DNA of 64,000 nucleotides from an uncultured Bacteroidota bacterium (lineage in GTDB: Bacteria; Bacteroidota; Bacteroidia; 2-12-FULL-35-15). Positions 1-64,000 of the stretch are shown here, one piece after another. Under the pieces are notes generated by a model. That model saw nothing but the letters and a program-made list of their open reading frames with translations. It had not been told where the DNA came from and ran no database searches. The position numbers were made by a program, and so were the translations under genes. Location of the stretch: contig CAINDA010000045.1 in assembly GCA_903847205.1 (NCBI GenBank), positions 1 through 64,000 on the forward strand, given 5' to 3'. Position 1 is the stretch's first letter; each line of letters begins with the position of its first letter.

Positions 1-350
1 AGGCAAAGGCTCAGAATGTCGAAGTGTGCCTGTCACTCTGAGCTTGTCGAAGAGTGTGCGTAAGCCAGCCCGCATGTTTCGACAGGCTCAACATGACGGC
101 GCACAAAAACACGCTCGGATTGAGCCAGGCAAAGGCTCAGAATGTCGAAGTGTGCCTGTCACTCTGAGCTTGTCGAAGAGTGTGGGAAGCCATCGCACAT
201 GTTTCGACAAGCTCAACATGACGGCGCACAAAAACACGCTCGGATTGAGCCAGGCAAAGGCTCAGAATGTCGAAGTGCGGTTGTCACTCAGAGCTTGTCG
301 AAGAGTGTGCGTAAGCCAGCCCGCATGTTTCGACAAGCTCAACATGACCA
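1..350. repeat. Tandem 125-126-bp hairpin repeats, three units
   Basis: Three near-identical units begin at about 1, 127 and 252 (periods 126 and 125). Each holds an inverted repeat with arms GAGCTTGTCGAA and TTCGACAAGCTC (40-51/78-89, 166-177/203-214, 291-302/329-340), flanked further out by GTCA and TGAC. The first right arm reads GACAGGCTC, a single change. The array starts at the window edge, so it probably continues leftwards. A diverged single copy lies at 41532-41580. Open frames across this stretch reflect the period being a multiple of three and are not genes. No gene was seen here. Confidence 0.9.
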
Positions 351-474
351 CACACGTGTCAGTTCGCGCGGAGTCGAGAACGTGCGCTGAAATAATTTCG
401 CATCGATTTTGTGCTGAATTATGAAAGAGGTCTAATGGTTGTTCTGCTTTCTAACAAAGCTCTTCACCATCATA

Positions 475-887
475 GTAATGCTGTTCAGCGGAATAACAAT
501 GCTGCATCAGTTTAATACTCCTTGGATTAACATAAATTCATTGTTGTTCAACATTGCGCCAATGCTGCACAGCAAAACCCCGATGTTGATCAACAATATA
601 ACGCTGCTGTTCCGCTTTACCGCTTTGTTGAACAACATTGCCTCGCAGCTGAACAACATCAGCCCATTGTTAAACAACAAATGAGAAAACAATCAATTTC
701 ATGCTGCTGCTGTGCAGCATTATTGCGCTGCTGTTCCGCTTTATTGCAATGCTGCACAGCAAAGCCGTATTGTTAAACAACATTAGCGCGCTGCTGAACA
801 GCATTGTTCCTCTGCTGTTCAGCTTTGCCACATTGCTGTGCAGCATTGCCCCGTTGTTGATCAACATTGCTTTATTGCTGAACAACA
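475..887. repeat. Array of 12-bp palindromes on a 21-bp period
   Basis: About 19 units have the form TG(T/C)TG-NN-CA(A/G)CA with a 9-bp spacer often close to TTGCCNCNT. Dyad centres fall at 484.5, 505.5, (526.5 degenerate), 547.5, 568.5, 589.5, 610.5, 631.5, 652.5 and 673.5, then after a 40-bp step at 713.5, 734.5, 755.5, 776.5, 797.5, 818.5, 839.5, 860.5 and 881.5. The third arm position is T or C, and the opposite position is A or G to match in most units, for example TGTTGATCAACA (584, 855) and TGCTGCACAGCA (563, 750). Imperfect units occur at 605, 647, 668, 729, 771 and 876. The period equals two DNA helical turns. It lies upstream of the FN3 gene at 1313. Confidence 0.9.
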
Positions 888-1312
888 GGCAGAAACTGAT
901 GTAAAACATCCTGCTGCAGCTGAGCCGCAAGGCTGTTTTGCGGATGGATGCTGTAAATTATTGAATTAAAATAAAAAACATGTTTCATAAATTCACCCCG
1001 CAGACAGGGCGTTTCAAACGTTTTATTTCATAAATATTTTTATGCTGAAAGATGATTTTATATTTCTGGCACGCAATATGTTTATCGTGTAATAACAAAA
1101 AATAATTCAGCTCTAAAAAAATATAAATAACCAAACAGTCAATATAACCAGCCCCGGCAGAAGCCTTCTGCAAAAATAAAAAACCATGATTATAAACTTA
1201 CGCTGTACAGAATCAATTAATAAATTACAAACCTGCAGCGGATAGTTTTTGTTCCAAACGTATCCGGAATGTTTAAGACCATTAACCTTTCGCTGCGCAA
1301 AAAACAAAAACC
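888..1312. other. Intergenic stretch between palindrome array and FN3 gene
   Basis: This is about 425 bp of AT-rich DNA without a convincing coding frame. The left end carries CTGCTGCAGCTG near 911-922, which may be a decayed array unit, but the 21-bp register is lost. No clear promoter with both -33 and -7 elements and no RNA gene was recognised. Confidence 0.5.
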
Positions 1313-1930
1313 ATGAAAAATATAATAAAACGCGATTTCAGCCGCTATAGTGTGCCTGATCTCATTGCTCTCACCATGAGAGTTATCAAAAACCAAACAA
1401 ATAATCCCGATTTCGTAACTCTTCAAAACGAAATGGCTCCCATGCAGCAGGCAGAGGATGATCTGAAAGATGCAAACTCCGGCAGCGGAGGCACGCAGCA
1501 AACAGAGGTAGTCGCCAATAAGAGGGTCGCGCTCACGACGCTGCTTGACGTCAATGCCACTGATGTTGAAGCTGTATGTGCCGGCAGCCGTGCAAAAGCC
1601 CTTGGTTCGGGGCATGAAGTATCTAAGGAAACAGCCGTAAAAAAGGTAATGCCTGTTAAGGTTACAAACGTAGAGGCAAAAACCAGTCTTACAAATGGCA
1701 CCATAGATGTTGACTGGTCACAGGAAGTTAACCGCGTAATTTACCGCATTGAAAAGGCTGCTGTTATTGCCGGAGTTGCCGGCCCTTTTACTACTGCTGG
1801 TTATACTACTAAGCTTAAATATTCAGTAACAGGGCTTAGTGCGGGTGTAACCTATCAGTTCAGGGTAATTTCAATTAATAACCTCGGCGAAAGTATTCCC
1901 AGCGACGTTGCAACTGCTATGAGTTTGTAA
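1313..1930 (+). CDS. Fibronectin type III domain protein (helical N-terminus plus FN3)
   Basis: The 205-residue protein has no clear signal peptide. Residues about 1-100 look helical and include a glycine-rich turn (GSGGT near 57-61). Residues about 112-205 look like one FN3 domain, with the typical late motif GLSAGVTYQFRV (about 175-186) and a strand ending in VATAMSL. The 199-residue product at 51352-51951 has the same layout: an N-terminal helix block, a shared TNN at about 29-31, a KAL(G/S)SG motif just before the FN3 part, and a C-terminal FN3 domain with GLTPGVKYWFRV. I read the two as distant relatives, by eye only. I know this as a Bacteroidetes-type architecture without an assigned function. 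The gene stands alone, is preceded by the 21-bp palindrome array and is followed 20 bp later by an IS element. Confidence 0.75.
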   Translation: MKNIIKRDFSRYSVPDLIALTMRVIKNQTNNPDFVTLQNEMAPMQQAEDDLKDANSGSGGTQQTEVVANKRVALTTLLDVNATDVEAVCAGSRAKALGSGHEVSKETAVKKVMPVKVTNVEAKTSLTNGTIDVDWSQEVNRVIYRIEKAAVIAGVAGPFTTAGYTTKLKYSVTGLSAGVTYQFRVISINNLGESIPSDVATAMSL

Positions 1931-1950
1931 TAAACTGTGATGCTCATGTA

Positions 1951-1980
1951 AGAGAGGCTGTCTCAAAAGTGAGGCGGCCT
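1951..1980. repeat. Left terminal inverted repeat of the IS
   Basis: It starts AGAGAGGCTGTCTCAAAAG and is followed by a T-rich run. It matches the reverse complement of the right end over 19 bases. Confidence 0.85.
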
Positions 1981-2038
1981 TTTTTTTGTTTTTATTGACA
2001 ATGGTTAACAATAAACATGGATTTGTTAAAAACAAAAC

Positions 2039-2053
2039 GGCACCAATGGTGCC
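2039..2053. promoter_or_regulatory. Palindrome ahead of the transposase gene
   Basis: GGCACCAATGGTGCC is a 6-bp-arm inverted repeat with a 3-base centre, about 30 bp ahead of the transposase start. In an mRNA it could form a hairpin near the start and limit translation, a common device in insertion sequences. This role is inference. Confidence 0.5.
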
Positions 2054-2083
2054 GATAATATTGCAAAGCTTGACCTTTGCGGT

Positions 2084-3619
2084 GTGAAGCCAAATTCAAA
2101 AGTGGTATTTAAAGACTACATTAACAACCAGCCAATGCTTTTGCCACCATCGATAGATGAGTTAATAGAAGCGAACCACCCCGTACGAACCGTAAACAGG
2201 GTAATAGACAGTATAGATTTAAACCATTTAATTAAGCGCTATAAAGGCGGTGGAACCTCAAGTTATCACCCTCGTATGCTTTTGAAAGTATTGGTATACT
2301 CATACCTGTGTAATACGTATAGCAGCCGTAAAATAGAAGAAGGCTTGAAAAGCAATATTCATTTAATGTGGCTTAGTGGTATGCAGCAGCCCGACCATAA
2401 TACCATCAATCGCTTTAGAGGGGAGCGATTAAAAGAAGTTTTAAAAACACTTTTTGCTCAGGTAGTAGAATTATTAGCCCAAAGCGGTCATTTAAGTTTA
2501 AAAGAAGTATATACAGATGGGACCAAAATAGAAGCCAATGCCAATCGTTACACATTTGTTTGGGGCAATAGCATTAAGTATCACAGATCGAAAATGGAAT
2601 CACAGCTAAAAGAGTTGTGGGCATACACCGAACGGGTTGCAGCAGAAGAGTTGAAAGATGAAATGCCACCTGAGTTTAAAGAAATTAGTTCACAAGAGCT
2701 GGAAAAAGCGATTACTAAAATCCACAAGATATTAAAAGATAAAGAGCAGGTACCAAATAAAGTGAAGCAGAAATTAAATTATATGAAGCGTGAATGGCCT
2801 AAAAACATTGCTAAATATAAAGAACAGGAATCCATACTAAAAAACAGAAACAGTTATTCAAAAACAGATAACGAAGCAACGTTTATGCGTATGAAAGAAG
2901 ATCATATGAAAAACGGGCAGCTAAAGCCGGCATATAATTTACAAGTATCTAGTAACAATCAGTTCATCCTGCATTACAGCCTACATCCCAACCCCACTGA
3001 TACCAACACACTTGTTCCTCACTTACACTCGTTCAAAAAATTATATAAATCAGCGCCTGATATTGTAACTGCTGACGCAGACTATGGATCGGAAGAAAAT
3101 TACGTATTCCTGAAACAACAAAATATTAAAGCTTTAATAAAATATAGCACGTTCGATAAAGAGCAAGATAAAAATTACTTAAAAGAAAATTACAGATCGG
3201 ATTACTTGGCTTATGACGCAGAAACGGATACAGTAATCTGTCCATCGGGTAAACCAATGCACCAAACACATTGCTATACCAGAACAACATCAACAGGCTT
3301 TAAACAAAACTATACAAATTACACCGCAGTAAATTGCAAAGATTGTATTCTAAGGAGTAAATGTCATACAGCAAAATCAAATAGAAGTGTAGGTATTAAT
3401 CACTCTCTGCGTGCTCATAAACAGCAAGTCAACGAAAATTTGAAGAGTGAAGAAGGTGTTTATCACAGAAAAAAAAGATGTCATGACGTAGAACCAGTGT
3501 TTGCTAATATCAAGCACAACAAAAAATTTAACCGATTTAGTTTAAGAGGCATTAAAAAGGTTGAAATAGAAGCTGGATTACTTGCTTTAGCACACAACTT
3601 AAAGAAAGCTGCTCAATAG
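2084..3619 (+). CDS. IS1182-family transposase
   Basis: The product is about 511 residues. The N-terminal part (about 15-120) has the DUF772-like pattern of this family: ANHPVR, YHPRMLLKVL, YSSRKIEEGL, then DHNTINRFR. The DDE catalytic region has a first Asp in YTDGTKIEANAN (about 145), a second in TADADYGSEE (about 345) and a likely Glu in VEIEAGLLALAHN near the C-terminus. A Cys-containing segment (CKDCILRSKCHT) precedes the last block, as is usual in the family. The best start is a GTG at 2084; there is no ATG before an internal Met at codon 17, so the exact start is uncertain. The frame is intact, with no frameshift. It would cut and join the element's own ends. Confidence 0.9.
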   Translation: MKPNSKVVFKDYINNQPMLLPPSIDELIEANHPVRTVNRVIDSIDLNHLIKRYKGGGTSSYHPRMLLKVLVYSYLCNTYSSRKIEEGLKSNIHLMWLSGMQQPDHNTINRFRGERLKEVLKTLFAQVVELLAQSGHLSLKEVYTDGTKIEANANRYTFVWGNSIKYHRSKMESQLKELWAYTERVAAEELKDEMPPEFKEISSQELEKAITKIHKILKDKEQVPNKVKQKLNYMKREWPKNIAKYKEQESILKNRNSYSKTDNEATFMRMKEDHMKNGQLKPAYNLQVSSNNQFILHYSLHPNPTDTNTLVPHLHSFKKLYKSAPDIVTADADYGSEENYVFLKQQNIKALIKYSTFDKEQDKNYLKENYRSDYLAYDAETDTVICPSGKPMHQTHCYTRTTSTGFKQNYTNYTAVNCKDCILRSKCHTAKSNRSVGINHSLRAHKQQVNENLKSEEGVYHRKKRCHDVEPVFANIKHNKKFNRFSLRGIKKVEIEAGLLALAHNLKKAAQ

Positions 3620-3700
3620 AAGCATTTATTAAATCTATTCAGGAAGACTTTTTTTAACTACTATTTTTCAAAATAACAAACTCGAATTATATTTCAAAAA

Positions 3701-3731
3701 AAAGAGACTGCCCTTTTGAGACAGCCTCTCT
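3701..3731. repeat. Right terminal inverted repeat of the IS
   Basis: It ends ...CTTTTGAGACAGCCTCTCT, the complement of the left end. The T-run after it together with the stem inside could also act as a terminator. Confidence 0.85.
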
Positions 3732-4062
3732 TTTTTTGTGTTTATAAGCAATGTGCAATTATTTAATCAGCACTTAATTTCTATCATGCCGTTTTAAAAT
3801 TAAGCCTTCCTTCTTAATTTTTATTTATTCTAAATAAGCAGCCAACCGGCTTGCCAGCTTCATTAATACAGCTTATAAAAACTCTGCGCTGGCAAATAAT
3901 TGTGCAAAATTCTTCAGATTTCGGTATTCAGTTAGGATAAGCCGTTTTTTGAGGATAGGTTTGCCAACTATCATGTTTTTTAAATATTTATCAAAACCAC
4001 GTTATATTTTCACCCAGTATGTATTGTTAGCTACCATTTAAAAAAAAACAAAAGCAAAACAG
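3732..4062. other. Intergenic stretch before the accessory island
   Basis: This is 331 bp of AT-rich DNA between the IS end and the Mrr-STAND gene. No coding frame, tRNA or strong hairpin was recognised. It must carry the promoter of the following operon, but no convincing -33/-7 pair was found. Confidence 0.4.
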
Positions 4063-6354
4063 ATGAACAATTACGACTTTCTGACATTATCACCAAATGA
4101 GTTTGAACACTTGACAAGGGACTTATTGCAAAAAAAACTCAATGTGTTTATTGAGAGTTTTACGGCTGGGAGAGACGGCGGTATTGACCTAAGATGTGCA
4201 AAGAACAAGAGCAAGACAATAATCATTCAAGCGAAGAGATATAGAGATTTAAGTTCCTTATTAAGTAATCTTAAGAAGGAGGTTAAAAAAGTAAATGACC
4301 TAAAGCCCAACAGATATATTATATCAACAACAGTTGGCTTATCGCCTGGCAATAAAACAGATATTTTAAATTTATTTTCACCATACATTCAAAATACAGA
4401 CGATATATTTGGAAAAGATGACATTAATAATCTAATTGGATTAAATAAGGACATTGAATTAAAATACTACAAACTATGGCTATCAAGCACCAGCATACTT
4501 GAGAAAGTTTTACATAGTAAAATTTATAATCAGTCGGCATTTGAATTAGAAGAAATCAGAGAGCAAGTGAGACTTTATGTTCAAAATGATAGTTTTAATA
4601 CCGGAATAAAAATTCTTAAAGAACATAAATATGTAATCATTTCCGGAATTCCAGGTATCGGGAAAACCACCCTAGCAAGAATCTTAACATTGTACTTATT
4701 ATCAAATGATTTTGATGAATTTGTATATTTAAACGATACAATAGACGATGGCTATGAATATTTTCAAGAAGGAAAAAAACAAATATTTTTCTTTGATGAT
4801 TTTTTAGGTAAGAACTTTTTTGAAAGCAAACTTCATCCGAATGAAGATAATAAAGTTGTAAAATTCATTGAGAAAATTAAGAAATCTCCAGATAAGGTAT
4901 TAATTTTAGCTACCAGAGAATACATTCTTAATCAGGCTAAATTATCATTCGAGGCTTTCAAAATCAACAACATTGAAATTGCAAAATGTATCTTAGACCT
5001 TGATTCTTATACAAATGTAATCAAGGCACAAATTTTATATAACCATTTATTTTTTGCGGACGTGCCTCAAAGTCATTTAGCTGATCTAATTGAACCCAAA
5101 AAGCATTTAAAAATTGTAAAGCATCTAAATTACAATCCTCGAGTAATAGAAACACTTATTAATAGAAAAATCTGGGAATCATGTGAAGCTACACAATTTT
5201 CAAATGCAATTAAATCTTACTTTGATAACCCAGAAAGTGTATGGCTATATGCTTTTGAAAACTCTTTAAACAAATTTTCGCAGTATACTTTACTTGTTCT
5301 TTTGACAATGGGGACACCCGTTAAAATTGACGATCTTGAAGAGGCATTAATAGCATTTCTTAAAATCAATCAATATAAATTTCAAATACCTTTTGACTCT
5401 ATTCTATTTACTCGTTCTCTAAAAGAATTAGAAAATACATTTATTAAAACACAAAAAGACTCTTATAATATTGTAGCTGTTCAATATCAAAACCCTTCAA
5501 TTCAAGACTTTCTAGTAAATTATTTAAGAGGTAAAAATGACTTAATTATTAGTTTAATTGAAGGCTCCATTTTTAAAGAACAATTTTTCAATGTTTTCAC
5601 AACAGTAAAAGATGATGAAAATACACTAAAGAAAAAGATTTTAGTAAATGAAGTTTTATGTAATGTTGCTTTTGAGACAATAGAAGAAAGATACTCAATA
5701 CTTAAAAATTGCAGAGCATTTAAATTCAAATATTCTGATAATGAAACCTCCTATTGGAATGTAAATTCTGACACCAAATATCAATTTCTTGATCGAATTT
5801 TGACAGAGTTAGAGATTCATAGTACAAAAGCAGTAGCTTTTGTTAAAGAGAAGTTTAAAGCCATTATTTACATTGATGACTTATCCTATTCTGAACAAAG
5901 TGCGTACTTAAAACTTTTGACAAACCTAAATATTCAAGGTATCGAATTTAATGAAGAAAAAATAATTGACTCTTTTCTGACTAAAATTATATGGCTTGAC
6001 AATTTAGAATTGTTTTCTAAGTTAAAAGATCTTTTCCCAACAACATTTAAGGATACTATAAGTGAGAATTCTTTTTTTTATAAAATCGAGGAATTAGTTA
6101 AAGAAGAAATGGAAAGGGTAGAAGATTCTGATATGGATACATTGAAAAATCAAATAGAATTAATAGAAACAGAATATTGTCTTGACTTGAACTGGTATGT
6201 AACGGAATTAACAAAGAAGATTAAGGAATATGATGAATATATTGATTCACAAATTGATAGTGACATAGAAGACGGTATTGATAGAATGGAAGACAAAGAA
6301 ATTGATGAAGGAGAATTAATTGAAGAAATATTTAAAAGTTTAGCAGCTGAATAA
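4063..6354 (+). CDS. Mrr-like restriction endonuclease / STAND NTPase, probable anti-phage protein
   Basis: The 763-residue protein has two recognisable parts. Residues about 8-110 resemble an Mrr-type PD-(D/E)XK nuclease: FEHLTRDLL, then GRDGGIDL with Asp38/Asp42, then IIIQAKRY with Gln56 and Lys58. Residues about 185-400 form a STAND-type P-loop NTPase with Walker A GIPGIGKTT (about 195-203) and Walker B QIFFFDDF (about 240). The remaining ~350 residues are helical, probably a sensor region, and end in a very acidic tail. Nuclease-STAND fusions in this position (Avs-like or nSTAND proteins) are known to sense phage proteins and degrade DNA; applying that here is inference. The gene is visibly more AT-rich than the downstream housekeeping genes, suggesting transfer. 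The OLD nuclease gene follows 36 bp later. Confidence 0.8.
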   Translation: MNNYDFLTLSPNEFEHLTRDLLQKKLNVFIESFTAGRDGGIDLRCAKNKSKTIIIQAKRYRDLSSLLSNLKKEVKKVNDLKPNRYIISTTVGLSPGNKTDILNLFSPYIQNTDDIFGKDDINNLIGLNKDIELKYYKLWLSSTSILEKVLHSKIYNQSAFELEEIREQVRLYVQNDSFNTGIKILKEHKYVIISGIPGIGKTTLARILTLYLLSNDFDEFVYLNDTIDDGYEYFQEGKKQIFFFDDFLGKNFFESKLHPNEDNKVVKFIEKIKKSPDKVLILATREYILNQAKLSFEAFKINNIEIAKCILDLDSYTNVIKAQILYNHLFFADVPQSHLADLIEPKKHLKIVKHLNYNPRVIETLINRKIWESCEATQFSNAIKSYFDNPESVWLYAFENSLNKFSQYTLLVLLTMGTPVKIDDLEEALIAFLKINQYKFQIPFDSILFTRSLKELENTFIKTQKDSYNIVAVQYQNPSIQDFLVNYLRGKNDLIISLIEGSIFKEQFFNVFTTVKDDENTLKKKILVNEVLCNVAFETIEERYSILKNCRAFKFKYSDNETSYWNVNSDTKYQFLDRILTELEIHSTKAVAFVKEKFKAIIYIDDLSYSEQSAYLKLLTNLNIQGIEFNEEKIIDSFLTKIIWLDNLELFSKLKDLFPTTFKDTISENSFFYKIEELVKEEMERVEDSDMDTLKNQIELIETEYCLDLNWYVTELTKKIKEYDEYIDSQIDSDIEDGIDRMEDKEIDEGELIEEIFKSLAAE

Positions 6355-6390
6355 GAAAAACGGTAGCTTAAGCAAAACAATATAAATAAT

Positions 6391-8439
6391 ATGAAAATAA
6401 AATCTATTCGCCTACAAAACTTCAAGACATTTGATTCCAAACCTGGAATTAATTTTTCTTTTAACGACCTAACTGCTCTTATCGGAGAAAATAGTGTTGG
6501 TAAGTCAAATATCTTGGAAGCACTTGAATTGTTTTTCAATTTTTCACAATCAAAAATATCAATCAAAAGTTTTCATCACGACAATTATCTTCTTCCGATT
6601 TTAATTCAATTGAATTTTCATCAACTCAATGCGGAAGAATTACGTACTTTTTCATCTCATTTAGATGATTATCAAAACTTGACAATTACACAATATATTC
6701 AAGCAGTTTCAGCAGACGAAGAGCAAGAACTTACAGAAGTCGGTGAAGACCAAATTAATTTTATTGAATCTAAACACGGAACAAAACTTCAACCAATAGC
6801 AGAATATAATTGGTCACTTTTAGAAGATAAGTTACCGACTAAAGCAAACTTAAAAGCTTGGTGGAAAAAAGAATTAAAGGTTGGTGATTTTGATTTCAAA
6901 TCTGTATTTGAAAGCGCCGATGAGCCCACTCAAGAAGTTTACCAAGAAAAACTAAAAACACTTTGGGAAAACCATTCAGCGAAAATACCACAAGAAAGAA
7001 TAACCGGAGATGAAAAAATGTTAGGATGGAAAAGTAAGCTCAAAGCTAATTTGCCAAAATACTTTTACATACCTGCAATAAAAAATGTATCCGATGATTT
7101 GAAGAATACAAAATCAAGTGCACTTGGAGAATTAATTGGTTGGCTCTCTAATTCTGTTTCCAAAGAGATAAAAGATGAATTCAAAGCAAAATCAGATATC
7201 TTAGTTAAAGATTTACTTGGAAAGATTGACATTGATAATGAAGGGAAATCAAGAATTGGAAAGATTAATAAAGCATTAAATGATAATATAGGCTTTGATA
7301 TTGGTTGTTCTTTGGAATTAAAATTTGGCTCTCCCGAAATTCAGGACATTGTTTTTCCTCAACCCAAAATATTTGCCAACGATGGTTATAATTCTGAATT
7401 AACAGAAAAAGGGCACGGGATACAGAGGTTGGCTTTATTTTCCCTTTTGAGAACTTATAACACATTTGATTTTGGAAAAAAATCAGTTGACCGAAATATA
7501 ATAATCGGCATTGAAGAGCCAGAAATATATTTACACCCACCCTTGAAACGAGCGACTTATGCTTTACTCCGAAACATTTCTTTAAGTAAAGACCAAGTTA
7601 TTTATTCAACACACGACAGTTTATTTTTATCAGTAGAATATTTTGATGAGATTAGATTGTTTAGAAAATCAGATGACAAAAGCCCTATAACAACAGTATA
7701 TGAACTTTCAATAAAACCATTTATTGACTTTTATCATAGAAGCTATGGACTTACTATTAATGAGAAAAGTATTCGTCATAGATTTTACCACTTAATTGAC
7801 GAAACTAAGAATGAAGGGTTCTTTGCTAAAAAAATAATTCTAATTGAAGGAGAAACAGAAAAATACTCTTTACCTAATTATTTTAAAGCAAAAGGGTTTG
7901 ACATAGACACCAATAGAATTGCAATGATTAGTGCGGGTTCAGTAGATAACATTTCATATTTACTTTTAACTTTTAACGAATTCAGAATTCCTTGCTATGT
8001 AATTTTTGATGGCGACAAACCTGTAACGGATCCTAATGGATTAGTTGATCCGCAAAAAAGAGATGCTATAAACAAATCAAAACGTAACAAGGAAATATTT
8101 ACTCTTTTAGGACATAAATCCCCAGACGATTTATTTTTCTTTCCGCCAACAAAAATTGACAATAACTATTCCGTTTGGGAAAAAGATTTTGAAGACGAGT
8201 TTCACAAAACACTTGGCAATTATGTTGGCTTAAAATCTGAAGCAAAAGAACTTTATGGCAATGACAGCAAACCTTTGACAGCAAGGTTCATTTCCGAAAA
8301 GGTTTCTTCTGAACCAGAAAATGTAAATGCGAAAATTGACGAACTCATAATTAAAATAAAAGCCCTAAAGTGGACAAAATCAATTATGGATGAAAAAGTA
8401 GCAATCGCAGAAAGAGCCCTGACAGCCGGCCCTAAATAA
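6391..8439 (+). CDS. OLD-family ATP-dependent endonuclease (AAA ATPase + TOPRIM)
   Basis: The 682-residue protein has an ABC/SMC-like ATPase with Walker A GENSVGKS (32-39), a signature-like TEKGHGIQRLALF (about 332-344), Walker B GIEEPEIYLHP (about 371) and an H-loop STHDSLF (about 408). A C-terminal TOPRIM nuclease domain follows, with LIEGETEKY (about 485) and VIFDGDKP (about 535). This order is the OLD-family overcoming-lysogenization nuclease architecture, also seen in Gabija GajA and in retron effectors. No UvrD-like gajB gene or reverse transcriptase is nearby, so those named systems are not indicated. The gap to the upstream Mrr-STAND gene is 36 bp on the same strand, so co-transcription is likely. 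Codon use is AT-rich like its partner. A role in phage defence is inference. Confidence 0.85.
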   Translation: MKIKSIRLQNFKTFDSKPGINFSFNDLTALIGENSVGKSNILEALELFFNFSQSKISIKSFHHDNYLLPILIQLNFHQLNAEELRTFSSHLDDYQNLTITQYIQAVSADEEQELTEVGEDQINFIESKHGTKLQPIAEYNWSLLEDKLPTKANLKAWWKKELKVGDFDFKSVFESADEPTQEVYQEKLKTLWENHSAKIPQERITGDEKMLGWKSKLKANLPKYFYIPAIKNVSDDLKNTKSSALGELIGWLSNSVSKEIKDEFKAKSDILVKDLLGKIDIDNEGKSRIGKINKALNDNIGFDIGCSLELKFGSPEIQDIVFPQPKIFANDGYNSELTEKGHGIQRLALFSLLRTYNTFDFGKKSVDRNIIIGIEEPEIYLHPPLKRATYALLRNISLSKDQVIYSTHDSLFLSVEYFDEIRLFRKSDDKSPITTVYELSIKPFIDFYHRSYGLTINEKSIRHRFYHLIDETKNEGFFAKKIILIEGETEKYSLPNYFKAKGFDIDTNRIAMISAGSVDNISYLLLTFNEFRIPCYVIFDGDKPVTDPNGLVDPQKRDAINKSKRNKEIFTLLGHKSPDDLFFFPPTKIDNNYSVWEKDFEDEFHKTLGNYVGLKSEAKELYGNDSKPLTARFISEKVSSEPENVNAKIDELIIKIKALKWTKSIMDEKVAIAERALTAGPK

Positions 8440-8450
8440 GAAAGCGATAT

Positions 8451-8539
8451 CACCCCCTTTCAGCGCATCATATAAAAATATTAATCGAACACGTTAAGCG
8501 CTGCGTCCCGCTGCGCTTTCTTTAACCGGCATCCTGCCG
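8451..8539. repeat. Two-hairpin ~88-bp repeat, copy 1
   Basis: The core reads TCGAACACGTTAAGCGCTGC and onward. It folds as GTTAAGCGC-T-GCG-TCC-CGC-T-GCGCTT...TTAAC, followed by CGGCA-TCC-TGCCG. It begins 11 bp after the stop codon of the OLD nuclease gene. Copies 2 (9005-9092) and 3 (9892-9981) are nearly identical over about 65 bp. Confidence 0.9.
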
Positions 8540-8625
8540 AAAATGCCAAATTGAAGCAATAATTATATCTTTGAAATAAAAATGCCGACCGGTTATCACA
8601 AATAGGCCGGAGGCCTTGTTAAAAA

Positions 8626-8648
8626 GAGCGTAGCGAGACACTACGCTC
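8626..8648. other. Hairpin upstream of small unknown gene
   Basis: GAGCGTAG (8626-8633) pairs with CTACGCTC (8641-8648) around a 7-base loop, 29 bp ahead of the start codon at 8678. It has no T-run. It could be a transcript-leader structure or a fragment of a repeat; the function is unknown. Confidence 0.6.
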
Positions 8649-8677
8649 AACGTGGAGGGTAATTCAACAATCATTTT

Positions 8678-9028
8678 ATGGGCAATTACGAATTGAGTGA
8701 TGAAGAAAAAGAAATTCTTCGAAAAATGAAAGAAGAAGAAAATATAGGAGCTGAAAAGGAACATTTATTTTGGTATAGCGAATACCCTAATTACTCTATT
8801 GATAGTAAAGTTAAATATTGGGTTGCTAATATTCATCATGGAATGAGGCAGCAAGGTGATGTTATGGGAGATATGTATACTGAGTTTTCTAAAAAATGGT
8901 ATTTAGATGTCAAAGAAAAAGAACCTGACTTTGATTCTATTTTTAAAGAGGTTGTCTCTAAATTAGACTTTGATTTTAATTGGGACGAATATTACAGACG
9001 CATATCCCCCGTTCAGCGCGGCGAATAA
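8678..9028 (+). CDS. Small acidic protein of unknown function
   Basis: I do not recognise this 116-residue product. It begins with a charged helix (DEEKEILRKMKEEE, about 8-21), is rich in Trp and Tyr (WYSEYPNY, VKYWVANIHHGM), has no signal peptide or membrane segment, and ends RISPVQRGE. The last 8-9 codons lie inside copy 2 of the ~88-bp repeat, so the repeat supplies the stop codon and C-terminus. This suggests the gene was joined to the repeat, or the repeat inserted into its end. A TAnnTTTG-like box (TATCTTTG, 8566-8573) and a hairpin lie upstream. It sits between the OLD nuclease and the MntA/HepT pair. The coding nature is moderately sure; the function is unknown. Confidence 0.6.
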   Translation: MGNYELSDEEKEILRKMKEEENIGAEKEHLFWYSEYPNYSIDSKVKYWVANIHHGMRQQGDVMGDMYTEFSKKWYLDVKEKEPDFDSIFKEVVSKLDFDFNWDEYYRRISPVQRGE

Positions 9029-9092
9029 AAATACTAATCGAACACGTTAAGCGCTGCGTCCCGCTGCACTTTCTTTAAGCGGCATCCTGCCG
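9005..9092. repeat. Two-hairpin ~88-bp repeat, copy 2
   Basis: It shares the core of copy 1 with two substitutions in the stems (GCACTT for GCGCTT, and AAGCGG for AACCGG). Its left part overlaps the end of the preceding coding sequence. Confidence 0.9.
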
Positions 9093-9175
9093 TGTTATTT
9101 AATATGGAACGAAATTTTGTTTGCGGCGCTGACTGAAAAACTGTTGCGTCATAAGTTCATCAAAAAGTATTTTTG

Positions 9176-9183
9176 TACATTTG
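9176..9183 (+). promoter_or_regulatory. Possible -7 box of the mntA-hepT operon
   Basis: TACATTTG matches the Bacteroidetes TAnnTTTG consensus. It ends only 4 bp before the ATG at 9188, which would make the message leaderless or nearly so. No -33 TTTG was found at the usual distance. Confidence 0.35.
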
Positions 9184-9187
9184 TTTT

Positions 9188-9481
9188 ATGCAGATAGAAA
9201 ACAGCAAAATAGAAAAGATTAAAGACTATTTTAAAAACCGTCCGGTTTTGAAAGCCTACCTCTTCGGCTCTTATGTTCGCGGTGAAGCCGACAGTAAAAG
9301 TGATATAGACCTGCTGGTTGACCTTGATTATTCTCAAAAAATAGGTTTGCAATTCATTCAAATGAAAATTGATTTAGAAAAAATACTTCATCTTAAAGTT
9401 GATTTAGTTTCATCAAACGGTATTTCAAAATATATTAAACCTTTTATAGATAAGGAAAAACAATTAATATATGCGAAATAA
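9188..9481 (+). CDS. mntA: MntA-type nucleotidyltransferase antitoxin
   Basis: The 97-residue minimal nucleotidyltransferase has the motif FGSYVRGEADSKSDIDLLVD with Gly27-Ser28, Arg31, Asp39 and Asp41, the metal-binding pattern of the family. I chose ATG 9188 over an upstream TTG at 9173 because the TTG overlaps the likely promoter box and adds only five residues. The downstream HEPN gene overlaps its end by 11 bp. In characterised MntA/HepT pairs, MntA adds AMP to a tyrosine of the HepT toxin and inactivates it. The intact active site suggests the same here. The pair lies between copies 2 and 3 of the ~88-bp repeat. Confidence 0.88.
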   Translation: MQIENSKIEKIKDYFKNRPVLKAYLFGSYVRGEADSKSDIDLLVDLDYSQKIGLQFIQMKIDLEKILHLKVDLVSSNGISKYIKPFIDKEKQLIYAK

Positions 9482-9818
9482 GTTAGGCGATAAAGCAAGG
9501 CTGCAGCATATTCTGGATGCAATTCTTGAGGTAGAGAGTTATTTACTAAATACCAATACTGCAGATTTTTTGAACAATTCTATGATGAGATTTGCATGTA
9601 TAAAACAATTAGAGATTATTGGAGAAGCAAGTAATCACATTACAGAAACCACAAAAAAGAATTTTCCCTCAATAGAATGGGGGCAGATAACTGGAATGAG
9701 AAATGTATTTATTCATGAATACTTTGGAATAGATTCAAGCTTAGTTTGGGAAATTATAAAAAATGATTTACCTGAGTTGAAAGAGAAAGTGATAGATATT
9801 ATTACCAAACTTGAATAA
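9471..9818 (+). CDS. hepT: HepT-like HEPN ribonuclease toxin (DUF86)
   Basis: The 115-residue all-helical protein carries the HEPN motif RX4HXY as RNVFIHEY (Arg77, His82, Tyr84). Arg and His are the expected RNase residues, and Tyr84 is the expected target of AMP addition by MntA. Conserved family segments KQLEIIGEASNHI (about 45-57) and WGQITGMRN are present and the length is normal. Its start overlaps mntA by 11 bp, so translation is probably coupled. The cell role would be a toxin-antitoxin or defence module. Only biochemistry could show whether the toxin is active. Confidence 0.88.
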   Translation: MRNKLGDKARLQHILDAILEVESYLLNTNTADFLNNSMMRFACIKQLEIIGEASNHITETTKKNFPSIEWGQITGMRNVFIHEYFGIDSSLVWEIIKNDLPELKEKVIDIITKLE

Positions 9819-9891
9819 CACCCCATCCAGCCGGCACATCAAAACGCTGCATTATCAGAACCAAAGAGATAATGATAAAAAACCCTTATTT

Positions 9892-9981
9892 ATCCCCCCG
9901 TTAAGCGCTGCATATAAAAATATTTATCGAACACGTTAAGCGCTGCGTCCCGCTGCGCTTTCTTTAACCGGCATCCTGCCG
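9892..9981. repeat. Two-hairpin ~88-bp repeat, copy 3
   Basis: It has the same core as copies 1 and 2. Its left part contains an extra GTTAAGCGCTGC (from 9900), duplicating the core start. It lies 73 bp after hepT and 47 bp from the end of the convergent giant gene. Confidence 0.9.
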
Positions 9982-10028
9982 TACTATACTCGCCGTTCAA
10001 CGAAGTTAATTTAATTAAAGAGATCTCC

Positions 10029-13000
10029 TTATTTAACAATACTCACCCGCCCAATATACTGGTGCTGCAGTTTTTTTACCCTGTCTTTAAATTTACATTT
10101 CCATACATACACATCCATCTGCGCAACGTCGCTTCCATAGTTAGCCCTGCCATCCCAGGCTTTCCCCCATTCGGTTGTGCTCCAGATCAAATTTCCCCAG
10201 CGGTCGAAAATCAGCATCTCGTAAGTGGTTTCATCAATGCCAACGCCTTTCGGTGTCCAGCCGTCGTTTAAGCCGTCGTCATTAAGAGTAAAAGAGTTGG
10301 GAGCGTAAAAAGTGAAATCATCTTCAATTTCTATGCAGGCAGTTGTTGAGTCAACGCAGTTAAACTGGCTGCTTACTTTTAGTTTAGCGCAGTAGTAGCC
10401 TGTATCAAGATAAGTAAATTCAGGATTCTGAAGTATTGATGTAGAGCGAAGCAGGTCGCCGAAAGTCCAGTTCCACGTAACAGCACCGACAGATAAATCA
10501 GTAAATGAAATTTCAGGGGCAAGTATTGTTGCCGGCTGCGGGCTCATGCTGAAACTGGCTGCCGGCTTAGGATATACCGTAACATAAGCTGCGCTTGAAT
10601 AGCTGCTTATACAGCCGTTGGTATCAGTCACGCTGAGTGTTACCGTGTGGCTGCCGGGGACTTCGTAACAATGCTGCAGATTACAGCCGTTAGATGATGA
10701 CCCGTCGCCGAATGACCATGAACAGAACACGCTGCTTGCGGAAGTATTTGCGAACGTAATACATAAAACAGGACAGCCTATTGCAGTTCCCGAAGTAAAA
10801 GAAACCGGCTGCAATGGGTTCACAGCAATGGTATACGTATTTGAAATACCCGGACAGCCGTTAAAAACAGGCAGTACCGTTATTGAAGCCGAAACACGGG
10901 CAGTGCCGGAGTTTACAGCAGTAAATGCCGGCACATCACCGGTTCCGCCAGCACCGATGCCGATAGATGTATTTGAGTTTACCCAATTAAATACACTGCC
11001 CGGCGGGGTGCTTATAAAATTTGATGCAGGAACTGTAACACCGCTGCATACCGTAAAGTCTGCCGGAACAGCAACATTAACATTGGATACAGGCTGCGCA
11101 GCAATTGTAAAAACAGCAGAAGCGCTGCAGCCGTTTGCTGATGCTGATGCTGTGATTACAGCGGTAAGCACGCCTGCTGTTGAATTTATGGGCGTGAAGG
11201 ATGCAATATTGCCGGTTCCGCTTGCGGCGAGGCCGATTGCAGGATTGCTGTTAACCCATGTGAAAGAAGCTCCCGGAAGCGCACTGCTCAATGTAACAGA
11301 TGCCGTTGTATCGCCGTGGCAGATGGTTTGATTAGCGACAGCAGTGATAGTCGGCGCCGGATTAACTGTAATAGTAAATTTTATTCCTGCCCCGCTGCAG
11401 CCATTGGCTGTAGGTATTACAGCAACAGTATCAATAAGGGGAACTATGCCGTTATTCACTGCCGTGAAAGATGCAATGTCCCCGGATCCGCTTGCAGGAA
11501 GTCCGATGCCGGAATTTGTATTTGTCCAGCTGAATGTTGCACCTGCTGACCCGCTGCTGAAATTTACCGCGGCCACAGCATCTCCGCTGCACACAGCCTG
11601 ATTAGCAACTGCATTTACATTAGGAGTTGTAATTGTAATGGTGAAAGAAATACTGCTGCCCGAACATCCGTTTGCCGTCGGAACTACCGTGATAACAGCA
11701 TTTATTGTTGTGTTCCCTGAATTCACTGCCGAAAAAGAGGCAATATTCCCGGTTCCATGCGATGCAAGACCGATGGTGGAATCGCTGTTAGTCCACTTGA
11801 AAACGGTGCCCGGCAAGGTGCCGCTGAAAGTTATAGGCAGTACTGCATTGCCGTTGCAGACTGACTGCGAAGCTATAGCAGCAGCATCCGGAATCGGGAA
11901 AACGTTGATACTGAATGTGTCGCTGGAGCTGCACGCTATTCTGTTTGAAGTTAAAAAGTAATTAAATGACTGCTGCCCGTTTGTTAAAATCGGCGCTGTA
12001 AATACAGGGTTTGCAATCGCAGTATCATTTAAACCCGCAGCGGGCGTCCAGCTGTAAGTATATCCATTCACAGGAGGGCTGTTAAGCGTCAGCGTTCCTC
12101 CTGAACATACTGTAGTATCGCGCCAAGCGCCGGTTAACCTTGAATGTATCAAAAGCTGTGAAGGATTGCATACGCAGGGGTTCACGGCAGTATCAACAAC
12201 TGCTATTATAGAGCAGGTCTGCCCTGCGGGTGCATTAAACGTATGTGAATAAGAAATTGATCCGTTGCTTGTTACCAATAGTGTATCCTGTGCTAAAAAC
12301 ACATCGCCACTGTTGTAAACCCCATTGCCATTGGCATCATAATAAAACTGTATAATGGAAGCCCCCGACTGTATTGCTTCTCCGGTATTGGTGATATCAA
12401 GATTTACTGTTACAGTTTCTCCCCCCGGCGGATTAGGTATTGATGCAGCACTGCCATTGCTCAATGCAAGAAATGCTTTATAGGTATAAACCGAAAGAGT
12501 TGTATCGCCTGTTACAACATCTATTGCACAGCTGCTGCCTGAAGTGGTGCAAGTAACAGGGCCGGAGCTGATGGTGCTTCCTTCAAACAGAGATATATCG
12601 CAGGAAAGCAGAGATGGGTTTCCCTGGTAATTAAAAGTGAATACAGTGCTGTCGCCGAAAGCAACACCCGGTGGCAGTTTCCATCCTAAATAAATACTGC
12701 CGCCGTATGTAACCTGCGAAGGAACAGAGACAGCAGGCGCATTGTGGATTCCTGTAAAAGAACCGGCAGTATAAGAAACTCCGGGAGGAAGCTGCACAAT
12801 AACTGAATCACTGCTGCCAAAAGCCGAAGGCCCTTTATTCTGAACTACAGCCCTCATTAAAGAAGGAAGGGCGCAGGGAGAAAGGTAGGAAGTCCGTAAA
12901 GAAATTTCTGTACTGTAAGGCGGCAATGCGCCTGTTATATAAAACCTCGGCGCTGCAGTTTCCTTGATAACCGGGAATCCGCATGCTGCATTGCCTTTCA

Positions 13001-16000
13001 GGGTAAAGTGAATAATACTGCCGGAAGTGTAATCGCAGTTAGTAACAACTTTGAATTTAATTTTAAACTCATTCATATTTGTATCAAGTATGCCTCCCAG
13101 GCCGTTTACACGGATGAGGTTATTGATAACCGAAAGGTTCCACTGCCATGTGGTGCCGTTTACAAAAGCGGGATTTGGAATTGCAGTATATACGCTGTTC
13201 AAAGGATAACTTAACTTTGAAGAACCCGGCACAATGCTTAAGCCTGCCGGCAAATCAATTGATAACAGGACATTGTACAAGGTGCCTAATTGAAAATTGA
13301 GTCCGTCAACAATATAAGTTGTTGTATCGCACAAAGGCACAGAGCCTGCCGGCGAGGTTATATTTAAATCCAGCAGGGGAAGAAGCGGTGTTTCTTTCAA
13401 AGTAATTTTCTGAGGTACGCATTGATATGCAGCAAGACTGTCGGGGTAACCCGCGCAATTCCATCCCGAATAAATAATAATGCTATCCTGATTGCAGGAA
13501 GTGAAAGAGCCGGTTATCCTGAATTTACGCACTGCAGCCTGACTCACTTCGCCCAGCTTATAAAAGGCGCCGGATGGCGGAACAACAATGCTGTTATCCA
13601 AATCATACACCTGGGTTATATTTACTCCGGTAATCTGCGGCGCGCTCAGCCAGGCGTTGAAGGCATTGGAAACGTTTGAAGAATTTGAAATATTTATGTA
13701 CCATACAGCATTGCTGTCAGGGGCATTCACCGATGGCAGTATAGACTGCAGCAGCAAATCAGGAGCCTGGTAAACAACATAATCATGATCAATTATTGAT
13801 GTTGAAAAACTTCCTGCACCTGTTAAAAAAACTGTCGGGGTAAAAATCCAGTCATCCGTTATCCCCTGCGAAACCAAGGGTATTGAGGCGCAGGAGGGTT
13901 CCATTGTTATCTGCAGCACTCCGGAGAATCCATCATCGCTGTAAGGAATAGCACCGCCGTGTGCCTGGAAATAACTTTGAACAGGAAACACAAGTGCGCT
14001 TGAATTCGGATTAAGCGGCGTTAAAGGAATAACGGCACTGGAAGCAGATACGCCTGTTCCGGCGGTTCTCTTTTCGCTGAACTGGGCAGAAACAAATTTG
14101 AAGCCGGGCGGAAGGGTGCTTTTCAAAGTATCAATATGCGCCCAATTGCGGTATTCGTAAGGAAATAAATTTCCGCCGTCGTAATTATTACAGCAGGGGC
14201 CTATGCTCAATCCATAATTCTGAGAGGCAGAAAAAGTATCGCAGGAGTTTTGAAAATAATAATTCTCGTCGTACGACACAAACTTGTATCCCATAATAAA
14301 ACACTTGCCGGTATCGCCGCTTGTACACAAAAATTTATGCGGGCCGGCCGGAGGGTTCATAATATCGCTTACATACAGCGAATCCACAGCCTTGCAGTTA
14401 AAAATTGGCCCTGTTGTATTAACGTTAACCTTGTATCGCGGCTTAAATATCACTACATCACTATTCAAATACGTAAATCCTGCCGGAGCTGCACCTGAAG
14501 AAATCAAAGCAGCTGCGCTCAGGTTGTAATAAAAATCGCGGTCGGTACCGGAATTAGTAATTGTCGGTGGGAAGTTTGTACCATGAGCGAGCAGCGCCCC
14601 GCTTCTGTAAACAGATAAATCGGCATCCAGAAAACCCAGCAGATTGCCATTGGTCATTGTGGATGTTGCATAACAATACTGCCACGCGGGATGCGGCCCG
14701 TTTGTAATCACCAGGCCGTTATAAGATGCGGTAATAGTATCGCCGAACATGGCCCTGTTAGTTTTTATTTTTGAGAAATTCAAACTTCCTCCTGTATCAG
14801 GCAGGCCGTTTCCTCCGCCCGGTTCATTGTCCGGCAGGCCGTAGCTTGTTCTTTTGAAATCATGAGAATAGAACGACATACCTACGCAGTTAGTGTAATG
14901 GCAGGCTGTGATTGAATCCAGCGTATGACAGCTTAACTTTATAGAATCAGTACAAGGCTGAAAGTTGGCGCTGGTGAAGCATATTAAAGTAAGGGAGTCG
15001 TAGGCGGCACAGGAAAAATACCTGTCGGGGCAGGAAGGAGTTGATGAACAAAGAACAATTACCGGAGCGCTTACGCAGGAGATTGTTGCTTCGCATCCAC
15101 AGGAAGTGCTGGGAACATAACTCACTTTAAGGACAACATTACCGGGGTCGCCGGCGCAGCCGTTGCAATTAACAGGAAGAGCAATTTTTACCTGTGCCTG
15201 GTCGAGATTAAAAGGCGGCTGTCCATTAAAAATGGCAGTTACTGTACTTCCCGAAACATTTACTGAAGAAGGGTTCCAGGTACCTGCACCGCTGGAGCTG
15301 ACTACACTTAATGCAGCATACGTTAAACAGGGAGGTATGGTGAATACAAATTTCCAGTATGCTGTGCCGTCGCCCGGATAAGGCTGTTGATACACATAGC
15401 CGGTGAATTTAAAATTAAAATTTCCTGTCTGCCCCGAATCCAAAACAGTGGGAGAATAATTATTTGTTAACGCCCCGAATAGCTGAGAATAAACCCTCCC
15501 CCATGCTGTGGCTATCAGATAAGGGCTTTGGCAGGCATTGGTGTAAGTTCCCTTATAGGCCCAGCCGTTAAAATAACTCTGCCCTGCGCCGGTGCAGGCA
15601 TTGTAGCAGCAGCTGTAAGTATTAAATCTCAGATATACTGTATCGCCGGGATTCAGGACAGGGATGGTAACAACCACTCTGCCTTTTGCGCTTGCAGGCA
15701 TACAGTTGAGCTGGCTTACACTCTCAGTGCTGTCAGGAGTTATAGAAACAGGCGTTGCAGAACCCGCCTGCATTGTAAAGCTGGTTTCATCAATATTGGA
15801 GCCCATGTTATTATTGTAACCATTGCCGTTAGAAAGAAAAATATCCAACTGGATGCTGACTGCCTGGCCCAAACCGGTATTGGTTATTATTAATTTCTGG
15901 AGACTCGCATGGCCCGGGCCAAGGCAGTTGTTCATGGGAGGACTGTCGGGCGTTATTTGTATATTGGGTATAAGGTTTGGAAATACAACATTGGCCGCTG

Positions 16001-16820
16001 AAACCGCCGACTGGCATACCTGGCTGTTGCATCCCCAGAAGGCACTGAAATCGGAAGAAACAAGAGAGCAGCTGGCTACTGAAATTGTTTCGCATAAGGT
16101 AACAGATTCGCCCTGCTCAAATACAGCATTGTGATTACCGACAGTGTTAAAAATTGCTGCGCCGAATGTCACGGTTTCGGTACCGCCCGAATTTACCCAG
16201 GTGCCGTTATTAATGCTGTTAACATGAATGCCGCTGCCGTGAATATCTGTAAAAGTAAACTGGGTTAAAGCCCCGGACCCGCTGTTTGTAATGGTAATAC
16301 AGCGTGTAAATATATCTCCTAAATTTCCCGAATACGATTGGTTTGTCACCGAGGTAAAGGAAAGGCTGGGCTGCCTTACGTTGTAAGGCAGTGTATAGGT
16401 ATCGTAATTATGGCTGCTATTAGCAGTATAATCAACCAGCATCGTATTTTGAATTACACCGCCATTGCCGATGTATTGAATCACTGCGCAGCTGGCAGCT
16501 GCAGAAAAAGTAATGTTCAGTGTTGATAATGTCGGCATGCTTGATAATAAAAACACCGGCTGGTTAGGCACGGAAGTATTTATCTCAGAGGCCCCGGTTA
16601 TGGAGCCTGTCTGGTAGGAGATGCCGGAGGGCATTGTCAATTTTAAAGTATCGTTTGTGACTAAAAAAGGCGAAGGGTTAAAAATTGAAACATTGAAAAC
16701 CTGAGGTGTACCGCATACGGTGAATTGGGCTGGTGCAGTGCCGGAAATAGTAAGTATATTTCCCTGGCTCCAGCCCTGGTAATAAAAGAAGATAAAAATA
16801 ATGGCAAGAATTTTTTTCAT
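10029..16820 (-). CDS. Giant secreted protein with PKD repeats and gliding-motility C-terminal domain
   Basis: The 2263-residue protein starts with a signal peptide (MKKILAIIFIFFYYQGWSQ). The N-terminal two thirds look like a series of DUF11/CARDB-like beta domains rich in Ser, Thr, Gly and spaced Cys. About residues 1600-2000 hold repeated modules built on (V/I)ANQ(A/T)VC(S/N)GD and GTGNIASF. Two PKD-like domains follow (about 2007-2085 with WSFGDG, and 2087-2165 with WNWTFGD). The last ~90 residues are a type B, gliding-motility-associated C-terminal domain: TLNDDGLNDGW, MLIFDRWGN, WDGRANYGSD and a final basic strand. Such domains direct export through the type IX secretion system and cell-surface attachment. 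It is probably an adhesin or structural surface protein. The gene is monocistronic in appearance. Confidence 0.9.
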   Translation of the reverse strand: MKKILAIIFIFFYYQGWSQGNILTISGTAPAQFTVCGTPQVFNVSIFNPSPFLVTNDTLKLTMPSGISYQTGSITGASEINTSVPNQPVFLLSSMPTLSTLNITFSAAASCAVIQYIGNGGVIQNTMLVDYTANSSHNYDTYTLPYNVRQPSLSFTSVTNQSYSGNLGDIFTRCITITNSGSGALTQFTFTDIHGSGIHVNSINNGTWVNSGGTETVTFGAAIFNTVGNHNAVFEQGESVTLCETISVASCSLVSSDFSAFWGCNSQVCQSAVSAANVVFPNLIPNIQITPDSPPMNNCLGPGHASLQKLIITNTGLGQAVSIQLDIFLSNGNGYNNNMGSNIDETSFTMQAGSATPVSITPDSTESVSQLNCMPASAKGRVVVTIPVLNPGDTVYLRFNTYSCCYNACTGAGQSYFNGWAYKGTYTNACQSPYLIATAWGRVYSQLFGALTNNYSPTVLDSGQTGNFNFKFTGYVYQQPYPGDGTAYWKFVFTIPPCLTYAALSVVSSSGAGTWNPSSVNVSGSTVTAIFNGQPPFNLDQAQVKIALPVNCNGCAGDPGNVVLKVSYVPSTSCGCEATISCVSAPVIVLCSSTPSCPDRYFSCAAYDSLTLICFTSANFQPCTDSIKLSCHTLDSITACHYTNCVGMSFYSHDFKRTSYGLPDNEPGGGNGLPDTGGSLNFSKIKTNRAMFGDTITASYNGLVITNGPHPAWQYCYATSTMTNGNLLGFLDADLSVYRSGALLAHGTNFPPTITNSGTDRDFYYNLSAAALISSGAAPAGFTYLNSDVVIFKPRYKVNVNTTGPIFNCKAVDSLYVSDIMNPPAGPHKFLCTSGDTGKCFIMGYKFVSYDENYYFQNSCDTFSASQNYGLSIGPCCNNYDGGNLFPYEYRNWAHIDTLKSTLPPGFKFVSAQFSEKRTAGTGVSASSAVIPLTPLNPNSSALVFPVQSYFQAHGGAIPYSDDGFSGVLQITMEPSCASIPLVSQGITDDWIFTPTVFLTGAGSFSTSIIDHDYVVYQAPDLLLQSILPSVNAPDSNAVWYINISNSSNVSNAFNAWLSAPQITGVNITQVYDLDNSIVVPPSGAFYKLGEVSQAAVRKFRITGSFTSCNQDSIIIYSGWNCAGYPDSLAAYQCVPQKITLKETPLLPLLDLNITSPAGSVPLCDTTTYIVDGLNFQLGTLYNVLLSIDLPAGLSIVPGSSKLSYPLNSVYTAIPNPAFVNGTTWQWNLSVINNLIRVNGLGGILDTNMNEFKIKFKVVTNCDYTSGSIIHFTLKGNAACGFPVIKETAAPRFYITGALPPYSTEISLRTSYLSPCALPSLMRAVVQNKGPSAFGSSDSVIVQLPPGVSYTAGSFTGIHNAPAVSVPSQVTYGGSIYLGWKLPPGVAFGDSTVFTFNYQGNPSLLSCDISLFEGSTISSGPVTCTTSGSSCAIDVVTGDTTLSVYTYKAFLALSNGSAASIPNPPGGETVTVNLDITNTGEAIQSGASIIQFYYDANGNGVYNSGDVFLAQDTLLVTSNGSISYSHTFNAPAGQTCSIIAVVDTAVNPCVCNPSQLLIHSRLTGAWRDTTVCSGGTLTLNSPPVNGYTYSWTPAAGLNDTAIANPVFTAPILTNGQQSFNYFLTSNRIACSSSDTFSINVFPIPDAAAIASQSVCNGNAVLPITFSGTLPGTVFKWTNSDSTIGLASHGTGNIASFSAVNSGNTTINAVITVVPTANGCSGSSISFTITITTPNVNAVANQAVCSGDAVAAVNFSSGSAGATFSWTNTNSGIGLPASGSGDIASFTAVNNGIVPLIDTVAVIPTANGCSGAGIKFTITVNPAPTITAVANQTICHGDTTASVTLSSALPGASFTWVNSNPAIGLAASGTGNIASFTPINSTAGVLTAVITASASANGCSASAVFTIAAQPVSNVNVAVPADFTVCSGVTVPASNFISTPPGSVFNWVNSNTSIGIGAGGTGDVPAFTAVNSGTARVSASITVLPVFNGCPGISNTYTIAVNPLQPVSFTSGTAIGCPVLCITFANTSASSVFCSWSFGDGSSSNGCNLQHCYEVPGSHTVTLSVTDTNGCISSYSSAAYVTVYPKPAASFSMSPQPATILAPEISFTDLSVGAVTWNWTFGDLLRSTSILQNPEFTYLDTGYYCAKLKVSSQFNCVDSTTACIEIEDDFTFYAPNSFTLNDDGLNDGWTPKGVGIDETTYEMLIFDRWGNLIWSTTEWGKAWDGRANYGSDVAQMDVYVWKCKFKDRVKKLQHQYIGRVSIVK

Positions 16821-16903
16821 TTTCTGCGGTCTTTACCCTGCTTCAATAAACTGTTAGACTGTTATATAAAATGAATTAATTAATCATTCGTTTTCACTCC
16901 TAA

Positions 16904-17005
16904 CCGGCTAAAGGGCTAAAGCCCTATTAATAACAGATGTTCCATTTGTAACCCCAGCCTTAAGGCTGGGGTTATGAAAACCATGCTGGCCAATGGCTTT
17001 AGCCA
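16904..17005. repeat. REP-like cluster of short palindromes
   Basis: Three dyads lie close together: AGGGC-TAAA-GCCCT (16912-16925), the perfect palindrome AACCCCAGCCTTAAGGCTGGGGTT split as arms 16950-16959 and 16964-16973, and TGGCT-TT-AGCCA (16994-17005). GGCTAAA at the left end also pairs with TTTAGCC at the right end, so the whole block could fold as one cruciform. Intergenic elements of this design are common in Bacteroidetes and may be tied to REP-associated transposases. No such transposase is in this window. Confidence 0.75.
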
Positions 17006-17226
17006 TGATGATTTTTTTTAGCCAATCAGCAATGTTTCGTTTTATACTATCAAAATTCTTGACGGTTTTTTCTTAAAAAATATTTATATCCCCGTTCTTC
17101 AACTGCAAATATAGATGCAAAATGTTAGGGAATAGCTGCACCGCACTAAAACAATTCCGCATTCCCCGATGCAGTTTATCATTTGCATGAATGACAATGT
17201 TCATTTTCAAGCAGCGCCTCTGAGAA

Positions 17227-17234
17227 TAACTTTG
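17227..17234 (+). promoter_or_regulatory. Possible -7 box of the YHS-protein gene
   Basis: TAACTTTG matches TAnnTTTG, 32 bp ahead of ATG 17267. No good -33 element is visible. Confidence 0.35.
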
Positions 17235-17266
17235 CATTGAAATCAATTTTTACAATTGAAAATCCG

Positions 17267-17551
17267 ATGTTTAGTATTTTGTTTAAGGCTGCGTTTTTCC
17301 GCAGCATTTTATTATTCGGCGCGGCAGCGTTTTCCTCGTGTATCATGTTTTTTGTGAAGCCCCCGCTGCCCGATTTAGTTATGGATCTTGTCTGCCGTCA
17401 AAAGGCAGCGAGAGCAGCGGCATACAAGGTAAAATACATGGGAAAAGTTTATTATTTCGACAGGTATGCGTGCAGAACTGCTTTCAAAATGAATCCGGAA
17501 AAATTATCGACAACAAAGGTGATAGAAACCATGAAAAACTTTTGGGAATAA
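17267..17551 (+). CDS. YHS-domain protein, probable lipoprotein
   Basis: The product is about 94 residues from ATG 17267; a TTG at 17237 would add ten residues but lies too close to the putative promoter. The N-terminus is hydrophobic and ends in AAAFSSC, an imperfect lipobox, so the protein is probably lipidated. Residues about 40-85 resemble a YHS domain: VCRQKAA, then AYKVKYMGKVYYFDRYACRTAFKMNPEKL (pattern only), with one Cys in each half as expected for metal-binding YHS proteins. YHS domains are often linked to copper or other heavy metals. The gene is flanked by unrelated genes. Function beyond the fold is inference. Confidence 0.65.
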   Translation: MFSILFKAAFFRSILLFGAAAFSSCIMFFVKPPLPDLVMDLVCRQKAARAAAYKVKYMGKVYYFDRYACRTAFKMNPEKLSTTKVIETMKNFWE

Positions 17552-17583
17552 AACCGCTGCTGCGTTAAACAATGCAGACCTTT

Positions 17584-18063
17584 TCAATGCCTGCGTTTAT
17601 ATAATGGCAGGCCGATTGCCCGCCCTGCAGCTTCTGAAGCAAGCTCCCCTTCTTTGCTGAAAGGCCATAAAAAGAGCGACTTTATAGGATGTGTTTTACG
17701 GATTTCTTCTATTGCTTTCAGCACCAACTTTTTGGCAATTCCTTTCCGCCTGTATTCTTGTAAAACCATTGCAGAACAGAGATACAGCGCATCATACTTT
17801 ACATCAAGCGGGGTGAGCCGGTATAATTCTTTTTCCGAAATTTTACCTTCCAGAAATTTGTTCATTAAATCTGTTGTTGTAGGAATCAGCAAAATCCAGG
17901 CAGCGGGGCCTTTCCCGTCATCATATTCAGATACTGAAGATGGGTGGATTTTTTTAAGGTGTTCAATTACATCCTGGTTTACATCCAGCTGATCAGGGTC
18001 GTTTTTAACCGCAAAAGCTTCTTCAGCCAGCTGTATCATTCTTTCAAAATTGCTTAAAGCCAT
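17584..18063 (-). CDS. GNAT-family N-acetyltransferase
   Basis: In the 159-residue product the acetyl-CoA-binding motif A appears as MVLQEYRRKGIAKKLVLKAI (about 98-117), with the Q/R-x-x-G-x-G/A loop read as RRKGIA. The preceding strand YDALYLCSA is typical of GNAT beta-4. The N-terminal ~60 residues are helical and probably substrate-specific. It has no signal peptide and is cytoplasmic. It converges with the YHS gene. The substrate cannot be told from the sequence. Confidence 0.75.
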   Translation of the reverse strand: MALSNFERMIQLAEEAFAVKNDPDQLDVNQDVIEHLKKIHPSSVSEYDDGKGPAAWILLIPTTTDLMNKFLEGKISEKELYRLTPLDVKYDALYLCSAMVLQEYRRKGIAKKLVLKAIEEIRKTHPIKSLFLWPFSKEGELASEAAGRAIGLPLYKRRH

Positions 18064-18182
18064 GTGTTAAAATTAGAAATTTAAAAGAAACAAAATGTTA
18101 TCCGTTTGAATTTTAAAGTTGTCAAAATTGAGTGTGCCAGTTTTTTTGAATAGTACAATTCACTTCGATATTCTGCTGCGAT

Positions 18183-19100
18183 TTATTTTTGCTTTTCCTG
18201 AACTACCCGTGTATCGCTGATGCCATCGTGCCAGCCTTTATCTCCAAAAAAAGAAATTTGTTCAAAAGGAATAGAACGGCAGAGTGTTCTGATTAGTGAT
18301 GTTTTAAAATCTATGCAGCTCCCATCACGTTTTGTAACTCTTGTCCCCGTTAAAAATTTAGCCGGACTTGCACCGAAAAGTGTTTCGTAAAACGGAAAAT
18401 ATATCAGGCTGAACACAAGCAGTAAAATAAAAAGAGAGGGTATGGGCCCGGTAACAAAATGAATTTTTCCAAGACCAAGCTCATTAACCAGCTTGGTGAA
18501 CTGAGAGAGGAGCATCAGGCAGAAAATGTTATCGATTATGTAATGAAACAGCCGCAGGCCTTTACCAGCAGCTGCTAATTTATTTCCCTCGCTTCCTTCG
18601 GCAGTATCAAGAGTTTCTAATACCTGCGTTTTGTTCAGCTCTTTTAAAGCAGTATAAGAAATGTAAACCCATAAAAAATTAAAACAAACGTACATTGAAA
18701 AATGAAACCATGTACTGGAAAAAGCTGCGAAGTGAACCACCGTGACCAAGAAATTAGTAAACAAGCCAAGTATATGCTGCAGGACAATAAGGGCGAAAAA
18801 AAAACGCAGCAGGCGCATTTCTTTTTGTTTTGAAACATCGAATAAAACCGCACCGATAAGAGCTATTGCATAAACAAATAAATTCAAATAATTAATAACC
18901 GTATTATTTGCCTCATTATAATATTCAAATACCCTGGCATGAAAAAAATTTAATTGCAAAGGGCTGAGGCAGTTTTCTAATACAGCAGGAAATGGTGATA
19001 AAGCATAATCAATATGGAATGGCAGCAATTTAATAAGTTCAATACAGAAACCAATTATTGCTAAGATAAATGCAAGGCCGCCAATTTTTTTAAGGTTCAT
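18183..19100 (-). CDS. RDD-family membrane protein
   Basis: The 305-residue integral membrane protein has several hydrophobic segments: one near the N-terminus (LAFILAIIGFCIELI), others around 60-85, 95-120 and 125-150, and two in the C-terminal half. Residues about 175-305 match an RDD domain: FHYIIDNIFCLMLLS at the first helix, PFYETLFGASPAKFLTGTRV after the second, and SLIRTLCRSIPFEQISF near the end. Arg and Asp sit in the expected places. RDD proteins include transporters and proteins of unknown role. The N-terminal extension is not one I recognise. Confidence 0.75.
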   Translation of the reverse strand: MNLKKIGGLAFILAIIGFCIELIKLLPFHIDYALSPFPAVLENCLSPLQLNFFHARVFEYYNEANNTVINYLNLFVYAIALIGAVLFDVSKQKEMRLLRFFFALIVLQHILGLFTNFLVTVVHFAAFSSTWFHFSMYVCFNFLWVYISYTALKELNKTQVLETLDTAEGSEGNKLAAAGKGLRLFHYIIDNIFCLMLLSQFTKLVNELGLGKIHFVTGPIPSLFILLLVFSLIYFPFYETLFGASPAKFLTGTRVTKRDGSCIDFKTSLIRTLCRSIPFEQISFFGDKGWHDGISDTRVVQEKQK

Positions 19101-19294
19101 ATTTTTATTGCTGGGTTTAAATTTTTGATGAGATTACAAAACCTTTATTATTGAGGCGGACGTGCAAATTCTGTTTGGTTTTTTTGGGTATTTAAGCCGG
19201 TGATTTATTTTAAGCCGCGCTTGAAGAGCTTGAAATTAGGACTATTTTCCATAGTGCAGAAAACTATTTTGAACAGTTTTAAACTCAACGATTT

Positions 19295-21055
19295 TCAATT
19301 CATAACAATCACAAATTCAACCCTCCGGTTTTTCTGCCGGCCATCTTCGGTAGTATTTGATGCAATTGGTTTTGTACTGCCAAGCCCTTTAAAAAAAAGC
19401 CGGTCGGAGTTAATATTTTTAGAGGTGAGATAATCCACAACAGCTTTGGCTCTTGCTTCCGAAAGTTCCTGATTCTGCTTTTCATCACCGCTTCCATCTG
19501 CATGGCCGATAATTTCAATTTTTATTTTACTTTTTTTTAAGCGCATAACAAGTTTGTCAAGTTCTGAAAAGGCCTCCGAAGGTAAAACAGATTTATTGTT
19601 TTCAAAAAAAACATTGTTTAAAATAATCGGCCTTCTCTTGTACCAATAATTATAGAAGTAAATGGTAAAGCCTAAAGGAACTTGATTCTTATTATGTGAA
19701 ATAGACCCATTCAAACAATCAACTAAAAGATAATACGTTTCGCCTGCCTTTACAGGGATTCCGGAAACATAAGCCGGTCCGTCGCCTATTCCAATGTTTG
19801 TTTTGTCGGTGTACAGGGATAAACCAGTAACACCGCTTTTTGAGGTGCAGTAGGAATAACATGCCCTTGTAAACTTCAGTTTTACTTTATCGGATTTTGT
19901 TCCTTTTTTGTTTGATTTAACATCCTTAACAGAAGGTTGTTCCTCACATTTAAAAACAGCAAAATCATAATCATCCAGACTGTCAATAGGTACAATATCA
20001 AATGTGAGCATTGTATCATGATCTATATTCAGCTTGAACCATGCAGAGTTGTCCTCTTTAAAAAAAGTTCCTTTACAAGGATACTGGTAGTCCATCACTT
20101 CACCAAAGCCTTTTGAAACATTGACCGGGCCTATCACTGAATCTGTAATTTCAAGAGCATTTTTCATATCGGCATTAGGGAGCTTTAAAAACTGCTGCTC
20201 ATCATGCTTAATAATATTTTCCGCATTTTTTGTTTTTAATTTCCGCAGATCTGACTTCAGCTTTTTAGATTCTATTTCGTTTCGTTTCAAACGTGCAAGC
20301 TGAAGTGCATCTCTATAAACCTGGTTGATTTTTGTTTCAACAGAATCACTGCCGTAAAGTTTAGAAAAAACAGTTTTGTTTGTTTCTAAATATTTAAAAG
20401 GTTTAGAGGAGTAATCAGCGTATTGATGTATAATCTTCCAATTATATTGGGATGTCCAGCTGCTGTCATTCTGAACTGAAAAATATTTCTTAATAATTGA
20501 ATCGTCTAACATGCAGGCACTTTCCAGAAGTTCAAAATAATGAAATGCTATTTTGGAATTTGTCATGTCACTATTGTAGCGGCTTGCAAAGCCCTGCAAT
20601 TGCTTTTGTGGATCTAATGCATCTGTTCCATTTTTAATGAATCTTTTTGCAGGTACAGAACCGCATGTTATATGGATTAAATCGCCGGCGGAATTCAAAT
20701 AAAGCAGCGAAGGGTAATTCCTAATGTTGTATTTTTTTGCAATCTCAAAACCTTCATCCTTTTCCATATCCATTTTTACGCATATGAAATTGGAATTGTA
20801 AAAAGCTGCCGCAGTATCGTTTGTAAAAACTTTTTTTTCCATCCGCTTGCATGGACCGCACCAGGATGTATAGCAGTCTAGAAAAATCATTTTCTTTTCT
20901 TTTTTCGCTTTTACAAGCACCTGAGCCCAATTTGTTTTTTCAAATCGGATCTGCCTGCTCTGAGCCTGCGTAAGGCCGGCACAGATTAAGAAAAAAAATA
21001 TTGCTAAAACCGTACTGATGTTTTTCGCTTTTATTTCTGCTCCCTTTAGAATCAT
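19295..21055 (-). CDS. Thioredoxin-like / OmpA-like fusion protein
   Basis: The 586-residue exported protein has a hydrophobic signal segment ending near TQAQS (about 27-33). Residues about 35-150 form a thioredoxin fold with the active site WCGPCK (65-70) and the following KKVFTNDT. The middle (about 320-450) looks like a beta-sandwich with WFKLNIDHDTMLTFDI and DDYDFAVFKC. Residues about 470-586 form an OmpA-like peptidoglycan-binding domain: NVFFENNKSVLPSEAFSELD, IEIIGHADGSG, LSEARAKAVVDYL and RKNRRVEF-like end KNRRVEFVI. A thiol-disulfide module tied to peptidoglycan suggests periplasmic redox or cell-wall sensing. The combination is unusual. Confidence 0.85.
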   Translation of the reverse strand: MILKGAEIKAKNISTVLAIFFFLICAGLTQAQSRQIRFEKTNWAQVLVKAKKEKKMIFLDCYTSWCGPCKRMEKKVFTNDTAAAFYNSNFICVKMDMEKDEGFEIAKKYNIRNYPSLLYLNSAGDLIHITCGSVPAKRFIKNGTDALDPQKQLQGFASRYNSDMTNSKIAFHYFELLESACMLDDSIIKKYFSVQNDSSWTSQYNWKIIHQYADYSSKPFKYLETNKTVFSKLYGSDSVETKINQVYRDALQLARLKRNEIESKKLKSDLRKLKTKNAENIIKHDEQQFLKLPNADMKNALEITDSVIGPVNVSKGFGEVMDYQYPCKGTFFKEDNSAWFKLNIDHDTMLTFDIVPIDSLDDYDFAVFKCEEQPSVKDVKSNKKGTKSDKVKLKFTRACYSYCTSKSGVTGLSLYTDKTNIGIGDGPAYVSGIPVKAGETYYLLVDCLNGSISHNKNQVPLGFTIYFYNYWYKRRPIILNNVFFENNKSVLPSEAFSELDKLVMRLKKSKIKIEIIGHADGSGDEKQNQELSEARAKAVVDYLTSKNINSDRLFFKGLGSTKPIASNTTEDGRQKNRRVEFVIVMN

Positions 21056-21184
21056 AACATTGGAGGTGTCTGCAAAAAATGAACAACAGAAAGATACTAT
21101 AATTAAATTGGGAATTCAACCGCCGAAAATTATGCCTGCTGGGGTTTCTGGAAATTTGGAGAATTAATTTGCAGTATATCTTAA

Positions 21185-21892
21185 TTATTTTTTCATCGCC
21201 GCAGCCTTCAATTCCTTCGGCATTTTTTCTATCGCATACCTCAAAGCTGTTCGCGGCATATCGGCTTTGCGGTTAATTACATAATCAAAAATTTTCTGCT
21301 GGTGTATTTGGCTTGCTGCCTTGAGCATCCAGCCGTATCCCTTTTGAACTAAATCATCTTTGTCCAAGAAAAGCAAATCTGCAATCTCTAAAATGTCTGT
21401 CAAAAACTTTCCTTTTCCTGCGGGCACTATTAGTGATACTGCGGCACCGCGCCGCACCCATCTGTTTTTTGATTTTGCTGTTTTTTTTAATTCCGATAAA
21501 TACTCCGGATACATTTCTATGAACGTGCCGATTGTGTGATTGCAAAGCGAATCGCAGGAAGCCCAATTATTTACATATTCATTTAACCATTTTTTAAATA
21601 TTTTAAAGTCTGCAGGTTTATAATCTTTGTGAATATAATATGACCAACTACAGGCGATGAAAGATTCTTCGATAAAGCCCGACCGCCAAAGCTCATCGCA
21701 TAAATCAAAAATTTCAGTTTTTGATTTATTCTTAATAGTTTTAAAATATTCCCTGCCGATTTTTTTTACTATGGCGGTTTTTACTCCATAGCATTTAATG
21801 GTTTCTTTAAAAAATCGAAAGCTTCCTTCCTGAATTTTTTTGTCGCTGTTCGCTTTAAGCTCTTTACGGATTTTAGTAATTATAGTATCCAT
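21185..21892 (-). CDS. AlkD-like DNA alkylation repair protein
   Basis: The 235-residue protein is made of HEAT-like helical repeats. Family landmarks are CDELWRSGFIEESFIACS (about 65-82), WLNEYVNNWASCDSLCNHTIG (motif about 104-124, with the conserved WASCD), WVRRGAAVS (about 145-153) and WMLKAASQ (about 197-204). AlkD proteins remove alkylated bases, using a Trp/Asp/Arg cleft, and WASCD and RRGAAVS match that cleft. It has no signal peptide. It lies 48 bp downstream of the DUF296 gene on the same strand, possibly co-transcribed. Confidence 0.85.
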   Translation of the reverse strand: MDTIITKIRKELKANSDKKIQEGSFRFFKETIKCYGVKTAIVKKIGREYFKTIKNKSKTEIFDLCDELWRSGFIEESFIACSWSYYIHKDYKPADFKIFKKWLNEYVNNWASCDSLCNHTIGTFIEMYPEYLSELKKTAKSKNRWVRRGAAVSLIVPAGKGKFLTDILEIADLLFLDKDDLVQKGYGWMLKAASQIHQQKIFDYVINRKADMPRTALRYAIEKMPKELKAAAMKK

Positions 21893-21940
21893 GTTGATGC
21901 CGTATATCGGCTTAAGATTGTCTGATAGAATTTAAATACC

Positions 21941-22537
21941 TTATTTCTGTTTTATTTTCAGTTCTTTATAACCTGTCTGTTCATCCTGTTCTCGCGTAAA
22001 CACAGCATCTTCCATACTGCCTATTACAATTTCGGCAGTTGTATATATTATGCATCCTTCAACCAAATGCCCGCCTGTTGTAATCCCATTTTTATCAGAA
22101 ATTGAAATATGCAGATGCACCCCATCAGCTGAAATAGTTCCGGTTAATGAAACAATTTCGTATTTGCCGTCATAAGCTGCAGGCTTGTTTTGGTCTGCCA
22201 ATCGTATTGAGGCTGCCTTTAAACTGCCGGCAGCAGTGATTATATAACCGGCCATAATATTATGCTCTTTGGCAAATTTTTCAATTTCATTTCTTAAATC
22301 CTGGCCGGGCTTTAATCTCAAAGCAAATGTTTTATTGTTCTGGGATGTGGCCCATTCCGGCTTATTCACGGTTTTGGTTTCACTGTTCATAGTTTGATTC
22401 TGTGCTGAAAGCTTAGGCTGGAAATCCATAAATGCTGTTATGCTGAGTGTCAGTAACGCATACCTGGCAATCACCTTGGCTTTATGTCGAGGAATACTGA
22501 TATTGCAGTTTGTTTTTTTTCTTTCTAAAATTTCCAT
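21941..22537 (-). CDS. DUF296/PPC-domain protein with N-terminal hydrophobic segment
   Basis: In the 198-residue product, residues about 65-190 match the PPC (DUF296) fold: FALRLKPGQDLRNEIEKFA, IMAGYIITAAGSL, YEIVSLTGTIS, VHLHISISDKNG, and GGHLVEGCIIYTTAEIVIG with the conserved His-rich centre. In plants this fold is found with AT-hook DNA binding; bacterial stand-alone versions form trimers of unclear role. The N-terminus has a basic stretch then a hydrophobic segment (ARYALLTLSITAFM, about 25-38) ending before SAQNQ, which looks like a signal peptide, unusual for this family. An export role is inference. Confidence 0.75.
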   Translation of the reverse strand: MEILERKKTNCNISIPRHKAKVIARYALLTLSITAFMDFQPKLSAQNQTMNSETKTVNKPEWATSQNNKTFALRLKPGQDLRNEIEKFAKEHNIMAGYIITAAGSLKAASIRLADQNKPAAYDGKYEIVSLTGTISADGVHLHISISDKNGITTGGHLVEGCIIYTTAEIVIGSMEDAVFTREQDEQTGYKELKIKQK

Positions 22538-22577
22538 CGGCTTTAATTTCTATTATTGCTCCATTCCGTTTTATTTA

Positions 22578-24512
22578 TCAAAGCCGTATGCCTATTATCA
22601 AAATATCATCAACCTGTTCAGTCCCAGCTTTCCATTCATCAATAAACTTGTTTAAATATTCTTCCTGTTCATCCATGGTTTTGTCTTGAATTTTCACCAG
22701 GATTTCTTTAAACTTTTTGGTCATTAATTTTTTTCCTTTGTGGCCGCTGAACTGATCGGCATAGCCGTCAGTACAGATGTAAATAGTATCGCCTTCAAGT
22801 AATTTTAATTCATGACTCTCAAAGTGCTGGCTGTTTTCTGTCAAGCCGCCAATTGCGTTTTTGGTCGATTTAATTTCTTCAATTTCAGGCAGTCCTTTGC
22901 GGACGCACCAAATAGGACGATTTGCACCTGCAAATTTTACTATTCTATTTTCAATATCAATGGAGCAGAGGGCTATATCCATCCCGTCCCTTGTTGATTC
23001 AATATTTTCAGACTGCCGCAATGAACCTTTTATTCCATTGTTAAGCAGCTTTAAAATTTCTGATGTGTCAGAACTTTGTGAAACGGCATCTTCTAATTTT
23101 TCATAACCGATCATACTCATCAATGCCCCCGGAACTCCGTGCCCGGTGCAGTCGGCGGCTGCTATAAAAAGAGTTGCCGGCTCCGCCTTTTCTGCAGATA
23201 ATGCGGCTGCACGGAAGAAATAAAAATCGCCGCTCACTATATCTTTAGGCTTAAAGAGAACAAAACTCTGAGGAAGAGCTGCACTTATTTCCTCTTTCTT
23301 TGGCAGCTTAGCCTGCTGAATTCTTCTTGCATAATTGAGGCTGTCGGTAATGTCTTTGTTTTTTTTTGCAATCTCATCAAAGGCGTTTTTTAATTCCACA
23401 TTTTTCAGGCGGTTTATTTCAGCTTCCTTCTGTGCGCTTTCAATTCTGCCGACCAGATCGGCGCTTTTTGCTTTCATGGCCGCCTCAAAATTTACCATTT
23501 CCTCTTTCACTTCGTGAAAACGCTGATAATGCACAAGTGCGCTTTCGTGATTTTTTTTTGATTTGTAAATTTCAGATAAAGAAAAATGTATCGGCGCAAT
23601 TACCATTCGCAGATTAATTTTTTCACCAATCGTCAATGCTTCAAGAAGTGTGCGCTCAGCCTCATTGAAATTATTTTGTTTTAAATATATTTTCCCAAGG
23701 TCAAGCATAAAGCGCGAAACCCCCATTTTATCGCCTAGTTCCCTGGCAAGTTTAATTCCTTTCAAAGAAATTTTTTCTGCTTCTTCGTATTCTCCGGTTT
23801 CAAGAAACAGGTTCATGTATGCATTCATTGATGCAGCATAGCCTCTCCAGTCTTTTATCTGTTCGCGAATTGCCATACTCTCTAAGAGAAAGGCGCGGCT
23901 TTTTTCATAATCACGTAAATTCAGATAAGCTTGTCCCAAGCCCATAATTGCAGCGGCTTCCCCTGCCTTGTTTTTTACTTCACGGTTAATCTCCAGACTT
24001 TGACTTAAATATTCTATTGAGCTGGTACTGTCGTTTTGCGAGTGATATAAAAAACCCATCTGAAAAAAACAGCGTGCCATTTCGCTGAGATCATTTGTTT
24101 TTTGATAGTAGTGAAGTGCCCGGGTGATGCTATCCATACCGTTTTTAAAATCGCTGAAACGGAAGTAAACGAGGCAGAGATTATAATGAACCCCGGCAAT
24201 CCCTTTTTCGTTTTTCAGTTCTTCGAAAACCTTCAGCGCTTCAAATAATTTTTCAAGAGCCAGCTCATAGTTGGTAATCTGCACATAGCAGAATGCTTCA
24301 TTAGAAAGGGCTGCCGCATTTCCAGCAGGATAATTTATTTCAGAAGAAAGTTTTTGCGCTTCATCAGAAAGTAAAATCGCACGCTGCGTATCTGTGTTGC
24401 GGACCTCGAAAGCAAGTTGATTAATGGAATCCACCTTCTCCATTCCATCAGCCAGAGAAGAAATTTTTGTTTCAAGCTCACTTGTTTTTTCAGTAATCGT
24501 TTTATCCGTCAT
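22578..24512 (-). CDS. TPR-containing PP2C/SpoIIE-type phosphatase, soluble
   Basis: The 644-residue protein starts with a helix, then about seven TPR repeats (about 45-340; recurring A-x-x-x-LG-x-x-Y patterns such as AAAIMGLGQAYLNLRDYEKS). A coiled coil follows (about 345-400), and then a SpoIIE-type PP2C phosphatase domain (about 415-644). Metal-binding acidic positions are visible in KPKDIVSGDFYFF, AADCTGHGVPGALMSMIG, STRDGMDIALCS, ICTDGYADQFSG and EQVDDILIIGI. It has no signal peptide or membrane segment, unlike the related protein at 52630-55029. The TPR block probably receives a protein partner and controls dephosphorylation of a serine/threonine phosphoprotein, perhaps an anti-sigma-antagonist type target. 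Confidence 0.88.
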   Translation of the reverse strand: MTDKTITEKTSELETKISSLADGMEKVDSINQLAFEVRNTDTQRAILLSDEAQKLSSEINYPAGNAAALSNEAFCYVQITNYELALEKLFEALKVFEELKNEKGIAGVHYNLCLVYFRFSDFKNGMDSITRALHYYQKTNDLSEMARCFFQMGFLYHSQNDSTSSIEYLSQSLEINREVKNKAGEAAAIMGLGQAYLNLRDYEKSRAFLLESMAIREQIKDWRGYAASMNAYMNLFLETGEYEEAEKISLKGIKLARELGDKMGVSRFMLDLGKIYLKQNNFNEAERTLLEALTIGEKINLRMVIAPIHFSLSEIYKSKKNHESALVHYQRFHEVKEEMVNFEAAMKAKSADLVGRIESAQKEAEINRLKNVELKNAFDEIAKKNKDITDSLNYARRIQQAKLPKKEEISAALPQSFVLFKPKDIVSGDFYFFRAAALSAEKAEPATLFIAAADCTGHGVPGALMSMIGYEKLEDAVSQSSDTSEILKLLNNGIKGSLRQSENIESTRDGMDIALCSIDIENRIVKFAGANRPIWCVRKGLPEIEEIKSTKNAIGGLTENSQHFESHELKLLEGDTIYICTDGYADQFSGHKGKKLMTKKFKEILVKIQDKTMDEQEEYLNKFIDEWKAGTEQVDDILIIGIRL

Positions 24513-24714
24513 GAGTGAAGTATTAATTATGCACTTGTCGTTTTATTTCAATCCAAGATCTCAACCTGCTTTCCTTTTGATCGCCTCTGCTTCCCAATTG
24601 CTTTGAAACAAAACAGCCGCCAGCTTTTCAGGCTGCTTCATCCTGATGTAGTCTTCAAATTTTTTTCGAACTAAATGATGATTCCAAATTTAATTTCAGG
24701 AAACACACTCTGCT

Positions 24715-26061
24715 TTACTGTTTCTGCAAAAATATTTTTTTTATAAAAACTTTTTCATCTCCGGCTATTTTAAATAAATAAATACCAGCCTGAAATGCGC
24801 CGAGGTCAATTGTTTTACTGCTTTCTTTTAATGATTCATTTCGCTTTTCAGAATATATCAACTGCCCCAAATCATTAAATATCTCAATAGAAATATGCCT
24901 GCTCAGACCTGAAAAATTTATTGTTACCAAGCCGTTTGCGGGATTAGGAAAAATATTTAAAACATCATTATCAGCAATAGAACTTATACCTGTGTTAGAA
25001 ATAGTTATTGGTGCAGAAGAACTTGAACACCCATACGAATTTGTGACAGACACATAATATGTACTGTTTGCGGACGCTGTGTATGTCTGTGCAGTAGAAC
25101 CGCCTATTGCCCCGCCGCTCGCATACCACTGATTGCCTGAAGAGGCGCTTGATGTCAATACATTTCCATTATCCGTAATTGTCGGCACTGCAGGAATCGG
25201 ATTTACAGTTATAGTATGAGATACTGCGGTACTGCTGCCATGAGTATTACTAGAAACCAGCGTAACTGTATAAGTGCCGGGAGTGCTGTATGTAATTGAA
25301 GGGCTCTGCAGATTAGAAGAAGCCGGTGATGCGCCTGTCATTGTCCATGTCCATGAGGAGGGAGAATTGAGTGAATTATCTGTGAGTACAATTGTTTTTC
25401 CCACGCAGGCAGGTGGTGAAGATGGCGTAAACGCTGCAATAGGCGGAGCGGCGGATGATGCAAAATGAATATCTAAAATAGGATGGAGTTCAATATTATT
25501 AGGCGCAGCCCCGGTTTGACCATGAGGCGGATCAATAAACGCAACGCCGGTTATAGTAACCTGGCCGATGTTTACATTATTAACATTTCCCATTGCAATA
25601 TGAGCATCAATAAAACTGCGGGCTGCAGCGTATTGAAACGCATGAGCAGATGAAACAGCAGTAGAACAGGCCGCATTAGGAATTTCGCCAATTAAAGTGT
25701 GAGTGCCGTCGCTTAACACTAAGTGACAATCGGCATCTGTTTCTTCTTTCTTAACAGTGATATTACAGGTTATCTGGTAAGTGTTGCTTTCTATACCTGC
25801 CTGCCGTATCATATAGGGATCAGGGAAAGGGGTTGTTATCGCTAATAAACCAGCAACGGTTGACTGCAAAGGGGCATAGTTTACACTAGAAGCTAAAGCA
25901 TCCGTCATTACTTTAACAGACCACCTTTCTGTGCCGCCACAGGCAGAATCAGTCTGCCTTTCTTCTTCTTCTGGTTGCTCTGTTTTTTGTAAACCGCTCG
26001 TTTGTGCAAAAGAAATAAGGCTTATAAAGACAGACAAAAATAATAAAGTATGTTTTTTCAT
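24715..26061 (-). CDS. Secreted PKD protein with type A T9SS sorting domain
   Basis: The 448-residue protein begins with a signal peptide (MKKHTLLFLSVFISLISFAQ). Residues about 25-200 are of unknown fold, with Cys pairs and the segment SVKVMTDALASS. Residues about 203-285 form a PKD domain (SSWTWTMTGASP, STPGTYTVTLVSSN). A short Ig-like segment follows (SGNQWYASGGAIGG). The last ~80 residues are a type A sorting domain: NIFPNPANGLVTINF, IEIFNDLGQLI, FQAGIYLFKI and a basic end. It is exported and probably surface-attached or released. The ligand is unknown. Confidence 0.88.
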   Translation of the reverse strand: MKKHTLLFLSVFISLISFAQTSGLQKTEQPEEEERQTDSACGGTERWSVKVMTDALASSVNYAPLQSTVAGLLAITTPFPDPYMIRQAGIESNTYQITCNITVKKEETDADCHLVLSDGTHTLIGEIPNAACSTAVSSAHAFQYAAARSFIDAHIAMGNVNNVNIGQVTITGVAFIDPPHGQTGAAPNNIELHPILDIHFASSAAPPIAAFTPSSPPACVGKTIVLTDNSLNSPSSWTWTMTGASPASSNLQSPSITYSTPGTYTVTLVSSNTHGSSTAVSHTITVNPIPAVPTITDNGNVLTSSASSGNQWYASGGAIGGSTAQTYTASANSTYYVSVTNSYGCSSSSAPITISNTGISSIADNDVLNIFPNPANGLVTINFSGLSRHISIEIFNDLGQLIYSEKRNESLKESSKTIDLGAFQAGIYLFKIAGDEKVFIKKIFLQKQ

Positions 26062-26114
26062 TTTGTTAGATATAGGTTTTTTGATATTTCTATTCGTTTA
26101 TTTAATGAGGATTT

Positions 26115-26735
26115 TTATAGCATTTTAAGCTCCTCGTTTAAATTCTCCCTTGCTTGATTTTCAAATTTGTCAAAAAAAATTTTTGTTTTAAAAATGCTTT
26201 CCATTTTCAAAAAATGATTTATAACTTTTTTCCTTCCGGGGATATAAATGAAATCCGGATAGATTGAATATTCCTTTCTTACCTGTTTAAAATAATCAGA
26301 ATACGAATTCCAATTTTGTCCTAAAATTGATAAGTCGGCATCTGTAAATAAATTGCAGTCATTATCGGTGCTCATTAAATGACCTTTCGTTGCAATAATC
26401 TGCGAAACACATTTGGTAATTTTTTCAGCAGGAAATTTCAGCAATTGAAGCCTGGCATTTGCTGTTTCTGCGCTTTTCTCCTCGTTATCATTCTTTGAAG
26501 CTTTATAAATAATATCGTGGTAAAACAAAGTAAATACAATTGTATCCCAATCTTCTATTTGACCTTTAATTTCTGTAAGCTGTTTTAATAAATTGTCAAG
26601 ATGATTAAGAGTGTGATAATAGCGATTTTTACCGGAATATTTTTTTTCAATTTCATTCCACAAAATCTCTACAGTCGCAGCATTGCTGTTATATTTTAGA
26701 GCCGATTCAATAAATATTCTTTTACGCTCTGTCAT
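26115..26735 (-). CDS. HD-superfamily phosphohydrolase-like protein
   Basis: In the 206-residue product the HD-type residues appear as YYHTLNHLDNLL (His near 39 and 44), FTLFYHDIIY (His-Asp, about 71-72), a helix with EEKSAETANARL, TKGHLMSTDNDCNLFTDADLSILG, and an N-terminal helix. This pattern fits the predicted metal-dependent HD hydrolases of about 200 residues found in many bacteria, whose substrate is unknown. It has no signal peptide and is cytoplasmic. It is the last gene of a minus-strand run with the DUF1801 gene and a possible tiny gene upstream. Confidence 0.75.
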   Translation of the reverse strand: MTERKRIFIESALKYNSNAATVEILWNEIEKKYSGKNRYYHTLNHLDNLLKQLTEIKGQIEDWDTIVFTLFYHDIIYKASKNDNEEKSAETANARLQLLKFPAEKITKCVSQIIATKGHLMSTDNDCNLFTDADLSILGQNWNSYSDYFKQVRKEYSIYPDFIYIPGRKKVINHFLKMESIFKTKIFFDKFENQARENLNEELKML

Positions 26736-26758
26736 TTTCTAATGCCGCAGACAATTGT

Positions 26759-26917
26759 TTAACGAGATCCTTTCCAACTAGTTTGTTTTTGCACTTGATT
26801 GTTTTTTTGACAAGCGGGTTCAACATTTTGTTTTTGTGCAATTAACGATTTAAGAAGTACCCCTTTTAAATCATATGCTTTAACTGTTCCCATTTTTTCA
26901 GAATCGCGGCTGTTCAT
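26759..26917 (-). CDS. Possible 52-residue protein
   Basis: An ATG at 26917, 8 bp after the stop of the DUF1801 gene, opens a frame of 52 codons ending in TAA. The product starts MNSRDSEKMGTVKAYDLKG and is basic and hydrophilic, with no family I recognise. Its close spacing suggests translation coupling, but there is no ribosome-binding site and the region is AT-rich, so it may be chance. Confidence 0.25.
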   Translation of the reverse strand: MNSRDSEKMGTVKAYDLKGVLLKSLIAQKQNVEPACQKNNQVQKQTSWKGSR

Positions 26918-26925
26918 TTTTAAAA

Positions 26926-27306
26926 TTATTTTTTTGACATTTTGGTTTTTGTCCGCTCTATATTTTCCTTAACCTTAAACTTAACAATTTTACTTACCAG
27001 CGCCAATGGAAGTGCTTTATCAAGCGGGAATTGAACGGAACCTTTCGCTCCTTTAAAAACTGAAAGCTCTTTCTTAAATGTTTCAATACCTGAAGCAGTA
27101 GGATAAAACCCGATGTGATTTTTCCAGGCGGCAAAATAAACCAGCATTCCATAATATTTAAATGCAGGCATTTGGTAACTTATTACCTCTTCTGCTTCCG
27201 GCGCGGCTTTTCTAATTGCTGCCCTGAGGTCTTCTAAAATTTTTTGAGTTTCTTTTGGGAAACTCTTTATATACGCATCTACCTCTTTGTTTTTAATGGC
27301 TTCCAT
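26926..27306 (-). CDS. DUF1801 (YdhG-like) protein
   Basis: The 126-residue product starts MEAIKNKEVDAYIKSFP. Family landmarks are LRAAIRKAAPEAEEVISYQMPAFKY (motif about 26-50), with the conserved PEAEE and Y-x-MP, then AAWKNHIGFYP (about 58-68) and FPLDKALPL (about 97-105). The fold is that of the iron chaperone/YdhG group. Its biochemical role is not established. It is cytoplasmic and full length. Confidence 0.8.
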   Translation of the reverse strand: MEAIKNKEVDAYIKSFPKETQKILEDLRAAIRKAAPEAEEVISYQMPAFKYYGMLVYFAAWKNHIGFYPTASGIETFKKELSVFKGAKGSVQFPLDKALPLALVSKIVKFKVKENIERTKTKMSKK

Positions 27307-27442
27307 GAGATAAAATGTATTTTGTTATCGTTTTTTAATTGTTTGTTAACGGCGCGTCTTCATTTATACATTTCTGAAACAGCTTCATATAAATGATCGC
27401 GTATTCATATGAATTCATCGGCAGCTTTTCAACGTTTCTTTC

Positions 27443-27826
27443 TTACACTGTTTTAGGGTAAACGAACCCAGTAGTTTTTTCCTTTGTTTTTATAGAGCGC
27501 ACTTCAATTCTTGCAGTCGCACTAAATTCAAATTCAGGATTTCGTTTGGCAATTTCAACAGCCTCGTTTATATCAGCGGCAAGGATATGATAGTATCCTG
27601 TCTGCACCTCTTCCTTTTCATTAAAAGGTATTTCTTTCCAATCACCAGTGGTTCCGGAAATGATTTTACCTTCTCTTACAAGCGGCTGTGCTGAAATCAG
27701 CTTCCCGTTTTTCTTTAGATCACCGATATAACTTTCGCACTTTTTTAGAAAACGTTGATGCTGCTCATCCGGCCATGCCGATTGATGATCGAGCTTATTG
27801 CGGATTAAGAGCATAAATTCTTTCAT
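27443..27826 (-). CDS. YCII-related domain protein
   Basis: The 127-residue product opens MKEFMLLIRNK, and has HQRFLKKCESYIGDLKKNGKLISAQPL, then KEEVQTGYYHILAADINEAVEIAKRNPEF and RIEVRSI. This is the DGPF/YCII family pattern: a ferredoxin-like fold with a strand-helix-strand start and an A-x-x-NP late motif. Some relatives are fused to sigma factors, and their substrates are unknown. The family's central His is not obvious here. It is cytoplasmic. Confidence 0.8.
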   Translation of the reverse strand: MKEFMLLIRNKLDHQSAWPDEQHQRFLKKCESYIGDLKKNGKLISAQPLVREGKIISGTTGDWKEIPFNEKEEVQTGYYHILAADINEAVEIAKRNPEFEFSATARIEVRSIKTKEKTTGFVYPKTV

Positions 27827-27912
27827 CTCTTAGATTTTTTTGTTTGAATTTTTAGAATTGTTTTTTTGCCGCAGTCAAACATTTCTAAAGCTGCATTTAG
27901 CGTGCGGAACAT

Positions 27913-28881
27913 TTATAGTGATAAAATTTCCAGCATACGTCTTAAATCAGGATCAAGCCCCTGACGGTGTTTAACGGCATTCGCAAAAGGAGTGTAGGTA
28001 ATTTTTTTATCCACCACTCCTATCATTACCCCCTGCCTGCCTGCAAGCAAAGCTTCCACAGCGGAAAACCCCATTCTGCTGCTATTCACGCGGTCCATGG
28101 CGGAAGGGTTGCCCCCCCGCTGAATATGCCCGAGAATAGTTACACGGGTATCATAATCGGGCAGCCGTTTTTTTACCTGCTCGGCAATTGTAAAAGCACC
28201 GCCGGCTTCATCGCCTTCAGCAACAATAATAATTTTCGAAGATTTGCTTTTGCGGCCGCCCTCTAACCGTTTAATCAAATCTTCTAAATCAGTTTTTGTC
28301 TCAGGCATTATAATAGACTCGGCCCCAACGCCAATCCCCGAACGCAAAGCAATCAAACCCGCATCACGGCCCATCACCTCAACAAAAAACAAGCGGTCGT
28401 GGCTTTCTGCAGTATCACGTATTTTATCTACGGCTTCCACAACTGTATTGATAGCTGTGTCATAACCAATTGTAAAATCGGTGCCGATTAAATCATTATC
28501 AATAGTTCCGGGACAGCCTACAAATGGGATGATGCAGGTTTTTGAAAACTCCACCGCACCTTTAAATGTGCCGTCTCCGCCGATAGCAACAACGCCTTCG
28601 ATACCGTGTTTGATTAAATTATCCAGCGCTTTCTTACGTCCCTCAAGTGTTAAAAACTCTTTACTCCTTGCAGTTTTTAAAATGGTTCCGCCCCGCTGAA
28701 TAATATTGGCGACAGATTTTGCACCCAAAGGAATAAATTCATTTCGTATCATGCCGTCATATCCATGCATAATGCCCATCACTTCCAAATCATGGTAAAT
28801 TGCAGTGCGCACTACTGCCCTTATGCAGGCATTCATCCCAGGAGAATCACCTCCTGAGGTTAAAACAGCTATCTTTTTCAT
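27913..28881 (-). CDS. pfkA: 6-phosphofructokinase
   Basis: The 322-residue enzyme phosphorylates fructose-6-phosphate to fructose-1,6-bisphosphate in glycolysis. Landmarks are VLTSGGDSPGMNACIRAVVR (6-25), IGGDGT (100-105, ATP-binding), CPGTIDNDLIGTD (123-135, catalytic Asp128), VEVMGRDAGLIAL (about 163-175), MPETKTDLEDLI and HIQRGGNPSAMDR (about 250-262). GGDGT is the ATP-type signature. I took ATG 28881 (MKKIAVL) as the start; an ATG at 28893 would add four residues. The length is normal for bacterial PfkA. A duplicated GAATTACAAAT lies upstream. Confidence 0.96.
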   Translation of the reverse strand: MKKIAVLTSGGDSPGMNACIRAVVRTAIYHDLEVMGIMHGYDGMIRNEFIPLGAKSVANIIQRGGTILKTARSKEFLTLEGRKKALDNLIKHGIEGVVAIGGDGTFKGAVEFSKTCIIPFVGCPGTIDNDLIGTDFTIGYDTAINTVVEAVDKIRDTAESHDRLFFVEVMGRDAGLIALRSGIGVGAESIIMPETKTDLEDLIKRLEGGRKSKSSKIIIVAEGDEAGGAFTIAEQVKKRLPDYDTRVTILGHIQRGGNPSAMDRVNSSRMGFSAVEALLAGRQGVMIGVVDKKITYTPFANAVKHRQGLDPDLRRMLEILSL

Positions 28882-28903
28882 TTTAATATGCATTGTTTGC
28901 TGC

Positions 28904-28931
28904 GAATTACAAATTTTATTGAATTACAAAT
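28904..28931. repeat. Direct repeat upstream of pfkA
   Basis: GAATTACAAAT occurs at 28904-28914 and 28921-28931 (17-bp spacing), beginning 23 bp upstream of the pfkA start codon. It could be an operator or a duplicated promoter part; no factor can be named. Confidence 0.4.
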
Positions 28932-28980
28932 CTGGCGATTAAAATTGCCTATTAACGATTCCCCACTCAACTTTAAACTT

Positions 28981-30183
28981 TCAACTCTTAACTCCCTTCT
29001 TCCACCCTTCCTCCAACTTATGCGTTTTTTTTGTTCCCTGATACATTTCAAACTTCATAAATCTGCATTCCAATTGTCCGTTAAACAATTGTATTTTTCT
29101 CGATGGGCGCAAACCAACATGTTTAAAGGCTTCCATGTTAGAGCTGATCACCCAGCAGTCGTATCCCGAAAAGTTTTTCTTGAATGAATCGCCTATGCTT
29201 TTATAAAGTTCTTCAATGTTATCTTTTACCATCCGCTCGCCGTATGGCGGATTCATTACTACCACACCTCGTCCGGGCGGAGCTTCAAAATCTTTTATAT
29301 CACATATTTTTATAGAAACAATATCATCCACTTTTGCATGTTTGCTATTTTCTTTCGCTTTTTTTGCCACGTTCGGCGAAAGCTCTCCTCCGATAATCTT
29401 CTGCTCGTGGTTGGTGATTTTATCAATGGCCGCATCAAAAATGGTATTATATAACTCTTCATCAAAAGCCATAAATTTTTTCCAGCCTTCAAAACTGTAT
29501 TCGTCGCGGTAGTAACCCGGAGGAATATTATTTGCAATCATCGCTGCCTCAATTAAAATAGTTCCCGAGCCGCACATCGGGTCAATAAAATTGCTGCGTT
29601 TATCCCAGCCGCTGAGCAGTATCATGCCGGCAGCCAATACTTCATTTAAAGGAGCAAGGTTAGTTTTGTCGCGATAACCGCGTTTATGAAGCGATTCGCC
29701 TGAACTGTCGAAAGCTACAGTACATGTATTTTGATAAACATGCAAATGAATCCTCAAAGTGGGCTTGTCTAAATCTACCGAAGGGCGCTCGCCGTGTTTT
29801 GCACGAAACTGATCAACAATAGCATCTTTCGCTTTTTGAGAAAGATACTGCGAGTGAGTAAATAAATCGGAGCTTAAAACAGTATCAATAGCAAGTGTAT
29901 CGGTAACATCCATGTAATCTTCCCAATTAATGGATTGTATGGCATCGTATAAAGATTTTTCATCAGTGATAGTAAAAGTTTGAATCGGCACCAAAATACG
30001 CAGAGCTGTACGCAGGCATATATTGGCTTTATACATAAAACCTTTATCGCCGGAAAAACTTACAGCCCGGTTATGAGTTTCGATATTCTGTGCTCCCAGC
30101 CTTTGCAATTCGGTTGACAGCACATCTTCCAAACCAAAAATGGTTTTGGCGGTCATTTTAAAATTTTTCTCGTCGTTCAGCAT
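28981..30183 (-). CDS. THUMP-domain RNA methyltransferase (RlmL-N/Trm14-like)
   Basis: The ~400-residue protein starts MLNDEKNFKMTAKTIFGLEDVLSTEL. I took ATG 30183, because the longer start at 30201 overlaps a TATCTTTG box (30199-30206). The N-terminal ~60 residues resemble a ferredoxin-like segment, followed by a THUMP domain (about 65-160; SQKAKDAIVDQFR, PTLRIHLHVYQNTCTVAFDSSG). A class I methyltransferase follows, with SAM motif FIDPMCGSGTILIEAAMIA (about 190-208) and catalytic NPPYGERM (about 295). This matches bacterial enzymes that make N2-methylguanine in 23S rRNA. It is cytoplasmic. Confidence 0.88.
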   Translation of the reverse strand: MLNDEKNFKMTAKTIFGLEDVLSTELQRLGAQNIETHNRAVSFSGDKGFMYKANICLRTALRILVPIQTFTITDEKSLYDAIQSINWEDYMDVTDTLAIDTVLSSDLFTHSQYLSQKAKDAIVDQFRAKHGERPSVDLDKPTLRIHLHVYQNTCTVAFDSSGESLHKRGYRDKTNLAPLNEVLAAGMILLSGWDKRSNFIDPMCGSGTILIEAAMIANNIPPGYYRDEYSFEGWKKFMAFDEELYNTIFDAAIDKITNHEQKIIGGELSPNVAKKAKENSKHAKVDDIVSIKICDIKDFEAPPGRGVVVMNPPYGERMVKDNIEELYKSIGDSFKKNFSGYDCWVISSNMEAFKHVGLRPSRKIQLFNGQLECRFMKFEMYQGTKKTHKLEEGWKKGVKS

Positions 30184-30201
30184 TATCAATATTTTTAACA
30201 A

Positions 30202-30478
30202 AGATATTGATTTAGCCTTATGTAAAATTTAGTCTAACATATATAACGTCCTTTAATTATTCAGGACTCCTGTATTGTCAAAGCTTCTAATTGCATCCTC
30301 TAGAATGACTCAGCCATTTTAAAAATTGCAGGGTTTTATTAATATTTAAGAAAACGCGCGGTTATTGGGCAGGCATTTAGAGATATACATAAAAATACTC
30401 AATCGTTTCTGGGATAAAGCCTTTGTTTTAACTGGCTTAAACCTTGTTTTTACAAAAAACAAAAAATAATAGTAAAGT
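30202..30478. other. Divergent intergenic stretch
   Basis: This lies between the methyltransferase and the lipoprotein gene. Apart from possible promoters at its ends I saw no gene, tRNA or repeat. A minus-strand open frame across 30346-30708 overlaps the lipoprotein start and has no protein-like features. Confidence 0.5.
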
Positions 30479-30512
30479 TTTGCATGATATAATAGATAAA
30501 GTATTATTTTTG
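30479..30512 (+). promoter_or_regulatory. Likely promoter of the lipoprotein gene
   Basis: TTTG (30479-30482) and TATTTTTG (30505-30512) are separated by 22 bp, close to the Bacteroidetes -33 TTTG / -7 TAnnTTTG layout. The start of transcription would be near 30519, leaving a leader of about 60 nt before ATG 30581. Confidence 0.5.
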
Positions 30513-30580
30513 ACCATTCTTTAAGTTTGGATATAATTAAAGGATATAATTTATTTTTCACATCAATAAACACATTTGAA

Positions 30581-31480
30581 ATGAAATTGAAATTTAGGAC
30601 ATTTAAGGGAGCATTTGCATTGTTATCAGTTTCTGCGTTTTTAGCTGCTGGTTGCGGCAACAACAATGGAAAAAAAACTGTAGACGAAAACCCTACAGTT
30701 GTTGACACTTCAGGAACTATTATAAATATTAATGGTGAACTTTTCAGTATCCCTTCACCTATCCAGACTGCTTTTTTAATTAAAGGCAGCGGAGCTCCTT
30801 ACAGCAAGGGTATTATTAACGACCCCCATAAATCAACTCAGTATTCAACCAACTTTGCGAAAGCACTTAACCTTGGCATTTATGGTGCTGACTTAGGTTA
30901 CGTAACGATCTACGATCAATCGCAGGATGCAATTTCCTACTTGAATTCGGCTAAAAAATTATCCGACGGACTTGGTATTTCTGCTGCATTTGACGCTGCA
31001 ACTATCGACCGCTTCACTAAAAATCTGGGTAATAAAGATTCGCTTCTTGTTTTAGTTGGTGTTGCTTACCGCGCGAGCGATGCATACCTTAAAACAAACG
31101 ACCGCAGTGATGTCAGCGGGCTTGTGCTTGCAGGCGGCTGGATTGAAAGTTTATACTTTACTACAAACATTTACAAAACAAAACCAAGTGATGAAGTTAA
31201 ATTGAGAATTGCAGAACAGAAATTATCGCTGCAGAACTTAATTAAATTATTAACGCCATACTACAGCCAGCCAGAGTACACAAAGTTTGTTGATAATTTA
31301 TATGACCTTTCTACTGTTTATGACGGCATTGAATTCAAATATACTTTTGTGAAGCCGACCACTGATGCTGAAAAGAAAATGACCACCATTAACAGCAAAA
31401 CAGAAGTAAAAATTACACCTGTACAAATTGAGTCTATTGCCCAAAAAATAAAAGATATCAGAAGTCAAATTGTAGGATAA
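30581..31480 (+). CDS. Lipoprotein of unknown function
   Basis: The 299-residue product starts at ATG 30581 (MKLKFRTFKGAF). A signal peptide ends in the lipobox FLAAGC, then GNNNGKK, so it is probably anchored in a membrane facing the periplasm or surface. The mature part is mainly helical, with a segment IPSPIQTAFLIKGSGAPYS, a region resembling helical hairpins (NFAKALNLGIYGADLGYV), and an end EVKITPVQIESIAQKIKDIR. I do not recognise the family with confidence; it resembles conserved Bacteroidetes lipoproteins of about 300 residues. It is followed 67 bp later by a secreted protein, and both may share a message. Confidence 0.75.
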   Translation: MKLKFRTFKGAFALLSVSAFLAAGCGNNNGKKTVDENPTVVDTSGTIININGELFSIPSPIQTAFLIKGSGAPYSKGIINDPHKSTQYSTNFAKALNLGIYGADLGYVTIYDQSQDAISYLNSAKKLSDGLGISAAFDAATIDRFTKNLGNKDSLLVLVGVAYRASDAYLKTNDRSDVSGLVLAGGWIESLYFTTNIYKTKPSDEVKLRIAEQKLSLQNLIKLLTPYYSQPEYTKFVDNLYDLSTVYDGIEFKYTFVKPTTDAEKKMTTINSKTEVKITPVQIESIAQKIKDIRSQIVG

Positions 31481-31547
31481 TTTTCAATTGTAAAATTCGA
31501 AACCATCCATTTTTAAACAACCCAATTAAATTAATAAAGCATAGAAT

Positions 31548-31991
31548 ATGAAAAAAGGAATTTTAAAACTAGTACTGGTAATTTCAGGGTTTGCAATTGT
31601 AAACATTGCATCAGCACAAATTTCAGATACCGTTGCCAGTGTATGCGCAAAACATTTTGAAAGCCAATTTATTTCAGACGGGCAGCAATACCGCGCTTTA
31701 TTAATGAATACTGATGAAACAGCAGAATTTCACCTTACTTTATACGGCGGAACGCTTTACCGTATTGCAGCATGCAGCGGATTAAGAGACGGTGATCTTA
31801 TTTTTTCGGTATTTGATACTTCTCCTGAAAAAAATTTGTTATTTACCAATAAAAACTTTAAAAATGCTCCATACTGGGATTTTAAAATCACCAATACTCT
31901 TGATTGTATAGTTGAAGCAAAACTGGATGCAGAGGGATCAAAAAGTTCTGGAAGAGCGGTTGTCCTTATTGGCTTTAAACAATTGAAATAA
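31548..31991 (+). CDS. Small secreted protein of unknown function
   Basis: The 147-residue product starts MKKGILKLVLVISGFAIVNIASAQ, a clear signal peptide. The mature part is beta-rich: FHLTLYGGTLYRIAACSG, DLIFSVFDTS, PYWDFKITNTLDCIVEAKLDA and RAVVLIGF. It resembles a single beta-sandwich like bacterial pre-peptidase C-terminal domains, with two or three Cys. The function is unknown. A strong terminator lies 24 bp after the stop, closing a likely operon with the upstream lipoprotein gene. Confidence 0.75.
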   Translation: MKKGILKLVLVISGFAIVNIASAQISDTVASVCAKHFESQFISDGQQYRALLMNTDETAEFHLTLYGGTLYRIAACSGLRDGDLIFSVFDTSPEKNLLFTNKNFKNAPYWDFKITNTLDCIVEAKLDAEGSKSSGRAVVLIGFKQLK

Positions 31992-32014
31992 AATACCTGA
32001 TAACCTTTTTCAAG

Positions 32015-32050
32015 GACATTAATTACTACGGTATTAATGTCTTTTTTTTT
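32015..32050 (+). terminator. Rho-independent terminator
   Basis: GACATTAAT (32015-32023) pairs perfectly with ATTAATGTC (32033-32041) around a 9-base loop, then a T-run. It ends the transcript of the preceding secreted-protein gene. Confidence 0.85.
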
Positions 32051-32158
32051 CTAAAATTAATGAATGTTATAATAATGAATAGAGTTGCCGCAAAACATGA
32101 GAAATACATGCAGCATTTTTAAACTGCTTTATCCATTATACTTAATACTTTAAAATAA

Positions 32159-35100
32159 ATGAGTGAAAGAATTTTAAAGGCACTGATGCAGATGTTTGCC
32201 ATTATTGCCAAAGTGGACGGCATTAATGACAGCGGGAGGTTAATTGTACAGACATTCTTAAAACAGCAGTTAAATCAGGAATTGGTTGATCAGTACCTCG
32301 CCATATTTGACGAGTTTTTAGAAGCTCACCACCAGGTAGCCAAAAGAAAAGACGGTTCTGCTAAGCGGACATCGCTCAATTCTGTTAAAGTTTTAAAAAT
32401 ATGCACCCAGATTAACAGCGAGCTAACTCAGGTGCAGAAAGTGGTTGTGTTAATCCGCCTTCTCGAATTTATTAATTCTAATACTGAAATATCAGAACAG
32501 GAGTTTGAATTTGTAAACACTGTTGCTGAAACTTTTAATATTGAAGACGAAGAGTTCAAGCGCTGCCTGAACTTTATTCAGGTCAAGGATAATGCCATTC
32601 CCGATTCTCCAAAAATCCTTGTAATTGACAGCCTTACATCCCACAACTTTAAAGACACCAAATATATTTATTCTGAAGGGATTACAGGGCAGGTGCGCAT
32701 ATTGTGGATTTCAAGCGTAAATATTTATGTACTGCTCTATTTCGGGAAAAGTGATTTGTACCTTAACGGACAGATTCTATCGCCGGGCAAGGTATTTATT
32801 TTAACGCAAGGCTCATCGTTAAGGAGTTCAAAAGTAAAACCTGTTTATTACAGCGATATTCTGAGTGCATTTATGAGTGATACTACAAAAGCGAAAGTGT
32901 CATTTGTTGTTCAAAATCTGGAGTATAAATTTCCCGGCGGCAAGCTTGGATTGCGCGATATTAATTTCAGTGAAGATTCCGGCAAACTCATCGGCATAAT
33001 GGGAGGGTCCGGTGCCGGAAAGTCAACCCTGCTCAATGTTCTTAACAGCAATGAAATGCCCAGCGGTGGTTCAGTAAAAATTAACGGCATTAATATTCAT
33101 ACTGAAAAAAATAAAATTGAAGGCGTAATCGGAATGGTTTCTCAGGACGATTTGCTGATTGAAGAACTTACCGTATTTCAAAATCTTTTTTATAATGCAA
33201 AACTCTGCTTCGGAAACAAGAGCGACGAAGTAATTACAGGGATGGTTGTGGATGTGCTCACCAGCCTTGGTTTGATTGAAACTCGCGATTTAAAAGTCGG
33301 AAGCCCTTTAGAAAAAACAATTTCAGGAGGTCAGAGAAAACGCTTGAATATTGCTTTGGAATTAATCCGTGAGCCCTCCGTTATGTTTGTGGATGAGCCT
33401 ACATCAGGCCTTTCGTCGCGCGACTCTGAAAACATCATGGACCTTTTGAAAGAGCTTGCGTTGAAAGGCAAGCTTGTCTTCGTTGTTATCCATCAGCCTT
33501 CATCAGATATTTTTAAAATGTTTGATAAACTGATGATACTTGATGTAGGCGGATATCCTATTTATTACGGCAACCCTGTTGATTCGGTTATTTATTTTAA
33601 GACTGTTGTGCACCACGCCAATTCTAATGTAAGTGAATGTATCGACTGCGGTAACGTAAACCCTGAACAGGTATTTAATATTATTGAATCCAAGGTATTA
33701 GACGAGTTTGGAAACATCACTCCTTTCCGTAAAATATCGCCTTCGGAATGGAATGTTCATTACAAAGAAAAAATTGAAACGAAAGTTTCAGAAGTAGAAA
33801 ACATCACTGAAATACCTGAGAGTACATTTAAAATACCAAGCAAATTTAAGCAGTTTAAGGTGTTTATTACCCGTGATGTATTATCAAAGCTGACCAACAC
33901 CCAGTACCTGTTGATCAACCTGCTTGAGGCTCCGGTACTGGCTTTTATACTTGCCTACCTCGTAAAATATTACAATACCGACTTATCAAATAAAGTAGGG
34001 TACATCTTTCGTGAAAACGAAAATCTTCCTGCTTATATGTTTATGGCGGTTGTTGTTGCTTTATTCATAGGGCTTACCGTGAGTGCGGAAGAAATTATCC
34101 GTGACCGCAAAATTCAAAAACGCGAGTCGTTCCTTAACCTAAGCAAGGGAAGTTATATCTGGTCGAAAATAACTATCATGTTTGTTTTATCGGCAATACA
34201 AACTGCATTATTTGTTTTTGTTGGCAACTATGTTTTAGAAGTGAAAGGATTAACTGGCGAATATTGGCTGGTATTGTTTACTTCGTCCTGCATTGCAAAC
34301 ATGCTGGGATTAAACATTTCGGCAAGTTTTAATTCAGCTGTTACTATTTACATTTTAATCCCTTTCTTAATTATCCCGCAGTTATTGCTGAGCGGTGTAA
34401 TTGTAAAATTTGATAAACTTAATCCGAGCGTTACATCTCAAAAGATGGTGCCTTTTACTGGTGAGATAATGACTTCGCGCTGGGCATTTGAAGCATTGGC
34501 TGTGAAGCAGTTTAAAGACAACAAATTTGACAAGAGCCTTTATAAATACGATAAGGGTATTAGTATCGCCACTTATAAAAAAGATTATTGGCTTACTGAT
34601 TTATCAAAAAAATTAGATAACTGCGAACGCAATTACAAAAACCCTGAAAATCGCCAGGAGATGATGGATGCTTTAAAGATGATCACCAGCGAAATCAGTA
34701 AAGAATTGAAAGTTAATGCGAACGAAAAATTAAAGTGCCCCGGTCTTGAAAACATGAATATGGGTTCGTTCAACGCTGATGTGGCAAAACAGATCCGCGA
34801 TTTTTTAGCTGTGCTGAAATCAAATTACATCAATAGTTTTAAACGTTACAGCGATGCGAAAGATAAAGAAGTAAGCGCATTAAACAGGGACAGCGCTGCT
34901 CAGGCAAAATATTTAAAAGACAAGGATGATTATGAAAATGAAAGTTTGGGAGACCTCGTAACAAACAGAAATTCATTTTATAAAATTTTGGATTTAGACG
35001 GGGCATATATTCAAAAAATGAATCCCGTTTATCTTGATCCAACTGATTCGAATTTTGGGCGTGCACACTTTTTTGCTCCCCGTAAAAAGTTTTTAGACAG

Positions 35101-35251
35101 GTATTATGATACCTATTGGTTTAATTTATGCGTAATTTGGCTGATGTCAATAACTTTAGGAATAGCTCTTTATTTTGATCTTCTTAAGAAGTTTATCACC
35201 ATGCTTGAAACTGTTTTTAGCAAACTTGGAAAAAAGCCTCCAGTAGGCTGA
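32159..35251 (+). CDS. ABCG-type ABC transporter with TerB-like N-terminal domain
   Basis: The 1030-residue protein has residues about 1-140 as a TerB-like helical domain (SERILKALMQMFAIIAKVDG, ISEQEFEFVNTVAETFNI). About 150-240 is a small beta domain, possibly FHA-like. An ABC ATPase follows, with Walker A GGSGAGKST (about 281), signature SGGQRKRLNIALEL (about 390) and Walker B MFVDEPTSGLSS. About 560-790 is an ABC-2 membrane domain with five or six hydrophobic segments, and a last segment lies near 985-1007. NBD-before-TMD order is ABCG-like. About 800-960 is a long soluble helical insertion rich in Lys. The substrate is unknown. Confidence 0.88.
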   Translation: MSERILKALMQMFAIIAKVDGINDSGRLIVQTFLKQQLNQELVDQYLAIFDEFLEAHHQVAKRKDGSAKRTSLNSVKVLKICTQINSELTQVQKVVVLIRLLEFINSNTEISEQEFEFVNTVAETFNIEDEEFKRCLNFIQVKDNAIPDSPKILVIDSLTSHNFKDTKYIYSEGITGQVRILWISSVNIYVLLYFGKSDLYLNGQILSPGKVFILTQGSSLRSSKVKPVYYSDILSAFMSDTTKAKVSFVVQNLEYKFPGGKLGLRDINFSEDSGKLIGIMGGSGAGKSTLLNVLNSNEMPSGGSVKINGINIHTEKNKIEGVIGMVSQDDLLIEELTVFQNLFYNAKLCFGNKSDEVITGMVVDVLTSLGLIETRDLKVGSPLEKTISGGQRKRLNIALELIREPSVMFVDEPTSGLSSRDSENIMDLLKELALKGKLVFVVIHQPSSDIFKMFDKLMILDVGGYPIYYGNPVDSVIYFKTVVHHANSNVSECIDCGNVNPEQVFNIIESKVLDEFGNITPFRKISPSEWNVHYKEKIETKVSEVENITEIPESTFKIPSKFKQFKVFITRDVLSKLTNTQYLLINLLEAPVLAFILAYLVKYYNTDLSNKVGYIFRENENLPAYMFMAVVVALFIGLTVSAEEIIRDRKIQKRESFLNLSKGSYIWSKITIMFVLSAIQTALFVFVGNYVLEVKGLTGEYWLVLFTSSCIANMLGLNISASFNSAVTIYILIPFLIIPQLLLSGVIVKFDKLNPSVTSQKMVPFTGEIMTSRWAFEALAVKQFKDNKFDKSLYKYDKGISIATYKKDYWLTDLSKKLDNCERNYKNPENRQEMMDALKMITSEISKELKVNANEKLKCPGLENMNMGSFNADVAKQIRDFLAVLKSNYINSFKRYSDAKDKEVSALNRDSAAQAKYLKDKDDYENESLGDLVTNRNSFYKILDLDGAYIQKMNPVYLDPTDSNFGRAHFFAPRKKFLDRYYDTYWFNLCVIWLMSITLGIALYFDLLKKFITMLETVFSKLGKKPPVG

Positions 35252-35263
35252 TGCAGGCTTAAC

Positions 35264-35298
35264 AATGGAATTTTAATTATCTATAATTAAGTCCATTT
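35264..35298 (+). terminator. Hairpin after the ABC transporter, weak terminator
   Basis: AATGGA (35264-35269) pairs with TCCATT (35292-35297), and TTAATTAT with ATAATTAA inside. The following sequence is T-rich but not a clean run, so termination is uncertain. Confidence 0.4.
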
Positions 35299-35325
35299 AT
35301 ATTTATGAGTAATTGATTTTTTGAT

Positions 35326-36531
35326 ATGAAATTTAAGGCAATCATTTTACTTTTTTTTATTGCACTAAATTACCAGGCTCAAAATCTGGTGCCAAACGGA
35401 GATTTTGAAACCCATTCCACATGCCCTGCTGCAGCAGGACAGATAAACGTCGCCACTCCCTGGTATGAGCCTTGCGGCGGAAGCGCTGATTATTATAATG
35501 CTTGTGCGAATCCAAGTTTAACAGGCGTTCCGAATAATATCGCCGGCGGCTACCAGCCGGCGCATTCCGGCAGCGGATATGCAGGCATTTATACCCTTAA
35601 ACAAGGTGCTCCAGATTACAGAAGCTACCTGCAGATCCCGCTGAGCAGTGCGCTTATCCCCAATAAATGTTATTCTTTGGAGTTTTATGTAAGCTCTTTA
35701 AATATTAATCCTTACGGATCAAACAACATCGGATGTTATATCTCTGTAACACCTGTTTCCGGAGCGCCTACAGCCGTTTTAAACTTTGTTCCGCAGATAG
35801 TTCAGGCCGGGAACCCCGTTATGAACGACACAGTTAACTGGGTGAAAGTATCCGGAATGTACAGAGCAGCGGGCGGAGAACAGTATATCACCATCGGTAA
35901 TTTTAAAAGTGATGCAAATACTACTATCGCAGTAAATGATACAGTGAGTGTTTATACAGCACAGGATACCACTTCTTACTATTATATTGACGATGTAACT
36001 TTATCGGTTTTAAAAGCAGCTGATGCTGGCGCTGACGGAGCTATCTGCAGCGGGAGCAGTGTACAGATCGGTACTGCTAATTACCCTGGGGTTATTTACC
36101 GATGGATTCCCGGTAACGGATTGAGCAGTATGAGCAGCGGTATAACAACAGCACAGCCTTTCCAGACTACAACTTATTATTTGACGCAGATAACTCCCTG
36201 CGCAGATTCGACAGTTGACAGCGTGACCGTTCAAGTATGCGACACAACTGCAAAGAGAGCATTATTGATTCCAAATATATTTACTCCCAATGACGACGGG
36301 GTGAATGATTATTTTATAATTACCGGGGGAAACCTGGCCGCATTAAACTGCAAATTATATAACCGCTGGGGAACTCTGGTTACGGAACTTACAAAGCTGA
36401 ACGAAGTTTGGGATGGCAGAACGACTTCCGGACTGCCATGTTCAAGCGGTGTTTACTTCTATGTTCTTACATCTCAGAGTAATGACGGCAGCGAAGTTGA
36501 TAAAAAAGGTTTTGTCGAGCTAATCCGATAA
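35326..36531 (+). CDS. Secreted protein with gliding-motility C-terminal domain
   Basis: The 401-residue protein starts with a signal peptide (MKFKAIILLFFIALNYQAQ). Residues about 20-225 are a lectin/carbohydrate-binding-like beta domain with NLVPNGDFETHSTCP, PNKCYSLEFYVSSLN, GGEQYITIGNF and YYIDDVTLS, typical of Bacteroidetes surface proteins. Residues about 230-305 form a small Ig/PKD-like segment (SGSSVQIGTANYPGVIYRW). The last ~85 residues are a type B sorting domain: IPNIFTPNDDGVNDYF, LYNRWGTLV, EVWDGRTTSGLPCSSGVYFY and GFVELIR. It is exported by type IX secretion and probably surface-held. Confidence 0.9.
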   Translation: MKFKAIILLFFIALNYQAQNLVPNGDFETHSTCPAAAGQINVATPWYEPCGGSADYYNACANPSLTGVPNNIAGGYQPAHSGSGYAGIYTLKQGAPDYRSYLQIPLSSALIPNKCYSLEFYVSSLNINPYGSNNIGCYISVTPVSGAPTAVLNFVPQIVQAGNPVMNDTVNWVKVSGMYRAAGGEQYITIGNFKSDANTTIAVNDTVSVYTAQDTTSYYYIDDVTLSVLKAADAGADGAICSGSSVQIGTANYPGVIYRWIPGNGLSSMSSGITTAQPFQTTTYYLTQITPCADSTVDSVTVQVCDTTAKRALLIPNIFTPNDDGVNDYFIITGGNLAALNCKLYNRWGTLVTELTKLNEVWDGRTTSGLPCSSGVYFYVLTSQSNDGSEVDKKGFVELIR

Positions 36532-36817
36532 GCCTCCCGCCCGCATTTCTCTGCATTTTTCAATTTACCCGAATTTAATGCCTCTATTAAACTGACTCTG
36601 CAATCTCTCCCTTTTTTCCTAATTTAATCTTTCTACTACAAGTTAAGTTTCTTTTTACCAGAGATAAGCTTTAGTATTCGCCTTTCTTTTGCCGGTTGCT
36701 TTTTGAACTGCACAGGAATAGATATTTTAAAATGTTTTTGTTTTATAATGCTTACTTTTGATACGCATTAAATGTCGCTTTTTTATTCAATCATTTATAC
36801 ACTCAATTGCTCTTACC

Positions 36818-37942
36818 ATGAACACTTCTGCCCTTTTAAAACGCGCTTTAAATTTTGAATTCTTGTCAATTGAAGAAGGTGTTTTTTTATTTAACAATGC
36901 GCCGACAGCGGATTTAATTTTTACTGCTGATGAACTTCGGAAAATTCAAAAGCCGGATGGTAAAGTCACCTGGCAGATCGACCGCAATGTGAATACTACA
37001 AATGTGTGCATTGCCAATTGTAAGTTCTGTAATTTTTACCGCATTCCCGGACATAAAGAGGCTTACATAACCGATATTGAAACGTATAAAAAGAAAATAG
37101 AAGAAACCTTCCGCTTTGGCGGCGACCAGCTTTTACTGCAGGGCGGGCATCATCCCGATTTAGGATTAAAATATTATGTTGATCTTTTTAAAGAATTAAA
37201 AAAATTATTTCCAAGTTTAAAACTCCACACACTCGGTCCGCCGGAAGTAGCGCACATCACCAAGCTTGAAAAATCAACACATACAGAAGTTCTCAAGGCT
37301 CTGAAAGAGGCCGGAATGGACAGTATGCCCGGTGCAGGCGCAGAAATATTAAATGACCGCGTCCGCCGATTAATTTCAAAAGGCAAATGCACCGGGCGCG
37401 AATGGCTTGATGTGATGCGTGCTGCTCATAAATTAAATATTACTACATCAGCCACCATGATGTTCGGACATATTGAAACTATTGAAGAACGCTTTGAACA
37501 TTTAGTTTTAATACGTGAGGTGCAGAGTGAAAAACCAAAAGATGCAAAGGGTTTCTTAGCCTTTATTCCTTGGCCTTTTCAGGACGACGGCACGTTATTA
37601 AAACGGCACAAAGGCATTTCAAATAATGTAACTGGTGATGAATACATACGCATGCTGGCTTTGAGCAGAATTATGCTTCCTAATATTATTAATATCCAGG
37701 CAAGCTGGCTCACGGTGGGCAAGGAGGTTGCAAAACTCTGCCTGCATGCAGGAGCAAATGATCTTGGAAGTATTATGATTGAAGAAAATGTAGTATCCGC
37801 TGCAGGCGCCCCTCATCGCTTTACGGCCAAAGGCATACAAGAAACTATTCATGAAGCCGGCTTTGAACCACAGCTTCGCACGCAGCAGTATGACTATCGT
37901 GAACTGCCCGCAGATACTGTGGAACAGACAATAAATTATTGA
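36818..37942 (+). CDS. mqnC: Cyclic dehypoxanthinyl futalosine synthase
   Basis: The 374-residue radical-SAM enzyme has Cys64, Cys68 and Cys71 in CIANCKFCNF (CX3CX2C) binding the 4Fe-4S cluster. Other landmarks are LQGGHHPDLGLKYY (about 113), LHTLGPPEV, GMDSMPGAGAEIL, TSATMMFGHIETIEER (about 212) and FIPWPFQDDGT. It cyclises dehypoxanthine futalosine, a step of the futalosine route to menaquinone. The start at ATG 36818 was chosen because upstream codons are untypical and contain a TACTTTTG box (36753-36760). Members MqnC and MqnE are similar; the pattern and length favour MqnC. The rest of the pathway is not in this window. Confidence 0.9.
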   Translation: MNTSALLKRALNFEFLSIEEGVFLFNNAPTADLIFTADELRKIQKPDGKVTWQIDRNVNTTNVCIANCKFCNFYRIPGHKEAYITDIETYKKKIEETFRFGGDQLLLQGGHHPDLGLKYYVDLFKELKKLFPSLKLHTLGPPEVAHITKLEKSTHTEVLKALKEAGMDSMPGAGAEILNDRVRRLISKGKCTGREWLDVMRAAHKLNITTSATMMFGHIETIEERFEHLVLIREVQSEKPKDAKGFLAFIPWPFQDDGTLLKRHKGISNNVTGDEYIRMLALSRIMLPNIINIQASWLTVGKEVAKLCLHAGANDLGSIMIEENVVSAAGAPHRFTAKGIQETIHEAGFEPQLRTQQYDYRELPADTVEQTINY

Positions 37943-38006
37943 GTTTTGCTTTTTAAAGTGATTTCTTAAAAACATTCTGCGTCCAAGATTGACAAAAAAT
38001 ATTTTC

Positions 38007-38768
38007 CTACAATTGAATTTTTAACCCGTCAAATGCAAGTTCAATATTGGGAGGAAGTTCTTTCTGAACATCAGCATGAAGTCCCAGCTGGTGGCTGATA
38101 TGAGTAAAATAAACCTTTTCAGGATTTAATTCCTTAACAAGTTTCAAAGCTTCTTCTAAGGTAAAATGAGAAATATGCGGTTCCCTGCGCAGGGCATTCA
38201 GCACTAAAATTTTAGAGCCCTTTATTTTTTCTTTTTCAACATCTGAAATATAATTGGCATCTGTTATGTAAGTAAAGTCCTTGATTCTAAAGCCGAATAC
38301 AGGCAGTTTATAGTGCAGTACTTCTATCGGCAGAAAATCAACACCCTCTATTGAAGTTAATTTATTTTCCAGCAAATGAAGATTAATTTCTGGAATCCCC
38401 GGGTATTTAAAATCACTGAAAATATAAGCAAACTCCCGCCTCAATGCATCCTGAACACGGGCAGAAGCATACACTTCCATTTTTTTATCATTGATATAAT
38501 TAAATGCTCGTATATCATCAAAGCCGGCTGTATGGTCTTTGTGTTCATGGGTAAAAATTACGGCATCTAAATTTTTAACCTTCTCACGCAGCATCTGCTG
38601 GCGGAAATCCGGCCCGGTATCAATGATAAATGTTTTTCCTTTTTCCTCAATCAGTATAGATGCACGCAGCCGGTTATCTTTGGGGTCGTTTGAGCGGCAC
38701 ACTGCACAGGTGCATAAAATAAGGGGTACGCCCTGTGAAGTTCCTGTTCCTAAAAATGTTATCTGCAC
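38007..38768 (-). CDS. MBL-fold metallohydrolase (PhnP-like)
   Basis: The 253-residue enzyme has the metallo-beta-lactamase motif HEHKDH (74-79), GPDFR, a late YITDANYIS (Asp) and THISHQLGLH (His). The N-terminal part carries GTGTSQGVPLILCTCAVCRS, in which Cys19, Cys21 and Cys24 resemble the structural zinc site of the PhnP/RNase Z-related group. PhnP cleaves cyclic phosphodiesters; whether this protein does so is inference. It is convergent with mqnC (64 bp apart), cytoplasmic and full length. Confidence 0.88.
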   Translation of the reverse strand: MQITFLGTGTSQGVPLILCTCAVCRSNDPKDNRLRASILIEEKGKTFIIDTGPDFRQQMLREKVKNLDAVIFTHEHKDHTAGFDDIRAFNYINDKKMEVYASARVQDALRREFAYIFSDFKYPGIPEINLHLLENKLTSIEGVDFLPIEVLHYKLPVFGFRIKDFTYITDANYISDVEKEKIKGSKILVLNALRREPHISHFTLEEALKLVKELNPEKVYFTHISHQLGLHADVQKELPPNIELAFDGLKIQL

Positions 38769-39093
38769 AATAAATTATAATTATAATTCAATAAAATTAA
38801 GCCTCATTTATTACAATTGCTAAGATTTTGAAAAGAATTTTATTATTGAATGAAAGGTAAGAGTTGATGCGCATTTCCAGACGCCATTCGCTATAAAATT
38901 AATAGGTAACGCTGGCAGGTAAAACCCATTTAATTGCTGCCAACCAATTTAAACTTCGTTTTCAACACATTACAACATATTTAAAACCAATGACATAATC
39001 ACGTTTTTTATTAATTAGTTTTTATTCCTTTTTTGATGGACTAGTTATTTGTAAATTCGTATTCATTAAAAATAACGGTTATCTGCAATATCA
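38769..39093. other. Divergent intergenic stretch, AT-rich
   Basis: This is 325 bp between the MBL gene and the His/Cys protein gene, with no coding frame, tRNA or strong hairpin. Near 39035-39055 TTTTTTGATGG and GTTATTTGTA resemble promoter parts, but the -7 box does not match TAnnTTTG. Confidence 0.4.
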
Positions 39094-39711
39094 ATGAAAA
39101 AAGGCATCTATTGTTTAGAGGGATTATGGGATCAGGATGTAAATAATAAATCAACTGTACTCCCTATTCTTGAGCTTCTTGATAAAGGAAATACGTGTAA
39201 GTATATTTATCACACCTGCGCCACAAAAGAAGAGCTAGAATTTTTTCTCAAAAAGTGGAAACAAAAATCAATCATCACTAAATTTCCAATTCTTTATTTA
39301 GCCTTCCACGGCAAAAAGGGACATATTTATATTACAAATAAAAGCACTTATTCTTTAAACGATTTAGCGCTGATTCTTGAAAACGCAGCAAAAGGAAAAG
39401 TTATCTTTTTTGCTTCCTGCGAAACATTGAATAGTGCCGGAAGAACGATCCAATCATTTCTTAAAAAAACAAATGCTATAGCTGCAATCGGCTACAAGCA
39501 GGAAGTGGATTGGATGCTGGCAACAGCCTTTGAACTGCTTGTATTAGATGCATTGCAGCAGGATAAATTTGACAGCAGGGGAATAGAAAACATTGAAAGA
39601 AAAATAAAAACGGAATACGGCAATCTCCACCAGATACTTGATTGCAAAATAGCCGTGAATAAACATGTTCACTTTCCAAGAAAAAGAACCGCCCCCCATA
39701 AAAATTTATAA
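39094..39711 (+). CDS. Caspase/CHAT-like protein with His-Cys dyad (DUF6642-like)
   Basis: The 205-residue product starts MKKGIYCLEGLWDQDV. A core shared with caspase-like/CHAT peptidases is visible: a strand-His motif ILYLAFHGKKGHI (His72) and a strand-Cys motif GKVIFFASCETL (Cys109), about 37 residues apart. It resembles a stand-alone family I recall as DUF6642, but no search was run. It has no signal peptide and no effector or repeat domain. The next gene starts 10 bp after its stop. In CHAT proteins the His-Cys dyad cuts protein partners on activation. Catalysis here is unproven. Confidence 0.7.
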   Translation: MKKGIYCLEGLWDQDVNNKSTVLPILELLDKGNTCKYIYHTCATKEELEFFLKKWKQKSIITKFPILYLAFHGKKGHIYITNKSTYSLNDLALILENAAKGKVIFFASCETLNSAGRTIQSFLKKTNAIAAIGYKQEVDWMLATAFELLVLDALQQDKFDSRGIENIERKIKTEYGNLHQILDCKIAVNKHVHFPRKRTAPHKNL

Positions 39712-39721
39712 TCACCATACA

Positions 39722-41440
39722 ATGAAAACAGCTTTGTCTTCAGCACTTGACTACCAGCACGAAAAAAACATGGTGCTCAATAAAAATTTCCACCCAAGCA
39801 GCAATTTTTTTCACAGCGATAAAATTTTAAAAAATTACCTGAAGGAAAACAGTACTTCAAGCGGGTTTTCATATATGACCGGCAAGCTTGATTTAATTGG
39901 TAAAGAAGCCGCCGGCAGAATGAATGAACTCTCCCTGACAGCCGATAAACTTAGCCCTGAGCTGATTAAAAGAAATTCTCTCGGCGAAACAATCAACGAG
40001 ATAAATTTTCATCCTGCCTATTGGGAATTAATGAAAATTGCTGTGAAATCAGAAATGTTCCGTGTTAAATGGGAGCCCTCATTACGTGAAAAATTCAGCA
40101 CTGAACGACATCTCCTCGGATTTGGCTCCGGCTATCTTTTTGCAATGAGCGAATGCGGACAGTTCTGCCCGCTCTGCATGACTGACGGGGTTGCTAAACT
40201 TATTGATTTATTCTGCGATGATGAAGATAAGGCAAGACTGATGCCTCATATATTTACCGACAATGCTGCTGATTTTTTCAGCGGTGCAATGTTTCTTACT
40301 GAAAAAACTGGAGGCTCCGATGTAGGCGCAAACATTGCCACTGCCACACATATTGAAGGCAAAAAATATCTTTTGAACGGAGAAAAATGGTTTTGCAGCA
40401 ATGCAAATGCAGACCTTATTTTCGCGCTTGCCCGCACAGATTCAGGCGTTAAAGGAACGAAAGGACTTTCAATTTTCTTAGTAGAGAAACATCTTCCTTC
40501 CGGAGAAAAAAACCCCATTGATATAATCCGAATAAAAGACAAGCTGGGCGTGCGTTCTATGGCAAGCGCAGAATGTATGCTCACCGATACCGTTGGAAAG
40601 CTTGTAGGCAATGAGTTTGAAGGATTTAAGGTGATGGTTGAAATGATAAATGTTTCGCGTCTTTATAATTCTGTGGCAGCACTTGCATGTTCGCGCAGGG
40701 CATTGGCAGAGGCTTACCAGTTTTTATGTTACAGGGAAACATTCGGGAAACCAGCTGTTGAACACGCATTGATTAGAACAAAACTTACTGAATTGGGCTC
40801 TCTGCACGTGGCTGATTTTTATCTTGTATGGAGAGCGGTTAAGTCGCTTGAACTTGCAGATGCCGGTAATGAAAGGGAAGCACAGCTGCTACGGATAATA
40901 AATCCAATGACAAAAAAATGGTCGGCGGAAACTGGTGTTTACATTACCCGTGAAAGCATGGAACTGATGGGCGGTCTCGGCTATATTGAAGATACCGTGA
41001 TGCCGAAATTAATGCGCGACTCAATGGTACTGCCTATCTGGGAAGGTTCTGGCAATATCATTATTTTGGATATGCTCAGGGCGATGGCAAAAACAAAAGG
41101 GTTTGATGTCATATGCGAAGAGATTAGCAAGAGCGCTGTCAAAAGCGCTGAATACGGTAAATGGATAAAAGAAGAGTTACAGAAATTGGTTTTGTTTTCT
41201 GAAAAATTAAAAAAACTTTCACAGGATGAAATGGAAGCGTCGGCGAAACCTTTTTTCGAAAAGCTTACTTCCATTTATCAAATATCACTGCTGATTGATA
41301 ATTTGAATACAGAAAGCAAAGAATGGATTTTACCCGCATTAAATTATCTGAAAGAAAAATATTCGCCGGCTGAGGGATTAAAAGAAATCACGCCTCTTTC
41401 AACAGTAGAAGTGAAAGGCCTGATTGCATGGGAATTTTGA
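39722..41440 (+). CDS. Acyl-CoA dehydrogenase, AidB-like
   Basis: The 572-residue flavoprotein starts at ATG 39722 (MKTALSSALDYQHEK). Landmarks are the flavin-binding region MFLTEKTGGSDVGANIA (about 201-217), NGEKWFCSNANADLIFALAR, GVRSMASAECMLTDTVG, VSRLYNSVAALACSRRAL, and ELMGGLGYIEDTVMPKLMRDSMVLPIWEGSGNI near the C-terminus (motif only). This is the AidB/IBR10-type long acyl-CoA dehydrogenase group, with a C-terminal extra helical region (about 460-572). AidB has been linked to alkylation response; the true substrate cannot be told. The upstream gene ends 10 bp before. Confidence 0.88.
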   Translation: MKTALSSALDYQHEKNMVLNKNFHPSSNFFHSDKILKNYLKENSTSSGFSYMTGKLDLIGKEAAGRMNELSLTADKLSPELIKRNSLGETINEINFHPAYWELMKIAVKSEMFRVKWEPSLREKFSTERHLLGFGSGYLFAMSECGQFCPLCMTDGVAKLIDLFCDDEDKARLMPHIFTDNAADFFSGAMFLTEKTGGSDVGANIATATHIEGKKYLLNGEKWFCSNANADLIFALARTDSGVKGTKGLSIFLVEKHLPSGEKNPIDIIRIKDKLGVRSMASAECMLTDTVGKLVGNEFEGFKVMVEMINVSRLYNSVAALACSRRALAEAYQFLCYRETFGKPAVEHALIRTKLTELGSLHVADFYLVWRAVKSLELADAGNEREAQLLRIINPMTKKWSAETGVYITRESMELMGGLGYIEDTVMPKLMRDSMVLPIWEGSGNIIILDMLRAMAKTKGFDVICEEISKSAVKSAEYGKWIKEELQKLVLFSEKLKKLSQDEMEASAKPFFEKLTSIYQISLLIDNLNTESKEWILPALNYLKEKYSPAEGLKEITPLSTVEVKGLIAWEF

Positions 41441-41531
41441 AACATCTGGCATTTAGGAAAATAAAAAAAACGGATGCCCCAACCCATGACGGCTTTAAAG
41501 GATACTAGACAAAAAATACCTGCCCAAGGTC

Positions 41532-41580
41532 TTCGACAGGCTCAGACTGACCGCGCGCTTGTCATATTGAGCCTGTCGAA
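41532..41580. repeat. Inverted repeat of the GACAGGCTCA family
   Basis: Arms of 20 bp (41532-41551 and 41561-41580) begin TTCGACAGGCTCA and end TGAGCCTGTCGAA, matching in 17 positions. The element is of the same family as the tandem units at 1-350. It lies between the acyl-CoA dehydrogenase gene and the transglutaminase-like gene. It may form a hairpin and act as a transcription end. Confidence 0.85.
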
Positions 41581-41668
41581 ATATGTGCAATGACCTTTTT
41601 TATTACTCTAAAGAACCTTATCATCCAATAAATCATTTGACTAAACAATTTTAATACAGCAAAATCTA

Positions 41669-42298
41669 ATGAATGAAATTTACCTGCAGTCCGCAGAGTT
41701 TGTGGACAGCGACTCAGAAGCAGTAAAATTATTTACACAAAAAATTATTGGAAACACCGAAGATCATATTGAGCGGGCTGTAAAACTTTATTATGCTGTA
41801 AGAGACGGATTCAGTTATGACCCTTACCATATTGATTTGAGCAGAGAGGCATTGAAAGCAAGTTCACTTCTTAAAAGAAATTCAGGCTACTGTGTTGAGA
41901 AAGCCTGCCTGCTTGCCGCCTCCGCAAGAGTTGCCGGAATACCCAGCCGTTTGGGCTTTGCAAGGGTTCGCAATCATATCGCAACAGAAAAACTCGAAAA
42001 AATTTTGAAAACAGATGTTATGGTTTTTCATGGCTACACCGAATTTTTTCTTAATGACAAATGGCTGAAAGCTACACCGGCATTTAATAAATCGCTCTGC
42101 GAAAAATTGAATGTAACGCCTTTGGAATTTGACGGAAAAGGCGATTCTGTTTTTCAATCGTATAATATTGAAGGAAATAAATTTATGGAGTACCTGCATG
42201 ATTACGGCATTTTTAATGATGTACCGCGCGACTTATTTATTAGTGAATTAAAAATACACTACCCTCACATGTTTGAAGGGAAAATTTTAGAAGCCTGA
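41669..42298 (+). CDS. Transglutaminase-like protein
   Basis: In the 209-residue product a nucleophile Cys lies in RNSGYCVEKACLLAA (about 76), His in VFHGYTEFF (about 119), and a third position where Asp is usual reads KATPAFNKS, so the third residue may be missing or replaced. This is a known variation in a bacterial transglutaminase-family branch. There is no signal peptide. It probably hydrolyses or transfers amide bonds, but the substrate is unknown. It stands alone; a gap of about 230 bp precedes it. Confidence 0.8.
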   Translation: MNEIYLQSAEFVDSDSEAVKLFTQKIIGNTEDHIERAVKLYYAVRDGFSYDPYHIDLSREALKASSLLKRNSGYCVEKACLLAASARVAGIPSRLGFARVRNHIATEKLEKILKTDVMVFHGYTEFFLNDKWLKATPAFNKSLCEKLNVTPLEFDGKGDSVFQSYNIEGNKFMEYLHDYGIFNDVPRDLFISELKIHYPHMFEGKILEA

Positions 42299-42450
42299 TT
42301 TAAAAAACCGCACCCCAAAAACATCAATTGCAATAGTTTGTTTTGTTTGTAAAGCTTCGTGCTTATTTTCTTGAGCCTGGCTGAATTTCCTGAAACAGCA
42401 GCTAACACAATGATTGCTGATAAAAAAATATCAAATTTAAGATTAACATT

Positions 42451-44241
42451 ATGAAACGTTTTACCTGCCTTTTAATTTTACTTGTTTCTATTTTCTCATC
42501 TGCTGAAGCACAGCAGAAAAAAACAATTCCAGCGATTAACGTGATTGCGAAAGAACGCCCTGCTGATTACGAATACTTGTCGGCGCCGGATGCTTCAGGA
42601 TACAGAACACCGCTCAAAATCCCGTCAGCAGAGCGTTCACAGCAGCTGAAGCTTCCTTATCCAATACTATTTATTCACGGACTGCTTGAAAACAGTGCAC
42701 TTTGGCTTCCAACAACAAGTTTTATGGACTCGGTATATGGTTTTTCATTTGGAGGAAGGTTTGATTTCTGCCTGAATAGTGATGCGGATGATAACACAGC
42801 AAACACAAATGTTTATCCGGCACCAGGTGCTGATATTTCTTTATTCACCGCCAACTTGACTGCAGGCGATTATTATTACATCAATTTTTCTGTCGGAAAT
42901 ACCGGAACGGTTTTCCCATCTATCATCACTCCTGATTATGTTAAAAGCAATCAAGCTTCTATTGTAAAGCAGGGGATCGCAGTAAAACTGGCTATTAACA
43001 GGGTAATGCAGCTGACAGGAAGAAATAAAGTTATTTTAGCCGGGCACAGCATGGGCGGATTGGCCTCCAGAGAGTACCTGCAAAACCCTGCTGAATGGCA
43101 GTCTGACGGGCATACACACACTGCTAAATTAGTAACAATCGGGACACCGCACGGCGGAAGCAACTCAACAGATTACGGTCTTGGGGCCGCTTCGGGCTTG
43201 GATGACAAATCAGAGGCTGTAAGGGATTTAAGAAGAACATATTTATACAGTCACGACAGCGGTGTATATTTATTCGGCGGAATTGAACAGCAGGACATCA
43301 CTCACATGAATGATAACACCAGCCTTACCGGAAATGATTTTTATAATGTAGATATTAACTGCGATGGCAGCACAGGCCAGACTATTACCGGATTAAATCA
43401 TAAATACATTTATACCGATGTTGATTATTCCTGCATTATCGGCGAATGTACCGGCTGTATTCAGGATGCGGGAACCGGCGACGGAGTAGTAAATGATTAT
43501 TCTGCCAACCTAAAAAATTTCTACCCAAACTTAAATGCTCATATATATTATTATTACGCAGCGGCCTTAACGGAAATCCATCTCAGCGAGCCGATGCAGA
43601 CATACCAGAATATGCAGGGTTTAGATGAACCTGGAGAATTTCCCCTTGCATATGGCATTGACTTTGATACTTCTTACACTGGTTTTATAACTGTACAACC
43701 CGCCAACAGCAACTCTGATGATTATGATGATTACAAATTTTCTGTGCCTGCAAACAGCAATGTTACTGTGAGCATCAATAACATTGCTTTAGGAAATTTA
43801 ACTGCGCGCATCAGTGATTCACTCGGCACTACCTTTGGAACAGCAGTTCACAGCAACGGTTCAACAAATATAAATTTCACGCAGCTGGTACCCCCTGGTA
43901 GTTATTATCTTGAAATTTCAGGTACGCCAACAACTTTAAGTTATTTAAATCCATACGATTTTAAACTGCAAAGGACTGCCGTAGTCACTGGTATAGAGTC
44001 TTATGAAAAACTTATGAATCTAATGATTTATCCAAACCCTGCTGTTAACACTTTAAACATAACCGGCATAGCAGGAAGAACAGCAATAAAATTATTTGAT
44101 GTTCTGGGTAAAATAATAGAAGAGAAAGAAACTCAGAGCGATGTAACGCTTGATACAAAGCAATTACCGCAGGGCGTTTACACTTTTACTGCAGAGAATG
44201 CGAATGAAAGAATGGTTAAAAAAATTATAATTATTAAATAA
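42451..44241 (+). CDS. Secreted alpha/beta-hydrolase lipase with type A sorting domain
   Basis: The 596-residue protein starts with a signal peptide (MKRFTCLLILLVSIFSSAEA). The lipase-type hydrolase has PILFIHGLLENSALW (about 72) and the nucleophile elbow VILAGHSMGGLASREY (Ser about 200), then VTIGTPHGGSNS. His and Asp partners are likely downstream (AALTEIHLSEPM). Residues about 420-515 resemble a bacterial pre-peptidase C-terminal beta domain (YKFSVPANSNVTVSIN). The last ~75 residues are a type A sorting domain: MIYPNPAVNTLNI, IKLFDVLGKIIEE, LPQGVYTFT and KIIIIK. It is exported by type IX secretion and probably hydrolyses esters outside the cell. Confidence 0.88.
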   Translation: MKRFTCLLILLVSIFSSAEAQQKKTIPAINVIAKERPADYEYLSAPDASGYRTPLKIPSAERSQQLKLPYPILFIHGLLENSALWLPTTSFMDSVYGFSFGGRFDFCLNSDADDNTANTNVYPAPGADISLFTANLTAGDYYYINFSVGNTGTVFPSIITPDYVKSNQASIVKQGIAVKLAINRVMQLTGRNKVILAGHSMGGLASREYLQNPAEWQSDGHTHTAKLVTIGTPHGGSNSTDYGLGAASGLDDKSEAVRDLRRTYLYSHDSGVYLFGGIEQQDITHMNDNTSLTGNDFYNVDINCDGSTGQTITGLNHKYIYTDVDYSCIIGECTGCIQDAGTGDGVVNDYSANLKNFYPNLNAHIYYYYAAALTEIHLSEPMQTYQNMQGLDEPGEFPLAYGIDFDTSYTGFITVQPANSNSDDYDDYKFSVPANSNVTVSINNIALGNLTARISDSLGTTFGTAVHSNGSTNINFTQLVPPGSYYLEISGTPTTLSYLNPYDFKLQRTAVVTGIESYEKLMNLMIYPNPAVNTLNITGIAGRTAIKLFDVLGKIIEEKETQSDVTLDTKQLPQGVYTFTAENANERMVKKIIIIK

Positions 44242-44253
44242 AATTTAAGCACG

Positions 44254-44277
44254 GACATAAAAAAATATATGTCTTTT
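44254..44277. terminator. Short bidirectional-looking terminator
   Basis: GACATA (44254-44259) pairs with TATGTC (44268-44273), with A-runs before and TTTT after. It lies between convergent genes. Confidence 0.5.
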
Positions 44278-44281
44278 ATTC

Positions 44282-47200
44282 TTAACGCAGCTCCACAATC
44301 CTTTTCATCAGGGCCTTTCCATTCATTGTGATTTTTACAAAATACACTCCTGCATCCAATCCATTTTCTGCGGCACTAAAACGGTATTTATATTCACCCG
44401 CCGATTGCTCTGCGTTTACAAGAGTTACAGTCTTCTGTCCGATGGTATTATACACTTCAATATTCACATCTGATCTTCCGGTTAAGGAATAAGTAATTGC
44501 CGTACTTCCTGTATAAGGATTCGGATAAACAGAAAAAACAGGCGAAACCCCATCCGTAAGGGCTATTCCGGTTACATCGCGCATTACAATATTTGAACGG
44601 GAAGGAGCAAATGGATGCGCAGGCGTGCAGTTTATAGTCCAGGAAGTTTCTATCAGCCATTTCCCATTCGGATAAGAAGCATAGGCTGCATCCACTAAAG
44701 GAGAGCTGGTGCCGGTAATTACTGTGTGCGGATTGCCGGTTCCGTTATCATCGCGGACTAAAAGATAGGACGTTAACTGCGGGATCGGCACAGCCTGCCC
44801 CTCTATGATATAATCATTGAAAATAAAACTGGTTCCGACCTGGTTCACATTAATGGTTCTATGATATGAACCTAATGCGCTGTAATTTCCGCATGTATCG
44901 CGCACCTGAAGTTTATAACGGTATGCACTCGTATTGGGATTTCCCGTATTCGGATAATATAAAAACCTTGCTGTATCTGCAAATAAAGCCGTGGCACTAT
45001 TTGATACAGCCCCTGCCCTCTTATAAACATTGCTTGTTATTTCGCGGTAAACAATAAATGAATCTGCGTTGGTATAGGATGCTTTATCCCAATAAACAAC
45101 ATTGTAATTTGATGCGCTGTCCACCATAACCATGCAGATTTCAGGGGCTGCAGGAAGCGGGAGAAGCGATGTTGTATGCGATATTGTATTGGCGCATCCA
45201 TCGCTGCCGTTTACATAGGTATAAATAATAGTATCCAATGTGCTTACAACAGCTGCAGGACTAAAGCTGTTTCCGCTGATGCCGTTACCGCTGAATGTAC
45301 CGCCGGCAGGAGAACCTGTTAAGGTCTGAGCTGCCGCATTTCGGCAGTATGCTGTGCTTAAACCGCTGAAACCAACAACAGGAAGCGGGTGAACACTTAC
45401 TGCAACTGTCTGTGGACTTCCTGCACAGCCCGCTGTTATTGATGTTGGGGTTACGGTATAATTTACTGTCTGCGCGGTTAAACTGGTGTTTGTTATAAAA
45501 TCGTTTATCAGGGATGTTGTTTTGTTTGTTGTGCTTTCGCCTGTTGTATTTAAATTGTCGGACGCTATCCATGTGTAAGAAGAAGGAATGGAGCTGGTTA
45601 AACCAATGTGCAGCGAATCGCCGTTGCAGATAACAGCAGAACTTGTGTTGGTCATAAAGGGGCTTGAAACAACCGTTACCGCGACTGTTTGCGATGTTCC
45701 GACACAGCCTCCGACAATTGACGACGGTGTAACAGTATAAACAACAGTTTGGATAGATGTGAAATTATTAATGAGCGTATTATTAATTGCGCTTACCGTT
45801 TGGGCAGTGGTGCTTTCGCCGGTTGTGTTTGCGTTGCTGACAGCTATCCATGAGTAATTGGCGCTCATGGTGCTTGTAAGCGGAATATTTACATTGGTGC
45901 CGCTGCAGATGGAAGAAGCGCCGGCACTGGTCATCACTGGGGCCGTATATAATACGCTCCTGAGTGTGGCGGCTGAGCCTGTACCATTATTATTTGCTGC
46001 GGTTATATCCGACCTGCCGTCACCGTCTAAATCGCCGATAGCGGGATTCTGAGGAAAGGAGCCGGCTCCGGTAGTAAAATCAACTTTCGCATTAAAAGAA
46101 ATAGTGCCGATAGTGCTGATATTTTTGAATATTGAAATAGAATTATCTGTATGATTTGCTGCCGCAATGTCAAGCATTCCGTCGCCGTCCAAATCACTTA
46201 TTGAAAGACCGTGAGTGCCAGCTCCTGCAACAAAATCGGCCTTCGCAGCAAAAGAAATAGTTCCCGCAGAACCCGTATTCCGGAATATTGAAATGGTGTT
46301 TGAAGTGTTATTAGTTACTGCAATCTCGGGCTTTCCGTCGCCGTCTATATCACCAGCTGCTATTCCGTCAGGGGAGGTTCCTGAAGTATAATCTACCTTT
46401 GCCGCAAATGAAACGGAGCCGATACTGCTTGTATTTTTTAATATCGAAATTGTTGCGGCCCCGCTGTTTGTCACTGCAATATCAAGCTTGCCGTCCCCGT
46501 CAAAATCGCCGGCTGTAATGCTGTTTGGAAGATTCCCGACTGCAAAATCTGTATTAACTGCAAATGAAACAACGCCGCTTGATCCTGTATTTCTAAGAAC
46601 AGAAATAGTATTGTCGCTGTAATTAACAACTGCAATATCCGGTTTACCGTCGCCGTCAATATCGGCTATTACAGCACCGGATGGGCTGTTTCCGGTCGGA
46701 AAGCTCTGCTTTGCTGCAAAAGAAATCGACCCTGCAGTGCTTGTGTTTTTAAAAACAGAAATAGTATTGTAAACATAATTGACAATGACAATATCAAGCT
46801 TGCCGTCTTCATCAACATCACCGATAGAAAGACTGCTTGCGTGGCCGCCGGTTGCTGAATCAAGCTTAGGCGCAAAAGAAACACTGCCGCTCGTGCTGGT
46901 ATTTCTTAAAACAGAAAATGTGCTGGAACCGAAATTCGGAAGAGCAAGATCGGGCTTGCCGTCGCCGTCGATATCACCGATAGAAACACTGTAAGGGTCG
47001 CTCCCGGCAGTAAAATCAACATCAGCAAAAAATGAATTAGCAGTAACACCTCCGCCGCATGTGAACGTAATGACAAAAGGAGATGCAGAAGATGTTATAA
47101 GTCCGCCTGTTAAAACTGTAATCGGCTGAAATGAAGCTCCTGCAGGAACAGTAACATGCAGGCTGCCCGTGGATGCTGTATTTACAACCGCCTGAACGGC

Positions 47201-47368
47201 GCCGAAAAAAACAATATTATTTGCAGGGACCGAGCTGAAATTACTTCCGCTTATTGTTACTGCTGTTCCAACAGGACCTGATGCCGGGGAAAACGAAGTA
47301 ATTACAGGCTGTGCAAAGGCTGCAACGCAGATTAGAAAACATATTGAAGAGGCGTAGAGTTTTTTCAT
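44282..47368 (-). CDS. Secreted FG-GAP/VCBS repeat protein with IPT domain and type A sorting domain
   Basis: The product is 1028 residues from ATG 47368 (MKKLYASSICFLICVAAFAQ signal peptide); a longer frame upstream starts in non-protein-like sequence. Residues about 20-105 are an IPT/TIG domain (ITSFSPASGPVGTAVTISG). About 120-475 are roughly seven FG-GAP/VCBS repeats built on GDIDGDGKPDIAV and NTSSIGSVSFAAKVDF, which would bind calcium. Two Ig-like copies of a SYNWIA-type motif and a fibronectin-like region follow (about 480-900). A type A sorting domain ends the protein (SVYPNPYTGSTAITY, ENGLDAGVYFVKI). It is surface or secreted; the ligand is unknown. Confidence 0.9.
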   Translation of the reverse strand: MKKLYASSICFLICVAAFAQPVITSFSPASGPVGTAVTISGSNFSSVPANNIVFFGAVQAVVNTASTGSLHVTVPAGASFQPITVLTGGLITSSASPFVITFTCGGGVTANSFFADVDFTAGSDPYSVSIGDIDGDGKPDLALPNFGSSTFSVLRNTSTSGSVSFAPKLDSATGGHASSLSIGDVDEDGKLDIVIVNYVYNTISVFKNTSTAGSISFAAKQSFPTGNSPSGAVIADIDGDGKPDIAVVNYSDNTISVLRNTGSSGVVSFAVNTDFAVGNLPNSITAGDFDGDGKLDIAVTNSGAATISILKNTSSIGSVSFAAKVDYTSGTSPDGIAAGDIDGDGKPEIAVTNNTSNTISIFRNTGSAGTISFAAKADFVAGAGTHGLSISDLDGDGMLDIAAANHTDNSISIFKNISTIGTISFNAKVDFTTGAGSFPQNPAIGDLDGDGRSDITAANNNGTGSAATLRSVLYTAPVMTSAGASSICSGTNVNIPLTSTMSANYSWIAVSNANTTGESTTAQTVSAINNTLINNFTSIQTVVYTVTPSSIVGGCVGTSQTVAVTVVSSPFMTNTSSAVICNGDSLHIGLTSSIPSSYTWIASDNLNTTGESTTNKTTSLINDFITNTSLTAQTVNYTVTPTSITAGCAGSPQTVAVSVHPLPVVGFSGLSTAYCRNAAAQTLTGSPAGGTFSGNGISGNSFSPAAVVSTLDTIIYTYVNGSDGCANTISHTTSLLPLPAAPEICMVMVDSASNYNVVYWDKASYTNADSFIVYREITSNVYKRAGAVSNSATALFADTARFLYYPNTGNPNTSAYRYKLQVRDTCGNYSALGSYHRTINVNQVGTSFIFNDYIIEGQAVPIPQLTSYLLVRDDNGTGNPHTVITGTSSPLVDAAYASYPNGKWLIETSWTINCTPAHPFAPSRSNIVMRDVTGIALTDGVSPVFSVYPNPYTGSTAITYSLTGRSDVNIEVYNTIGQKTVTLVNAEQSAGEYKYRFSAAENGLDAGVYFVKITMNGKALMKRIVELR

Positions 47369-47441
47369 TGTACTGAAAATTACAAAATTTTTCTGAAACC
47401 AAATTAACAATTCGTTTCTTCGGCTGATTTTATCGTGCTGA

Positions 47442-47449
47442 CAAATGTA
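47442..47449 (-). promoter_or_regulatory. Possible -7 box of the FG-GAP gene
   Basis: The minus strand reads TACATTTG, matching TAnnTTTG, 73 bp ahead of the ATG at 47368. No -33 TTTG was found at usual spacing. Confidence 0.3.
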
Positions 47450-47570
47450 AAACAAAAAGCGCTTTCGATTTAAAAACAATTAATAGGATTGCGCTGCCTG
47501 CAGGAGAAATCCTGCATAAATACAACGTGCAATTGCAGGTTGCAAAACAGCTGCGCTGAAAATTATTCTT

Positions 47571-47578
47571 TACATTTG
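47571..47578 (+). promoter_or_regulatory. Possible -7 box of ybeY
   Basis: TACATTTG, 17 bp ahead of ATG 47596, matches TAnnTTTG. No clear -33 element. Confidence 0.35.
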
Positions 47579-47595
47579 TAAAAACCTGCCGGCCG

Positions 47596-48036
47596 ATGAT
47601 ACATTTTCAAACAGAAAATATTAAATTTTCACTGAATAATAAAACACCTTTAAAGAAATGGATTGCATCTGTTATTGAAATAAAAAAACGAAGGACAGGA
47701 GAGCTTACATTCATTTTCTGTTCGGATGAGTATCTGCTTGAAATAAATAAACAATACCTCAATCATGATACATACACGGATATCATCACATTTGATTATT
47801 CGAAGGAAGATATTAAACTGCCTGTAAGCGGCGATATTTTTATAAGCATTGAACGCGTGAAAGAAAATGCCGCACTGTTTTCTAAGTCGATTGAAAACGA
47901 ACTGCACCGCGTAATCATCCACGGCACACTTCATCTGCTGGGCTATGCGGATAAAACAAAAGCTACAAAATCAGAAATGACGAAGCAGGAAGATACGTGT
48001 TTGAAGATGCTTGAGAAAATGAAGCTTAAAGCTTAA
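47596..48036 (+). CDS. ybeY: Endoribonuclease YbeY (rRNA maturation factor)
   Basis: The 146-residue metalloprotein has the motif [19 protein letters not shown] (about 97-115), giving the His-x3-His pair. The third His of the usual HGxLHLxGYDH is not in place, and Asp of YADK may replace it, as in other Bacteroidetes. The middle segment [14 protein letters not shown] and [15 protein letters not shown] are also conserved. YbeY processes 16S rRNA 3' ends and acts in ribosome quality control. The gene overlaps the convergent pgk end by 11 bp. Confidence 0.93.
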
Positions 48037-49231
48037 TCAGCTGTTCTTCCAAGGCTTTAACGCCGGGCAGGGAACCGCTTTCGATGTATTCAAGCAATGC
48101 ACCGCCGCCGGTTGAAACATAACTAACCTGATCTGCCAGATTATATTTATGTATAGCGGCAACAGAGTCGCCTCCGCCTATTAAAGAGTACGCGCCTTTT
48201 TTTGTCGCTGCGGCAATAGCCACTGCCATTGCTTTTGTGCCATGTTCGAAACTGCTCATTTCAAAAACACCCAGCGGGCCATTCCACAAAATTGTTTTTG
48301 ACACATTGATTACTTCTGCAAATATTTTTTCAGAAACAGGGCCGATATCAAGACCCATAAATCCGTCCGGGATATTTTTAATATCAACTGTGGTGCTTTC
48401 TGCATCATTCGAAAAAGCTTTGGCGGCAATGGTATCCAAAGGGAGGTAAATATTTACGCCTTTCGCTTTTGCATCCTGCATTATTTTTAAAGCAATATCT
48501 AATTTATCATCTTCAACTAAGGAGCTTCCTACTTTTCCGCCCTGAGCTTTAATAAATGTATAAGCCATTCCGCCGCCGATAATTAAATTATCTATTTTAT
48601 CCAGTAGTTTATCAATGATTAAAATTTTACCCGAAACCTTTGCTCCGCCTATAACAGCGGTCATCGGTTTTTCGGCTCCGTTAAGCACTTTGTCAATACT
48701 CGCTATCTCGTTTGCCATCACATAACCAAAAACTTTATCGTTCGGAAAAAATTTTGCAATAACGGTAGTAGAAGCATGTGCACGGTGTGCGGTGCCGAAA
48801 GCGTCATTCACATATACATCGCCGAGGGAAGCTAGCTCCTGGGCAAATGAATCTGTGCCGGCTGTTTCCTGTTTATAAAAACGCAGGTTTTCCAGCAACA
48901 GCACCTCGCCTGTTTTTAATTCTTTGGCTTTTGATTTTGCTTCAGCACCGATGCAGTCGGGTGCAAATGAAACGGGTTTGTTAAGCAGGGTACTTAAATG
49001 TTTTACGATATGTTTTAATGAATATTTTTCTTCCGGCACATCTTTCGGTCTTCCCAGGTGGGACATTAAAATTACAGAACCGCCGTCGGCTAGCACTTTA
49101 TTGATAGTGGGTATTGCAGCGCGCATGCGCGAATCGTCAGTTATATTAAATCCGGCATCTAAAGGAACATTAAAATCAACGCGGATCAGGGCTCTTTTGC
49201 TTTTGAAATTATAGTTGTCAACTGTTTTCAT
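48026..49231 (-). CDS. pgk: Phosphoglycerate kinase
   Basis: The 401-residue enzyme transfers a phosphate from 1,3-bisphosphoglycerate to ADP in glycolysis. Landmarks are [13 protein letters not shown] (about 13-25), MSHLGRPKD (about 58), [24 protein letters not shown] (about 141-155), [21 protein letters not shown], and [12 protein letters not shown] near residue 350. The length is normal. Its stop overlaps the convergent ybeY end by 11 bp. Confidence 0.97.
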
Positions 49232-49700
49232 TTTGCAGGTTATGTTTAAATTATTGTTTTTGTTATAAATGGTAATGCAAAAATAATGTTTCTGTAGAGA
49301 TTGAGAATTGTTTTTTGTTAAATGGAGGAGAATTTTGCAGGCCGTTCCTTCAATCGTTTCGTGATTTTTTCAAAGGGTTACGCGTCTCCTAATTTTCACA
49401 TCTTCCCCATAAAGATGTTGTCACATTTAATGTTATCACAATATAGTATATAACACTTTTTAGCTGAAAAAAGAATGATACCCGCTATTATTTTTCAAAA
49501 AAAATAGAAGTTCATTTGCCTCTCAAAAAAACAAATGACAAGAAACATCAGTCAAATCGATCAAATAAAATTATCCGGGTTTATAAAAATCTGATCAATT
49601 AATGGAACGATTATGCCACAAGTCCGCTCCAGGTATGGAGAGAAATGAAGTAAAGGAATAAATTAAGACAATAATAATTAATAAACAAAAAAGCATAGAA
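49232..49700. other. Long divergent intergenic region with repeated TGTTnTCACA sites
   Basis: This is 469 bp between pgk and the porin gene. TGTTGTCACA (49416-49425) and TGTTATCACA (49431-49440) form a direct repeat with a 15-bp period and may be an operator for the porin/cytochrome operon. No gene or tRNA was seen. Confidence 0.4.
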
Positions 49701-50924
49701 ATGAGAATAAACAAATTAAATACAAAAATTCTATTGTTTGCATCCATAGCCTTTTTAAAGGCAGGCGCCTCAAGTGCCCAGGATGCAGGAGGCAATACAG
49801 ACATTGCCAAACAAGTGGCAGCATTACAGCCCGGCGACGGCCATTTTATGGTTGCAGGCCTTGCCACTTTCGGCTTTGTAAACCAAAGCACAACAAACAC
49901 ATTAGGCGGTGTAAGCACAAAAAACAAAATGAACAGCTTAGGCGATGCTGACCGTTTTGAATTCAGCCCCATGTTTTTATGGCGGCACGGTGATAAAATG
50001 CTGATGGAATTTGAACCCTCATGGGATGGAAATTCAGCCGGCGGAATCGGCGTGAATTGGGCCTCCATATCCTATTTTGCAGCTCCGAATTTTATAGTAA
50101 GAGGGGGTTATATTGTTTTACCATTCGGAACATACACCAAACGTTTAGCTGCTGGATGGATCAATAAATTACCATCTGACCCGATTGGTGTAGATGTCGC
50201 CGGCAGTGATTTTGGCGTAGAGGCAGAGGGCGGTTTAGCCTTGGGAAGCATGAAATGCAGTTATGACCTGGCTGTTACCAATGGCTTTCAATTGAATCCC
50301 GATGGAACAACAGCAAATGTCGGAATAAGTTCTTTTAACAGGGGCAAAACAGTTTGCGGCAGATTCGGATGGCTGCCTCTTTCTAATTCAAGTCTTGAAT
50401 TTGGTGTTTCAGGATTAATGGGAAGCCTTGCTACTCCGCTTGCCGATAGCAATGTTTACAACAAACCTACAATTACAATGTATGCAGGCGATATTAATTT
50501 TGTTCAAAACATAAGTCCTTTTATGATTAATTTAAAAGGACAATATACTTTTTCAAGCGTGAATTCACAGAATTACAATAACCCTGATATTACTCAGCCC
50601 AAATATACTTTTACCAATAACACCTCTTCGTATTTCGGACAGATTGCAATACGCCCCACTCAAATAAAGAACAGAGTTTTGAATAAACTTGAATTGGCCT
50701 TCCGCTATACGAATTATGTTTCACCTAAAAACTCCACGTGGGGGCAGAACTATAAGGAAATGGATGTGTCTCTCAACTATTGGCTGAGCTGGAGATCGGT
50801 TGTGAAATTAGGTTATGAAAATATAACATCTGATGGAACAACCAATTTAACAAATTCCACAGGAATAGACGGCAGTTCTACAAGCATTAACAGATTGGTT
50901 ATTCAATTTTCAACAGAATTCTAA
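49701..50924 (+). CDS. Outer-membrane porin-like beta-barrel protein
   Basis: The 407-residue protein has a signal peptide ending at SSAQDA (about 21-26). The mature part is mostly beta: amphipathic strands such as HFMVAGLATFGFVNQS, MLMEFEPSWDG, FIVRGGYIVLPFGTYTKR, KCSYDLAVTNGFQLN, MINLKGQYTFSSVN and LELAFRYTNYVS, with the C-terminal strand ending INRLVIQFSTEF (a terminal Phe, usual for outer-membrane barrels). It is a likely porin. The gene for a haem lipoprotein starts 13 bp after its stop. Confidence 0.8.
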   Translation: MRINKLNTKILLFASIAFLKAGASSAQDAGGNTDIAKQVAALQPGDGHFMVAGLATFGFVNQSTTNTLGGVSTKNKMNSLGDADRFEFSPMFLWRHGDKMLMEFEPSWDGNSAGGIGVNWASISYFAAPNFIVRGGYIVLPFGTYTKRLAAGWINKLPSDPIGVDVAGSDFGVEAEGGLALGSMKCSYDLAVTNGFQLNPDGTTANVGISSFNRGKTVCGRFGWLPLSNSSLEFGVSGLMGSLATPLADSNVYNKPTITMYAGDINFVQNISPFMINLKGQYTFSSVNSQNYNNPDITQPKYTFTNNTSSYFGQIAIRPTQIKNRVLNKLELAFRYTNYVSPKNSTWGQNYKEMDVSLNYWLSWRSVVKLGYENITSDGTTNLTNSTGIDGSSTSINRLVIQFSTEF

Positions 50925-50937
50925 AAAACAATTTTCT

Positions 50938-51213
50938 ATGAAAACAACAGGCATAAAAAAAATAAATACAGTAGTATATCTTTGCTTCGCGATCATTGGT
51001 ATGATTGCGGTAAACGGCTGCAAGGAAAGTAAATTAATTGCAGAAAAAAATGGAATGACGCTTTGGGGCGAAAACTGCCAAAGATGCCATTTTGCGCCAG
51101 CTTCAAATGCTTTTTCAGCTGAAGAATGGAAAACAGTCGGTCTGCACATGCAGAGCAGAGCACTGCTTACCAATAAAGAAAGAGATAAAATTATTGACTT
51201 TCTGCAGAATTGA
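50938..51213 (+). CDS. Monohaem cytochrome c lipoprotein
   Basis: In the 91-residue product, an N-terminal hydrophobic stretch ends in the lipobox IAVNGC, so it is lipid-anchored. The haem site is CQRCH (about 43-47). HMQSRALLTNKERDKIIDFL lies downstream (His/Met ligand possible in GLHMQ, about 68). The size suits a small class I cytochrome c. It follows the porin gene at a spacing of 13 bp, so the two probably share an operon. An outer-membrane electron-transfer role is inference. Confidence 0.85.
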   Translation: MKTTGIKKINTVVYLCFAIIGMIAVNGCKESKLIAEKNGMTLWGENCQRCHFAPASNAFSAEEWKTVGLHMQSRALLTNKERDKIIDFLQN

Positions 51214-51296
51214 TTTTTAGTTGCTTGTGGAAATACTAGCATTAAATAATATGTTAGTAAAAAATCAAGAACTGAATTATCAAATCTTTTACAAAA

Positions 51297-51330
51297 AAAC
51301 TCCCTGCAAGCATAGCCCTGCAGGGAGTTT
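51297..51330. terminator. Bidirectional terminator
   Basis: ACTCCCTGCA (51299-51308) pairs with TGCAGGGAGT (51319-51328). The plus strand has TTTATATTT after it, and the minus strand has a T-run (A-run 51293-51299 on the plus strand). It ends the cytochrome operon and, on the other strand, the FN3 gene. Confidence 0.85.
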
Positions 51331-51351
51331 ATATTTCTAAACCAACGATAC

Positions 51352-51951
51352 TTATACAACATGCACCATTACCGGGTTACACCAAGGCCGCTGACCGGCA
51401 GGAGTAACCAAGGCAACTCTGAACCAGTACTTAACACCGGGGGTTAAACCGTTAATTGTAAAACTGGCCTGGGAAGTGGTTGCAGCAACCAGCCAGCTGG
51501 CTTCAACAATAGGGTCAGTGGTATATCCCCAGATATACGAATTGCCGCCTGCCGGTGAACTGACATCTACACTTCCAGATTGTAATCCCTGCACCGCATT
51601 GAAAACATTTGAAGGTGCCTGACGCGGTCCAACTAAACTAAAGCCGCTGCTAAGCGCTTTTGCTGTATCAGTATTACTCTCGAAAACAACATAAGCTGCC
51701 AGTGCGGTTAAAACACGGTTAAGCTCGTGTTTGGCCAGCTTTACAACTTCAGAGCTTGCCTTATCGCCGGGATGCTGCGCTGCAAGGGCACTGACAAGGT
51801 TGTTTACCGCGGTTTGTAAAATACCAAGAACTGGGTAAGGGTTAATAAAAAAAGCGTTATTTGTAATTGCCGAAATCACACTTTGTGCGAATATGGCTAA
51901 AAGGGCTGCGCTTACTGATTTAAAGTTAAGCGAAATTCTAACAGTTTTCAT
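51352..51951 (-). CDS. Fibronectin type III domain protein, second copy
   Basis: In the 199-residue product, residues about 1-95 are helical (LLAIFAQSVISAITNNAFF, VVKLAKHELNRVLTALAAYV). Residues about 110-199 are FN3-like, with SFTINGLTPGVKYWFRVALVTPAGQ and the final strand. It shares the layout of the 1313-1930 product, with TNN near residue 31, a central helix and the KALSSGF segment before the FN3. No signal peptide is clear, though the start is mildly hydrophobic. Its upstream DNA (52262-52570) carries the second periodic array, 0.3 kb from the start codon. The gene stands alone and ends at a shared terminator. Confidence 0.75.
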   Translation of the reverse strand: MKTVRISLNFKSVSAALLAIFAQSVISAITNNAFFINPYPVLGILQTAVNNLVSALAAQHPGDKASSEVVKLAKHELNRVLTALAAYVVFESNTDTAKALSSGFSLVGPRQAPSNVFNAVQGLQSGSVDVSSPAGGNSYIWGYTTDPIVEASWLVAATTSQASFTINGLTPGVKYWFRVALVTPAGQRPWCNPVMVHVV

Positions 51952-52261
51952 TGTTTTAATGTATAATACCCCTCACACGGTGTCTCCTGAAGCTTGCTAT
52001 GAAGCTGTTCTGATCTTGGAGTTGTTAGTTGCGATTTAGGAAAAACACCTGAGTAAATATATCATCATGAGAATGGAATTTGCAGTGTTTAACGGACATT
52101 CCGTAATAAAGGTTACATAAAAATCAATATTAACAGGCATTTTAAAGACTTTTTAATTTAAAACGCACTTTTTAAAGCAGTTGCACGAGAAATTAAATTG
52201 CATTTAATCTCTAAGAAAGCAAAACAAACATTAAAAACACCAAAACAGTCTTGATTAGGGC
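51952..52261. other. Stretch between second FN3 gene and periodic array
   Basis: This is about 310 bp of AT-rich DNA without a coding frame. No similarity by eye to the matching stretch before the first FN3 gene (888-1312). No clear promoter was found. Confidence 0.5.
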
Positions 52262-52570
52262 TTAATGAAGATTGTTTACTCCGAAACAACAATTTTTAGG
52301 CCTGAACAAGATTGAATCACTGCTATCGAAGATTGTTTCGCCCTAAACAATGTTGTTTCAGACCGATCGAAGATTGAATCACCCAGATTGAAGATTGTTT
52401 CGCCCTAAACAAGATTGTTTCGGGGCGATTGAAGATTAAATCGCTCCGATTGAAGATTGTTTCGCCCTAAACAATGTTATTTCAGACCGATCGAAGATTG
52501 AATCACTGCGATTGAAGATTGTTTCACCCTAAACAAGGTTGTTTCGGGGCGATCGAAGATTAAATCAAGG
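52262..52570. repeat. Array of 20-21-bp units in a 62-bp higher-order repeat
   Basis: Fifteen units have cores (AAGATTG-like) at 52268, 52288, 52308, 52329, 52349, 52370, 52391, 52411, 52432, 52453, 52473, 52494, 52515, 52535 and 52556. Each unit has a left arm AAACAA or GAT(T/C)GAA and a right arm TTGTTTC or TT(G/A)AATC. Three kinds recur in fixed order: GAT...TTTC hybrid, AAACAA...TTGTTT, and GAT...AATC. Five such trimers follow one another at 61-62 bp; the first is degenerate. AAACAA-NN-TTGTTT and GATT-N8-AATC are near-palindromic. It lies upstream of the FN3 gene. Confidence 0.9.
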
Positions 52571-52629
52571 CTTGACACATTGATATTGCGCTCAGCAATG
52601 CTTGAAAAGGCTTCCAAAATGCGGTTTAA

Positions 52630-55029
52630 TTATATTCTGACACCGATAACACAAACATCATCCACCTGCTCATTATTCCCTTTCCAGTTTTCAAAAAAAT
52701 GATTCAGATATTCTTTTTGTTCAGCCATCGGCTGCTGATTGATTTTCAACAGTTCTTCTTTAAATGTTTTCTTCATTAATTTTTTTCCGCTCCTGCCAAA
52801 CTGGTCAGCAAAGCCATCAGTGGAGGTATAAATGATATCTCCTTTTTGGAGCGGTATAGTCTGCATTGAAAAAGGTTCCGTTTTTTCGCTGTATTTGCCT
52901 ACGGGCATTTTATCTGCTTTGTATTCTGTGAGCTCTCCTCCGCGAACCAGCCATAGAGGATTATTTGCTGCCGAAAAATGAAGGAGCATTTTATCGAAAT
53001 CATAAACACACAATGTGCAGTCCATGCCATCTTTTGATTCCTCAATACTTCCAGCCGGGTTAAGGGCCTGAATAATTTCTTTCCGCAGGGTATTAAGTAT
53101 GTCATGCGGCAGCCTGATGCTGCGTTCAATTACATTTTCATTGAGGTATGAAATGTTTAACATACTCATAAAAGCGCCCGGAACCCCATGCCCTGTGCAG
53201 TCGGCTGTTACCAGGTAAAATATATTCTGCCGTTCGGTTTCGGGGGGTAATTTTATTTTATTGGTACCCCTGTCCCAATTAGGATATGGTGGTATGCTCA
53301 AACCCCAGTAGAAATCACCGCTTACAATATCTTTAGGTTTAAATAAAATAAAATGTTCGGCCGGCAGATGTTTATTAAAGTATTCATCGCTGGTAAGCAG
53401 CGCCCTTTGTATGCGTCTGGCATAGGTAATAGAATCTACAATTTCTTTCTGCTTTTCTTCTACAAGATGCTTTTGTTTTTCTGAGATTTCGCGAAGTTCG
53501 TCAGCTATGATGCGCTGCCTAAATGCTATCTCTTTTTGTTCTTCGGCTTTTTCTTTTTGTGTTTCAGCTTCATCTTTTTGATGAGACACTTCATTTTTCT
53601 GGGCTTCAATCAAATTTTTTTGTTTTCGTGTCAGCCGAAGTGTGATGAAAATATAGGCAGCAAATACCATCATTAATAATAAGCCGATAACAACTGAGCG
53701 GATAATAATCAACTGTTTTTTTTCATCTGCTGCAGTAATCAAATCTTTTTTATCCTGATCCGCTTTAGCTGCAAGTTCTTTTTTATCGAATTCAAAGTTC
53801 ATTTCTTTGCGCACAAGCTGTTTACTATTTTCCTGGCTGAAAATGGTGTCTTTTATTGCTATTGCTTTTTTGTAATGAATAAGGGCCAGCTTTGGTCTTC
53901 CTGTGGTATCGTATAAACGGCTGAGCTGCTTTTCGCAAAACATCAATTTTTCCATCGAACCAATGCTGTCGTCCAAAATTGCGGCTCTTTTCAGGTACTG
54001 TTCTGCTTCTTTAAATTTGCCGGTTGCTGTATAAAGCTCCCCTATACTGACGAAGAGGGTAGCAATATCATATTTCTCCCCGGTTTCTTCTGCTATTTTA
54101 ATTGCCTTAAAAAAAAAATCGAGTGCCTTGCTATAATCCTTTTTGTCCCCATAAACAGCTCCGATGTAACTAAGGTTTTTTTCAATCAACTCTTTCTCTC
54201 CAATTCCTTCAGCAATCTTTAGTGACTTATTATAAAAGTCCAGAGCTTTTGAATAGTCTGCCAGATTAGAATATATCTTGCCAATGTCACTAAGCCAGGT
54301 TTCAACACCGTTTTTATCCCCGAGTTCCTCTGATATTTTTAAAGCCCTTTTATAATAGTTTAATGCCTGATTGTACTCTCCTTCCGCGTAATAAACCAGC
54401 CCTATGTTTCCAAGACAGATTTCGACTCCTCGATTATAACCCAGATCCTCATTAATTTTCAAAGCCTTTAAGAAGTCGTCAAGCGCCTTGGGATAATAAC
54501 CTTGATCACTATAAACAAGGCCGATATTTCCGAGGTTTGATGCAATTCCTTTTTTGTTTCCAAGCTCCCGATCAATTTCCAATGACTTGGAATAGGTTTC
54601 AAGTGCTTTTTGGTAATCGCCCTTGCTGTAATAAACAGTTCCAAGATTTCCGAGAATTTTTCCTATCCCTTTTTTATCTTTCAGCTCCTCATATATTTTC
54701 AAAGTTTTTAAATAATAATCCAAAGCCTTGGAAAAATCACCCTGTAAATACTTAACAGTTCCCATGCAATTAAAGGAAATGGAAATCCCTTTTTTAAAAT
54801 TCAACTTCTGTGCAAGCGCTAATGCCGTATTGCCATAATATAATGCAGTATCATACAGCCCAATATTTCTATATTCCACACATAAATTGCAAGCATGTTT
54901 TACCTTAGAGGTATCTGTTCTTTCGGTTTTAAAAATAATAAGAAGGGAGTCAATCCGTTTATTTTGGGCAGAGCATTGCAGGATAAAAAGCACAAGCCAA
55001 AGCAATGCAAAGAAGAAACGTTTTTTCAT
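52630..55029 (-). CDS. Membrane TPR protein with SpoIIE-type PP2C phosphatase domain
   Basis: The product is ~799 residues from ATG 55029 (MKKRFFFALLWLVLFILQCSAQ); a start at 55044 would add five. It has a signal peptide, then about eight TPR repeats (about 40-390; repeated LGNIGLVYxxxGxYxKALD units). A transmembrane segment (IIIRSVVIGLLLMMVFAAYIF, about 438-458) and a coiled coil (about 460-530) follow. The SpoIIE-like PP2C domain (about 540-799) shows FKPKDIVSGDFYW, TADCTGHGVPGAFMSM, SKDGMDCTLCVYD, TSTDGFADQFG and NEQVDDVCVIGV. It probably senses outside signals through the TPRs and controls a cytoplasmic phosphatase. It relates to the 22578-24512 product, which lacks the membrane part. Confidence 0.9.
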   Translation of the reverse strand: MKKRFFFALLWLVLFILQCSAQNKRIDSLLIIFKTERTDTSKVKHACNLCVEYRNIGLYDTALYYGNTALALAQKLNFKKGISISFNCMGTVKYLQGDFSKALDYYLKTLKIYEELKDKKGIGKILGNLGTVYYSKGDYQKALETYSKSLEIDRELGNKKGIASNLGNIGLVYSDQGYYPKALDDFLKALKINEDLGYNRGVEICLGNIGLVYYAEGEYNQALNYYKRALKISEELGDKNGVETWLSDIGKIYSNLADYSKALDFYNKSLKIAEGIGEKELIEKNLSYIGAVYGDKKDYSKALDFFFKAIKIAEETGEKYDIATLFVSIGELYTATGKFKEAEQYLKRAAILDDSIGSMEKLMFCEKQLSRLYDTTGRPKLALIHYKKAIAIKDTIFSQENSKQLVRKEMNFEFDKKELAAKADQDKKDLITAADEKKQLIIIRSVVIGLLLMMVFAAYIFITLRLTRKQKNLIEAQKNEVSHQKDEAETQKEKAEEQKEIAFRQRIIADELREISEKQKHLVEEKQKEIVDSITYARRIQRALLTSDEYFNKHLPAEHFILFKPKDIVSGDFYWGLSIPPYPNWDRGTNKIKLPPETERQNIFYLVTADCTGHGVPGAFMSMLNISYLNENVIERSIRLPHDILNTLRKEIIQALNPAGSIEESKDGMDCTLCVYDFDKMLLHFSAANNPLWLVRGGELTEYKADKMPVGKYSEKTEPFSMQTIPLQKGDIIYTSTDGFADQFGRSGKKLMKKTFKEELLKINQQPMAEQKEYLNHFFENWKGNNEQVDDVCVIGVRI

Positions 55030-55184
55030 CGTCCAAAAATACAATTAAATTTATTAAATAAATTTTTACATTCTTTATGGGCATGGGCTTTTGAATGAAG
55101 GCGAAACAAAACCGTTTTCTAATTTTAAATTTTCGGACGATAGAGATATAATCCTTTTAATTTTTTTAGAAGAAGCCGCTCTTC

Positions 55185-58100
55185 TTAAAAATAAGCCCTC
55201 ACCTGCGCACCGCCTGTATGAATAGCTTTAACACCTTCTGATTTGCGTCCGTCATACGTAAAACTCAATTGCATATTGTTCGATAAATTACGCTGATAAG
55301 TAAGCCCCCAAGTGATGTTCTGCCCTGCTTTCAATGCATCCAGCATTTCAAATGCAAGAGAAGTATTCAGCTGAACATCATTATATTTTATTTGAATATA
55401 ATTTGCTTTTAAACTCAGGCTCCCTTTCTGCAGCACATTGTATTTAAGCTCTGCGCCGTAATCCATCAGGTTTGCGTGCTGTGCACCAAACTCCGCATTG
55501 TTTTTTTTATCGGTGTATTTAAATGAAACCGCTGCCCGGAAAGCTGTATTAGGCTGATAGCTGAATTTCGGCTGGGCGTCATAATATAAAATAGAATAGT
55601 TGCGGGTGCTGAAATATTGTGAATTACTCATTTTTGCACCGTCTTGACCACTGATATTCCAGCTGAATTCCTTGGACATATTCCACCGAATGCGGGCTTC
55701 CAAATAAGTATTCTGCCTTGTATCAAACCCGCTTACCAAAAGTGTTTTATTGCGCACATCCTGGTAAATAAGGTCAAGCCCGGCAAGAGAGCTTGACTGG
55801 TTAATAAACAATGTGTTCATGAAAGAAGAATTCATTGTAACTAAACTTATATCATTGGCTGCATTCAAAAAAGGATTATAGGCTTTTGCGAGATCGTTCT
55901 CTGTTGTTTTTCTATCGGCGCGGAACGCCGTCTGATTTGAAAAATGGGAAATAAATTTCCGGACACCAGTTTTGCCGGCCCACAATGCAGAAGGGTTTAA
56001 CAGCATTGTCTGGCTGAATTGGTTGGTAAAAACTTTAATATAATCGCTGGTAGGCGTATAAACCTTAATAAAAGTGCCTTGTCCGGGGAAAGCCGCTATT
56101 TCAAATTCGTTTAATTCTTTTATGCCGTTGTTGTTATAGTCAATCCAGGTGTATGCGCCGAGCCCGGCTGCAACTTCTATGTAGGAGAATTCTTTTTTTA
56201 CTTCCAGTCCCGATCCTATTTCATAAAAAGTATTTGAACTTAAAAACCCTTTCCCTAAACGAAAATTGTATTCAATCCTTGAAACCAATGAATTGTCGGG
56301 CTTTTGAAGTGTTAGTGCCGTATCTATAATCTGCAGGCGGCGGTAAGCCGCATTAATTTTCAAACGGTTATTGGGGTTTTGAAGCAGTTCAAAAAAGCAG
56401 CCATAGCTCTCTGCAAATGCGGCTCTGTTGAGTCCGCTGTTTGCAATCGAATTTCTTACAGCAAAATCAGTTCGCTGTTTATAATTTAAGCCGTAGCGGG
56501 TTTTTGATGTGTCGGCATTCTGGATATAGCTCTGCCATTCCCAGAATTTATAACTGTTTGAGAGCAGCGAATCTTTTTTAAGTTTTGTAAATTTGTTTTG
56601 TTCAAACTCATCTTTAATTCCCAATGTTATCCATTTTATTCTTTTGGATATTCCGCTTTTATGCCTATAGAAGTTAGTATTAGAAGTACTTGAAGAGTTT
56701 AATAAACTTCCGTTGTATTGAATATTAAATCCTTTTTTCGAAAAATTAAAATCCGCCTGGTGTTTATCCGCATTGTAATTTGTTCCTTCAAAAAGCGCGT
56801 TGAATTTATATGAAGCAGTTCCAAGTGTTTTTTTTACTAATCCCAGCGATGCGCCTATAATGTGCTGATCAGCCAAAGCAGCAGTTACGTTGCCGCGGTT
56901 CCAATCACGCTCAAATTCAACACTTCGGTATCGTTCTATCGGAGAAAAGTTTTTCTGAACATATTCATAATTTACATTTGTAAGCAGTGTCAAAGGATCT
57001 GAAGCAGAATCTTGAGACGCCCTTGTCTTCGGTTTATCTAAATTTGAATTGTCTGGTTGTTTACTGCCTATAGGCCTTGCATTATCAAAATTGATTTTAA
57101 GTGCGGAGCCTGCGTCTTTACTGCTTTTCACCGAAGAAAAGGTATTGATATTATTATTGCTCGCGGCCGCCTCAACAGAAAGTCTGCTGTTTGCTGAAAA
57201 AGCATACTCAATACCCGTCGTTACCATTTGTTTTTGTTTGGGCGTTATCAATTGAATAATCGGCTCAAAACTGCCCCGCGGTTTATGAGTAATGCTGTCG
57301 GGCGCTATCCATTGAAACACTTTGCCGTTTGCTGCAGATGCAGTCTGATTATAATTACCATTACCCTGCCCTGTATTGCTGAATGTTACCCGAAAGTGAG
57401 CCACAGTGCTGTTAGTGCTGTATAAAAATACATTGTGATAATGATTGCTGCCGATAATAGTATCCTTTTTTTGATACAGCACTTCATTGGTATTAAATGC
57501 AATACTGTCGTAGCCCGGCGCCACAGCAAGCGATAAAGTATCACCTATCCGCGACAGCAGCTGCTTTTGCTGATCTGTTAAATTCTGCTGAACCGGCTGG
57601 TTTTTATTATCCTGCTCCGAATAAATATTAAAATGAAGTTTAAGTTTATCACTCTCAAAATCATTTCCAAAATGAACCAGCGAGCGCGCATAATTCTTAT
57701 CGGAATACTGAAACTCAACAACAATCCGTTTATCCTTTGTAATCTGCTGTTTGGCGGTAAATGTAATTTCTGATGTATTGTAATTAATTACGTAATCATT
57801 CTCCTGCCCTCTGTCCATGAGCCTTCCGTCGATATACACTTTTTCAGTTCCCGACAATATAATAATGAACGGCTCGTTTTCTGCCCCTTGCAGCCGATAA
57901 GGGCCTTGGTTGCTTTCAACGCCCTGTATCTGGCTTCGCGCAAACTTCCCTTTCGAAACAGCTGCGCTCAGTGATGTTTTAAAAACACCCTCTTTCTTCA
58001 CATCTGTTGATTCGCCCTTTTTAAAAGAGGGAGCTGGATTAATTTTTAACACCGCTGCAAAGCTTATGCCCTGTGCTTTTTTATTAAAATTCATAAAATA

Positions 58101-58865
58101 AGATGCCGGCCTTGTCAGCTGAAAATCGCCGGCGGTAAGCTTAGAGCCTGCGCTTGAAAGCTGAATAAATACCTTGTCAAACTCCTGCAGCTGCTGTGTG
58201 TTTCCTTCCGGCTGAATAGGAATATTATTGTCGGAAGCTGCTAATAAAATATCAATATTATTGCTCAAATGTCCCGATAACTGCAGATTCAAATTTGAAT
58301 TAACCGCCATTTCCTGTGTGTTCCCGAAGGATATACCGCGTGAAATACTGCCGCTTTTATTCAATCCCTCCATTTTAAAAATATCTTCGCTTTTTGATTC
58401 GATATTATAATTAAATGGATTTGTATGCCCGAATAAATCAGGCTTTATGCTGCTCGCATCCTTATGTTTTACTTCAGCGGAAAATAAATACGGAAATGTT
58501 TTATAAGATACTTTAAAGCTGTCGGAAGCAAAATTGTCTTCCTTCTTTTTCAGCCGGAGAAGCTGGAATGTTTCAATACTGTCCCCCTTCTTTTTCAGAA
58601 GGGAATAGGGGGATGTTTCAATTTTTTTTCTATTCAAATACAGCAGCCCCTCAGCGTAATTTATTTTGTAAAAAGATGCGTCCAGCAGTATTCCTTCATC
58701 GTTCATAAGCGCAAAGGAGCCGGGAATAATGCTTAGAGTATCTACTCTGAGAGTATCGCCTTTCACTATCAGCCGCCTGACATGGGCATTGTTCAGGTAT
58801 TGTGCAAATCCTCCGACACACAAAAACTGCATCAGAAAAAACAATATTATTTTTCGAAATATCAC
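55185..58865 (-). CDS. Large outer-membrane beta-barrel-like protein
   Basis: The 1226-residue protein starts at GTG 58865 with a signal peptide (KIILFFLMQFLCVGGFAQ). It is mostly beta, with repeated short hydrophobic strands, such as NLNLQLSGHLSNNIDILLAASD and KLTAGDFQLTRPASYFMNFNKKAQGISFAA, and ends TYDGRKSEGVKAIHTGGAQVRAYF, a terminal Phe as in barrels. An acidic loop DYNNNGIKELNEFEIAAF (about 905-922) resembles a calcium-binding loop also seen in SprA-like proteins. I recall conserved Bacteroidetes proteins of this kind of unknown role; whether it belongs to the type IX apparatus cannot be told. Confidence 0.7.
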   Translation of the reverse strand: MIFRKIILFFLMQFLCVGGFAQYLNNAHVRRLIVKGDTLRVDTLSIIPGSFALMNDEGILLDASFYKINYAEGLLYLNRKKIETSPYSLLKKKGDSIETFQLLRLKKKEDNFASDSFKVSYKTFPYLFSAEVKHKDASSIKPDLFGHTNPFNYNIESKSEDIFKMEGLNKSGSISRGISFGNTQEMAVNSNLNLQLSGHLSNNIDILLAASDNNIPIQPEGNTQQLQEFDKVFIQLSSAGSKLTAGDFQLTRPASYFMNFNKKAQGISFAAVLKINPAPSFKKGESTDVKKEGVFKTSLSAAVSKGKFARSQIQGVESNQGPYRLQGAENEPFIIILSGTEKVYIDGRLMDRGQENDYVINYNTSEITFTAKQQITKDKRIVVEFQYSDKNYARSLVHFGNDFESDKLKLHFNIYSEQDNKNQPVQQNLTDQQKQLLSRIGDTLSLAVAPGYDSIAFNTNEVLYQKKDTIIGSNHYHNVFLYSTNSTVAHFRVTFSNTGQGNGNYNQTASAANGKVFQWIAPDSITHKPRGSFEPIIQLITPKQKQMVTTGIEYAFSANSRLSVEAAASNNNINTFSSVKSSKDAGSALKINFDNARPIGSKQPDNSNLDKPKTRASQDSASDPLTLLTNVNYEYVQKNFSPIERYRSVEFERDWNRGNVTAALADQHIIGASLGLVKKTLGTASYKFNALFEGTNYNADKHQADFNFSKKGFNIQYNGSLLNSSSTSNTNFYRHKSGISKRIKWITLGIKDEFEQNKFTKLKKDSLLSNSYKFWEWQSYIQNADTSKTRYGLNYKQRTDFAVRNSIANSGLNRAAFAESYGCFFELLQNPNNRLKINAAYRRLQIIDTALTLQKPDNSLVSRIEYNFRLGKGFLSSNTFYEIGSGLEVKKEFSYIEVAAGLGAYTWIDYNNNGIKELNEFEIAAFPGQGTFIKVYTPTSDYIKVFTNQFSQTMLLNPSALWAGKTGVRKFISHFSNQTAFRADRKTTENDLAKAYNPFLNAANDISLVTMNSSFMNTLFINQSSSLAGLDLIYQDVRNKTLLVSGFDTRQNTYLEARIRWNMSKEFSWNISGQDGAKMSNSQYFSTRNYSILYYDAQPKFSYQPNTAFRAAVSFKYTDKKNNAEFGAQHANLMDYGAELKYNVLQKGSLSLKANYIQIKYNDVQLNTSLAFEMLDALKAGQNITWGLTYQRNLSNNMQLSFTYDGRKSEGVKAIHTGGAQVRAYF

Positions 58866-59007
58866 AGATTTAAAAGTACTATTAAATTTATATACCGTCG
58901 CATTTATTGCATTCAGGTGATGTCACTAACGCAGAGCAGGGCATTATTATTTTGGTATATTTTCCCGACGCCCGATTTTATCTTTATGTTCCGACAAATG
59001 CTTTTTA

Positions 59008-59015
59008 TATATTTG
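59008..59015 (+). promoter_or_regulatory. Possible -7 box of the exonuclease gene
   Basis: TATATTTG matches TAnnTTTG, 25 bp ahead of ATG 59041. No -33 TTTG is visible at the usual distance. Confidence 0.3.
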
Positions 59016-59040
59016 TCCATCATACTTAATACGGAGAATT

Positions 59041-59808
59041 ATGACAAAAATTATAACATACAATTTAAATGGCATCCGTTCAGCGATGAGCAAGGGACTC
59101 ATGGACTGGATTAAAGCTGCAGATCCGGATATTTTATGTGTTCAGGAATTAAAAGCAGAACCCGGACAGTTAGATTTAACTATTTTTGAAAATGCAGGCT
59201 ACCATCACTATTGGTTTCCTGCTCAGAAAAAAGGATACAGCGGTGTTGCAATTTTTTCAAAACGAAAACCGGATCATGTAGAATATGGCTGCGGCATTCC
59301 AGAGTATGATTTTGAAGGACGTGTTATCCGCGCAGATTATGGCGGCATCTCCGTAATGAGCGTATATCATCCAAGCGGCAGCAGCGGGGAAGAACGTCAG
59401 GCATTTAAAATTAAATGGCTTGCCGCTTTTCAAAACTATATCGACAAGTTAAAAAAAGAGCGCCCAAAACTTATTATCTGCGGCGATTACAACATCTGCC
59501 ATCAGCCCATTGATATCCATAACCCAAAGAGCAACGCAAACAGCAGCGGTTTTTTACCAGAAGAACGAGAGTGGATCGGCAATTTTATGAAGTCGGGGTT
59601 TGTTGACAGCTTCCGCCATTTTAACAAAGAGCCGCATAACTACACATGGTGGAGTTTCAGGTCTGCCGCCAGATCTAAAAACCTTGGCTGGCGTATTGAT
59701 TATAATCTCGTGAGCAGCAATATAGAGCCCCTGATGAAACGCGCGGCCATTTTACCCGAAGCCAAACATTCCGATCATTGTCCTGTTTTAATTGAGGTAG
59801 ATTTTTAA
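59041..59808 (+). CDS. xth: Exodeoxyribonuclease III (ExoA/Xth type)
   Basis: The 255-residue AP endonuclease/exonuclease starts MTKIITYNLNGIRSAM. Landmarks are DILCVQELKAEPGQ (catalytic Glu near 38), GYSGVAIFSKRKP (about 74), VYHPSGSSGEE, LIICGDYNICHQPIDIH (about 143), FVDSFRH, YTWWSFRS, LGWRIDYNLVS and KHSDHCPVLIEVDF (final His). This is a DNA base-excision repair enzyme. Complete and cytoplasmic. Confidence 0.95.
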   Translation: MTKIITYNLNGIRSAMSKGLMDWIKAADPDILCVQELKAEPGQLDLTIFENAGYHHYWFPAQKKGYSGVAIFSKRKPDHVEYGCGIPEYDFEGRVIRADYGGISVMSVYHPSGSSGEERQAFKIKWLAAFQNYIDKLKKERPKLIICGDYNICHQPIDIHNPKSNANSSGFLPEEREWIGNFMKSGFVDSFRHFNKEPHNYTWWSFRSAARSKNLGWRIDYNLVSSNIEPLMKRAAILPEAKHSDHCPVLIEVDF

Positions 59809-59908
59809 TCCGTTTATCCGACACAGTTTTTATGGTATTCTCTATGAAATTTACAGATTAACTGATACCTTTGCAAATGCGAGTTTTAATATGCCTTTTT
59901 TATAAAGT

Positions 59909-61651
59909 ATGAAAAAAACAATTTATTTATTTTTGGCTGTTGTATTTTTAGCATCCTGCGGGGGTAAGCACAGCACTACCGGGGAGTCTCGAAAGGCCAG
60001 CGGAGGTGTATATTACGGCGGGGTTTTTAGAATGAACGAAATAGAAGATTTCCGCAACCTTTTCCCTTTAAACGTTACCGAAGTTACTTCTCAGCGAATT
60101 ACCAATCAAGTTTATGAAGGTTTGGTAAAACTATCCCAGACCGACTTAGCTATTCTGCCTTCTCTCGCCGAAAAATGGGTGAGAAATGCCGACGCCACAC
60201 AATGGACATTCACTATACGCAAAGGAGTAAAATTTCACGACGACCCGTGCTTTCCTGATGGGAAAGGGCGCGAAATTATCGCAAAAGATTTTAAATACTG
60301 TTTTGAAAAATTGTGTACCTCAAGTCCCGAAAATCAGCAGTTCGGCAATACATTTAAAGATAAAGTTGTTGGCGCCAATGAATATTTTCAATCAACGTTT
60401 GATAACAAACCTTTGGAAGCAGGTGTTTCAGGAGTAAAAGTAATTGATGACAACACATTACAAATTACGCTGCTTTATCCCTTCGCCGGTTTCTTAAATA
60501 TATTGAGTACTCCCGGATGCTGGCTTTATCCTAAGGAAGCGTTTGAAAAATACGGAGTTGATATGCGTGCAAAATGCGTCGGAACAGGACCTTTCCAGGT
60601 TAAAAGCATTAAAGAAGGCGAAGCCGTTATTTTAGAACGGAATCCGAATTATTGGGACAAAGATGAATTCGGCAACCAGCTTCCTTATCTGGATGCTCTT
60701 AAATTCACTTTCATAAAAGAAAAAAAATCGGAATTGCTGGAATTTAAAAGAGGTAATTTAGATATGATTTTCCGTATTCCCGTTGAAATGATTTCTGATA
60801 TTTTAGGAGAACTCGACCACGCTAAAGAAGCAAATGCCCCTTTTGATCTGCAGGTAATTCCAGCAATGAGTATATTCTATTACGGTTTCCAGGAACAAAG
60901 CGGAATTTTTGATAAAAAAGAAGTGCGCCTTGCATTTAATTATGCTATCGACCGCGAAAAAATTGTCACCTACACACTGCAGGGGGAAGGTATTCCAGGG
61001 ATTTACGGCATTGTTCCCCCTTCTTTTAAAGACTACAATTCCAAAAGTTTAAAAGGCTATACGTATGATCCTGATAAAGCCAGAAAATTTTTGACGGCAG
61101 GCGGTTTCCCGAACGGAATAGGGTTTCCGAAATTAACGCTTCAGATTAACAGCGGCGGAGGCGATAGAAATATTCAAACAGCAGAAGTAATTCAAAAGAT
61201 GCTGAAAGAAAATTTAAATATTGATATTGAAATTAATGTTCTTCCTTTTGCAGAACACCTTGAACGTTTAGAAACAGGCAAGGCGCTATTTTGGAGAACG
61301 GGATGGCAGGCTGATTATCCTGATCCTGAAACATTCTTAACGCTGCTTTACAGCAAACATATTCCAAAAAATTTAACAGATAAATCATTTTTAAACTCCG
61401 TACGCTACAAGAGTGCGAAATTCGATTCACTCTTTTCTGCTGCTACTCAGGAAGTCGATGTCCAAAAGAGAATGAGCCTGTATCTGAAAGCTGACCAAAC
61501 AGCCATTGACGATGCCGCAATCATGCCTATTTTTTATGATGAAAATTACCGTCTTGTTCAAACGTATATAAAAAATTTCCCGGTAAATGCTATGGAATAC
61601 CGCGATTTAACACGTGTTTATTTCGAGCCTAAAACAGAGATAAAAAAATAG
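59909..61651 (+). CDS. Peptide/nickel-type ABC substrate-binding lipoprotein
   Basis: The 580-residue protein begins with a lipoprotein signal (LAVVFLASC). It belongs to the SBP_bac_5 group: TSQRITNQVYEGLVKLSQ (about 54), WTFTIRKGVKFHDDPCF (about 95), CVGTGPFQVKSI (about 225), NPNYWDKDEFGNQLPYLD (about 245), RLAFNYAIDREKIV (about 345) and GWQADYPDPETFL (about 465). It binds peptides or similar solutes outside the inner membrane for an ABC importer. No permease or ATPase gene lies next to it. A strong terminator follows. Confidence 0.9.
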   Translation: MKKTIYLFLAVVFLASCGGKHSTTGESRKASGGVYYGGVFRMNEIEDFRNLFPLNVTEVTSQRITNQVYEGLVKLSQTDLAILPSLAEKWVRNADATQWTFTIRKGVKFHDDPCFPDGKGREIIAKDFKYCFEKLCTSSPENQQFGNTFKDKVVGANEYFQSTFDNKPLEAGVSGVKVIDDNTLQITLLYPFAGFLNILSTPGCWLYPKEAFEKYGVDMRAKCVGTGPFQVKSIKEGEAVILERNPNYWDKDEFGNQLPYLDALKFTFIKEKKSELLEFKRGNLDMIFRIPVEMISDILGELDHAKEANAPFDLQVIPAMSIFYYGFQEQSGIFDKKEVRLAFNYAIDREKIVTYTLQGEGIPGIYGIVPPSFKDYNSKSLKGYTYDPDKARKFLTAGGFPNGIGFPKLTLQINSGGGDRNIQTAEVIQKMLKENLNIDIEINVLPFAEHLERLETGKALFWRTGWQADYPDPETFLTLLYSKHIPKNLTDKSFLNSVRYKSAKFDSLFSAATQEVDVQKRMSLYLKADQTAIDDAAIMPIFYDENYRLVQTYIKNFPVNAMEYRDLTRVYFEPKTEIKK

Positions 61652-61667
61652 AAAAAAATCTAAAAAT

Positions 61668-61704
61668 AAAAAAGCCATTCTTGAATTATAAGAATGGCTT
61701 TTTT
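61668..61704 (+). terminator. Rho-independent terminator
   Basis: GCCATTCTT (61674-61682) pairs with AAGAATGGC (61690-61698), flanked by an A-run before and a T-run after. It ends the transcript of the binding-protein gene and may work both ways. Confidence 0.9.
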
Positions 61705-61848
61705 ATTTGATAAAATGCTTAATTATTAACAGACCTCCCGCACTTACTGCGATTTTATTGTGCATAACGTTTATCGCACCCAGAAAAAATCATCCTCAAT
61801 TATTAATAGTTTTGTATTCCTGATTTAATAATTTTTAATTATCCGCAA

Positions 61849-62856
61849 ATGAAAAACTGCTTTAAATACCTCACTTTATTAATAATCATAAGTGCAATAG
61901 TTTCATGCGTTCCCCAGCGTAAATTGGAGGAGGAGCAAGCTAAACGGGCAAACTGTGACAAAGAGCTTGCTGCATTAAAAATAACAAGCCAGGAGTGTGA
62001 AGCCAAACTTACGGAAGCCGGGAAAAAATTAGCTGATAATTTAAGACAGATTACCGGACTTCAAAAAGACACATCGATGATCTCGGAAAACTGCCATAGG
62101 TTTGTATCAAAGTATGATCAGCTCAATCAAATAAACGAACAACTGTTAGACAAATACAATCATTTATTAGCCGGCAATGCAGCCGACACTAAAAAACTAT
62201 CGGGCGAATTACAATTAACGCAGGAACAGCTTCTCAAAAAGCAGGATGAATTAAAACTGCTGGAAACACAGTTAAATGCTCAAAAGAAAAATCTGGAGGA
62301 ACTCACTGCAGAGTTAAAAAAACGCGAAGCACGTGTTACCGAATTAGAAGGCGTTCTTAAAAAGAAAGACGATGCTGTTAACGATTTAAAGAAAAAATTA
62401 ACCGATGCCCTATTCGGCTTTGAAGGCAAGGGCTTGACCATTACTCAGAAAAACGGTAAGGTATATGTTTCGATGGAGGAAAATCTTTTGTTCGCATCCG
62501 GCAGCACAACTGTGGAAGCAAAGGGCATTGAAGCATTAAAAAAAGTAGCAAAGGTGCTTGAACAGAATTCTGATATAAATATTTTAATTGAAGGGCACAC
62601 TGATGATGTGCCAATGACGGGTAAAGGAGATATAAAAGACAATTGGGATTTAAGCGTAATGCGGGCTACCTCTATTGTTAAAATAATTACTAAAAACAGC
62701 TCTGTAGATTCCAGAAGACTTACAGCAGCCGGACGAGGAGAGTATTTTCCCATTGACCCCGCAAAAACTGCTGAAGCGCGCAAGAAAAACCGCAGAACCG
62801 AAATTATTTTAACTCCGAAATTAGACGAACTTTTCAAAGTTCTGGAAACAAACTAA
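61849..62856 (+). CDS. OmpA-like lipoprotein with coiled coil
   Basis: The 335-residue product has a lipobox in IVSCVP (Cys about 20). Residues about 25-190 are a long charged coiled coil (KLEEEQAKRANCDKE through LKKKDDAVNDLKKKL). Residues about 205-330 are an OmpA peptidoglycan-binding domain: LLFASGSTTVEAKGIEALK, INILIEGHTDDVPM, NWDLSVMRATSIVKI, RLTAAGRGEYFPI and RKKNRRTEIIL. It is anchored in the outer membrane and probably links it to the wall. The convergent gene starts 65 bp past it. Confidence 0.9.
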   Translation: MKNCFKYLTLLIIISAIVSCVPQRKLEEEQAKRANCDKELAALKITSQECEAKLTEAGKKLADNLRQITGLQKDTSMISENCHRFVSKYDQLNQINEQLLDKYNHLLAGNAADTKKLSGELQLTQEQLLKKQDELKLLETQLNAQKKNLEELTAELKKREARVTELEGVLKKKDDAVNDLKKKLTDALFGFEGKGLTITQKNGKVYVSMEENLLFASGSTTVEAKGIEALKKVAKVLEQNSDINILIEGHTDDVPMTGKGDIKDNWDLSVMRATSIVKIITKNSSVDSRRLTAAGRGEYFPIDPAKTAEARKKNRRTEIILTPKLDELFKVLETN

Positions 62857-62920
62857 TACAGCAATCCAAAACTATTTGGATAGATACTATTTCCGGCATC
62901 TGATTTTTTAAAACAGAAGA

Positions 62921-64000
62921 TTATCTGATTAAGGTAACAACACCTTTGTAGCTGTGTTTTTTGTTTTTAAAATCAGTAACGTTAACCGAATACACATACA
63001 CATCGTGCTGAGCAGTATCACTGCCGTGATTTGCCTTACCGTCCCACCCTTTGCTCATATCATTGGAATAAAAAATTAAATTTCCCCAGCGGTCAAATAT
63101 CATCATTTCATATTCTTTAATGAATATTCCTCTTCCTAAAAAAGTATCGTTTATACCGTCGTCATTGGGAGTAAAGGTATTGGGAATATAAAATAAAAAA
63201 TCCGGTTCAATTACAATGGTTTGATACGCTGTGTCAGCACAGTTATACTGAGTGGAAGCGATGAGTGTGATTAGATAAGTTCCGGTATCGGCATAGGTAT
63301 GGGGAAGCGGATTTTTTATGACGGCCGTATCCAAATCACCGAAATTCCAATGCCAATAGTTTGTGCCGACAGATTGATCTGTTACCGAAATTACAGGGTT
63401 CACAATGCTTACGCTGCCCGGCAATGCGGAAAACACTGCCTCCGGGTTTGGGTATACTGTGATATAATTATTCTTTGTCTTTATACTTGAGCATCCGCTG
63501 TCGGAAGTCACTTTTAAAGTAACATTCAATAACGCCGGAGAAAAAACAGATGTATCTATATAGCACTTCCGCGGATTTTGTAAGCTGACTGCAGGGCTTC
63601 CATCACCAAAATTCCATAGCCAGGCCGCATTGGTACCCGGCGCTGAAGAAGGAATGTTATGAAAATTTACGCAGAGAGGTTCGCATCCAATAGTATCGTC
63701 TGCTGAAAAATTAACAACCGGATTTGGATTTACAAAAACAACTTTTGTGATAGAATCGGGGCAGCCGAAATTTGTCACAACTAATAGCTGGACAATGTAA
63801 GAACCAGCTCCCGCATAAAGATGGGAAGTGTTTTTATTCGTATTCAGCGGACTGCCGTCAGCAAAATTCCACCCCCATGAATGTATAGTATCCGTTGGTG
63901 GAATGTGAGAGGAGTCTGAGAAATACACCGTCGATCCATCGCAAACATTCTGTGCAGCGATTGCAGCATGAGGCAGAGGATGCACCACAGTACTTTTCGA
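62921..64000 (-). CDS. PKD protein with gliding-motility C-terminal domain, truncated by window edge
   Basis: The gene runs off the right edge: the frame stays open through 64000 upstream of the first GTG at 63988, so the N-terminus is missing. At least 355 residues are visible: three PKD-like domains with WGWNFADGSPLNTN, WLWNFGDGSPAVSLQ and YWHWNFGDLDTAV, each about 85 residues. A type B sorting domain follows: IPNTFTPNDDGINDTFLG, EMMIFDRWGNLIFYS and YKGVVTLIR. A surface protein exported through type IX secretion, perhaps similar to the 10029-16820 product. Confidence 0.9.
   Translation of the reverse strand, partial: SKSTVVHPLPHAAIAAQNVCDGSTVYFSDSSHIPPTDTIHSWGWNFADGSPLNTNKNTSHLYAGAGSYIVQLLVVTNFGCPDSITKVVFVNPNPVVNFSADDTIGCEPLCVNFHNIPSSAPGTNAAWLWNFGDGSPAVSLQNPRKCYIDTSVFSPALLNVTLKVTSDSGCSSIKTKNNYITVYPNPEAVFSALPGSVSIVNPVISVTDQSVGTNYWHWNFGDLDTAVIKNPLPHTYADTGTYLITLIASTQYNCADTAYQTIVIEPDFLFYIPNTFTPNDDGINDTFLGRGIFIKEYEMMIFDRWGNLIFYSNDMSKGWDGKANHGSDTAQHDVYVYSVNVTDFKNKKHSYKGVVTLIR

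Follow-up and report, generated by a model that had tools for sequence, protein, structure and literature searches.

The window, by which we mean the whole stretch of DNA analysed, comprises bases 1 to 64,000 of contig C45 in a 5.49-Mb Bacteroidota genome. Near its start lies a tandem array of short dyads followed by a small gene with a fibronectin type III (FN3) domain, and a second array stands beside a paralogous gene further along. The features are as follows.

479 to 679, no strand: array block 1, ten dyad units (TGYTGNNCARCA) at exact 21-bp steps, starting at 479+21n
708 to 887: array block 2, nine dyad units at 21-bp steps, starting at 708+21n, after a 40-bp step
888 to 1312, plus strand: AT-rich stretch from the array to the start codon, the presumed promoter and leader
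1313 to 1930, plus strand: array-associated FN3 family gene, 205 aa, with four helices (residues 14-98) and an FN3 domain (residues 113-205)
51352 to 51951, minus strand: 199-aa paralogue in the array-associated FN3 family, its gene lying immediately downstream of the second array
52250 to 52610: second array, with a 62-bp higher-order period (3 x 20.67 bp) and units around AAACAATCTTC / GATTGTTTCG

The array in the window and its gene

The preliminary description counted nineteen 12-bp dyads on a 21-bp register with one 40-bp step, and this is what we find at 479-887, the longer step falling between the unit starts at 668 and 708. The unit consensus is TGYTG-NN-CARCA; all five arm pairs are intact in nine units, and those at 500 and 521, in block 1, are strongly degraded. 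The central pair varies, as had been noted, and is palindromic in just 3 of the 19 units. At lag 21 the autocorrelation reaches 0.53 for the array as a whole and 0.64 for its best 160 bp, whereas local shuffles do not exceed 0.46, and the consensus palindrome of units 676-952 exceeds 400 column permutations (p=0.0025).

It had also been reported that T or C in the left arm changes together with A or G in the right. Within this array the covariation is nominally significant: in 16 of the 19 units the bases of arm pair 3:10 are complementary, where 9.4 would be expected on shuffling (p=0.002), with eight T:A pairs, eight C:G pairs, three C/A mismatches and no T/G mismatch. Units 792-866 are, however, mostly a copy of 708-782, an 84-bp higher-order repeat that leaves fewer independent units, and p becomes 0.017 once one copy is left out. 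Since the remaining arm pairs are nearly invariant and therefore uninformative on covariation, the window array alone gives only moderate support for a constraint on the dyad. Just ahead of the array, at 1-348, is a 125-bp tandem repeat (2.8 copies) of REP-like inverted motifs (GAGCTTGTCGAAG / TTTCGACAAGCTCAA).

The product of the gene at 1313-1930 matches PF00041 over residues 117-201 with 27.5 bits (cut-off 25), and its AlphaFold2 model has a mean pLDDT of 93, residues 113-205 matching FN3 domains with Z 14.9. For the helical part (residues 14-98) Pfam gave nothing above its cut-off, and none of the NCBIfam, PHROGs or PADLOC models spans it convincingly. Modelled alone, it could not be assigned to a known fold: its best matches are four-helix bundles, FAT and talin among them, and the top Z of 8.8 lies in the range of common arrangements. 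No canonical TAnnTTTG box was found in 888-1312, and across loci the canonical Bacteroidetes -7 box is mostly missing between array and gene, where alternative promoters are possible. Immediately behind the FN3 gene lies a transposase gene (2084-3619; DDE_Tnp_1_6 and DUF772 domains, probably IS1182-like), and 4063-9028 holds putative defence genes, Mrr-like nuclease plus nSTAND3 (PADLOC PDC-S73, E 1e-151), then an OLD/GajA/AriA-like ATPase-TOPRIM protein.

Distribution of arrays and their genes

A family profile built from 14 paralogues recovers over 20 full members or remnants from the source genome, and members occur, patchily and in multiple copies, in many genus-mates and in other families of the class. 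Nearly every member adjoins an array of 20-22-bp period, the unit of which differs by locus. The preliminary description had suggested a search of related genomes for arrays upstream of FN3 genes, and its outcome was strongly positive. With lags of 20-22, 41-43 and 62-63 bp, an upstream array was detected at about 99 of 115 distinct member genes (a few of the 99 being tandem genes that share one array, or the same locus counted twice) versus 78 of 755 ordinary genes of the source genome (p~1e-63); with control lags shifted by 3 bp, 36-37 of the 755 ordinary genes pass. The 115 members, each with at least 350 bp of upstream sequence, were drawn from the source genome, genus-mates, other Bacteroidota, Ignavibacteria and a gammaproteobacterial MAG.

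The array usually lies 40-460 bp upstream of the family gene. Named relatives that carry both are Mesonia hippocampi (DSM 29568, locus L114), Pedobacter planticolens (LMG 31464, locus L117) and a Methylococcaceae MAG; an Ignavibacteria MAG has a family-linked array with TATAC..GTATA dyads, and a GC-rich Flavobacteriales MAG one with a step of 22 bp. Among 395 evenly drawn Bacteroidota genomes, the best lag was 21, 42 or 63 bp at all 6 full-length members, strongly so in four, and such a lag was seen at 1 of 20 other FN3 proteins from the same draw. For a subset of members the array is downstream rather than upstream (C56, C43, C36, C54 and C66 of the source genome; L056, L057, L059, L052 and L050). 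The net charge of the family proteins ranges from -5 to +16, and basic character is not consistent.

Several loci have peculiarities of their own. At L029 (1501-1910) and L009 (1501-2560), truncated family genes retain only the C-terminal FN3 end, which abuts the array. L096 has a short-period (7/14-bp) repeat, CCAGAAC, between array and gene at about 855-955, and L158 an additional 14-bp repeat at 350-839.

Arrays are not confined to this family. An unselected scan of 1.23 Mb of the source genome at lags 10-70 found about 27 non-coding arrays at multiples of 20-21 bp and few of any other period. Five adjoin FN3-family genes and three adjoin genes of a second family of about 330 aa, with one more beside a gene of that family on another contig (L140); the rest lie beside other small uncharacterised genes or are solitary, some between convergent genes. 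These other gene types encode products such as MINLIH.., MSTGRIPGSP.. and NNPGGIF.. (C64:296508 and C35:341348 in the source genome; L240, L241, L242 and L244). Arrays and the FN3 family also co-occur at the level of whole genomes: 545 kb from 11 genus-mates lacking the family contained no non-coding array (a single 42-bp match lay inside an ORF), versus 13 arrays in 200 kb of two genomes rich in the family. At the density of the source genome, the probability of finding none would be 6e-6.

The ~330-aa protein has an N-terminal NPF-type motif and no Pfam match above cut-off. Its loci in the source genome are C44:55715, C64:150552, C35:274297 and C34:20986. Arrays of 41/42-bp period were present upstream, at or near the start codon, at all nine loci tested in relatives (L270-L279). 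Of 59 relatives, 11 have the family, and nearly all of these also have several or many FN3-family copies, the exception (G023) having weak FN3 matches only.

Period, unit sequence and dyads

Arrays contain 10-45 phased units and range from near-perfect to decayed. Among 123 arrays, which were preselected by lag, the best period is 21.0 bp in 94, 20-20.75 bp in 19 and 21.25-22 bp in 4; the step thus spans an integral number of helical turns, the criterion applied to tandem operators and iterons, in 117 of 123 (20-22 bp), and the unselected survey agrees. Variants of 20, 20.5, 20.67 and 22 bp at equivalent positions are still about two helical turns.

The unit sequence, by contrast with the period, is not kept. 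No motif is shared genome-wide by the arrays of the source genome: among 44 of them, 46 of 946 pairs have words in common versus 35 in a reversed-sequence control. Conservation of the unit is limited to the single locus, and the arrays of proteins that are 60-75% identical have unit words in common in only 3 of 25 pairs. Two copies that arose by recent duplication within one genome are 84% identical across 2.5 kb and homologous on either side of the array; they kept the 21-bp step, but their units had largely changed. Each locus has its own unit, which evolves more quickly than the protein, and the two-turn period stays.

Dyads are a less general property. The preliminary description held that the constraint on the array is real, which is true of the spacing, as the 21-bp period (with its 20-, 20.5- and 20.67-bp variants) upstream of related FN3 genes across phyla attests, and only partly true of the dyad: a palindromic consensus at p<=0.05 was found in 26 of 98 arrays, where about 5 would be expected, and about three-quarters have no significant dyad. 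For the arrays of the source genome, the combined palindrome p is 2e-9. The covariation of the arms, tested against shuffled arms as had been suggested, does not extend from the window array to a rule for such arrays. Pooled over 37 dyad arrays it reaches z 3.4, which is equalled when the partner column is slid by 2 (z 3.6 and 2.9), and an earlier per-array test was only slightly above its controls. Because the slid controls do as well, much of the pooled covariation can be explained by copying.

A pairing structure, the other possibility raised at the outset, is not favoured. Mismatches of the G-T and the A-C kind are equally frequent (46 vs 43). The window array folds as RNA much better than shuffles (z -7.6 and -7.3), but only about half of all arrays do so, folding being weak in the other half, and the two strands show no consistent difference. 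Rfam 15 gave no match at or above its gathering score anywhere in the window, although a family absent from Rfam is possible. Intrinsic curvature from phased A-tracts was also examined and rejected, with a mean z of 0.38 over 26 arrays relative to permuted units and no signal at lags 10/11 (the 10.5-bp sub-period).

Interpretation and comparison with known systems

Our tentative reading, possible rather than probable on the evidence above, is that the array forms the DNA half of a putative two-part locus, in which a helically phased, non-coding array is paired with the gene for a small helical-bundle/FN3 protein and is bound by many copies of an oligomer. Spaced two turns of B-DNA apart (20-22 bp, mostly exactly 21), the units would all present an identical site on one face of the helix, and an oligomeric DNA-binding protein could then line up in many copies as a regular filament or wrap that may control or organise expression of the adjacent gene. 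With many weak phased sites, the exact sequence of the unit would be replaceable and could be renewed by unequal exchange; multivalency and phase are what we propose would allow the step to persist meanwhile. Dyads, where present, would fit a dimeric binder. We infer both protein binding and a regulatory role, and predict that the binder belongs to one of the array-associated families or is a protein of the host.

Some observations do not sit easily with this model. Many orphan arrays stand away from family genes, and a purely regulatory role does not fit those that lie between convergent genes. The scarcity of common unit words between arrays of proteins 60-75% identical speaks against a fixed specificity on the part of the protein next door. 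Some members have the array downstream, about three-quarters of arrays are without a significant dyad, and the helical domain offers no informative fold match and no consistently basic charge.

The main rival is that the arrays are a mutational by-product with no function of their own, in which slippage or unequal exchange over two turns expands permissive intergenic DNA, and weak constraint or local mutagenic activity determines the place. The rapid turnover of units that are unrelated between loci is what one would expect of such a process, as are the gradation from near-perfect to decayed arrays and the many orphans, some between convergent genes. We nevertheless think it unlikely, given that arrays take the same position relative to one gene family across phyla, that other FN3 genes of the phylum so rarely have them (1 of 20), and that genus-mates without the family are also without arrays. 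A row of stem-loops in a transcribed leader or in single-stranded DNA, recognised by structure, would account for the folding and arm covariation of the window array and for an AACT centre that several arrays of the ~330-aa family carry, on the gene-sense strand, within differing palindromic arms. As a general explanation we reject RNA hairpins, because there is no G-T bias, the strands fold alike and about half of the arrays are unstructured; most arrays also lack a significant dyad, no Rfam match was obtained for the window, and RNA would need no fixed two-turn step. Hairpins in the wider sense we regard as improbable.

That the neighbouring protein binds its own array, the specificities of the two co-diverging, is suggested by their adjacency, by a core (AAACAATCT) common to three members of one subfamily and by the recurrence of related arrays with related proteins across genomes. 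It is disfavoured because the units turn over so fast (the 3 of 25 pairs above) and the proteins lack a consistent basic charge; with no known DNA-binding fold either, we rate it as quite improbable. Array and gene might instead travel together as a mobile cassette, the array being a recombination or recognition site read by its structure, as in integron attC. Patchy multi-copy distribution, unrelated neighbours, scattered truncated copies that are fused to arrays, and orphan arrays that share words with gene-linked ones all agree with this; yet we saw no cassette clusters, shared end sequence or consistently linked recombinase, the three collections searched (viral, phage and plasmid) contained no relatives, and the homology of one duplicated copy runs beyond both array ends, so that a cassette seems very improbable. 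A coding role, in which 21 bp would be seven codons of a heptad-repeat peptide, draws on the open frames that cross several arrays, but any short repeat free of stops gives open frames on both strands, and in the window the frame is broken by the 40-bp step and by stop codons. We consider it as good as ruled out, since periods of 20, 41 and 62 bp at equivalent loci (as well as 20.5, 20.67 and 22 bp) are not integral numbers of codons. Curved DNA, a coding repeat, hairpin RNA and repeats of the REP or CRISPR type all fit worse than a phased protein-binding array.

Beyond the single locus, we put forward with some reserve that phased protein-binding arrays of this kind may represent a class of element defined by geometry instead of sequence: two-turn non-coding arrays with dedicated small helical/FN3 families, a patchily distributed nucleoprotein system in several phyla. 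Array and FN3 gene are strongly associated, and across phyla, and two cultured species lend themselves to testing the link; a period that is kept while the sequence is replaced would be unusual for a DNA element, and the arrays offer a handle on several protein families with no annotation beyond FN3. Should they prove to be by-products, there would be novelty in that too, since they would point to a two-turn mutational process associated with particular genes. The databases and the open-access full text searched hold no description of the pairing, and novelty is provisional within that coverage.

Plasmid iterons and partition centromeres (parC/sopC-type) are likewise tandem, helically phased sites beside a gene and are bound by an oligomeric protein, but in those systems the site has a single conserved sequence and the linked gene is that of an initiator or partition protein. 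Our arrays resemble them in geometry only, being chromosomal, multi-copy, different in unit at every locus and linked to an FN3/helical protein. With REP/BIME elements and their RAYT transposases they have in common an intergenic location, palindromic repeats and many chromosomal copies; REPs share one palindromic sequence genome-wide, whereas the arrays have no sequence in common and repeat in tandem at a strict 21 bp. CRISPR and TIGR-type arrays are also repeats tied to a protein family, but here the units adjoin every 21 bp and drift, there are no spacers and the proteins are unrelated; no recurrent family or conserved neighbour was found among the genes next to the arrays. Like integron attC, the arrays are sequence-variable palindromic elements paired with single genes that lack an assigned function, yet attC is a single downstream site and the arrays consist of 10-45 phased units, mostly upstream, without an integrase link. 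Bacterial intergenic minisatellites and VNTRs, finally, are tandem repeats that similarly expand and homogenise; the arrays described here differ from them in a fixed two-turn period and in a strict link with particular protein families across phyla.
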